A stretch of DNA of 32,402 bases from an uncultured Lachnospiraceae bacterium. Its GTDB lineage: Bacteria > Bacillota > Clostridia > Lachnospirales > Lachnospiraceae. Made by a program: the position numbers and the translations under genes. The stretch covers positions 1 to 32,402 of the forward strand of contig CAMOGQ010000030.1 of the NCBI GenBank assembly GCA_946614165.1, read 5' to 3'. The notes beneath the pieces were generated by a model. The model was not told the DNA's origin, searched no databases, and saw nothing but the letters and a program-made list of their open reading frames with translations. Shown here piece by piece: positions 1-32,402 of the stretch (position 1 is its first letter; each line of letters opens with the position of its first letter).

Positions 1-52
1 GTTCTGGTACCGCGGCAGGGTCTACGAGCTGGCCGATGAGGAAATGAGGTGA
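1..52 (+). CDS. 3' end of an unidentified early gene (partial)
   Basis: Reading from base 2, an open frame runs from the window edge to a TGA at 50-52, giving a 16-residue tail that ends in ELADEEMR. Four bases later the next gene starts, with its ribosome site inside this gene's end. That spacing is typical of the packed early cluster that follows. The fragment is too short to assign a family. It could be a chance open frame, but the position and spacing favour a real gene end. Confidence 0.4.
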   Translation, partial: FWYRGRVYELADEEMR

Positions 53-56
53 TGGG

Positions 57-386
57 ATGAGGCTGATTGAAGCCGAAAAAGCTAAAGACGTGATACACGA
101 ATACTTTAAGTCGCTGATGGTAAAGGATGCGTCAGGCACGGACGTTTACAAGCTTGCGATCGGCATTGTCAGTTGCTTAGAACATGACGCGAACCTGCTG
201 AAAGCTATTGACGAACTTCCGTCCGCACAGCCAGATATTATCCGCTGTAAGGATTGCAAGTGGTACGGTAGGGCAGATAAGCGCAGATTTTATCGTGGTA
301 TGGATTGCCTGCAAAAAAGAATCGATACAATAGTGCCAGACAGAGATTTTTGCAGTAGGGCAGAAAGGAAAAAGAATGGACTGTAA
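57..386 (+). CDS. small Cys-rich phage protein with IRCKDC zinc-binding module
   Basis: A 109-residue protein of unknown function. The first 55 residues look helical and acidic. After a short PSAQP linker comes a Cys module with C64 and C67 (IRCKDCKWY), C84 and C99, consistent with a four-cysteine zinc knuckle. The same IRCxDC core recurs in the genes at 1914 and 2424, so this is one of a set of mosaic proteins in the early region. Such proteins are common in Clostridia phages, but I know of no established role. The start is the first ATG after a GAGGTGATGG stretch. The next gene overlaps its end by 11 bases, which suggests coupled translation. Confidence 0.75.
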   Translation: MRLIEAEKAKDVIHEYFKSLMVKDASGTDVYKLAIGIVSCLEHDANLLKAIDELPSAQPDIIRCKDCKWYGRADKRRFYRGMDCLQKRIDTIVPDRDFCSRAERKKNGL

Positions 387-561
387 CGTAAGACTTAACT
401 GCGAGACAAATGGTTTTGAAGAAGCAACCGAACAGATTGAAAAGCTTGCTGAGGCTTATGATGGATTTCCTGCACAGGTGACAGTTAAGAATTGTCATCA
501 TTGCACATTTAATATTTATCCATCTCAGACGAGATTTCAGGAAGGCGGTGAGAAGGAATGA
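376..561 (+). CDS. small hypothetical phage protein
   Basis: A 61-residue acidic protein with a CxxC pair (NCHHC) near residue 40 and a second cysteine pair near the N-terminus. It overlaps the preceding gene by 11 bases, and its stop overlaps the next start as ATGA at 558-561. A GGAAAAAG ribosome site precedes the ATG. I do not recognise the family. Its size, position and coupling mark it as a real member of the early operon. The cysteines could bind a metal, but only four are present. Confidence 0.65.
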   Translation: MDCNVRLNCETNGFEEATEQIEKLAEAYDGFPAQVTVKNCHHCTFNIYPSQTRFQEGGEKE

Positions 562-653
562 AGACAGCAATAGCAAAACCTTTATCCGCCGTCATAATCA
601 TCATATCCTTCATTGTGCTTTTTTCAGCCGTAACGATGTGGCGGTTACTATAA
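558..653 (+). CDS. 31-residue single-span membrane peptide
   Basis: The ATG at 558 overlaps the stop of the upstream gene as ATGA. The frame encodes 31 residues: a short basic start (MKTAIAKPLS) followed by about 18 hydrophobic residues (VIIIISFIVLFSAVTMW) and an Arg-Leu-Leu end. That is a one-span membrane peptide with positive-inside topology. An AAGGA ribosome-site match precedes it. It is the first of three overlapping micro-genes. The function is unknown. Coupling and a clean hydrophobic segment support it, although so short a frame could still be spurious. Confidence 0.5.
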   Translation: MKTAIAKPLSAVIIIISFIVLFSAVTMWRLL

Positions 654-733
654 GTGCATTTATGTTTCTTGTGGGAACGATCGTGTTGCTGGCAACGATA
701 GTCATTGACATGGTGGAAGGCGGCGGTGAATGA
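638..733 (+). CDS. small membrane peptide, overlapping micro-gene
   Basis: In the frame beside the previous micro-gene, about 31 residues run from a GTG at 638 (or 23 residues from an ATG at 662) to the TGA at 731-733. The sequence is mostly hydrophobic (FMFLVGTIVLLATIVID) and ends in an acidic, glycine-rich tail, so a single membrane span is likely. The GTG start would overlap the previous gene by 16 bases. The next ATG at 730 overlaps this stop. The start is uncertain because no strong ribosome site is visible, so translation would depend on coupling. Confidence 0.4.
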   Translation: MAVTISAFMFLVGTIVLLATIVIDMVEGGGE

Positions 734-810
734 CAGGCAACATAACAGCAATCATTATACTTCTGCTTCTGTGGGCATATTATTCCGGAAAGTGGGGTGA
801 GAACGAATGA
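730..810 (+). CDS. 26-residue membrane peptide
   Basis: The ATG at 730 lies in the ATGA overlap with the preceding frame. It encodes 26 residues with a central hydrophobic run (ITAIIILLLLWAYY) and a polar GKWGENE tail, so a single-span membrane peptide is likely. A GGCGGTG stretch just upstream can serve as a weak ribosome site. Its own stop overlaps the next start at 807-810. The function is unknown. Its place in an unbroken chain of ATGA junctions is the main evidence that it is translated. Confidence 0.45.
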   Translation: MTGNITAIIILLLLWAYYSGKWGENE

Positions 811-1001
811 AAATTGGTCAGGCATATATGATTCTGGACAATATCGACAGCGATGAGTACACAGCAGAAGAAAAGGGGGTTGCGATCAGAATTATTCTGG
901 ATATGGCTACTCACAACGGAGTATCAAAGGCTGTGTTGCTGAAGGCGTTGAACTGGTTGTGGAATGAACATTTTGAAATAATAGGCGGTGAGGAAAAATG
1001 A
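807..1001 (+). CDS. small helical phage protein, unknown function
   Basis: A 64-residue protein that appears mostly alpha-helical: MKIGQAYMILDNIDSD, then EEKGVAIRIILDMATHNGVSKAVLLKALNWLW. Proteins of this size and pattern occur in early regions of many Clostridia prophages, but I cannot name a function. GGGGTGAGAACGA precedes the ATG, and both ends join neighbours through ATGA overlaps (807-810 and 998-1001). There is no membrane segment and no cysteine cluster. Confidence 0.7.
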   Translation: MKIGQAYMILDNIDSDEYTAEEKGVAIRIILDMATHNGVSKAVLLKALNWLWNEHFEIIGGEEK

Positions 1002-1240
1002 AACAGGTACAGGAAGAACATCTCTGCCGTGACATCCATAAGATCGCACTGGCGCTCGAAAAGATTGCGAAGGCACTTCCTTCCGCAGAGCAGGAAGCTC
1101 ACGACATTAATGTCGGGAACATCAGATTCGCCGACAAAGACCATGTATGGATTAACAACAAACAGTATATATCGCTTAGCCGTGTCAATCAGATGATTGA
1201 AGAAGCAAAAAAAGCCGCCCTGCAGGTACTCAACAAGTAG
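998..1240 (+). CDS. small hypothetical phage protein
   Basis: An 80-residue protein. It begins with a helical segment (HLCRDIHKIALALEKIAKALP), continues with a beta-like stretch around NVGNIRFADKDHVWINNKQYISL, and ends with a helix. It overlaps the upstream gene by ATGA and is the last gene of the coupled micro-cluster; 75 untranslated bases follow. A GGCGGTGAGG ribosome site precedes the ATG. I do not recognise a family. Confidence 0.65.
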   Translation: MKQVQEEHLCRDIHKIALALEKIAKALPSAEQEAHDINVGNIRFADKDHVWINNKQYISLSRVNQMIEEAKKAALQVLNK

Positions 1241-1315
1241 CCCGAGTTGTTCAAGCGGCAGTAGACGTTTTGTGGGAGAGGAACAGTAATTTACGTCATC
1301 AGATAAGGAGAAAAC

Positions 1316-1603
1316 ATGAGAAAACCAAGGAACGACAGGTACAGAGACACACAATCACAGGACGGCACTTTTTCATGCAGTATTAAGCCGGATGTGAATA
1401 TCTTTCTGGATTTCTTCTGCAAGCAGTGCAACTTCAATAAGACGGCATATGTCAACAAGGCCGTAATGAGACAGCTTCAGCAGGACATGAAGGACACCAA
1501 GGTTGAGATTTCCATGCAGGATTTGTTTGACATCAAGAATGGTGCAGAAGAGTCGGCATCCGGGGAGGTGTACGAACAGATCGCATTCGGCAAGACTATC
1601 TGA
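1316..1603 (+). CDS. putative ribbon-helix-helix-like small protein
   Basis: A 95-residue protein with a clear AAGGAGA ribosome site. Residues about 17-52 (GTFSCSIKPDVNIFLDFFCKQ, then NFNKTAYVNKAVMRQLQQD) have the strand-helix-helix pattern of MetJ/Arc-type DNA-binding proteins. The preceding residues are basic (RKPRNDRYRD), and the C-terminal third is acidic. If the fold is right, it may regulate early genes or bind the palindrome just downstream at 1624-1655. The fold is inferred from pattern only; a plain hypothetical protein remains possible. Confidence 0.5.
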   Translation: MRKPRNDRYRDTQSQDGTFSCSIKPDVNIFLDFFCKQCNFNKTAYVNKAVMRQLQQDMKDTKVEISMQDLFDIKNGAEESASGEVYEQIAFGKTI

Positions 1604-1623
1604 CAGAGGTGACTATGTATAGT

Positions 1624-1655
1624 TTGACACCTTCCGGATTTCCGGAAGGTGTCAA
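1624..1655. repeat. perfect 14-bp inverted repeat (palindrome)
   Basis: TTGACACCTTCCGG at 1624-1637 and its exact complement at 1642-1655 are separated only by ATTT. The two outer bases of that spacer also pair, so 15 bp is symmetric. No T-tract follows on either strand, so it is not a classical terminator. TTGACA stands at both outer ends. It lies between two small genes, upstream of the Lar-like gene. It could be an operator, an RNA hairpin or a REP-like element. Confidence 0.8.
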
Positions 1656-1716
1656 GGAGAAGTGGTCTGGAAGATGTGGTGCGAGAAATCGAGTTATGAT
1701 CCGAGGAGATGACTTT

Positions 1717-1917
1717 ATGAGAAATGATAAATTAAAACCATGTCCGTTCTGCGGTGGAAAGGTAAAACAGGCAGAGGGAATCGGCGGACTGCTGTTCTTT
1801 ACCTGCACGAATTACAAGAACTGCGGAGCAATGATTTCATTTGACAATGCTATCTGCAATAGATTCCCGAAAGCAGCAGTAATTAAGTACAACAAGAGGG
1901 CAGGTGAGCAGGAATGA
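1717..1917 (+). CDS. Lar-like restriction-alleviation family protein
   Basis: A 66-residue zinc-ribbon protein. LKPCPFCGGK near the N-terminus (C9, C12) and a second pair (C30, C36 in TCTNYKNC) are the hallmark of the Lar family. The founding Rac prophage Lar protein lessens type I restriction by modulating host modification. Most phage relatives are untested, so anti-restriction here is inferred. The ATG at 1717 is chosen because CGAGGAGAT lies 8 bases upstream; the frame stays open further upstream through the palindrome. The stop overlaps the next ATG (ATGA, 1914-1917). Confidence 0.7.
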   Translation: MRNDKLKPCPFCGGKVKQAEGIGGLLFFTCTNYKNCGAMISFDNAICNRFPKAAVIKYNKRAGEQE

Positions 1918-2240
1918 CACTGGACGAAATGATAAGGGAATTCAAGGAAAGCGCTGACGGACAAGAACAAAGATTAAAAGGGCTTCGTGAAAAGGACATT
2001 CACACATACGTCAGAATGAAAGCCGCAGCGAAGAAACTGCGTTTGGTTGAAGGCTGGCTGAAAGAACTAAAGCGCCTGAGAGAGGAGAAGGATTCAGATG
2101 TGATCCGTTGTGAGGACTGTGTAAATTACATCGATCACCGGTGCAGAGTCGCAGACCATCACGTCGCGCCGTTCTCAACCTGCCAGAGCGTCTTCGGGGC
2201 AAAAAGGCGGGAGGAAGGAGAAAAGAATTGCCAGAGTTAA
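1914..2240 (+). CDS. helical protein with C-terminal IRCEDC zinc module
   Basis: A 108-residue protein. Residues 1-62 are strongly helical and charged, probably coiled-coil (MTLDEMIREFKESADGQEQ onward to LKELKRLREEKDS). A Cys/His module follows with VIRCEDC, a further CR, an HHV pair and FSTCQS, a likely metal-binding knuckle related to the genes at 57 and 2424. The function is unknown. It is coupled to the preceding Lar-like gene by ATGA and overlaps the next by 13 bases. Confidence 0.65.
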   Translation: MTLDEMIREFKESADGQEQRLKGLREKDIHTYVRMKAAAKKLRLVEGWLKELKRLREEKDSDVIRCEDCVNYIDHRCRVADHHVAPFSTCQSVFGAKRREEGEKNCQS

Positions 2241-2446
2241 AGGAATGCCCATTTTGCGGCGGGAAAGCAGAGTTAAAAACGGGAGTTGCTTGGAATTCTT
2301 ATCCGACTGCATATATCATCTGTGGGGACTGCCAGGCCAGGACCGCCACCTACACTGACGATAAATGCAACGGATCAGGATTGTTCAAGGCGATAGGTGC
2401 ATGGAATAGGAGGAGCGATCCGGATGGTTGTCTTGAAGAACATTAG
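2228..2446 (+). CDS. second Lar-like zinc-ribbon protein (TTG start)
   Basis: A 72-residue protein starting at a TTG that follows an excellent GGAGGAAGGAG site. The frame is open further upstream, but those residues lie inside the previous gene. LKECPFCGGKAEL (C7, C10) and IICGDCQAR (C32, C35) match the Lar-type zinc ribbon, followed by a conserved-looking AIGAWNRR end. This is the second such protein within 600 bases, and the two are only distantly similar. The role is probably restriction alleviation or another protein-protein adaptor function; this is family inference only. Confidence 0.7.
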   Translation: MPELKECPFCGGKAELKTGVAWNSYPTAYIICGDCQARTATYTDDKCNGSGLFKAIGAWNRRSDPDGCLEEH

Positions 2447-2810
2447 CGAAAAGCCTGAAGAATGTCGTGGCTGTAGATTTCATGATAAAGAGGGAGACTG
2501 CTATTTGCTCCCGGAAAGCAGGTCTTATGAAACCTACGCGGAGCAATACGAACATTGCCCGATCGAGGAATCACCGCAAGTCATCAGGTGCAGGGACTGC
2601 GGATGGTGGGAAAAGCAGGCGGACAGCCTGCAGGGAAGATGCTCCCTGCTGGGAATCTATCCTACAGGATCCTGGTACTGCGCAAACGCGAACGCGGGGA
2701 TATACCCATGTGACCCAGAAAAGAATGCAGAGTGCAAAAAGACAGATTGCTACATCAACGGAGGGCCGTGTAATAAAACGACCAGGAAGGAATGCCGGAT
2801 AGAAGAATGA
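2424..2810 (+). CDS. Cys-rich protein with two or more zinc-knuckle modules
   Basis: A 128-residue protein with about 16 cysteines. The N-terminal module EECRGCRFHDKEGDC is followed by a central VIRCRDCGWWE module of the recurrent IRCxDC type, then RCSLLG, WYCANA and a C-terminal run of CxxxDC and GGPC. The pattern suggests several zinc sites. The function is unknown. The ATG at 2424 follows AGGAGG by 9 bases and overlaps the previous gene by 23 bases. Modules like these are frequent in Clostridia phages and look exchanged between neighbouring genes. Confidence 0.65.
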   Translation: MVVLKNISEKPEECRGCRFHDKEGDCYLLPESRSYETYAEQYEHCPIEESPQVIRCRDCGWWEKQADSLQGRCSLLGIYPTGSWYCANANAGIYPCDPEKNAECKKTDCYINGGPCNKTTRKECRIEE

Positions 2811-2860
2811 GGAATATTTTAACCGGGTATCAAAACCGGGTGAAGCTGGGAGGGCTATTT

Positions 2861-3214
2861 ATGAATGCCAATACAGTAACAAGCGAACAGATCGACAAGA
2901 TCGTCGAGGCGACAGAATTTAAAACGCAAACGGTTTATGGTAAGACGACAATTGTCTCGGCCAAGCTCCCGAACGGATTTGTTATAACTGAGTCGTCATC
3001 ATGCGTGGATCCGGCCAATTATGACGAGGAGATTGGAGTAAAAATCTGTAAAGACCGGATCAAAAATAAGATCTGGGAGCTCGAGGGTTATAAGCTCCAG
3101 GACGAAATCTATCGCAGATCTCAGCAGAGAGATCTGAGAGATTATACGATCCGGGAGCTCATCGATACAGGCTGCGAGGTTGAGGTTAATCTGGAACCCA
3201 GGAGGTTTGTATGA
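2861..3214 (+). CDS. phage protein, N4 Gp49 / Sf6 gene 66 family
   Basis: A 117-residue protein that I recognise as the Gp49/Sf6 gp66 family. It has the TVYGKTTIVSAKLPNGF strand region, the ESSSCVDPANYD motif and the IGVKICKDRIKNKIWELEG helix, which are the family's most conserved parts. The molecular role of the family is not established; it is found in many phage early/middle regions. The ATG at 2861 fits the family start and follows GGGAGGG. An upstream ATG at 2807 overlaps the preceding stop as ATGA and could give an 18-residue extension. The next gene overlaps by ATGA. Confidence 0.75.
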   Translation: MNANTVTSEQIDKIVEATEFKTQTVYGKTTIVSAKLPNGFVITESSSCVDPANYDEEIGVKICKDRIKNKIWELEGYKLQDEIYRRSQQRDLRDYTIRELIDTGCEVEVNLEPRRFV

Positions 3215-3396
3215 ACAGGATTGATAATATCATAGCGGACCTTGCGTATATACTTGACAGCCTCAGGGTCTTACGTGAGATCCAGGCAGCAGGAAACTGT
3301 AACACCTGCGCCGGCCGCAGCGAATGTGAATACTGCCCGCGGCTCGGGCAGCAGGTCAGATATAATTGCCCGTTCTACAAGGAGGAAGAGAATTGA
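3211..3396 (+). CDS. small Cys-rich hypothetical protein
   Basis: A 61-residue protein. The N-terminal helix (MNRIDNIIADLAYILDSLRV) is followed by a four-to-six cysteine segment (GNCNTCAG, then CEYCPRLG, then YNCPFY) that could hold one zinc ion. GGAGG lies 8 bases before the ATG, and the start overlaps the upstream stop. Its end overlaps the TTG start of the membrane protein downstream. The family is not recognised. Confidence 0.65.
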   Translation: MNRIDNIIADLAYILDSLRVLREIQAAGNCNTCAGRSECEYCPRLGQQVRYNCPFYKEEEN

Positions 3397-3740
3397 CTGA
3401 GAAGATGCAGGAAACGCTGGAAGCCCTGGCGGAGAAGTATGGGACAACAGTAAGCGGCCTGGTGGCAGAGATGGCCAGACGGGAGATCGCGGGCGATGTG
3501 ATCGTGCTGATCGCACTCACAATATTGCTGATCATCGTGGTGATCCTATGGAAGCACACGCTCACACTGAATAGAGGGAGGGATTTGGAGCCGGAAGACT
3601 TCGGCATTATAACATTCCTCTATGCGATCCCGGCCGTAATAATAATCGTCGTCATCATAGTATCGGCGGTCGATATGTCCAATTGGATCCTCGCACCGCG
3701 GATCACAGCGATCGAGAAGATCGTAAACATGGTTAAGTAA
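3393..3740 (+). CDS. two-span membrane protein, unknown function (TTG start)
   Basis: A 115-residue protein. The TTG at 3393 overlaps the upstream TGA and is preceded by AAGGAGGAAG, which decides the start. The N-terminal 32 residues are amphipathic-helical. Strong hydrophobic spans follow at about 35-53 (VIVLIALTILLIIVVILW) and 72-92 (IITFLYAIPAVIIIVVIIV), joined by a charged loop. It is in the middle region, far from the lysis genes, so a holin role is unlikely. Membrane exclusion or host takeover is possible but unsupported. Confidence 0.6.
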   Translation: MTEKMQETLEALAEKYGTTVSGLVAEMARREIAGDVIVLIALTILLIIVVILWKHTLTLNRGRDLEPEDFGIITFLYAIPAVIIIVVIIVSAVDMSNWILAPRITAIEKIVNMVK

Positions 3741-3755
3741 CAGAAAGGGGGATGC

Positions 3756-4055
3756 ATGGATATCATTAACCGCATCGGGGCAGCAGCCGCCCTGGAGCAG
3801 CTGGCAGAGGAATGCTCAGAACTGGCGCAGGCCGCGCTGAAGATGGCCAGATGCCTGAGAGGAGAGAACCCAGTGGCCGGAAGCATGGACGAGATGACGG
3901 ACCACATCCATGAAGAGATTGCGGATGTGCAGAATGTCCTGTCCATTCTGGAAGGCACCTATCTGTATGATCCACACAGGGTAGCGCGGATCATGGAAAA
4001 GAAGATGAGAAGATGGCGCAGGCGACTGAGCAGATGGAGAAGATATGACAGCTAA
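3756..4055 (+). CDS. MazG-like nucleotide pyrophosphohydrolase
   Basis: A 99-residue all-alpha protein. EECSE (ExxE, E19/E22) and EEIAD (ExxD, E54/D57) match the magnesium-binding motifs of the MazG/dUTPase-like all-alpha NTP pyrophosphatases. The spacing between the motifs (31 residues) is a little long. Phage members hydrolyse (d)NTPs or modulate host alarmone pools; the substrate here is unknown. The last 20 residues are unusually Arg-rich (MRRWRRRLSRWRRY) and may be a tail outside the fold. AAAGGGGG precedes the ATG. It overlaps the late-regulator gene by 11 bases. Confidence 0.7.
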   Translation: MDIINRIGAAAALEQLAEECSELAQAALKMARCLRGENPVAGSMDEMTDHIHEEIADVQNVLSILEGTYLYDPHRVARIMEKKMRRWRRRLSRWRRYDS

Positions 4056-4458
4056 AGAATATCTGTCCCAGCTCCGGAGGCTGGGATACCTGATAGACCA
4101 CGAGATCCTTGAATACTCAGAGTTAATGACAATGGCCGAAGCGACATCGTCTCCCGCTCTGAAAGAAAGAGTGCAGACATCAAATGTGATGGAGCCCATG
4201 GACAATGTCCTCGAAGCGGTAGAGATATCCAAGAAGATCAAGGACCTGCAGAGCCAGTACATCAGGAAGCGCAGGCTTATCGTAGACCAGATCCACAGTA
4301 TGGACTCCGCGACATATTCCAACATCCTCTACCACAGGTATGTGCTGGGGGAAAAGTTCGGGGAGATCGCGGCAGCCATCGGCCACGATTACCAGTACAC
4401 GGTCAACATGCATGGCTGGGCGCTGAAAGCATTCCAGGCCCAGTTCCTGGATGAATGA
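4045..4458 (+). CDS. ArpU/RinA-like phage late transcription regulator
   Basis: A 137-residue protein of the sigma-70-region-4-like group that sits just before packaging genes in Bacillota phages. The N-terminal 90 residues are helical (MTAKEYLSQLRRLGYLID, then EISKKIKDLQSQYIRKRR). The C-terminus carries the helix-turn-helix signature ILYHRYVLGEKFGEIAAAIG followed by a recognition helix (YQYTVNMHGWALKAF). Relatives RinA and ArpU activate packaging and late genes. The phased ATGTTA boxes at 4461-4499, directly behind this gene, are the obvious candidate target. GGAGAAG precedes the ATG. Confidence 0.75.
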   Translation: MTAKEYLSQLRRLGYLIDHEILEYSELMTMAEATSSPALKERVQTSNVMEPMDNVLEAVEISKKIKDLQSQYIRKRRLIVDQIHSMDSATYSNILYHRYVLGEKFGEIAAAIGHDYQYTVNMHGWALKAFQAQFLDE

Positions 4459-4460
4459 AG

Positions 4461-4499
4461 ATGTTATGAAATGTTATATTGGCATCTGCTAAAATGTTA
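4461..4499 (+). promoter_or_regulatory. putative late promoter with ATGTTA activator boxes
   Basis: ATGTTA occurs at 4461-4466, 4471-4476 and 4494-4499. The first two are 10 bp apart, one helical turn. TGCTAAAAT at 4487-4495 is a good extended -10, but there is no TTGACA-like -35; its place is taken by the ATGTTA boxes. That is the layout of an activator-dependent promoter. It lies between the late-regulator gene and the HNH/terminase genes. Inferred from pattern only. Confidence 0.5.
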
Positions 4500-4563
4500 C
4501 CGTGAGAATTCGGGGAGGGCGCAGGCTGGAAACAGCAGGCGCCTCCCGCCATTGGAGGAACAC

Positions 4564-4950
4564 ATGCCGCGAAGACCAAAGCACCCTTGCAGGTTCCCGG
4601 GATGCCCGGAGCTGACGGACAAGAAGTATTGTCCCGAACATACCAGGATCATGAATGCCAGGTATGAGAAATACAAGAGGGAGCCCGGCAGCAGGCGCAG
4701 GTACAAAGGCTCATGGCCGGAGATCCGCGCCGCCTATATTGCAGCTCATCCGTTCTGTGAGATCTGCTATCAGAAATGGTTAGACGCTGGCTGTCCTCCT
4801 ACAATGGTCCCTCCCCGGACCGAACACGTGCATCATCGTCTCCCGCTTGCCGAAGGCGGCACGCATGCAGCAGGGAACCTGCAGGCTCTGTGCAAGAGCT
4901 GCCACTCCCGTCTGCATGCAGAGCGCGGAGACATGTGGCACGACCGCTGA
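4564..4950 (+). CDS. HNH endonuclease (packaging-associated)
   Basis: A 128-residue HNH nuclease. The motif reads EHVHHRLPLAEGG (H90/H91), N105 in GNLQAL, then CKSCHSRLH with H114 and H118. C65/C68 (CEIC) and C110/C113 form the structural zinc site. An N-terminal Cys/His cluster (CRFPGC, YCPEH) adds a second metal site. HNH proteins next to terS, such as HK97 gp74, assist terminase in cutting cos DNA. GGAGGAACAC precedes the ATG at 4564. A frame open further upstream would cover the promoter region and is not used. Confidence 0.9.
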   Translation: MPRRPKHPCRFPGCPELTDKKYCPEHTRIMNARYEKYKREPGSRRRYKGSWPEIRAAYIAAHPFCEICYQKWLDAGCPPTMVPPRTEHVHHRLPLAEGGTHAAGNLQALCKSCHSRLHAERGDMWHDR

Positions 4951-5161
4951 CATCGCGGAATCTTTCTCTTACTCGTTACTCCTGAACCTCTGAACCGCCT
5001 GTTAATTATCAGATTTTATCGGCAATTGACAGGCAGGGGAGGGGGAGGGGGTACTAAAATCTCAAAATTCAGACAGCTAAGGGAACGGCGGGGGACTCAC
5101 GTGTGAATTTTCGCAGTTTCAAACGCCCAAAATAGGGCCCAGCTGGGTAAGGAGCTGAAAA
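4951..5161. other. noncoding region, candidate cos site
   Basis: These 211 bases between HNH and terS hold no convincing gene. They contain a striking G-rich run at 5036-5051 (GGGGA, GGGGGA, GGGGG), followed by an A/T-rich stretch and a GGGCCCAGCTGGG segment at 5137-5149 that carries small palindromes. In HNH-encoding Bacillota siphoviruses, cos often lies in this gap. No cut site can be deduced from the sequence alone. Confidence 0.35.
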
Positions 5162-5713
5162 ATGGCTAAAGACGGCACAATGAGAGGCGGCCGGAGGGCC
5201 GGATCCGGTGCCAAAAAGAAGGCCCTGGCAGATAGAATTGCCGATGGAAACACTGGCCATAGAAATATAAAAGTACTGACGCCCCCGGAGCCTGGAGAAC
5301 TGCCTCCGGGGCGGGACATGCCGAAACCGAAAGCCTTCCTCGGCCGGAAACAGGCCAACGGGAAGAGCTTCATGGCCAAGAAGATCTACGCCGCCACATG
5401 GCGCTGGCTCAACGAGAAAGGCGTGGACCAGCTGGTGAATCCGGACTCCATCGAACGGTACGCCATGAGCGCTGCCAGATGGATCCAGTGCGAAGATGTC
5501 ATCAGCGAGTACGGCCTGACGGCAAAGCACCCGACCACATCGGAACCGATTGCAAGCCCGTTCGTATCCATGGCTGAAAAGTACAAATCAGCCATGGCCA
5601 GGGACTGGGCCGAGATATATCAGATCGTCAAAGAGAACTGCGCGACAGATTACTCCGCGGGGAACCCGCACACCGACATGATGGAGAACCTGTTCAAGCA
5701 GAAGAGTTTGTAA
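5162..5713 (+). CDS. terS: terminase small subunit, P27 family
   Basis: A 183-residue protein. The N-terminus is basic and glycine-rich (GTMRGGRRAGSGAKKK), as in P27-type small terminases. It is followed by a Pro-rich linker, then a helical domain with FMAKKIYAATWRWLNEKGVD and a helix-turn-helix-like segment around residues 95-125. A conserved-looking PTTSEPIASPFVSMAEKY motif precedes the C-terminal helix. TerS binds the packaging site and hands DNA to TerL. AAGGAGCTG precedes the ATG. Its stop codon forms part of the hairpin at 5712-5737. Confidence 0.9.
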   Translation: MAKDGTMRGGRRAGSGAKKKALADRIADGNTGHRNIKVLTPPEPGELPPGRDMPKPKAFLGRKQANGKSFMAKKIYAATWRWLNEKGVDQLVNPDSIERYAMSAARWIQCEDVISEYGLTAKHPTTSEPIASPFVSMAEKYKSAMARDWAEIYQIVKENCATDYSAGNPHTDMMENLFKQKSL

Positions 5714-5737
5714 GCACCTCGGCAGAGGTGCTTTTTT
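5712..5737 (+). terminator. intrinsic-terminator-like hairpin between terS and terL
   Basis: AAGCACCTC at 5712-5720 pairs perfectly with GAGGTGCTT at 5725-5733 around a GGCA loop, and six Ts (5732-5737) follow. The left arm overlaps the terS stop codon. It would attenuate rather than block transcription, because terL and all late genes lie downstream without another clear promoter. Confidence 0.7.
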
Positions 5738-5748
5738 GATGGAGTTTT

Positions 5749-7356
5749 ATGGATTACAGCCCGACAAGATTCATGCTGGAAACTTCACATTACGACAAGG
5801 CGACCGCTGATTTTGCCGTATCCTTTATCAGGTCGCTCCGGCACACCAAGGGGCTGTGGTATAACAAGCCGTTCGAGCTCCTGGAGTGGCAGGAAAGGAT
5901 CATCCGGGACATCTTCGGAACCCTGAAAGCAGACGGCTACCGCCAGTTCAACACAGCGTATATCGAGATCCCTAAGAAGATGGGTAAATCGGAGCTGGCA
6001 GCAGCGGTCGCGCTTCTTCTCCTTTGCGCGGACGGTGAGCAGCGGGCAGAGGTCTATGGATGTGCAGCTGACCGCCTGCAGGCCAAGATCGTCTTCAACG
6101 TGGCTGTGGACATGATCAAGCTCTGCCCGGCCCTAATGAAACGCTGCAAGATCATAGAATCCGCGAACAGGATCCTGTTCCAGCCGACCAACAGCTTCTA
6201 TCAGGTTTTGTCGGCGGAAGTAGCCACAAAACACGGGTTGAACATCTCCGGAGTAGTCTTCGACGAGCTGCACACACAGCCGAACCGGAAGCTGTTCGAT
6301 GTCATGACCAAGGGCTCCGGCGACGCCAGGACACAGCCGCTGTTCTTCCTGATAACCACAGCGGGAGACAATCAGGAGAGCATCTGCTGGGAGGTACACC
6401 AGAAGGCGGTCGACATCCTGGAAGGCCGAAAACATGATTCCACATTCTACCCGGTCATCTATGGGGCTGACCGGGATGATGACTGGACCGATCCGAAGGT
6501 CTGGTATAAAGCGAACCCTTCCCTTGGCATCACAGTCCGGGAAGAGACCGTCCGGAACGCCTGCGAAAGCGCGAAGCAGAACCCGGCCGAGGAGAATTCC
6601 TTCCGCCAGCTGCGCCTGAACCAGTGGGTCAAGCAGGCCGTCCGCTGGATGCCCATGGAGAAATGGGACAAATGCGACGGGAAAGTAGATGAGATGCAGC
6701 TGATGAAAGAGAGCCTGCTGGGGCGCAAATGCTACGCAGGGCTCGACCTCTCGAGCACATCGGATATTACAGCCCTGGTCTTGGTCTTCCCTCCGGATGA
6801 CCCGAACGAAGGGCAGTATTTGATCCTGCCGTTCTTCTGGATCCCGGAAGAGACGGTGGACCTGCGGGTAAAACGCGACCATGTGCCGTATGACACCTGG
6901 GTGCAGATGGGTCTGGTGGAAGTGACGGAAGGCAATGTCATCCACTACAGGTACATCGAGAAGAAGATCGAGGACCTGGGGAAGATCTACAACATTGCGG
7001 AGATAGCCTACGACAGATGGGGAGCGACACAGCTGTCGCAGGACCTGGAGGAGATGGGATTCACGGTAGTCCCCTTCGGACAGGGCTTCCGGGATATGTC
7101 CCCGCCGACCAAAGAGCTCATGCGCCTGGTACTGGAAGGCAGGATCGCGCACGGCGGGAATCGGGTCCTGAGATGGATGATGGACAATGTCTACGTCCGG
7201 AAAGACCCGGCAGACAACATCAAGATGGACAAGCAGAAGTCTACAGAGAAGATAGACGGTGCTGTGGCGATGGTTATGGCACTGGACCGGGCAATCAAGA
7301 GGGGCGGATCCAAAGGGGAATCCGTCTACGACACGCGCGACCTGATCGTGTTTTAG
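5749..7356 (+). CDS. terL: terminase large subunit
   Basis: A 535-residue packaging motor, full length for the P27-associated (HK97/phiSLT-like) family. The N-terminal ATPase has Walker A PKKMGKS at 75-81, Walker B GVVFDE at 168-173 with catalytic E173, and a coupling-type LITTAGD motif near 201-207. The C-terminal RNase H-like nuclease starts with AGLDLSS (D333), followed by AYDRWG and DGAVAMVMAL acidic positions. It cuts concatemers and pumps DNA through the portal. A weak GATGGAG site precedes the ATG. The portal gene starts 12 bases after its stop. Confidence 0.96.
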   Translation: MDYSPTRFMLETSHYDKATADFAVSFIRSLRHTKGLWYNKPFELLEWQERIIRDIFGTLKADGYRQFNTAYIEIPKKMGKSELAAAVALLLLCADGEQRAEVYGCAADRLQAKIVFNVAVDMIKLCPALMKRCKIIESANRILFQPTNSFYQVLSAEVATKHGLNISGVVFDELHTQPNRKLFDVMTKGSGDARTQPLFFLITTAGDNQESICWEVHQKAVDILEGRKHDSTFYPVIYGADRDDDWTDPKVWYKANPSLGITVREETVRNACESAKQNPAEENSFRQLRLNQWVKQAVRWMPMEKWDKCDGKVDEMQLMKESLLGRKCYAGLDLSSTSDITALVLVFPPDDPNEGQYLILPFFWIPEETVDLRVKRDHVPYDTWVQMGLVEVTEGNVIHYRYIEKKIEDLGKIYNIAEIAYDRWGATQLSQDLEEMGFTVVPFGQGFRDMSPPTKELMRLVLEGRIAHGGNRVLRWMMDNVYVRKDPADNIKMDKQKSTEKIDGAVAMVMALDRAIKRGGSKGESVYDTRDLIVF

Positions 7357-7368
7357 GAGGAATCCAAT

Positions 7369-8676
7369 ATGGACTTTAAATTTTTGACGCGGCTCTTACA
7401 CCCCAGGGAGCCGACAAAGGAAGAGGTAACGGACCTCTACATCAAGAACGACAGGAGCTATCTGTTCGGGACGTCCACCAGCGGCAAGCTGGTGAATGAA
7501 TTCACGGCAATGCAGCAGACGGCGGTATATGCCTGCATCCGCGTGCTGTCAGAATCGATCGCACAGCTCCCGTTGAACGTCTTCGAGTATCAGCCGGACG
7601 GAGGGAAAAGGAGGGCAATAAATCACCCTCTGCAGATACTCCTTCACGATGAGCCGAATCCCGAGATGACATCATTTGTCTTCCGGGAGACCCTGATGTC
7701 CCACCTGTGCACATACGGGAACGCATATGCGCAGATCATCCGGAACGGCCGCGGAGAAGTGGTCGCGCTCTATCCTCTCCTGCCGGACCGCATGCAGGTC
7801 GGCCGGGCCGAGAACGGCCAGCTGGTCTACATGTACACGACCTACGGAGATGAGGGCGTCAGCCGGACGGCGGAGACCTGGTTTCTCCGGGAGGACCAGG
7901 TCCTTCACATACCGGGCCTGGGATACGACGGGATCATCGGGTATTCCCCCATTGCCATGGCCAGGGACGCCATTGGAATGGGCATGGCGGCCGAGGAATT
8001 TGGGAGCAAATTCTTCAACAACGGCGCCCGTCCTTCCGGAGTGCTCCAGCACCCCGGCACGCTCAAAGATCCCGGGAAGCTGCGCGACGCGTGGATGGCT
8101 GCCTATGGCGGCAGCAACAATGCCGGAAAGGTGGCGGTCCTGGAAGAAGGCGTAAAATACGAGCCGATCTCCATCAATCCTTCGGAAGCTCAGTTCATCC
8201 AGACACGAAAGTATCAGCTGGATGAGATAGCCAGGATTTTCCGAGTACCTCCACACATGATCGGAGACCTGGAGAAGTCGAGCTTCTCGAACATTGAGCA
8301 GCAATCACTGGAGTTCGTCGTATACACGCTGAGCCCATGGGTCGTTCGCTGGGAACAGACGCTCAACAAGGCACTGCTCCTTCCGGGAGAAAAAGGCCGA
8401 TATTTCGTCAAGCTGAATGTATCCGGCCTGCTCAGAGGCGATTACCAATCAAGGATGAACGGATACTCCATAGCACGGCAGAACGGCTGGATGAGCGCCA
8501 ATGATATCAGGGAACTGGAAGACCTGAACCCCATCCCTGATGAAGAGGGAGGCAACCTGTATCTGATCAACGGCAATATGTGCAAATTGAAGGACGCAGG
8601 CATATACGCAAACAATGCCGGCCAGAAAGAGGAGGAATCCTCCTCTGACACTGGTACCGGCCTGACAAGGAGGTGA
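7369..8676 (+). CDS. portal protein, HK97 family
   Basis: A 435-residue portal, the usual length for HK97-type phages. Recognisable parts are TAVYACIRVLSESIAQLPLN near residue 50, GNAYAQIIRNGRGEVVALYPL, the IPGLGYDGIIGYSPI segment, and the stem/crown region with IARIFRVPPHMIGDLEKSSF followed by NIEQQSLEFV. Twelve copies form the DNA channel at one capsid vertex. GGAGGAATCCAAT precedes the ATG. The Ser/Thr-rich C-terminus (KEEESSSDTGTG) ends within the ribosome site of the protease gene. Confidence 0.95.
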   Translation: MDFKFLTRLLHPREPTKEEVTDLYIKNDRSYLFGTSTSGKLVNEFTAMQQTAVYACIRVLSESIAQLPLNVFEYQPDGGKRRAINHPLQILLHDEPNPEMTSFVFRETLMSHLCTYGNAYAQIIRNGRGEVVALYPLLPDRMQVGRAENGQLVYMYTTYGDEGVSRTAETWFLREDQVLHIPGLGYDGIIGYSPIAMARDAIGMGMAAEEFGSKFFNNGARPSGVLQHPGTLKDPGKLRDAWMAAYGGSNNAGKVAVLEEGVKYEPISINPSEAQFIQTRKYQLDEIARIFRVPPHMIGDLEKSSFSNIEQQSLEFVVYTLSPWVVRWEQTLNKALLLPGEKGRYFVKLNVSGLLRGDYQSRMNGYSIARQNGWMSANDIRELEDLNPIPDEEGGNLYLINGNMCKLKDAGIYANNAGQKEEESSSDTGTGLTRR

Positions 8677-8684
8677 TCCATTTC

Positions 8685-9404
8685 GTGGACAAATTCTGGA
8701 ATTGGGTACGGAATGAGCAGAAAGACGAATTTGGATCTGAACGGACCTTGATGATGGACGGCCCGATCAGCAACGACACCTGGTGGGGCGACGAGGTGAC
8801 TCCCAGGGCGTTCCGGGACGAGCTCTACGCAGAAGAAGGTCCGATCACGCTGTGGATCAATTCCCCCGGAGGGGATGTGTTCGCAGCGGCCCAGATCTAC
8901 ACCATGCTCATGGACTACCCGCACGATATCACCGTCAAGATCGACGGTATCGCGGCATCCGCGGCATCCGTCATCGCCATGGCAGGCACAAAGGTCTGCA
9001 TGAGCCCGGTGGCCATGATGATGATCCATAACCCCAGCACAATCGCTATGGGGGACGCAGCAGACTTCAAGGAAGCCATCGCAATGCTTCAGGAAGTAAA
9101 AGAATCCATCATTAACGCCTATGAGACAAAGACCCTGATGGCCAGGGACAAGATCTCCAGGATGATGGACAACACCACATGGATGAATGCCAAAAAAGCC
9201 CTGGAGCTCAAATTCTGCGACGAGATCTTATTTGCGCCGGCGCAATTGGAAGAGGAAGGAGCAGCCGCTTCGGCCTTCTCGATGAAGGTGGTCAACAGCG
9301 CATTCATCAACAAATTCATCCAGGCCCATCCGAAGCCGGAGGAGCCGAAGAACACAGTACCTGCAGACCAGCTGATGAAAAGGCTGGAGCTGCTCAAACA
9401 CTGA
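8685..9404 (+). CDS. ClpP-like head maturation protease
   Basis: A 239-residue serine protease of the ClpP (S14) type used by HK97-like phages to trim scaffold. ITLWINSPGGDVFAA (oxyanion/handle), GIAAS with nucleophile S92, and MMMIHNPS with H115 are the ClpP hallmarks. The GTG at 8685 is chosen because a near-perfect AAGGAGGTGAT lies at 8668-8678. A GTG at 8673 is in frame but sits inside that ribosome site. The C-terminal 40 residues are a variable helical tail. It acts inside the procapsid on the capsid delta domain encoded next door. Confidence 0.93.
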   Translation: MDKFWNWVRNEQKDEFGSERTLMMDGPISNDTWWGDEVTPRAFRDELYAEEGPITLWINSPGGDVFAAAQIYTMLMDYPHDITVKIDGIAASAASVIAMAGTKVCMSPVAMMMIHNPSTIAMGDAADFKEAIAMLQEVKESIINAYETKTLMARDKISRMMDNTTWMNAKKALELKFCDEILFAPAQLEEEGAAASAFSMKVVNSAFINKFIQAHPKPEEPKNTVPADQLMKRLELLKH

Positions 9405-9427
9405 CGAAAACCCCATAGGAGGTATTT

Positions 9428-10621
9428 ATGACTATCAAAGAACTGTTCGCCAAAAGGGCGAACCTTTGGGAGAACGCCAAAGATTTCCTGAATACACATC
9501 AGGATGAGAACGGCCTCATGTCCGCGGAAGATGCCGCGACTTATGACAAGATGGAGGCTGACATCCAGGATTACACGGCCCAGATCGAGCGCATGGAGCG
9601 CCAGGGCCAGATCGATGCGCAGATGAGCGCATGGAACGGCAGTCCCCTGATCGGCGCACCCGGCGCCGGCACAAGGCAGCCTGAGGCCCGGACCGGAATC
9701 GCATCCGACAATTACGCCGAAGACTACAACTGCTACCTCAGAGGCAGGGCGCTGGTCCACAACGTCATGTCCGAAGGTGTTGACGCAAACGGCGGTTATC
9801 TGGTGCCCACAGAGTTCGAGAACCAGATCGTCACCGCTATGGATGAGAATAACGTCGTCCGCGGCATGGCCAACGTGATCCGCACCACTGCAGAGCGCAA
9901 GATCCCTGTAGCTGCTTCTCACGTGGTAGCCAACTGGACCGCTGAGAACGCCGCATATACGGAGAGCAATCCCACATTCGACCAGAAGACCCTGGATGCC
10001 TTTAAGCTGACAGCTCTGGCCAAGGTCTCCATCGAGCTGCTTCAGGATTCTGCTTTCAACCTGCAGACTTATCTGGCAGGCGAGTTCGGACGCGCATTTG
10101 GCATCGCTGAAGAGACTGCCTTCTGCGTCGGTACCGGAACAGGACAGCCTACCGGCATCTTCGGAGCCAACGGCGGCACCGTAGGCGTCACTGCTGCGGC
10201 CATTAACAAGATCACCGCTGACGAGCTGATCTCCCTGATCTACGCTCTGAAGAAGCCCTACAGAAGGAACGCTCAGTGGCTGATGAACGACAGCACTGTC
10301 TCAGAGATCAGAAAGCTCAAGGATCCTACCACCGGCTCCTTCCTCTGGCAGCCTTCCATGCAGCTCGGTCAGCCCGATAAGCTGCTCGGCTACAGCCTGC
10401 AGACTTCTGCTTATGCTCCTGCCATCGCTGCCGGCGCTCTTGCCGTGGCATTCGGTGACTTCCATAACTACTGGATCGCAGACCGCATGGGCCGCACCAT
10501 TCAGCGGCTGAACGAGCTGTACTCCACCAACGGCCAGGTCGGTTTTATCTGCACTGAGCGTGTTGACGCCAAGGTCATCCTGCCTGAAGGCATCCAGCTC
10601 CTGAAGATGAAGGCATCCTGA
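9428..10621 (+). CDS. major capsid protein, HK97 fold
   Basis: A 397-residue HK97-type capsid precursor. Residues 1-70 are a helical delta (scaffold) domain with EDAATYDKMEADIQDYTAQI. A Gly/Pro/Ala-rich linker (SPLIGAPGAG, 72-81) is the likely zone of protease cleavage. The mature fold opens with the N-arm and the typical DANGGYLVPTEFENQIV motif near 119-135, and includes AFGIAEETAFCVGTGTGQPTG. AGGAGGTATTT precedes the ATG, the strongest site in the head block, and a terminator-like hairpin follows. No separate scaffold or decoration gene is visible. Confidence 0.96.
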   Translation: MTIKELFAKRANLWENAKDFLNTHQDENGLMSAEDAATYDKMEADIQDYTAQIERMERQGQIDAQMSAWNGSPLIGAPGAGTRQPEARTGIASDNYAEDYNCYLRGRALVHNVMSEGVDANGGYLVPTEFENQIVTAMDENNVVRGMANVIRTTAERKIPVAASHVVANWTAENAAYTESNPTFDQKTLDAFKLTALAKVSIELLQDSAFNLQTYLAGEFGRAFGIAEETAFCVGTGTGQPTGIFGANGGTVGVTAAAINKITADELISLIYALKKPYRRNAQWLMNDSTVSEIRKLKDPTTGSFLWQPSMQLGQPDKLLGYSLQTSAYAPAIAAGALAVAFGDFHNYWIADRMGRTIQRLNELYSTNGQVGFICTERVDAKVILPEGIQLLKMKAS

Positions 10622-10636
10622 TCGTAAATGACAGTG

Positions 10637-10667
10637 ACGGCCCCGGCGAGGCAGCTGGGGCCGTTTT
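10637..10667 (+). terminator. hairpin after the capsid gene
   Basis: ACGGCCCC at 10637-10644 pairs with GGGGCCGT at 10657-10664 across a 12-base loop, and TTTT (10664-10667) follows. It resembles a leaky terminator or an RNA-stabilising 3' structure placed right after the most highly needed gene. The short T-tract suggests partial termination. Confidence 0.6.
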
Positions 10668-10682
10668 GTAAAGAGGTGCGTG

Positions 10683-10988
10683 ATGAAACTGACATTATCT
10701 GACGCAAAGATGTTCCTGCGCGTCGACTCCAGTGATGAAGACGAGGCTGTGATCATCCCGATCATCGAGACCGCCAAGCAGCTGGTAAAAGATGTGGCAA
10801 GGGCAGAGGAAGACTTTTTCGACGCGGATTACGTGGCGGAAGAAGTCAAAGAGGAAAACCCGGTCGTCAAGGCGGCTGCCTACCATGCCATAGCGTACCT
10901 CTACGAGCATAGGGAGACGGCAGACATGAATGCCCTGACGCTCCAGCTCAGGTCCATGCTTTTTGGCGTAAGGGAGGCGAGGTTCTGA
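10683..10988 (+). CDS. head-tail connector protein (HK97 gp6-like)
   Basis: A 101-residue helical protein. MKLTLSDAKMFLRVDSSDEDE, then IIPIIETAKQLVKDVA and VKAAAYHAIAYLYEHRE are typical of gp6/YqbG-type connectors, which form the ring beneath the portal. An in-frame GTG stands at 10680, but the ATG at 10683 is better spaced from AGAGG. Its stop overlaps the start of the next adaptor gene by one base. The assignment rests on motif pattern and gene order. Confidence 0.85.
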   Translation: MKLTLSDAKMFLRVDSSDEDEAVIIPIIETAKQLVKDVARAEEDFFDADYVAEEVKEENPVVKAAAYHAIAYLYEHRETADMNALTLQLRSMLFGVREARF

Positions 10989-11320
10989 TGGATATTGGAG
11001 CTATGAGGATCCGGATCCTGTTCCAAAAGCAGACTGCCGGCGTCGATGAATACCGGAACCATGTCAACACATGGGAAGACTATTTCGGGTGCTGGGCAAC
11101 GGCAAGCTATTCATCCGGAGACGAGACGAACGAAGCCGGCCAGACGGTAACACAGGAGAGCATGGACTTCACCTGCCGTTACTGCTCTGAGCTGGCAGCG
11201 GTCACCACGACCGGATTCCGCGTCGCTTTTGGAGGTAAGATCTACAACATCCTTGCCATCAACCCGAACGCCTATAAAAAGAACAGCCTGCACTTTCACT
11301 GCGAACGGAACAAGAGGTGA
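10988..11320 (+). CDS. head-tail adaptor / head-closure protein
   Basis: A 110-residue beta-rich protein of the SPP1 gp16/HK97 gp7-like head-closure group. MRIRILFQKQTAGVDEYRN, then TWEDYFGCWATASY, and a closing GKIYNILAINPN follow the family's order. It would seal the connector and provide the tail-docking surface. It starts at the base where the previous gene stops; GGGAGGCGAGG precedes it. Four bases separate it from the gp10-like gene. Confidence 0.85.
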   Translation: MDIGAMRIRILFQKQTAGVDEYRNHVNTWEDYFGCWATASYSSGDETNEAGQTVTQESMDFTCRYCSELAAVTTTGFRVAFGGKIYNILAINPNAYKKNSLHFHCERNKR

Positions 11321-11324
11321 CAAG

Positions 11325-11702
11325 ATGTCCAACAAAGTCTCAATCGACGGAATGGCAGACGCTGTCATGAAAGCCCTGACGGAGTATTCAGAAGCGGCTA
11401 CGACAGATGTAAAAAAGGCGGTCCGGAAGGCCGGGAACCTTGTCAGGAGGGAAACCTCCCAGGGAGCTCCATCTGACAGAGGCAAATACGCCAAAAGCTG
11501 GTCGACGAAAACGTCAGGGGAGACCGCCACATCCGTAGAGGTCACAGTCTACTCCAGGATGCCAGGCCTTCCCCACCTGCTGGAATATGGTCACGCGAAA
11601 AGAGGCGGAGGACGCACAGCGGCCCGGCCTCATATAGCGCCGGCGGAGCAGGCAGGAGAAAAGCAGCTTGTGAGCGACATTGAAAGGGCTTTGAGAAAAT
11701 GA
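11325..11702 (+). CDS. HK97 gp10-like tail-completion protein
   Basis: A 125-residue protein with the classic gp10 family signature: an N-terminal helix with KKAVRKAGNLVRRETSQGAP, the YAKSWSTKTS strand, then LPHLLEYGHAKRGGGR and the closing ARPHIAPAEQAGEKQL helix. The LEYGH and RPHIxPA motifs are the most diagnostic. The family helps form the head-tail interface or tail terminator. The ATG at 11325 follows AAGAGGTGACA. Its end overlaps the next ATG (ATGA). Confidence 0.9.
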   Translation: MSNKVSIDGMADAVMKALTEYSEAATTDVKKAVRKAGNLVRRETSQGAPSDRGKYAKSWSTKTSGETATSVEVTVYSRMPGLPHLLEYGHAKRGGGRTAARPHIAPAEQAGEKQLVSDIERALRK

Positions 11703-12025
11703 CCTATCAGGACGTATTGGACATGCTCGACGAAACGGGCCTGCCCAGCGCATACCATCATTTCGCGGAAGGGGAGTCGCCAGACCCGCCCTTCCTCGTT
11801 TTTTTGTTTCCGGAATCCGATAACTTCGGGGCCGACAACGGGGTCTACCAGAAGATAGACGTTCTGAACATCGAGCTCTACACAGATCGGAAAGACCCGG
11901 AGATTGAAGCGGATGTGGAAGCGGTATTAAGCAACCATGACTTGTTCTACAACAAATCAGAAGTGTGGATCGAGTCAGAAAAAATGTACGAAGTACTTTA
12001 TCAAGCGAGGATTATATATGCCTAA
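11699..12025 (+). CDS. tail-completion/terminator-like minor protein
   Basis: A 108-residue protein in the position of the tail terminator (gpU/gp17-like). The N-terminal helix YQDVLDMLDETGLPSAYHHF is followed by the strand PPFLVFLFPESDNFGAD, where a short loop replaces longer inserts, then KIDVLNIELYTDRKDPEIE and a final strand YEVLYQARIIYA. This helix-strand-helix-strand order matches tail-terminator folds that cap the tail tube. It overlaps the next gene (the major tail protein) by 8 bases. Confidence 0.75.
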   Translation: MTYQDVLDMLDETGLPSAYHHFAEGESPDPPFLVFLFPESDNFGADNGVYQKIDVLNIELYTDRKDPEIEADVEAVLSNHDLFYNKSEVWIESEKMYEVLYQARIIYA

Positions 12026-12641
12026 CAAAATCAAATATGGCCTCAAGAATGTTCATGTAGCCCTCCAGACGCAGGGGACCGGGGGCGCTTACACATATGG
12101 CACTCCTCAGCCCATCCCCGGAGCTGTGAGCATGTCGCTGGATGCGGAAGGCGAATCCAGCGCGTTTTACGCGGATGACATCGTCTACTATAAATCCCCT
12201 GGCAACAACGGTTACTCCGGCGATCTGGAGCTGGCGCTGATCCCCGAGTGGTTCAGGATCAACATCCTCAAGGAAATCAAGGATTCGAACGGGGTACTGG
12301 CCGAGGTGGCCTCCAGTGAAGAGGCGCCGCGTTTCGCGCTCCTGTTCGAGTTCCAGGGCGACGAAAAGGCGATCAGGCACGTCCTGTACAACTGCAGCTG
12401 CGGCCGTCCCTCCGTAGGGTCCCAGACCAAGGAAGAAGATATTGAGCCGCAGACAGAGAGCCTGTCGCTTTCCTGCGAGCCCAGGGCCGACGGACTGGTC
12501 AAATCAAAGACCGGGGATGATGTGGAAGTGACGAGCGCGACATACACCGAGTGGTATGACGCTGTTTATGTGCCTTCCTTGGCGGCATCCGGAACGGCAT
12601 CCGGAACGGCATCCGGAACGGCATCCGGAAACGGAGGCTGA
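12018..12641 (+). CDS. major tail (tube) protein
   Basis: A 207-residue major tail protein. NKIKYGLKNVHVALQTQG opens the fold. GAVSMSLDAEGESSAFYADD and the NNGYSGDLELALIPEWFR segment are typical of the phi13/phage-type tail protein family. The last 20 residues are a repeated Ala-Ser-Gly-Thr linker encoded by a 12-bp tandem repeat. In relatives this is where a C-terminal Ig-like domain is often attached, and none is present here. AAGCGAGG upstream is a weak ribosome site, so coupling from the preceding gene is likely. Confidence 0.9.
   Translation: MPNKIKYGLKNVHVALQTQGTGGAYTYGTPQPIPGAVSMSLDAEGESSAFYADDIVYYKSPGNNGYSGDLELALIPEWFRINILKEIKDSNGVLAEVASSEEAPRFALLFEFQGDEKAIRHVLYNCSCGRPSVGSQTKEEDIEPQTESLSLSCEPRADGLVKSKTGDDVEVTSATYTEWYDAVYVPSLAASGTASGTASGTASGNGG
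12584..12631 (+). repeat. 12-bp tandem repeat, four copies
   Basis: GGCATCCGGAAC occurs three times exactly at 12584-12619, with a fourth slightly changed copy ending near 12631. It encodes Ala-Ser-Gly-Thr units at the C-terminus of the major tail protein. In-frame copy-number change would lengthen or shorten the exposed linker without breaking the gene. Confidence 0.9.
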
Positions 12642-12674
12642 TCACCTGTCTTTTAGAAGGGAGAAAGATAAGCG

Positions 12675-13049
12675 ATGATCGACAAAACCATTAACATTTC
12701 CGGGGTCGACGTGAAATTCAGGGCCTCTGCAGCGATCCCGAGGATGTACCGGATCAAATACGGCCGGGACATCATCAAGGACCTCAATAAGCTGCAGGGG
12801 TCCTTCGAGTCGAAGGAAAAAGAAGGGGAAGACATCCCCATCGAAGATCTGGGACTGTTCGAAGACGTGGCCTACATCATGGCCGTACATGCGGACCCGG
12901 ATATCCCGCCGACGGTGGAAGAATGGCTGGATCAGTTCGACATGTTCTCAATTTACGAGGTCCTGCCGCAGATCCTTGACCTCTGGAAGGTCAACATGCT
13001 CACAACCGCGAAGGCAAAAAAAAATTACATAAGTCAGGGCGGCAAATGA
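12675..13049 (+). CDS. tail assembly chaperone, gpG-like
   Basis: A 124-residue protein of the Bacillota gpG-like chaperone group: INISGVDVKFRASAAIPRMYR, a charged loop SKEKEGEDIPIED, then VAYIMAVHADPDIPPTVEEW and a C-terminal helix. It coats the tape measure before tube polymerisation. Near its end lies A AAA AAA in frame (13016-13022), a classical -1 slippery heptamer. Slipping fuses the first 116 residues to 66 residues of the overlapping downstream frame (to 13219), giving a 182-residue gpGT-like product. Confidence 0.88.
   Translation: MIDKTINISGVDVKFRASAAIPRMYRIKYGRDIIKDLNKLQGSFESKEKEGEDIPIEDLGLFEDVAYIMAVHADPDIPPTVEEWLDQFDMFSIYEVLPQILDLWKVNMLTTAKAKKNYISQGGK
13016..13022 (+). other. programmed -1 ribosomal frameshift site (A AAA AAA)
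   Basis: A run of nine As (13016-13024) is placed so that the zero-frame codons are AAA AAA preceded by A, which allows tandem slippage by one base. The -1 frame is then open through 13219 with no stop before the downstream ATG at 13046. This is the standard G-GT arrangement of siphovirus tail chaperones. Confidence 0.88.
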
Positions 13050-13222
13050 CCACGCCCCTCTTCCTGCTCCGGTGCCTTGAAGTAGGGCTTTCGATGTCGG
13101 ATCTGGAACTTCTGACGGTCGGACTGGTCCTGGATATCTGGACGGAAAGGCTAAACGATGATGTGAAAGAGCCTAAGAGCGACATCAGGGAGGCCACGCA
13201 GGAGGACTTTGATAAATTCTGA
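13046..13222 (+). CDS. gpT-like frameshift extension of tail chaperone
   Basis: A frame of 58 residues from an ATG at 13046 (overlapping the gpG stop) to TGA at 13220-13222. It includes MTTPLFLLRCLEVGLSMSDL, then TVGLVLDIWTERLNDD and an acidic end with DFDKF. LxxLxxLTVGLVxDIW is typical of the T part of Bacillota chaperones (often annotated as gp15/Gp14-type). It is most likely made mainly as a fusion through the slip at 13016-13022. There is no strong ribosome site of its own, and the frame is open upstream to the slip site. Confidence 0.82.
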   Translation: MTTPLFLLRCLEVGLSMSDLELLTVGLVLDIWTERLNDDVKEPKSDIREATQEDFDKF

Positions 13223-13246
13223 GTTATTGACGATCAGGAGGCTTGA

Positions 13247-16200
13247 ATGGCTGGAAGAATAGCAGGCATCACCGTCGAGATCGGCGGCGATACAACCGGC
13301 CTAAATAAGGCCTTAAAGTCGGTGGATTCGTCCATCAAGACGACCCAGACATCTCTCAAAGATGTGAACCGGCTTCTCAAACTGGACCCGAAGAATACAG
13401 AGCTCCTTGCCCAGAAACAGAAGCTCCTCGGGACCCAGATCGAAAACACGTCAAAGCGCCTGGAGACCCTGAAGAAGGCCTCGGAACAGGCGGCTAAGAC
13501 AAAGGACAACTATGACGCCTGGCAGAAAAAGTTCGCCCCTCTGCAGCAGGAGGCTGACAAGACCAGGGAAAAGCTCAAGCAGCTGCAGGAACGGAAGACA
13601 GAGCTTGAAAAGGCCGGCAAGATCGATACGCAGGAATACAAGAACCTGCAGAAAGAGATCGACGAGACCAAGCAGCATCTGTCAGAGGTCAAAGCCCAGC
13701 AGGAAGCTGTCAACGACGAGTTCGGCCGGCCGCTGAGCCCGGAAAAATATGATGCCCTGCAAAGGGAGATCATAGAGACCGAAAAGAACCTCAAGGACCT
13801 GCAGCGCCAGTCAGAGACCACCAAGCCCGCCCTTGATAAGATCGCGGAAGCCGGCGCGAAGATGCAGAAGGTCGGCGCCGGGATGCAGACGGCAGGGAAG
13901 GCTATGCTCCCGGTCACGGCAGCAGTTACGGGAGCCGGTGTGGCAAGCGTGAAGACTGCCGCGGACTTCGAATCGGCCATGTCAATGGTGGCCGCTTCCA
14001 TGGGCCTGACCAACGAGCAGCTGGCGGCGACGAAGGTCACCACGGACGGCTTTAACGGCACGCTCGAAGAGTTCGCCCAGAAGATGGGACGGGAAACGTC
14101 GTTTTCGGCCAAAGAGGCAGCGGAGGGCCTGAACATCCTTGCGCAGGCCGGCTACAGCGCCCAGGAACAGGCGGAGATCCTTCCGGATGTCCTGAACCTG
14201 GCGGCAGCAGGCGGCATCAGCATGGGATCGGCAGCCCAGTACGTTACCGGTGCCATGAACGGATTCAACGACTCCTCAAAGGATGCCGGCTATTATGCGG
14301 ACCTGATTGCCAAGGGCGCGACCCTGGCAAAGACGGATGTGGGTGCTCTCGGCGAAGCAATGTCCGGGGCATCATCCTCTGCGGCCGCTTACGGGCAGAG
14401 CGCCCAGGAGACTGAGGTCGCGCTGCTGCGTCTGGCCCAGCAGAACGTCACGGGATCGGAAGCCGCGACAATGCTGAACCGGACGATGACAGACCTCTAT
14501 GCGCCCACAGATGAGGCTGCGTCCGCCCTCGATGAACTGGGGGTCTCTGCTTACGACGAGGAAGGCAAGGCAAGAAGTCTGAGCGATGTTCTTGCGGACC
14601 TGCAGACGGCGACCGCGGGAATGACCGAAGAACAGCGGAACGCCAAGCTGAACACTATCTTCACAACGAACGGCCTGCAGGGCTACAACAAAATGTGCGC
14701 TTCCTCCGCAGATCAGACGGCGAAATTCGCTTCTGAGCTCGAAGGCGCGGGAGGATCCGCGGCGGAGCAGGCGGCCACAATGCTGGACAATCTGAACGGC
14801 CAGCTGACGCTTTTAAAGTCGGCGCTTGAAGGCCTGATGATCGCCATTGGAAAGACACTGATGCCGGTCGTTGAAGCCATAGTGGCGCATCTTCAGACGT
14901 TTGTGGAATGGCTGAACAGCCTTGACAGCACGACAAGGGCTGTCATCGTCACGGTCAGCGGGATCGTGGCCGCGATCGGCCCGGTGCTGATCGTCTTCGG
15001 CGTGATCGTCGAGAAGATAGGCATTGCGATGCAGGCCCTGAAGGGGATGCAGGCTGCTATAACCGGGCTGCAGATGGCCACATTGGGGCCGATCCTTGCG
15101 GTGGTGGCTATTATAGGCGTCCTTGTCGCGGCGATCGTCCATCTGTGGAACACGAACGAAGAGTTCAGGAACAACATCATCGCAATCTGGGAGCAGATCA
15201 AGACGACGGTATCCGATTTCGTCACGCGATTCCAGGAACAAATGGCGGTGCTGAAGCCTTATTGGGACCAGTTCGTCGAAGGGCTGAAGGTCGCGTGGGA
15301 CGCATTCTGTCAGATCATTGCTCCTGTCATCGAAGGCGTATTCCAGCAGATCCAGATCGTCATAGAGACGGTCCTGGGCGTGATATCCGGTATCATCGAT
15401 GCGTTCATCGCACTGGTGCAGGGAGATTGGGATGGCTTCTGGCAGGCAATCGCAGGTGTCGTAGACACCGTCATGAACGGCATCGGCGCGGTCATTGACA
15501 CATCCATGCAGACCATCCAGAACGTGATCCTCACAATCTGGAACCTGATCAAAGGAAATGTGATGACGATCCTCAACGGGATCAAGACGACCATCACGAC
15601 GATATGGACAGCAATCAAGACGACCATCACGACCGTCGTGACTGCGATCATGACGACCATATCGACGATCTGGAGCACCATCAAGACGACGATATCGACC
15701 GTCATGCAGAACATCCAGAACGTCATATCGACGATCTGGAACACCATAAAAACGCTGGTGTCATCGGCTGTGAACTCGATCAAGAGCACGGTCAGCAGTG
15801 TATTTAACTCGGTCAAATCGACGGTCACGTCCGTCTGGAACGGAATTAAGTCGGCGATCGAGGGGCCGATCAACTCGGCGAAAAGCACAGTATCGAGCGC
15901 TATCAATGCTATTAAGAGCACCATTAACAACTGCAAGCTGAAGCTGCCGAAGATCTCACTGCCGGCGCTTCCGCATTTCAGCATATCCGGGAAATTCAGC
16001 CTGAACCCGCCATCCGTGCCGAAGCTGTCAGTAGACTGGTACGCCAAGGCGATGGAAGGCGGCATGATCCTCAATAACCCCGCTATTTTCGGCATGGCCA
16101 ACGGGCGCCTGCTGGGCGGCGGAGAGGCAGGCCCGGAGGCGGTCGTTGGCGTCAGCAGCCTGCGGAGCATGATACAGGAAGCTGTGGCCGGCAGCGGCAT

Positions 16201-16321
16201 GTCCGCAAGGGATATGTACGCGGCAGTCCGCCAGGGAATGGAAGACGCGGATGTAACGCTGGTGATCGGCGAGAGATCCGCGGAAAGATTCATGAGAGAC
16301 ACGGGGGTCGTATTCACGTGA
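13247..16321 (+). CDS. tail tape measure protein
   Basis: A 1024-residue tape measure. Residues 1-210 open with GRIAGITVEIGGDTTGLNKA and a long coiled coil. About 215-480 form the conserved TP901-type domain (AADFESAMSMVAASMGLTNE, then LAQAGYSAQE and AAAYGQSAQETE). Hydrophobic spans at about 564-636 could insert into the host membrane. Residues 746-899 are fourteen 11-residue repeats. The C-terminus includes GRLLGGGEAGPEAVVG, a motif common at tape-measure ends. At roughly 1.5 angstrom per residue the tail would be near 150 nm. AGGAGG precedes the ATG. Confidence 0.95.
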   Translation: MAGRIAGITVEIGGDTTGLNKALKSVDSSIKTTQTSLKDVNRLLKLDPKNTELLAQKQKLLGTQIENTSKRLETLKKASEQAAKTKDNYDAWQKKFAPLQQEADKTREKLKQLQERKTELEKAGKIDTQEYKNLQKEIDETKQHLSEVKAQQEAVNDEFGRPLSPEKYDALQREIIETEKNLKDLQRQSETTKPALDKIAEAGAKMQKVGAGMQTAGKAMLPVTAAVTGAGVASVKTAADFESAMSMVAASMGLTNEQLAATKVTTDGFNGTLEEFAQKMGRETSFSAKEAAEGLNILAQAGYSAQEQAEILPDVLNLAAAGGISMGSAAQYVTGAMNGFNDSSKDAGYYADLIAKGATLAKTDVGALGEAMSGASSSAAAYGQSAQETEVALLRLAQQNVTGSEAATMLNRTMTDLYAPTDEAASALDELGVSAYDEEGKARSLSDVLADLQTATAGMTEEQRNAKLNTIFTTNGLQGYNKMCASSADQTAKFASELEGAGGSAAEQAATMLDNLNGQLTLLKSALEGLMIAIGKTLMPVVEAIVAHLQTFVEWLNSLDSTTRAVIVTVSGIVAAIGPVLIVFGVIVEKIGIAMQALKGMQAAITGLQMATLGPILAVVAIIGVLVAAIVHLWNTNEEFRNNIIAIWEQIKTTVSDFVTRFQEQMAVLKPYWDQFVEGLKVAWDAFCQIIAPVIEGVFQQIQIVIETVLGVISGIIDAFIALVQGDWDGFWQAIAGVVDTVMNGIGAVIDTSMQTIQNVILTIWNLIKGNVMTILNGIKTTITTIWTAIKTTITTVVTAIMTTISTIWSTIKTTISTVMQNIQNVISTIWNTIKTLVSSAVNSIKSTVSSVFNSVKSTVTSVWNGIKSAIEGPINSAKSTVSSAINAIKSTINNCKLKLPKISLPALPHFSISGKFSLNPPSVPKLSVDWYAKAMEGGMILNNPAIFGMANGRLLGGGEAGPEAVVGVSSLRSMIQEAVAGSGMSARDMYAAVRQGMEDADVTLVIGERSAERFMRDTGVVFT
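15482..15943 (+). repeat. 33-bp periodic repeat (14 units of 11 codons) in tape measure
   Basis: Units begin exactly every 33 bases: 15482, 15515, 15548, 15581, 15614, 15647, 15680, 15713, 15746, 15779, 15812, 15845, 15878 and 15911. A 20-base string is identical at 15581 and 15614. Protein units such as IKTTITTIWTA keep Ile or Val first, Lys second and often Trp, Phe or another bulky residue ninth, a hendecad helical pattern. Decay of identity toward both ends suggests central, recent duplications. Confidence 0.92.
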
Positions 16322-17193
16322 GCAACATCGTAGATATCTCATATAAATCATCTGATGGGACGTCCTACGACTTGCGCGGGACGGCCCCCAGGGTCAAGAG
16401 CGCAGCCTTCCATGAATTCGCATGGGAGGCCGATGTGACCAGGCGCCAATATGGGGACAGGGTCGATTCCTGGTCAAAAAAATCTGTAGAGTACAGCATG
16501 GATCTGTATATCTACGGGAATCCGAACACCAGGAGGGAATGGCTCAACCGTTTCCATTCGAGCATTGACGCGGATTTCTTTTCCGGCCAGCCGGGCATCC
16601 TTACATGGGGGAGCTCTTATATTTACTGCTTCATACGAACATCGAATACCTATCCAGCTGAAAGGAGCACTTATACCGTCAATGAGCTGCAGATCTACTG
16701 TCCGGACCCCTTCTGGATCCAGGAACAATCCCTGACGGTGCATGCGGCCGAGGAAACAGCGCGGCGGATCACGGACAAGGGCTATGGCGGCTACGGCCTG
16801 TCTTATGGATATCCCTACAGCTACCGTAAGGTCGTATCACCGCCGTTCCTGAAGATCGACCATTATGCTGAATGCGACTTCAGGCTAATCGCCTACGGGC
16901 CCGCGGCCTCCGTCAACGTCAATATCGGCGGCAACCAGTATGCTGTGGACTATCCCGTGGCATCCGGGGAAGTAATGATCATCGACACAAGGAGCACGCA
17001 GGCTGCGGACCGGCACGCCTATATTGTAGGAGCCGGAGGAAGGGCGGTTAATGTATTCGACTACAGAAAAGCCGACAGCTTGTTAATGCAGAAGATCAAG
17101 CCGGGCATCGTCCCAGTAAGTTACTCGCGGACATACCGGATCGACCTGACCATCTATAAGAGGAGGAGCGAACCTGCATGGGATACGACCTGA
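16318..17193 (+). CDS. distal tail protein (Dit)
   Basis: A 291-residue protein of the phage tail/Dit family. The N-terminal ring-forming domain (about 1-140) includes GTAPRVKSAAFHEFAWEAD, a belt of strands and the typical closing ELQIYCPDPFW motif near 123-133. The second half is a galectin-like domain (KIDHYAECDFRLIAYGPA, then a beta sandwich). Dit forms the hub connecting the tube to Tal and the receptor-binding parts. The start is GTG at 16318, overlapping the tape-measure stop (GTGA). It overlaps the next gene by 16 bases. Confidence 0.88.
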   Translation: MSNIVDISYKSSDGTSYDLRGTAPRVKSAAFHEFAWEADVTRRQYGDRVDSWSKKSVEYSMDLYIYGNPNTRREWLNRFHSSIDADFFSGQPGILTWGSSYIYCFIRTSNTYPAERSTYTVNELQIYCPDPFWIQEQSLTVHAAEETARRITDKGYGGYGLSYGYPYSYRKVVSPPFLKIDHYAECDFRLIAYGPAASVNVNIGGNQYAVDYPVASGEVMIIDTRSTQAADRHAYIVGAGGRAVNVFDYRKADSLLMQKIKPGIVPVSYSRTYRIDLTIYKRRSEPAWDTT

Positions 17194-18149
17194 TTATGCT
17201 GACGAAGCAGCTCCATGAGATAGGGCCCTGCGATTATGATGGTGATTTTGAAATAGGCTATCCGGGTGCGGCCTCGAACACGCTGCAGTTCTCAGGAGTC
17301 TTCCCTTCCTCCTGCGGTGGCATGTATTTACCTGGGACCGAATTCGGTGGCCTATTTGAATACCACTACGAGAAAACCGGGTCGAACGTGATCACAAAGA
17401 AGGGATATACATGGAGGGGGCTGCTCTCCCAATCGATCATAATTCCGGATCCCGGCAATGACTATAAGGTCGTTTCAGGGGATGCAAATGCCGTCATTAA
17501 GAGCCTACTCCAGGACCTTCTTGGCGGCTTTTTTTATGTTCCGGATGAGGAATCCGGGATCACGATAACAAATTACACATTCCCGCTCTACTGCACTACG
17601 CTGGACGGGCTGATGACCATGCTGGATGAATACGGCGCGAGGCTGTATATACATGCGGACAAGACGGCAGCAGGCGAGGCGGTCAGGGTCACTGCCGAGG
17701 CGGCACCGAAACAGACGCTGATCGGGACCCTGTCAGAAGACAGCCCCGTCCCGCTGACATACACGGACAACCAGATGGGCATCAACCACCTGGTCTGCAT
17801 GGGTTCCGGTCAGCTGCAGAACCGGCTCCGGGTCGACCTGTACGCCGACAACAAAGGCAGGATCAGCACGACCAAGTATTATACGGGCTTCAAGGAGAGG
17901 ACTGCCTACTACGACTATTCCTCCGCGGATTCCGTATCATCGCTGACGTCCTACGGGAAAAAGCGCCTGAAAGAGCTTATGTCAGGCCAGTCACTGCAGG
18001 TGGATTCGGTGAATGTAGAAAACGAGGTCGGGGACCTGATCTCTGGATATGTCAACAAGACATCGGTGACGGTGCCGATCGAAAGAAAAGTTCTGTCTGT
18101 AAAGGGTGGCGTGTATAAGACCACATACAGGCTTAAAGGAGGCACATAA
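17178..18149 (+). CDS. Gp37-like tail protein / tail-hub (Tal-like)
   Basis: A 323-residue protein resembling the ReqiPepy6 Gp37-like/XkdQ-type hub group. MLTKQLHEIGPCDYDGDFEIG and the strand region with GGLFEYHYEKTGSN, then YTWRGLLSQSIIIPD fit the hub fold. The C-terminal half has TYTDNQMGINHLVCMGSGQL and LISGYVNKTSVTVPIERKVL, as in XkdQ/YqbQ-like proteins. It probably forms the trimeric hub under Dit. There is no peptidase domain. AGGAGGAGCG precedes the ATG. The next gene starts at the base after its stop. Confidence 0.78.
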   Translation: MGYDLIMLTKQLHEIGPCDYDGDFEIGYPGAASNTLQFSGVFPSSCGGMYLPGTEFGGLFEYHYEKTGSNVITKKGYTWRGLLSQSIIIPDPGNDYKVVSGDANAVIKSLLQDLLGGFFYVPDEESGITITNYTFPLYCTTLDGLMTMLDEYGARLYIHADKTAAGEAVRVTAEAAPKQTLIGTLSEDSPVPLTYTDNQMGINHLVCMGSGQLQNRLRVDLYADNKGRISTTKYYTGFKERTAYYDYSSADSVSSLTSYGKKRLKELMSGQSLQVDSVNVENEVGDLISGYVNKTSVTVPIERKVLSVKGGVYKTTYRLKGGT

Positions 18150-19028
18150 ATGGCAACATTATTTACCGCGGAAGGGTATATGGATGTATATGCCCAGTTC
18201 GACGCAGATCTCTACTGCGGCCTGTCCGGCGGAGGGATCCTGCAGGTGGGGAGCCGTATGGCCTCCAGCATCCCGGACGCGAATGTCGTAAGGATCGGGG
18301 ACGGAGTGATGGTCACGTCAGAAGGGCGCGCCATCATCATCACAGCAGGCTCTTATGATGATTTCGACATACCTGTAGGGGCTGCCGGGGTCACAGCATA
18401 TTATGTCATAGGGTACAGGCTCTATTCCGACCAGGACAACGTCAGGGTGGCAGAACAGTTCGTCTACACTGCATCCAGCGCGACGGACCTGCCGGCCAGC
18501 TCCGGGACCCTCAGGGATGGTGCGACCGAGGTCTATGTGCCTGTCTACAGGGTAAGGCAGGATGGACTGACGATCACATCCGTCACGGCCCTGGTGGATA
18601 CGCTCTATCCGCTGAGCTATTTCAAGACCGTGATAGAAAGTCTGTCGTCCCAGAATACGAGCCTGACGGCGCTGATCAACAATCATTTCGTCCAGCCCGG
18701 GACAAGGGTGGACGGTACGGCCTGGGTGACCGGAACGATTACGAATTCCGGCAAAGATATCATGTTCAACCTGCCGCTCACAAAGCCGCTGGCACCTGCC
18801 ATTAAAAAGGTGCAGGTCGTCGGCATGTACGCAAGAGTGCGGCAGGGGAACAAATACCTTTGGGGGACGGCAGCGGCCCGGAAAGACGTGGATCCGGAAG
18901 AGGTGACAGCATACAAAGCGAATTATGGCGTCAACATCGTATGGAGCCACAAGACCGCCCTGTCAGGTGCCCTGAATAACGACGTCGTCGGTATAGACGT
19001 TGAGGCAAGGCTTAAATTCACCACATAA
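18150..19028 (+). CDS. baseplate/tail protein, unrecognised family
   Basis: A 292-residue beta-rich protein. The N-terminal third includes IPDANVVRIGDGVMVTSEGR, then ITAGSYDDFDIPVG, resembling baseplate domains of Bacillota siphoviruses. A coiled segment around residues 150-175 (ESLSSQNTSLTALINNHF) probably trimerises, followed by a C-terminal sandwich with GTAWVTGTITNSGKDIMFNL. Position between the hub and the giant fibre suggests it anchors or decorates the receptor-binding protein. AAAGGAGGCAC precedes the ATG, and the gene begins directly after the hub stop. Confidence 0.65.
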   Translation: MATLFTAEGYMDVYAQFDADLYCGLSGGGILQVGSRMASSIPDANVVRIGDGVMVTSEGRAIIITAGSYDDFDIPVGAAGVTAYYVIGYRLYSDQDNVRVAEQFVYTASSATDLPASSGTLRDGATEVYVPVYRVRQDGLTITSVTALVDTLYPLSYFKTVIESLSSQNTSLTALINNHFVQPGTRVDGTAWVTGTITNSGKDIMFNLPLTKPLAPAIKKVQVVGMYARVRQGNKYLWGTAAARKDVDPEEVTAYKANYGVNIVWSHKTALSGALNNDVVGIDVEARLKFTT

Positions 19029-19039
19029 GGAGGGGAGTT

Positions 19040-22000
19040 TTGCAGTATAACTTTTACATCGACCCGGTAACAAGACGGGTCACGTCTGAGCATATGGTCG
19101 TCCTCTGGCAGGACCAGAACGTGACGACCATACATTTCAGCCTGGAAGATGCAGACGGCCTCTCCTTCGTCGGGGCTTCCATCCTGATCAAAGCGATTCT
19201 GCCGGGCGGGATCCATGTAGAGATCACCCCGGAGAACTTCGCTGTAGAGACCAATACGACCAAGGACGACGAAGGCAACGACGTTGTGATCGGCTATACA
19301 ACGACCTTTGACTGGACCCTCAAGCTGGAGCACACCCAGAAGGTCGGTCAGATCAGCTATTCCGTCTGCGCGATTCTCCTGGACCACACAGGGGAAGCCA
19401 TCGACAAAGAGTGGCACACGCTCAATGATTCCTTTGCTGTCCTGGACCATATCCATTTTGACGGGTCTGACGATTATGAAGACCCGGAGACTGCGGCGAC
19501 AAACGCTGAGAAGATCGCTTCCCTGCTCTACACAGTGGCGGCCATGGCCTCCAAGGTAGACGGCATGGTGAGCGGGGCTCCGGAGCCGGCGGAAACAGCT
19601 GCAGATATGTCGGATCATGACAAGCTGTATGTCTATATCGGCACGCAGACCAAGGACCTGACCCCGGGCTACTGGTATTTTTGGGATACTGTAAATGAGC
19701 AGTGGACCCCGGGCCTTGAATACGGATCAATGACAGTAGACACGGCCCTCAATGCCGACTCCACGAACGCCATCCAGAACAAGGTCGTCTATCAGGCGGT
19801 GGCGGACCTTAACACAGCTATCGGGTCGGTAGCATCTGACCTGGCAGCGGGCCTGGCCAGCGGGGCCATCACAAAAGCACAGCTGGCGGCAGCGGTGCAG
19901 GCTTCCCTGGACAAAGCGGATTCTGCTATGCAGCCCGCGGTTTATGACACCATGGGGAGAGGAGTAGATATCTATCAGTACGCCAAAGGGCAGGTGGATG
20001 ACTTTAAGGACAACTACTACACCCCTCTGTCCATGTCGATACAGGATGCCCTGCATATCACATCCGATGACGTGGACGTGCAGTATACGACCCTGCAGAG
20101 GGCACTGATCGGCGTCTATGATCTCAGTAAGGCTTATGTCCGGGCGCGCCTTGTAGACTACAGGGCCTTCACGATCACAGTTGTCGACGAGCTGCCGGCA
20201 GCGGGCCAGCCCATGACCTTCTACCTCGTCCCGAAGGAATCCGGGAACGGCTATGATAAATACTGGTGGATCGTCGATGAGAACGATGAGCCCAAATGGG
20301 ACGTGTTCGGAAGCTCCTCCACACTGGTCGTTGATGCACTGCCGCAGGTCGGCGATGAGGCCGTGGACTATATCCTCACGACGTCCTCCGGATGTTTATA
20401 TTACAAATATTTCGACAACGAATGGCATATGGTAGCCGGCTCTCTGGCTGAGACGGTAGACGAGCTTCCGCAGGCCGGGAACGAATACACTGATTACTAT
20501 GTGGCCAACGAATCAGGCATCTATATCCATTACAGATGGATCGATGATGACTGGGAGATGATCGGCGCTGACGGCTATACCAAGGCGGAGGTCGATGCCC
20601 TGCTGACGGTGATCAGCGGCAACGTCTCGAACCTGACCGATGGTCTGGCAACGACGAATACCAATCTCAATTCGGTCTCCAGGACTGTGGACCGGCTGGC
20701 CCAGTCGATCGAAGAACTGGGCGGAGACGGCCTCTCCTATTATGCCGAACTGTCTCAAGAGGGGGATGTCTATACTTACACCCTGTATGAGGTCGACGGC
20801 AGCGACGAGACGGTAAAGAGCCAGTTCGTTCTTCCCTCCGGAGGAGGCGGCGGCCAGTCATCCACTACGACACTGACCGTCGAGAAGGTCACAGCGTCCC
20901 CTATCGTCTGCACGCCCACAGATTCTGTGGTCATCCAGATCCGGTATTCTTCCGTCGACAGCGATAATGAAGAGGTCGACGGCTCCTACGTCTGGAAGCT
21001 GGGCAACACCATCATCGCGACTGGCCTGCTGACACAGGGGCTCAACACATTCGACCTGACAGAGCACTGCAGCATTGGATCCCAGAAACTGACTCTGACC
21101 GTCACGGATGAGGGCGGATCGGTAGCGGTCAAGGCCTGGAACGTCCAGATCGTGGACGTACGGCTGGAGAGCTCATTCAGCGACCGCTACACCAATCCTG
21201 TCGGGCAGGCCGTGAACTTTACGTACACGCCTTACGGCGCCGTCACCAAGACGGTCCATTTCAAATTGGACGGGGTGGAGCTGCAGAGCGTTTCGACCGG
21301 TGCTTCCGGCACTTTACAGTCCTATACGATCCCGACACAGACCCATGGCGCCCACCTCCTGGAGGTCTGGATCACAGCAACCATCAACGGCAACAATGTT
21401 GAGACGGACCACATATTCAAAGATATCATCTGGTATAACGAGAACTCCCTGGTGCCCGTGATTGGATGTCCTTTGCGTTATGACCATTACGGGCAGGTAC
21501 GTGCGAAACAGTACAACACGACCAGGATCACCTATGTCGTGTATGACCCATCAACGTCATCCCCTGAGGTCAGCCTCTCGGTAGACGGACATGTGGTCAA
21601 TACGCTGCAGCTGTCGGAAGCGGTCAATACATGGGCCTTCAAATCATCAGATATCGGAGTCCATACCCTCACCATTACCTGCGGGGTCACAAGCGTAGAG
21701 ATCCGGATCAATGTCGTGGAGCTGGGATATGATGTATCTCCCGTCACGGCTAACCTGGCTTTCGACTTCGAGCCCTCCGGCCGGTCGAATGCTGATGTGA
21801 ACAGGCTGTGGTCCGACGAAAACGACCCGTCTATTGCCATGACGGTGAGCAGTAACTTCGACTGGGTGTCAGGCGGGTATCAGGTAGACAGTGACGATAA
21901 CCAGTATTTCTGCGTCAAGGCCGGTAGCAGGGCATACATCAGCTATGACCTGTTCGGGACGAATCCCATCCAGGCCGGCGCCGAGTTCAAGGTCATTTTT

Positions 22001-25000
22001 AAAGTCACCAATGTCCGGGACAACACTACGTCCTGGCTCAAGTGCATCCCCGCCGCCGACCAGGTCAAGGTCGGGCTGGATATGAAGGCACATGCGGCCT
22101 ATATCAAGACGTCCACAGATGAGCTGTACACCCCGTACAGCGAAGAGGATGTCATCGAGTATGAGTACAACATCAACCCCCTGGATACGGAAGACCCCAA
22201 TGCTACGTCCTATATCATGTCCTATGAGGACGGCGTAGGAGCACGGCCCTTGATCTACGATTCTTCCCACAGGCTGTATCAGTACACTCCGGCCCCCATC
22301 ACCATCGGGTCGGATGACTGCGACGTCTGGATCTACAGGATGAAGGCATACGAATCGTCGCTGACTGACAGCGATATCCTTCGGAACTTTATCGCCGACG
22401 CCCGCGAAGCTGAGACGATGATCGCCCGCTATGAGCGCAACCAGATCTACGATGAGAACAACAGCCTGACCCCTGAGAGCGTGGCAGCTGCCTGCCCGGA
22501 CCTGAGGGTGATCATGATCGATTGCCCGCACTTCACAAACGACAAAAAGGATTATGTAAAGAACACTAACGTACGCTGCATCTACAAGAACGGCGATCCG
22601 GTCTATGACAACTGGCAGTGGACCAACGGCTACCACGCCGGTCAGGGCACGACGTCGAACGAGTATGGCTTTGCCGGCCGTAACATCGACATCATCTTCG
22701 GCTTTGACGGGGAGCATCAGAGGGTGTCCAAGATCCCGCTGGATGCGTCCTACATATCGGAGCTGGTCCTTGGGGACGGCACAAGGTACTCGGATGGATC
22801 CGGGAAGGTAAGCCTCACAAGGCAGTCCGTCCCGAACGACTGGTTCAACTTGAAGGTCAATATCGCATCGTCGGAGAACGCCAACAACGCCCTGCTCCAG
22901 AAGCGATATAACACCTATATCCCGTATAAGACGCCAGGCCAGAAAAAGAACCCCTACAGGAAGAATTCCATGGAATTCCAGAACTGCGTGATCTTCATCC
23001 GTGAGAATGATCCGGATATGTCTACGCACAGGGAATTCCAGGACAACGCATGGCACTTCTACGCCATCGGTAACATCGGCGATTCCAAGAAGACGGACAA
23101 CACCAGGGTCACGGACCCTACGGACCTTGCCGAATTCGTGGTAGAGGTCAGCGACAACACCTTGCCGAACTCCTGGTTCCAGACCGGTGTCTATCTGGAT
23201 GCCAATGATGATATCACCTACGACCCCGAAGAAGCCGTCTCGATGGTGTATCCCATCACCACAGCGCAGTGGAAGAATCAGAACAACCTAAAGAGGCAGT
23301 CGCTCTATGAGAACTGGGACGATTCATTTGAGTTCCGCTATGACATGGGGACCAAAGACGGGGAGACCATCAGCAGTGCCCAGATCGAGGCCCAGCAGGA
23401 ACTGTCCAAGCAGGTCTGGCGCGACATGTATGAATGGGTGGTGACATCCTCAGACGTCGATTTCGTCGCGGAACTGGGAGACTGGTTCATCGTCGAAAGC
23501 CCTTTGTACTGGTATCTCTTCACTGAACGCTACACGATGATCGATAACCGGGCCAAGAACTCGTTCTGGCACTGGGGCAAGACTTACATTACGGAAGCCG
23601 AGGCCGCAGAGCTGGGGGACGATGCCCAGTATTACACGGTGGATAACGCCGCGGCGGCCATCAACAGCGGCTACCGCTTCGACTTGTGGGACTATGATAA
23701 CGACACTGCCCTGGGCATCAACAACTCGGGTGAGCTGACCATGACCTATGGCAAGGAAGACGTAGACTATAAGACGGATGGAGACGCCTCCAGCGGCTTT
23801 ATCTTCAATGCCGCGCAGTCCGTATTCTGGTGCCGGATCCGGGACCTGATGTACACGCAGCTCCAGAACATGTATAGGGACAGGGAGTCCGCCGGCTGCT
23901 GGTCCGCAGAATCGCTGATCAGTCAGTGGGATACATGGCAGGAGCAGTTCCCGGAAGAGCTCTGGCGTCTTGACATCCAGAGGAAGTATCTGAGGACCTA
24001 CCAGGCCGGGACGGTCCGCTTCCTCAACGAAATGATGAACGGCCGGAAGCGCTATCAGCGCCGCCAGTTCGAGCGTGACCAGGAGGTCTACATCGGGACC
24101 AAGTATGTCGGGACCAACATCCGGGCCGACCAGATCATGTTCCGCTGTAACACGCCTTCCATAGCGGTGGTCCCGCCTGACTATACCCTGAAGCTGGTCC
24201 CTTACAGCGATATGTACCTGACGGTGCTGTACGGCAACAGCCCGGCCCCTGTACAGGTAAGGGCCAAAGCCGGCACCGAGTACACCCTCACGACTAACCT
24301 GACTGAGATGGACGATACGGCCATCCTGATCTATGCGGCCAGCAGGATACAGGCTATCAACGACCTGAGCGCCTGCTACATCCATGATAACGACTTTTCC
24401 AAGGCGTCGAAGCTCAGGACGCTGATCATCGGAAACACCACACAAGGCTATGCAAACAGTTTTTTAACGACCCTTAACATGGGCAACAACGTCCTTTTGG
24501 AGACCCTGGATATCCGGAACTGTCCGAACCTTACCGGATCGGTTAACCTGAGTGCCTGCCAGAATCTGGTGAGCCTGTACGCGGAAGGCACGGCGCTGAC
24601 ATCGGTGCTGTTTGCGGCCAACGGCAAGATCGCCCTGGCGCACCTGCCGAACACGATCAACAACCTGACCCTGCGCTACATCAAAAACTTGGTTGACCTG
24701 CAGATGGCTTTCGGAAATCTGGAAGCATTCGTCTGCGAATATTCAGATGTGAACGCCCTGAACATCGTCCAGACGGCCATCAACAGCCTCCAGGTGATCA
24801 GGCTCCTGGGGATCGAATGGACCCTCACGGAATCGACGCTGCTCAACCAGATTCTTTCCAAGAGCTCATCGCTGCTGACGGGATCAGTGTATATCTCAGG
24901 TCCTGTCAGGCAGAGGGAGCTTAACGCTTATGCTGCCGCATGGCCGGATCTGGAGGTCACATATGACCCTAACATGCTCGTACAGCAATATCAGGTCGCG

Positions 25001-26167
25001 TTCCTTAACTATGATGACACGCTCCTGTATGTGGACTATGTCGACTCAGGGACGCTTGCTACGGACCCGGTCACAGCAGGGCATATCAGCACGCCCACAA
25101 AACCTTCCGACGTTGGGCTGGTATATACATTCAGCGGCTGGGAAGGCATCAGCTCAGTGGTCACGGCTGACAAGTCTTTCAAGGCTCAGTACAGCTCGGC
25201 AACAAGGTATTATACCGTCCGATACCTGCAGGGCCAGACCGTCCTCCAGACAAGCCAGGTAGCCGCTTACGGCACCCCGTCCTATACGGGGGCAGACCCG
25301 TCCATAGCGGATGTGCCCGGAAGTTATACCTATTACTTATGGACCGGCTGGGGGAATGAACCTGCCCAGGTCGTAGCAGATACGGACGTCATAGCGACGT
25401 TCCTCCGGTGCGACCTTCCTTCGGAGGTCAAAGACCTGACAGACTATGACTACGCATACTCCGACGATCCGGAAGACTCCATGGCTTATACGCTGGGCGA
25501 ATTCTATGCCATCTGTCACTCGGGTCAGGCGTCAACTTATCTGAGCATTGGTGCACTGGTAAAGATGATTACGGACACCTCCCTGGTAGTCGACCCCTAT
25601 CTGGAGTTCCGGCTTCATTCATTTGGGCACTATGAGCTGGTCGTCGGCGGAATGTCGCATGCGGACTTTTATATGGTCGGGATTTTGCCGGGGCGGCAAA
25701 TGAACAGCTCCACAACCAACACGGGGGGCTGGAACGCCAGCAGGTTGCGGGAGTGGCTTAACGAGTCACTGTATCCCGCCTTGCCATTACTCTGGAAAGC
25801 AATCATATCTTCATCCATCACGCTGGCCGATGCAGGACGCTCGTATGATATAGTGAGGTCTACTGACTATCTCAGGATCCCGTCAAGGGCGGAGATTGGA
25901 CGGAGTACAACGGCCACGCCATACATGCAGGAGATATCGCCAAATGCGCACGAGGTCACTTTCAGCTGCTTCACGAACGATAGCTCGCGAATCAAGACCT
26001 ACTATACAGGGTCGGCAGGAGAATGGTGGCTTCGCAGCGCCGCTACTACGGAGAGTGCCAAGTGCTTTTGGTATATCCGATCCAACGGCGGCGATGGCAA
26101 TGTTGATTCCAATAGTGGCGCCTATGCCGATAACTCCAAGGGCGTGTGCGTCGGCTTCTCGGTATGA
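19040..26167 (+). CDS. giant modular tail fibre/receptor-binding protein (2375 residues)
   Basis: The start is TTG at 19040 after AAGGAGGGG. Domains in order, residue limits rough: 1-155 a BppU-like N-terminal sandwich that attaches to the baseplate; 170-580 repeated linker sandwiches with YVYIGTQTKDLTPGYWYF-like units; 612-880 Ig-like domains; 900-1125 a LamG-like jelly roll (NLAFDFEPSGRSNADVNRLW); about 1130-1660 a region weakly recalling the CotH kinase-like fold (AGQGTTSNEYGFAGRN, TMIDNRAKNSFWHW, DNDTALGINNSG); 1776-1960 leucine-rich repeats; 1983-2125 two InlB-type repeats; about 2140-2375 a DUF6273 C-lectin-like domain with NTGGWNASRLREWLN and EWWLRSA (W2329). It probably binds the host surface. 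The C-terminus shows signs of targeted diversification. Confidence 0.88.
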   Translation: MQYNFYIDPVTRRVTSEHMVVLWQDQNVTTIHFSLEDADGLSFVGASILIKAILPGGIHVEITPENFAVETNTTKDDEGNDVVIGYTTTFDWTLKLEHTQKVGQISYSVCAILLDHTGEAIDKEWHTLNDSFAVLDHIHFDGSDDYEDPETAATNAEKIASLLYTVAAMASKVDGMVSGAPEPAETAADMSDHDKLYVYIGTQTKDLTPGYWYFWDTVNEQWTPGLEYGSMTVDTALNADSTNAIQNKVVYQAVADLNTAIGSVASDLAAGLASGAITKAQLAAAVQASLDKADSAMQPAVYDTMGRGVDIYQYAKGQVDDFKDNYYTPLSMSIQDALHITSDDVDVQYTTLQRALIGVYDLSKAYVRARLVDYRAFTITVVDELPAAGQPMTFYLVPKESGNGYDKYWWIVDENDEPKWDVFGSSSTLVVDALPQVGDEAVDYILTTSSGCLYYKYFDNEWHMVAGSLAETVDELPQAGNEYTDYYVANESGIYIHYRWIDDDWEMIGADGYTKAEVDALLTVISGNVSNLTDGLATTNTNLNSVSRTVDRLAQSIEELGGDGLSYYAELSQEGDVYTYTLYEVDGSDETVKSQFVLPSGGGGGQSSTTTLTVEKVTASPIVCTPTDSVVIQIRYSSVDSDNEEVDGSYVWKLGNTIIATGLLTQGLNTFDLTEHCSIGSQKLTLTVTDEGGSVAVKAWNVQIVDVRLESSFSDRYTNPVGQAVNFTYTPYGAVTKTVHFKLDGVELQSVSTGASGTLQSYTIPTQTHGAHLLEVWITATINGNNVETDHIFKDIIWYNENSLVPVIGCPLRYDHYGQVRAKQYNTTRITYVVYDPSTSSPEVSLSVDGHVVNTLQLSEAVNTWAFKSSDIGVHTLTITCGVTSVEIRINVVELGYDVSPVTANLAFDFEPSGRSNADVNRLWSDENDPSIAMTVSSNFDWVSGGYQVDSDDNQYFCVKAGSRAYISYDLFGTNPIQAGAEFKVIFKVTNVRDNTTSWLKCIPAADQVKVGLDMKAHAAYIKTSTDELYTPYSEEDVIEYEYNINPLDTEDPNATSYIMSYEDGVGARPLIYDSSHRLYQYTPAPITIGSDDCDVWIYRMKAYESSLTDSDILRNFIADAREAETMIARYERNQIYDENNSLTPESVAAACPDLRVIMIDCPHFTNDKKDYVKNTNVRCIYKNGDPVYDNWQWTNGYHAGQGTTSNEYGFAGRNIDIIFGFDGEHQRVSKIPLDASYISELVLGDGTRYSDGSGKVSLTRQSVPNDWFNLKVNIASSENANNALLQKRYNTYIPYKTPGQKKNPYRKNSMEFQNCVIFIRENDPDMSTHREFQDNAWHFYAIGNIGDSKKTDNTRVTDPTDLAEFVVEVSDNTLPNSWFQTGVYLDANDDITYDPEEAVSMVYPITTAQWKNQNNLKRQSLYENWDDSFEFRYDMGTKDGETISSAQIEAQQELSKQVWRDMYEWVVTSSDVDFVAELGDWFIVESPLYWYLFTERYTMIDNRAKNSFWHWGKTYITEAEAAELGDDAQYYTVDNAAAAINSGYRFDLWDYDNDTALGINNSGELTMTYGKEDVDYKTDGDASSGFIFNAAQSVFWCRIRDLMYTQLQNMYRDRESAGCWSAESLISQWDTWQEQFPEELWRLDIQRKYLRTYQAGTVRFLNEMMNGRKRYQRRQFERDQEVYIGTKYVGTNIRADQIMFRCNTPSIAVVPPDYTLKLVPYSDMYLTVLYGNSPAPVQVRAKAGTEYTLTTNLTEMDDTAILIYAASRIQAINDLSACYIHDNDFSKASKLRTLIIGNTTQGYANSFLTTLNMGNNVLLETLDIRNCPNLTGSVNLSACQNLVSLYAEGTALTSVLFAANGKIALAHLPNTINNLTLRYIKNLVDLQMAFGNLEAFVCEYSDVNALNIVQTAINSLQVIRLLGIEWTLTESTLLNQILSKSSSLLTGSVYISGPVRQRELNAYAAAWPDLEVTYDPNMLVQQYQVAFLNYDDTLLYVDYVDSGTLATDPVTAGHISTPTKPSDVGLVYTFSGWEGISSVVTADKSFKAQYSSATRYYTVRYLQGQTVLQTSQVAAYGTPSYTGADPSIADVPGSYTYYLWTGWGNEPAQVVADTDVIATFLRCDLPSEVKDLTDYDYAYSDDPEDSMAYTLGEFYAICHSGQASTYLSIGALVKMITDTSLVVDPYLEFRLHSFGHYELVVGGMSHADFYMVGILPGRQMNSSTTNTGGWNASRLREWLNESLYPALPLLWKAIISSSITLADAGRSYDIVRSTDYLRIPSRAEIGRSTTATPYMQEISPNAHEVTFSCFTNDSSRIKTYYTGSAGEWWLRSAATTESAKCFWYIRSNGGDGNVDSNSGAYADNSKGVCVGFSV
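26024..26164 (+). other. candidate DGR-type variable region at the fibre gene 3' end
   Basis: From the WWLRSA motif to the stop, the codons are unusually restricted. All 19 codons at 26081-26137 end in C or T and could arise from AAC or AAT by changes at A positions. The segment is followed by a GC-rich end (26141-26161) that resembles an IMH-type anchor, and then the hairpin at 26178. No template repeat or reverse transcriptase is in the window, so this is a candidate only. Confidence 0.4.
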
Positions 26168-26177
26168 CGATTAAACA

Positions 26178-26203
26178 GGAAAGGGCTGAAACATGCCCTT
26201 TCC
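26178..26203 (+). promoter_or_regulatory. perfect 9-bp hairpin just after the fibre stop codon
   Basis: GGAAAGGGC at 26178-26186 pairs exactly with GCCCTTTCC at 26195-26203 around TGAAACAT. It begins 11 bases after the fibre stop. No T-tract follows, so it is not a standard terminator. A hairpin in this place is typical of DGR targets, where it assists retrohoming. It could instead protect mRNA or control the next gene, whose ribosome site starts at 26216. Confidence 0.7.
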
Positions 26204-26228
26204 ATCCTGCCCCAGAAAGGAGGATGGA

Positions 26229-26768
26229 ATGCATTATAAACTGGTAAAAGGCAATGAGGTCGTAGATGCGCTGGCCGAGCTTTCATGTGTCAAATACAAC
26301 CGCCTGGTCAAAAGGCCCCTCAGATGCGGGGAAGACGAAAGTCCGGGAGGCGTCATAACCTCCGACGGGTCTACCATCTATCATGTGGACGGCTGGGCAG
26401 AGCTTGACGGCTATGACACGGTCCATCTGTTTGAAATATCAAAGGTGGAGTACGACGCCCTCAGGGAGCAGCTTGACAGCAATGTCATCCCGGAGGATAA
26501 CAGCCTGGAAGAGCCGGCGGAGGAAGAAGAAAAGACAGCAGCGCAGATACTGAAGGAACAGATCGACAAGGTGGCCAAGCAGGCGGCAGGCTTTGCGGGA
26601 GCGCCCGAAGATGCTTTTGTCGCAACACAAAACTATGTGAAGGGGTCCGTGATAATCGTTGGTGGCGGCGTTTATAAAACTATCAGGAACATTGAGAAAG
26701 GGGCAAAAATCGTGCCCTATCTCAATGTTTTACAAACTAATCTTTCGGAAATGATATCCGAGAATTAA
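26229..26768 (+). CDS. tail accessory protein, unknown
   Basis: A 179-residue protein. Residues 1-85 open with MHYKLVKGNEVVDALAELSC and look beta-rich. An acidic linker (EEPAEEEEKTAAQ) leads to a helix, and the C-terminus carries FVATQNYVKGSVIIVGGGVYK, then GAKIVPYLNVLQTNLSE, a repeat-like segment common in Bacillota phage tail accessory proteins encoded after fibre genes. It may be a fibre chaperone or attachment protein. The ATG at 26229 is used because AAAGGAGG lies at 26216-26223; the frame is open upstream through the hairpin. Confidence 0.65.
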   Translation: MHYKLVKGNEVVDALAELSCVKYNRLVKRPLRCGEDESPGGVITSDGSTIYHVDGWAELDGYDTVHLFEISKVEYDALREQLDSNVIPEDNSLEEPAEEEEKTAAQILKEQIDKVAKQAAGFAGAPEDAFVATQNYVKGSVIIVGGGVYKTIRNIEKGAKIVPYLNVLQTNLSEMISEN

Positions 26769-26777
26769 GGAGATGCT

Positions 26778-26993
26778 ATGTATAATTATTTTGTGGTAAG
26801 ATTCACTAACCGTACCGACGGGACGAGCGGCAATTCCGTAAAGGCCTACGAGTCTGAAGCCGAGGCCATCAAGGAATTTTTCAGACAGGCAGGTCAGGCC
26901 GTGGATACGACGCATCTGACAGATTCTGTATCTCTCCTCACAAAAGAGGGATTTGAAATGAGGCATGAGGTTTTCATGCATGAGGGCAGCTGA
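26778..26993 (+). CDS. small hypothetical phage protein
   Basis: A 71-residue protein: a strand YNYFVVRFTNRTDGTSGNSV, a helix SEAEAIKEFFRQAGQAVDT, then a second strand pair with KEGFEMRHEVFMHE. It looks like a small alpha/beta fold, a ferredoxin-like ordering. AAGGAGATGCT precedes the ATG. A terminator follows at 27025. I do not recognise a family. It is probably the last gene of the tail transcript. Confidence 0.65.
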   Translation: MYNYFVVRFTNRTDGTSGNSVKAYESEAEAIKEFFRQAGQAVDTTHLTDSVSLLTKEGFEMRHEVFMHEGS

Positions 26994-27024
26994 GAGAGCC
27001 TGAATGGAACATGTACACCACCTG

Positions 27025-27045
27025 ACTGGCTTTAGCCAGTTTTTT
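27025..27045 (+). terminator. intrinsic terminator between tail and lysis genes
   Basis: ACTGGC at 27025-27030 pairs with GCCAGT at 27035-27040 around TTTA, followed by a T run to 27045. The stem is short but perfect, and the T-tract is good. It would lower transcription into the lysis cassette, or the lysis genes use another promoter. Confidence 0.75.
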
Positions 27046-27062
27046 ATTGCACAGGAGAGATA

Positions 27063-27482
27063 ATGACCACAGCGACGGAATTGATAGGGGCGGTCCTTGT
27101 GGCCGTCATTGGCAGCAAGATATGGGATCTTATAGCGGCGCGCCTGAAGCGCAAGGACGAGAAGGAAGACAAGCAGGATGCGGTCCTCCTGGCCCTGAAA
27201 GATATCCGGAAGGATATAACATCCATATCGAACAAGGTGGACGAGAACGCAGCGGTGCTGGCCCGGACCCACATCCTGCGTTTTAATGACGAGCTCATTA
27301 ATGGAATTGAGCATACGCAGGAATATTTCCGCCAGCAGCTCCAGGATATTGACACATACGAAAGGTACTGCGACAAGCACCCTGGATTTAAAAACACGTA
27401 TGCAGTCATGGCAATAAACAACATCAAATCGACCTACGACAGGCTCCTTTCAAAGGGGGCCTTTTCTATTAAGGAGGATTGA
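27063..27482 (+). CDS. holin-associated membrane-anchored coiled-coil protein
   Basis: A 139-residue protein with a short N-terminal membrane helix (ATELIGAVLVAVIGSKIWDL). A charged helical region follows (KRKDEKEDKQDAVLLALKDI, then ITSISNKVDENAAVLARTH), then a conserved block beginning LRFNDELINGIEHTQEYF and continuing DIDTYERYCDKHPGF. I know this pattern as a common Clostridia phage protein beside the holin; its role is not established. It might act as an antiholin-like partner. AGGAGAGATA precedes the ATG, and its stop overlaps the upstream edge of the holin gene. Confidence 0.75.
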   Translation: MTTATELIGAVLVAVIGSKIWDLIAARLKRKDEKEDKQDAVLLALKDIRKDITSISNKVDENAAVLARTHILRFNDELINGIEHTQEYFRQQLQDIDTYERYCDKHPGFKNTYAVMAINNIKSTYDRLLSKGAFSIKED

Positions 27483-27484
27483 GG

Positions 27485-27838
27485 ATGAACGATTTAACAT
27501 TTGAGATTGTCAGGCTCCTGATCAGGATCCTCGCGGCGGTGGTCACGATCTATCTCGTGCCCACCATCAAACAGTGGATCACTGTGCACGCAGAGAATGA
27601 AAAGCTGTACGCACTGATGCGCTGGGCGAAAGAAGCGGTATATGCCGCGGAACAGATCCATGGCGCCGGGACCGGTCAGGAGAGGAAGAAATACGCAGCA
27701 CACTTCCTTTGGGAGATCGCCCAGAAGAACAACATTAATATCACGGAAGATCAGATTAATCTTTTGCTCGAAGCGGCTGTCGGAGAGATGAACGCATTTG
27801 CCATTGACTTTGAAGAGCCGAAGGAAGAGCAGGGATAA
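27485..27838 (+). CDS. phage holin, LLH-type
   Basis: A 117-residue protein with one N-terminal membrane span (EIVRLLIRILAAVVTIYLVP), then a soluble helical domain (YALMRWAKEAVYAAEQIHG) and a Gln/Asn-rich stretch with ITEDQINLLLEAAVGEMN. This layout matches the LLH family of Bacillota holins. Holins time lysis by permeabilising the membrane. The ATG at 27485 is preceded by AAGGAGG; an in-frame TTG at 27479 lies too close to that site. It is followed by a terminator and then the endolysin. Confidence 0.85.
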   Translation: MNDLTFEIVRLLIRILAAVVTIYLVPTIKQWITVHAENEKLYALMRWAKEAVYAAEQIHGAGTGQERKKYAAHFLWEIAQKNNINITEDQINLLLEAAVGEMNAFAIDFEEPKEEQG

Positions 27839-27890
27839 AACATATAGGGCCATGTCCGGGAATGGCCAACAGTATCGAAACGTATAAGCG

Positions 27891-27924
27891 GGAGCCTGCA
27901 GGAGCAGGCTCCTATTTTGTTTTT
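27891..27924 (+). terminator. intrinsic terminator between holin and endolysin
   Basis: GGAGCCTGC at 27891-27899 pairs with GCAGGCTCC at 27904-27912 around AGGA, followed by TATTTTGTTTTT. A weaker 6-bp hairpin (27848-27867) precedes it. The hairpin would reduce read-through into the endolysin, whose ribosome site starts eight bases after the stem. Confidence 0.8.
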
Positions 27925-27935
27925 AGGGAGGAAGC

Positions 27936-29348
27936 ATGACAAAGAAAGGCATGGATGTCTCCTACCACCAGGGGACGATCGATTTCAAAAAGGCAAAAAA
28001 AGACGGCATAGATTTTGTGATCCTGCGGGAAGGATATCGCAAAACAATCGACAAAAAATTCCTCGAATATGTATCCGGAGCCAAAGCTGCCGGCATAGAG
28101 ATTCCAGGCGTTTATCATTTCTTTTATCCCTTGAAAGAGTCTGACGTCCTTCTGGAAGCTAAGTCCTGTATCGAAAATGTGGAGAAGGCCGGGCTGGGGA
28201 AGGACACCATCATCTTCGCTGACCTGGAATATGATACCTTCACGGACGCTAAAGAGAAGGGCGTGACGCTGCGTAAGTCCATCACGACACCATGGACGAT
28301 CATCTTCTGCGACTATGTCGAAAGCCAGGGATACAGAGCCGGCGTCTATCTCAACCAGGACTACTATAAAAACTACTATGATATGTCACAGATCCTGGCA
28401 AAAGGATATGTGATCTGGCTGGCAGACTATTCCGGGGATCCTAACTACCCCTGCACCTATCAGCAGTACTCAAATAAAGGTAAGGTAAGCGGCATATCCG
28501 GGAACGTCGATATGAACTACTTCTTCGGAGAGGCAAAGGCTGAACCGGTCACAGAGTGCGACACATCCCAGAGGCAGGCCGTCGTGGACGTCTTCGAAAG
28601 CTGGAAGGGCTATTCTGAGGCCAATGGAAAGCACAAACAGATCGTCGATATCTACAACGCCTATCTGGCCACAGCGGTCAAGGTGAACGGCACGATCAAC
28701 TACCGCGTCAGCTATTCAGACGCCTGGTGCGCTACGGCCATGAGCGCAGCATATATCAAGGCCGGCTTAGCGGACGCGTTCCCGATCGAGTGCTCATGCC
28801 CCAGGATGATCGAACTGGCCAAAAAGGCGGGCACCTGGGTAGAAGACGATGCGTATGTTCCGGATCCGGCCGATGCAGTCCTTTATGACTGGGGAGACTC
28901 TGGCAAGGGAGACAATGCCGGCACTCCTGATCACGTTGGAATGGTGGTATCAATAGATAAATCTGCCGGAGCTATGCTTGTAATCGAAGGCAATAAAAAT
29001 GACGCGGTGGAATACAGGACATTGCAGATCAATGGGCGATATATCCGCGGATTCATTCACACGATCATCTCCGGTACGGTGGCCAGCAAGACAGAAACAT
29101 CTGCCTCAGCTCCGTCCAAGGACGTCAGATGGAAGGGAAAGGTGACAGCGAGCAGGCTCAACGTCCGGACATGGGCCGGCACAGAGAACGATAAATGCAG
29201 GACCTTCGGTCCTCTCGACAAAGGTACTGAGGTCTATATCTGCGACGAGATATATGCGGCCGACGGCAGCTTATGGTATTACATCAAAACCATGGACAGC
29301 GGCAAGTATGGTTTCTGCCATTCTGCCTTCATCCGGAAGGAGGTCTGA
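27936..29348 (+). CDS. endolysin: GH25 muramidase + CHAP-like peptidase + SH3
   Basis: A 470-residue three-module lysin. Residues 1-200 are a GH25 N,O-diacetylmuramidase: GMDVSYHQG (D7), GVYHFFYPL, and the catalytic pair D96/E98 in IIFADLEYD. Residues 205-378 are a CHAP/NlpC-like amidase or endopeptidase with C265 in DAWCATAM and H333 in PDHVGMV, and IEGNKND as the third position. Residues 398-470 are a bacterial SH3 domain (ASRLNVRTWAG, then YYIKTMDSGKYGFCHSAFI) for wall binding. There is no signal peptide, so export depends on the holin. GGGAGGAAGC precedes the ATG. Confidence 0.94.
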   Translation: MTKKGMDVSYHQGTIDFKKAKKDGIDFVILREGYRKTIDKKFLEYVSGAKAAGIEIPGVYHFFYPLKESDVLLEAKSCIENVEKAGLGKDTIIFADLEYDTFTDAKEKGVTLRKSITTPWTIIFCDYVESQGYRAGVYLNQDYYKNYYDMSQILAKGYVIWLADYSGDPNYPCTYQQYSNKGKVSGISGNVDMNYFFGEAKAEPVTECDTSQRQAVVDVFESWKGYSEANGKHKQIVDIYNAYLATAVKVNGTINYRVSYSDAWCATAMSAAYIKAGLADAFPIECSCPRMIELAKKAGTWVEDDAYVPDPADAVLYDWGDSGKGDNAGTPDHVGMVVSIDKSAGAMLVIEGNKNDAVEYRTLQINGRYIRGFIHTIISGTVASKTETSASAPSKDVRWKGKVTASRLNVRTWAGTENDKCRTFGPLDKGTEVYICDEIYAADGSLWYYIKTMDSGKYGFCHSAFIRKEV

Positions 29349-29350
29349 CC

Positions 29351-30541
29351 ATGGGGAGGACAGTAAGCCTTTATATCCCGGGCTTCGAAATTCCAAAGAC
29401 CGCAGGCGTCAAATACGGAGACTATGCCGTGTTTTACGATGAGGCTGGGAATGCGCTTGTATTAGATGCAGGCCAGCGCCCTGCTTCTGCTGTGCTACGG
29501 GACTGGATCAAAAAACAGCATTTTAAGAGAATCTGGGTGGTGGGTACACATCCTCATACAGACCACATTAACGGGATAAAAGACATCATCAACGACCCGG
29601 ACATCTGGGTCGAAAAGGTCTGGATGACCGAATATGCTGCTTTAAAGACATACACGAACAGCAAGTACAGGAGCAAGCCGTGGTATGGTCGGGTCTGTGA
29701 CATGTATAACAGGTGCGCAAAGGGCCTGTACGACCTGTGTCAGCGCAACGGTATCCAGGTCGGATGGTTGGCCACCGGCACGCAGATCCGGATCGGGGAC
29801 ATACACTGCAAGGTTCTTTGGCAGTCAAAGAACAGCTACAGGGGGCCGGACACTGATCAATATGCCGGTATGTTCATCAATAACTTCTCCCCGGTATTTC
29901 TTTTTGACTTCGGATACTTCACTGCCGGCGACAACGAGCTGGGCTGTGATGCGGCCCGGAACGTCTGCAAGCCAGTGGTCATCGCCCAGATCCCGCACCA
30001 TGGGAATTATGTCGATAAAAAAGCGTTCGCAAAGCTCCGGCCGAAAGCCGCATGGTATAACTACGGCGAGCGGAACGGTACGATCGGGAAAGACAAGGGG
30101 TTTACTTCCTGGACGGTCCCGGTGGTACAGGCCACAGGAGCTGACATCTGGAACAATTTTAAAGACGGTTCTATCTTGATGCATTTCACGGATGACATGG
30201 TTGTGGTCTGCGGCGACCGGAACGACCGGACAAAGTACTATTCTCTGGGCGAGTACAAAAACTGGAGCCGGAGCGATCAGGAGCTGGCTGTCGAGGTCAT
30301 GCTCCGGAAGCACGGAAACGGCGACGCTCGGAAGAATGCCTTGGGGACACGCTGGGCAAATGTTCAGAGCTACGTGATGGTCTTCGTGAATGACAGGGAC
30401 GCCCTCCTGGAGGCCATGGCAGACTATATCATCCGGGACCTCTGCGGATCCGGAGAGAAACGCCGGGCTTTTATCGGTGAGGAATACTATACGGATGTCC
30501 AGAAGTTTGTCACAAGAAAGATGAGGGAAAAGAATGGGTAA
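29351..30541 (+). CDS. MBL-fold hydrolase with two CW_7 wall-binding repeats
   Basis: A 396-residue protein. Residues 1-300 are a metallo-beta-lactamase fold: THPHTDH (H67, H69, D71, H72) with the expected glycine-rich lead-in, D194 in AGDN and PHHGNY (H216/H217). Residues 309-347 (ELAVEVMLRKHGNGDARKNA, then VQSYV) match the Cpl-7 CW_7 repeat, which binds peptidoglycan, and 354-393 are a degenerate second copy. There is no signal peptide, so it would leave the cell with lysis. The substrate is unknown; wall-polymer or phosphodiester cleavage is inferred. The ATG at 29351 begins 2 bases after the endolysin stop, following GGAAGGAGG. Confidence 0.85.
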   Translation: MGRTVSLYIPGFEIPKTAGVKYGDYAVFYDEAGNALVLDAGQRPASAVLRDWIKKQHFKRIWVVGTHPHTDHINGIKDIINDPDIWVEKVWMTEYAALKTYTNSKYRSKPWYGRVCDMYNRCAKGLYDLCQRNGIQVGWLATGTQIRIGDIHCKVLWQSKNSYRGPDTDQYAGMFINNFSPVFLFDFGYFTAGDNELGCDAARNVCKPVVIAQIPHHGNYVDKKAFAKLRPKAAWYNYGERNGTIGKDKGFTSWTVPVVQATGADIWNNFKDGSILMHFTDDMVVVCGDRNDRTKYYSLGEYKNWSRSDQELAVEVMLRKHGNGDARKNALGTRWANVQSYVMVFVNDRDALLEAMADYIIRDLCGSGEKRRAFIGEEYYTDVQKFVTRKMREKNG

Positions 30542-31811
30542 GATCTATTGCCCCCGGTTCTCTTCGGACTGGGGCTCCATGATGCTGATCGAGTCGCAAG
30601 GTGAGCTCCTGCTGATTGATACCTATTGTGCCGGCAACGCTCACCCCAGAGCTGTCGTAAAGAGCGTTCTGGCCGGCCGGAAAGCAAATGTGTGCAACAC
30701 CCATGGCCACAAGGACCACAACGGGGACGCCGGCTGGTATCTGGATCAGGATATGATCAGCAGGTATTACTGCTCAATGTATGCCCCTTACCAGGAGTCC
30801 AGCAAGGATTTGGACCGGCACAATGCAATTCTGGCCAAGTGCAAGGCCAAAGACATCCCAGTCGTGAAGCTCCGGACCGGCTCCACGTTTGTGGTGGGTG
30901 GAGCAAAGATTACCTGCATGTTCGCAGGAGATAGGTACAGCAACAACGCCAAGAGCCTGTGCCTCTTGATCGAGATGGACGGATGTAAGATCCTCAACTG
31001 CGGAGACGCTACAGAGTGGACATTGAACCAGCTGATCCTGCAGGGCTACGATCTCAGCGACATTGATATCTGGATGTTCAACCACCACGGCGTAAAAGAA
31101 AACAATCCGGCATGGTGGATCAATAAGATCAAGCCGACCATTGCTATATCCAACTGCTGTGGAGAGAGCAACTCTACATACAGGAGCTGGGCGAAGGACG
31201 TCTATACCAGATGTGAGAATGCCCAGGTCAACTGCTACTCAACGCAGTACAACGGCGATCTGGTCTTCGAATGCCTGGGCGGCCTGGTCTTTCCGTCGGT
31301 CGAGAAAAACGGCCAGACGGTGACCAGGAACGGCAGGACAGTCACATTTAACAAGGCCGCCAAGAAGTATTGGCGCGGTAACTTCACCCGCAGAAATAGG
31401 CTTCCTCGTGATCTGGCTGTGGAAGTCATGCTGCAGATGTGGGGCCGTGATCCTGAAAGGTCGGCCATGATCCGGGCCGGGGGCTACGATCCGAAGGAAG
31501 TCCAGTCCTATGTCAACCTGTTTGCGCAGGACGAGACAGAGCTGCTCTGGGCCATGGCGGACTATGTCTGGCAGGGCTTCGCCGGATCCGGGACGCAGAG
31601 GAAGAACATCCTGACGCAGCCCGGCAAGTATGACTACTATGGCAAGGCCCAGGAATATGTGAAGCTGATCGACAACGTAGCTGCTCAGGTCCTTGCCGGC
31701 AGGTACGGCCAGAACCCTGACAGGGCTATCGCGCTGGCTGCGGCCGGATATAAGCCGGCGATCATTCAGAACAGGGTCAATCAGATCTACGGATCAAGCG
31801 CAAGGTCTTAA
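30534..31811 (+). CDS. second MBL-fold (ComEC-type) hydrolase with CW_7 repeats
   Basis: A 425-residue protein overlapping the previous gene by 8 bases. The MBL core has the HxHxDH motif in NTHGHKDHNGDAG (H57, H59, D61, H62), D158 in LNCGDATEW and NHHG (H184/H185). The ordering SLCLLIEMDGCKILNCGDAT is like the extracellular MBL domain of ComEC/Rec2. Residues 292-330 (DLAVEVMLQMWGRDPERSA, then VQSYVN) and 380-420 (VAAQVLAGRYGQNPDRA, then IQNRVN) are good CW_7 repeats; 338-379 is a degenerate third copy. The catalytic half is only distantly similar to the upstream partner, but the tails are clearly related. Confidence 0.85.
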   Translation: MGKIYCPRFSSDWGSMMLIESQGELLLIDTYCAGNAHPRAVVKSVLAGRKANVCNTHGHKDHNGDAGWYLDQDMISRYYCSMYAPYQESSKDLDRHNAILAKCKAKDIPVVKLRTGSTFVVGGAKITCMFAGDRYSNNAKSLCLLIEMDGCKILNCGDATEWTLNQLILQGYDLSDIDIWMFNHHGVKENNPAWWINKIKPTIAISNCCGESNSTYRSWAKDVYTRCENAQVNCYSTQYNGDLVFECLGGLVFPSVEKNGQTVTRNGRTVTFNKAAKKYWRGNFTRRNRLPRDLAVEVMLQMWGRDPERSAMIRAGGYDPKEVQSYVNLFAQDETELLWAMADYVWQGFAGSGTQRKNILTQPGKYDYYGKAQEYVKLIDNVAAQVLAGRYGQNPDRAIALAAAGYKPAIIQNRVNQIYGSSARS

Positions 31812-31812
31812 T

Positions 31813-31851
31813 TCAACGTTTCCAACACTCCTAACGCGTTGGAAACGTTGA
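31813..31851. repeat. 14-bp perfect inverted repeat
   Basis: TCAACGTTTCCAAC at 31813-31826 and its exact complement at 31838-31851 flank an 11-base spacer. It begins two bases after the second MBL stop. No T-tract follows directly. It could be a stable 3' end hairpin or a binding site that works with the adjoining repeats. Confidence 0.85.
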
Positions 31852-31878
31852 CTAACCTTGGACTAACCTTTGACTAAG
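31850..31878. repeat. three 11-bp phased direct repeats (iteron-like)
   Basis: GACTAACC at 31850-31857, GACTAACC at 31861-31868 and GACTAAG at 31872-31878 start exactly 11 bases apart, about one helical turn. They adjoin the inverted repeat and precede the small gene at 31896. Phased direct repeats are typical of recombinase arm sites, initiator binding or transcription-factor sites. Confidence 0.75.
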
Positions 31879-31895
31879 TTGTAGGAAGGATACAC

Positions 31896-32027
31896 ATGGG
31901 TTACATTGAACATCTGGTGGCCAACTGGAGAGTAGCCGCTCACGCTTTATGGGATTTTTGGGCCCATTTCATCCATGGCCTGATCCCGTTCATCAAAATC
32001 AGGCACCATCAGCCTGTGAATAAGTGA
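31896..32027 (+). CDS. 43-residue phage late protein, unknown function
   Basis: A 43-residue protein from the ATG at 31896, with GTAGGAAGG upstream. The sequence MGYIEHLVANWRVAAHALWD followed by FWAHFIHGLIPFIKI and a HHQP end is a recognisable small protein found after lysis genes in many Clostridia prophages. The family has no known function. It is Trp- and His-rich and amphipathic, so it may associate with a membrane. It is the last gene of the late transcript, before the terminator at 32068. Confidence 0.75.
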   Translation: MGYIEHLVANWRVAAHALWDFWAHFIHGLIPFIKIRHHQPVNK

Positions 32028-32067
32028 GAAACACACCGGCCTGCAGGCTCAGTGTTTCAACTATAAA

Positions 32068-32100
32068 GCCCCGGGAACTGCTATCCCGGGGCGATTTTTT
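32068..32100 (+). terminator. strong intrinsic terminator ending the late operon
   Basis: GCCCCGGGA at 32068-32076 pairs with TCCCGGGGC at 32084-32092 around ACTGCTA, then GAT and six Ts to 32100. This is the strongest terminator in the window. It lies between the plus-strand late genes and the convergent minus-strand pair. Confidence 0.92.
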
Positions 32101-32105
32101 ATGCC

Positions 32106-32336
32106 TTAGTTTCTTGTCACTTCGTAATTGACGATTTCCCATTCATCCTCTGCCACTTCCTTGTAAACGGGTTTCAGTGTGTATTCCTCTTCGGAAGCGT
32201 CTGTCAGAAACTCTCCTGTGCATTTCCAACAGTTGCCGTACTCTTCGCCGTTCCAGCCATATAACGCATATACTTCTCCATCAATCTCAACCAGCTCAAT
32301 GCTTTTATCATTCCACCAATATCCTACTTCTTTCAT
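32106..32336 (-). CDS. small acidic minus-strand protein
   Basis: A 76-residue, strongly acidic protein rich in Tyr and Trp: EVGYWWNDKSIELVEIDGEV, then YALYGWNGEEYGNCWKC and a C-terminal strand pair with EDEWEIVNYEVT. It looks beta-rich. GGAGGAG precedes the ATG, which overlaps the stop of an upstream minus-strand gene as ATGA, so the two form an operon. Proteins of this kind accompany ribbon-helix-helix regulators in Clostridia. It could be a regulator partner or an anti-host protein; the function is unknown. Confidence 0.75.
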   Translation of the reverse strand: MKEVGYWWNDKSIELVEIDGEVYALYGWNGEEYGNCWKCTGEFLTDASEEEYTLKPVYKEVAEDEWEIVNYEVTRN

Positions 32337-32402
32337 TTCTGCTCCTCCATATCTTTTCTGATCAAGCTCTCAATGTATTCGCTTATCCCTATTCCCCTGG
32401 AA
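32333..32402 (-). CDS. 3' end of a ribbon-helix-helix-like protein (partial)
   Basis: On the minus strand, 22 residues run in from the window edge to the TGA at 32335-32333: GIGISEYIESLIRKDMEEQK is the last part. The pattern G-(I/V)-S-x-x-E-Y-I-x-x-L-I-R-K-D resembles the second helix of Arc/MetJ-type ribbon-helix-helix proteins. Its stop overlaps the ATG of the acidic gene. It is probably the regulator or antitoxin-like partner of that gene; the rest lies outside the window. Confidence 0.6.
   Translation of the reverse strand, partial: SRGIGISEYIESLIRKDMEEQK

Follow-up and report, generated by a model that had tools for sequence, protein, structure and literature searches.

MBL-fold proteins with CW_7 wall-binding tails as candidate auxiliary lysis enzymes in a Lachnospiraceae phage

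Introduction

The catalytic domains of endolysins are usually listed as glycosidases, amidases and peptidases. A stretch of DNA from an uncultured Lachnospiraceae bacterium (GenBank assembly GCA_946614165.1, contig CAMOGQ010000030.1; analysed at its whole length of 32,402 nucleotides and called the window below) holds a phage lysis region in which the endolysin gene is followed by two genes for MBL-fold proteins with putative wall-binding tails, here MBL1 and MBL2. This raises the question of what such metal enzymes might do when the host is lysed. We regard a role for them in lysis at the wall as well supported, while their substrate and chemistry we infer. To the specific proposal that they are auxiliary lysis enzymes, namely metal phosphodiesterases which trim a wall polymer other than peptidoglycan, we give an even chance.

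Results and discussion

The lysis gene run and its conservation

The run comprises the following features, all on the plus strand:

27479..27838, plus: holin-family gene, 119 aa (phrog_6918 holin, E 5.3e-23)
27890..27913, plus: terminator-like hairpin in the holin/lysin interval (consensus scan alone)
27936..29348, plus: endolysin with GH25 muramidase, CHAP/TIGR02594-like part and SH3-like tail (Pfam, phrog and TIGR02594 matches)
29351..30541, plus: MBL1, MBL domain (about 1-300) and CW_7 tail (309-396) (ORF, Pfam, alignment)
29549..29566, plus: MBL1 metal motif HPHTDH, residues 67-72 (sequence, alignment)
30281..30376, plus: CW_7 repeat of MBL1 (PF08230, 31.3 bits in the genome-level scan)
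30534..31811, plus: MBL2, MBL domain (about 1-285) and three CW_7 repeats (292-425) (ORF, Pfam, alignment)
30702..30719, plus: MBL2 metal motif HGHKDH, residues 57-62 (sequence, alignment)
31410..31517, plus: first CW_7 repeat of MBL2 (25.7 bits in the genome-level scan; home-built profile)
31671..31787, plus: third CW_7 repeat of MBL2 (37.9 bits in the genome-level scan; Pfam; home-built profile)
32068..32092, plus: terminator-like hairpin 3' of the run, after MBL2 (consensus scan alone)

The lysin, identified by its GH25 domain (PF01183, E 4.7e-25; phrog_6745 endolysin, E 1.5e-58), also has a weakly matched CHAP/TIGR02594-like part (TIGR02594, 0.0036) and a tail judged SH3-like by eye, the related lysin of contig L012 giving a weak SH3_2 match; the Pfam search detected no CW_7 in it up to an E of 1. 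It lies immediately upstream of MBL1 and is itself preceded by the holin, so that the tandem placement described in an earlier, sequence-only reading is borne out. MBL1 (396 aa) runs from an ATG at 29351 to a stop ending at 30541, and MBL2 (425 aa) overlaps it by 8 bases (30534-30541). That reading took the overlap to imply joint expression, which is plausible for MBL1 and MBL2: a terminator-like hairpin (a 9-bp stem with 8 G-C pairs and a T-run) follows MBL2, though the holin/lysin interval contains a second one.

This placement beside holin and lysin is conserved across relatives. MBL1 homologs occur in seven IMG/VR contigs at 69-92% identity, and a lysin precedes MBL1 in all six in which the upstream gene was read (L005, L006, L008, L012, L014 and L043), the lysin of L043 being of a different type (GH25+PG_binding). 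MBL2 lies downstream in six of the seven, truncated where the contig stops in two of these; the seventh, L043, ends after MBL1. Both proteins are under purifying selection: dN/dS lies at 0.069-0.089 when MBL1 is compared with four relatives and at 0.069-0.086 when MBL2 is compared with three. With the more remote L012 and L043, dS is saturated.

Domain composition and metal site

The wall-binding tails that had been read from the sequence are recovered above the PF08230 cut-off of 25 bits in both proteins, MBL1 scoring 32.2 bits (residues 311-342) and MBL2 64.1 bits over two stretches (best 380-418). A home-built CW_7 profile, assembled from 19 pattern-identified repeats of other loci, delineates three repeats in MBL2 (294-328, 345-369, 382-416) and one clear repeat in MBL1 (312-331), a second at 360-373 being not significant (i-E 0.17); these fit the boundaries proposed earlier (309-396 and 292-425). 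CW_7 is described as binding GMDP, a peptidoglycan fragment (PMC5705596). No choline-binding repeats were found in either protein at E up to 1 in the Pfam search, which likewise detected no known peptidoglycan hydrolase domain.

The assignment of the N-terminal parts to the MBL fold held for MBL2, which exceeds the Pfam Lactamase_B cut-off of 22.7 bits (24.7 bits), and fell short for MBL1 (19.4 bits), whose fold is therefore assigned from weak matches together with the motif and the relatives of the protein. The intact HxHxDH motif noted earlier is present at residues 67-72 of MBL1 and 57-62 of MBL2, in 8/8 and 5/5 aligned sequences respectively (both alignments including the window's own sequence), and the same alignments conserve the later Asp (194/158) and HHG (216-218/184-186) without exception. 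Inspection by eye found no obvious N-terminal signal sequence in either protein. The phrog search also gave a match to phrog_7043, a family of tail proteins that includes an MBL part.

Nearest solved relatives

Which chemistry the MBL domains might perform was approached through profile searches against solved structures. A mixed 17-row profile finds ComEC as its best solved match (E 2.6e-22), followed by Pce/CbpE chains (2.7e-18 to 2.2e-16); 7 of the 17 rows are host wall proteins, and it is a profile of this make-up that carries the Pce similarity. The phage-only MBL1-type profile retrieves ComEC (1.6e-7) along with various MBLs and does not reach Pce at E 0.01, and the MBL2 profile gives ComEC at 2.3e-5 and Pce at 0.011. 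The suggestion that Pce is a comparable protein survives in the wide sense, through the mixed profile, with weak or negative results from the phage-only ones. Pce, the phosphorylcholine esterase of pneumococcal teichoic acid, is a phosphodiester-cutting wall enzyme that removes surface groups (PMC7785958), and its structures (1WRA, 2BIB, 12QJ) share with MBL1 and MBL2 the MBL domain (via the mixed profile), the HxHxDH motif and the presence of wall-binding repeats in the same protein. However, the repeats of Pce bind choline where the window's proteins carry CW_7, and Pce is a bacterial surface protein, whereas MBL1 and MBL2 are encoded by phage lysis genes.

ComEC/Rec2 shares with MBL1 and MBL2 the Asn, GD and HHG motifs that follow motif II. 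It has a membrane channel, in contrast to MBL1 and MBL2, which have wall-binding tails instead; the ComEC model matches MBL2 with its MBL end alone (553-663 of 663; it scores 22.1 bits where the cut-off is 190). The ComEC MBL domain is reported to be a Mn-dependent phosphodiesterase and nuclease, its motif II usually reading HxDxDH, with a central Asp (PMC8579336), where MBL1 and MBL2 have His.

That MBL folds serve many chemistries, and that the best solved match is a nuclease, counts against the phosphodiesterase proposal set out above. The two proteins could instead be wall-bound nucleases that degrade DNA or RNA spilled at lysis, lowering viscosity and freeing virions to spread, with CW_7 keeping the enzyme on the debris. 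ComEC being the best solved match to the mixed and both phage-only profiles speaks for this, as do the mildly basic MBL domains (pI 8.9 and 8.5), although charge does not discriminate, since five sampled ComEC-type domains are neutral to acidic. The His of motif II tells against it, with the proviso that one of those five, L046, also has HxHxDH, so that the Asp criterion is not absolute. Moreover, our tree sets ComEC apart with free-standing secreted MBLs (99/98), and the partners described below are GH114, GH25 and amidases, no secreted nuclease family being among those listed. We therefore hold the nuclease reading to be unlikely.

MBL domains in other phage lysis genes

MBL domains recur in the lysis genes of phages. 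In 8 of 12 contigs (assigned by length and start) an amidase-glucosaminidase lysin of 858-859 aa has the MBL domain inside it; in the other four the order is holin, amidase-glucosaminidase and then a separate MBL gene. Pfam supports amidase-PG_binding-glucosaminidase-MBL as one protein for L108, L136 and L141 (the MBL part by profile), and likewise supports the domain assignment of the L144 and L122 lysins in the separate-gene group; within the 12, L142 resembles L143 and L145 matches L124. Further fusions include, by Pfam, MBL-choline repeats-amidase (L084), MBL-choline repeats-GH25 (L156), GH25-CW_7-MBL (L217) and GH25-CW_7-MBL-GH114 (L200, 1,076 aa), along with CW_7-MBL with a CHAP-like start recognised by a home-made profile and by eye (L118). 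We found no report of MBL domains in endolysins in the literature searched.

Among 64 MBL ORFs, every one of which has HxHxDH, Pfam detects CW_7 in 22, SPOR in 35, GH114 in 8, GH25 in 7, Choline_bind_3 in 6 and Amidase_2 in 2. Their upstream neighbors (n = 58) include Amidase_2 (22), GH114 (12) and, counting against the proposal, DNA-ligase-like proteins (9), and the downstream ones (n = 52) GH114 (22) and holins (4); Phage_lysozyme2 (16) is kept apart from Amidase_2 (22) in these counts and may represent the same proteins. The Pfam counts are independent of a second survey with home-made profiles, in which the MBL of 70 out of 77 further viral loci is fused to a peptidoglycan hydrolase or GH114 or lies within two same-strand ORFs of one; the remaining seven have no lysis enzyme nearby, several of them lying at contig ends. 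The profiles match 81/253 nearby ORFs and 0/181 ORFs more than four genes off, a contrast that is partly built in because they are single sequences, several of them cut from proteins of the counted loci (GH114 from L191, LYZ2 from L160, the CHAP-like start from L118, repeats and amidase from L084). The LYZ2 and GH114 profiles cross-match and were pooled under one label, and the 77 loci include near-copies (L179/L180/L183, L194/L196, L174/L199 and others) as well as L152, which is L084's own contig. Most of the breadth, 74 loci, is of the L118 type, which has WH instead of HH in the later motif and may be a separate MBL lineage whose kinship to MBL1 and MBL2 is unsure.

These associations strengthen the earlier idea that the two proteins help the lysin, related MBLs being fused to amidase, glucosaminidase, GH25 and GH114. 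Three other readings were weighed. First, the MBLs might cut the glycopolymer to which the phage itself adsorbs, by the same chemistry as in the favored reading, such that progeny are not trapped on debris. Such receptor stripping would fit the expected wall-bound position, the separate genes beside the lysin, purifying selection close to the lysin's level and the precedent of surface groups removed by Pce (PMC7785958); yet related domains occur joined to lytic enzymes, which suggests that they assist lysis directly, and we consider this reading quite unlikely. Second, the MBL might itself hydrolyse peptidoglycan, for instance at peptide-stem bonds, as one more catalytic domain of endolysins. 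While the fusions with amidase, glucosaminidase and GH25, the targeting of peptidoglycan by CW_7 (PMC5705596) and the existence of MBL-fold D-Ala-D-Ala peptidases (PMC12419801) agree with this, the nearest solved relatives act on phosphodiesters, the MBL-carrying lysins already possess one or two peptidoglycan-cutting domains and the GH114 partners suggest a second polymer, so that we deem it very unlikely.

Third, Apyc1 is itself an MBL encoded by a phage, and an anti-defence enzyme of its kind would destroy cyclic nucleotide signals. One of the 64 relatives matches the Pfam Apyc1 model (2.9e-4), and the L118 MBL taken alone reaches the Apyc1 chain 7u2r (0.0057), behind many other MBLs. As against this, neither MBL1 nor MBL2 hits the Apyc1 model in the Pfam search (E up to 1), PADLOC gives weak matches, the best at 1.8e-5, and a late lysis position with wall-binding tails is ill-suited to a cytosolic signal eraser; we judge such a function exceedingly improbable.

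Distribution and phylogeny

An annotated phage collection yields 18 records for MBL1, all limited to residues 303-392 in the CW_7 tail, and 59 for MBL2, none of them covering 80% of either query. Of the best 40 of the 59, nine match the MBL part; six were opened (L015, L044-L048), of which L044-L047 show bacterial housekeeping genes beside the MBL by eye, L048 is too short to tell and L015 is GBSV1. A genome scan with the MBL2 profile gave 38 pattern matches and no confirmed one, and the MBL1-type profile, applied across the family at E 1e-20, hit 2/397 genomes, the window's own and G081. CW_7 is matched in 25 of 392 genomes of the order; HxHxDH, present in the window's MBL2, is absent from 17 distinct CW_7 ORFs of other genomes, a set that is not a full count (L056, L064, L075, L058, L059, L065, L070 and L072 are left out). 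We discarded phrog_14556 as a marker, as it matches 61/61 genomes of the genus and 8/14 controls, and the members read are general secreted ComEC-like MBLs.

In the tree, MBL1 groups with lysin-fused MBLs, the lysin-inserted type being its kin (95/95), and MBL2 is closer to host wall MBLs; the branch of L118 is very long and falls outside the clade of MBL1. Neither a single clade of MBL1 and MBL2 (p = 0.134) nor one of all phage MBLs of the tree (p = 0.116) is rejected by an AU test. Tandem duplication of one gene is a conceivable origin of the pair: the clear BLASTP match between them (E 7e-13, MBL1 216-387) stems from the CW_7 tail and the tree separates them, though the AU test does not.

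Comparable proteins differ in composition or context. Cpl-7 and other CW_7 endolysins likewise bring CW_7 into the phage lysis region, with three repeats in Cpl-7 as in MBL2, but the catalytic part of Cpl-7 is a muramidase. Genomes of the host genus encode proteins of Pce-like layout, with choline-binding repeats and MBL (L049, L050, L088 and L092 by Pfam, among others); these resemble the phage proteins in joining an MBL to wall-binding repeats and differ in being chromosomal, with signal-like N-termini (by eye), choline repeats and no lysis context. For Gemella, choline-binding proteins of a similar kind with Lactamase_B have been depicted (PMC7136413). Bastille-like Bacillus phages and GBSV1 also encode MBL proteins, as free-standing genes; the account of the former in the relevant part of PMC4528723 describes no wall-binding tail or lysin fusion, and in GBSV1 the gene lies on the opposite strand from the lysis genes.

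A proposed role at the host wall

Returning to the favored reading of MBL1 and MBL2 as auxiliary lysis enzymes, the want of an obvious signal sequence leads us to expect that they would exit by the same route as the lysin, the holin lesion. The CW_7 repeats would then hold them on the peptidoglycan of this host, where a metal site of the ComEC/Pce kind may hydrolyse phosphodiester bonds of a wall glycopolymer other than peptidoglycan, whether in the linkage, in the backbone or, by analogy with Pce, at a phosphorylated side group. Removal of the polymer would presumably open the wall to the GH25 lysin and clear debris of the polymer. In other phages the MBL would work from inside the lysin or be paired with a GH114 glycosidase that may cleave the glycan portion of the polymer. 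The host genome encodes two LicD proteins and has no match to the TagB/F-type PF04464, which suits a phosphorylated glycopolymer; with the genome 87.65% complete, the absence is weak evidence.

Conclusions

We suggest, at a little short of an even chance, that phages of rumen Lachnospiraceae and their kin possess, in addition to holins and peptidoglycan hydrolases, a further class of lysis enzyme: a modular, wall-anchored MBL phosphodiesterase, often paired or fused with GH114, that dismantles a secondary wall polymer in the course of lysis and was acquired repeatedly, in part from the stock of the hosts' own wall-bound MBLs. The fusions and gene neighborhoods point to a wall-attacking phage tool that has scarcely drawn notice. 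If the proposal is true, an MBL hydrolase that recurs across many architectures would extend the list of endolysin enzyme classes, and some Gram-positive walls would need a second polymer removed for lysis. It would also offer a handle on the identity of that polymer in the abundant and poorly studied Lachnospiraceae of the gut.

Genomic context and conservation of the MBL genes

The window is the entire contig C30 (32,402 bases) of a 3.78-Mb genome assembled in 288 contigs at 87.65% completeness, and its plus strand carries late phage genes, namely those for a terminase, a portal, a major head protein, a Dit-like protein and minor tail proteins. A 2,375-aa ORF of the tail region (19040-26167) matches PHROGs of unknown function only, the best being phrog_14959 and phrog_24896. 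The lysis genes follow on the same strand in the order holin-family gene, GH25 lysin, MBL1 and MBL2:

27479-27838, +, holin-family gene (phage family profile match)
27890-27913, +, terminator-like hairpin in the gap between holin and lysin genes (consensus scan)
27936-29348, +, GH25 lysin (Pfam and phage family profiles)
29351-30541, +, MBL1, 396 aa
30534-31811, +, MBL2, 425 aa
32068-32092, +, terminator-like hairpin (consensus scan)

By eye, we also noticed a 13-base inverted repeat lacking a T-run (31814-31826/31838-31850) directly 3' of MBL2, and, in the gap from MBL2 to the second hairpin, a 43-aa ORF (31896-32027) whose ribosome-binding site looks plausible.

The MBL domain spans about 300 residues in MBL1 and about 285 in MBL2, with CW_7 repeats C-terminal to it in each. 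The sequence-only reading had claimed these tails for both proteins, and the PF08230 match indeed exceeds the Pfam cut-off in both; a Pfam search of the window lysin gave no CW_7 match. By eye, that lysin resembles a GH25 protein (L066) encoded in a different genome of the family; L066 has CW_7 at 417-456. The metal motif and later metal-site residues noted in the same reading are likewise borne out, with seven presumed positions (HxHxDH, Asn, Asp and His) invariant in alignments of eight and five sequences.

Relatives of MBL1 occur on seven IMG/VR contigs at 69-92% identity, with a lysin directly upstream in all six that were read (L005, L006, L008, L012, L014 and L043; L007 is left out of this count). 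MBL2 lies downstream in six of the seven, truncated where the contig ends in L014 and L007/L082, and the seventh, L043, stops after MBL1. The lysins of L043 (GH25 with PG_binding) and L012 (GH25) are distinct from that of the window; thus, the MBL genes persist while lysins are exchanged. In comparisons with three or four relatives each, the dN/dS range of MBL1 and MBL2 is 0.069-0.089 and that of the lysin 0.045-0.078.

MBL domains fused to and adjacent to lysins

We searched 61 genomes of the window's genus with a profile of MBL1 relatives, and viral contigs with a mixed alignment. At the loci L093/L108 a single 859-aa protein combines Amidase_2, PG_binding_1 and glucosaminidase domains (Pfam) with an MBL domain recognized by alignment and profile, its Pfam Lactamase_B score of 14.7 bits lying under the cut-off. 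At L122 and L087/L109, consecutive genes encode a holin-like protein, an amidase-glucosaminidase lysin (on a Pfam basis for L122) and a separate MBL protein of 410-412 aa. A scan with the L093-type MBL found 12 IMG/VR contigs: in eight (L136-L143) it lies inside a protein of 858-859 aa whose start is the same (amidase and glucosaminidase confirmed by Pfam in L136 and L141), and in four (L144-L147) it is a gene of its own directly behind that of a shorter lysin with amidase and glucosaminidase (by Pfam in L144). Among near relatives, lysin and MBL are either fused or split, and this is the MBL type with which MBL1 groups in the tree.

Other architectures include a single protein with MBL, choline-binding repeats and Amidase_2 (L084; Pfam) and one with a CHAP-like start, recognized by eye and a home-made profile with no Pfam match, followed by CW_7 and MBL (L118); the genes after the latter encode a holin-like protein (by eye) and a GH25 protein. 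L112 and L114, from two genomes of the genus, have CW_7 repeats ahead of the MBL with no visible prophage around; these are possibly remnants or domesticated lysis genes. Reading by eye also turned up, in the same genus, a 346-aa protein (L086:1276-2313) that starts with a signal-like segment, contains CW_7-like repeats and ends in an NlpC/P60-like part.

Scans with the L084 and L118 MBLs found six and 74 viral contigs, respectively, and an MBL ORF was recovered from 77 of the 80 loci. Pfam was run on 64 of the 77; the rest were eight truncated by the end of a contig or locus, four copies (L180, L183, L196 and L199) and a 112-aa piece in L171. HxHxDH is present in all 64; the L118-type proteins read have WHG or WHT where the window's proteins have the later HHG. 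At E <= 1e-3 these ORFs match Lactamase_B (61), SPOR (35), CW_7 (22), GH114 (8) and GH25 (7), and more rarely Choline_bind_3 (6), PG_binding_1 (3), CHAP (3), ELLD (2), Amidase_2 (2) and Apyc1 (1). The most complex, in L200, joins GH25, CW_7, MBL and GH114 in one 1,076-aa protein. Of 62 upstream neighbours, the 58 scanned match SPOR (24), Amidase_2 (22), Phage_lysozyme2 (16), GH114 (12), DNA-ligase-like (9) and holin families (3); downstream neighbours (52 of 56 scanned) match GH114 (22), SPOR (22), holin families (4), GH25 (2) and GDPD (1), the last family, glycerophosphodiester phosphodiesterases, having teichoic acid enzymes among its members.

By home-made profiles, a peptidoglycan hydrolase is fused to the MBL or at most two same-strand ORFs away in 51 of the 77 loci, GH114 in 52 and either in 70; neither was detected near the MBL in seven (L154, L166, L169, L222, L224, L225 and L227). 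These profiles match 81 of 253 near ORFs and none of 181 ORFs more than four genes off, a contrast that is partly built in because the profiles came partly from proteins of the loci counted. GH114 enzymes are galactosaminidases, and many viral contigs among L177-L224 have a SPOR-MBL protein fused to, or followed by, GH114 (e.g. L191:5707-7590, L203:5725-7835); the partnership of GH114 in lysis may be a separate finding.

Lineage of the MBL domain

The nearest solved proteins to a 17-row mixed profile, in which host wall proteins make up seven rows, are ComEC chains (9ic4, 2.6e-22) and then Pce/CbpE (12qj, 2.7e-18; 1wra, 3.3e-17; 2bib, 2.2e-16). The host wall rows alone reach ComEC at 2.7e-19 and CbpE at 3.5e-14. 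A phage-only MBL1-type profile reaches ComEC (1.6e-7) and other MBLs, with Pce not reached at E 0.01, and an MBL2 profile reaches ComEC at 2.3e-5 and Pce at 0.011. The phage His at motif II and later Asn are a clean match to neither ComEC nor Pce. These letters do not decide the lineage, since Pce too has Asn-rich letters at the later position in the alignments and the His occurs in one of the five sampled proteins of the ComEC type. In a 50-row tree, MBL1, the L093 type and L084 form one clade (95/95), ComEC groups with free-standing secreted MBLs (99/98), MBL2 groups less firmly with CW_7-MBL and host wall MBLs (83/87, 81/80), and L118 is on its own, with a branch length of 2.18. AU tests reject neither an MBL1+MBL2 clade nor a clade of all phage MBLs in the tree.

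Proposed function and novelty

Two further proteins of the window's genome, 731 and 784 aa long, share the layout of Pce: each has choline-binding repeats, an MBL domain and, by eye, a signal-like N-terminus. Pce-like choline-repeat and MBL proteins also occur in genomes of the host genus, a commensal lineage (L049:1909-4101, minus strand; L050:986-3337, plus strand; L088-L095). PF04464 was not found in the window's genome, which is 87.65% complete, with a B. subtilis control matching, and two LicD proteins are present. Together these would suit a phosphorylated, LicD-decorated glycopolymer, without proving one.

We posit that MBL1 and MBL2 are very probably wall-directed helpers of lysis, given that the metal motif is intact, the repeats are of the peptidoglycan type, the genes are conserved and lie at a late lysis position, and MBLs are repeatedly fused with wall hydrolases. 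The fuller account, a phosphodiesterase acting on a wall polymer, has about an even chance of being right. Here, the CW_7 tails would bind peptidoglycan, as the CW_7 of Cpl-7 binds GMDP (PMC5705596), the MBL domain, by its lineage, would hydrolyse phosphodiesters, and GH114, LicD and Pce point to a secondary wall polymer as the likely substrate.

The most frequent catalytic partners in a survey of CW_7 are GH25, Amidase_2, lysozyme-like domains and Amidase_5 with GH73, and the text of its section 5 makes no mention of MBL (PMC5705596). Bastille-like phages have free-standing MBL genes, with none seen inside an endolysin in the material consulted from that study (PMC4528723). Among the matches listed from the open-licence literature (including PMC12597775, PMC9371310, PMC4528723, PMC5107563 and PMC7136413, as far as their text was covered), we found no paper reporting MBL domains in endolysins, which does not prove that none exists. 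Neither lysis cassettes nor CW_7 tails are new, but the MBL catalytic part as a recurrent module of phage lysis appears to be.
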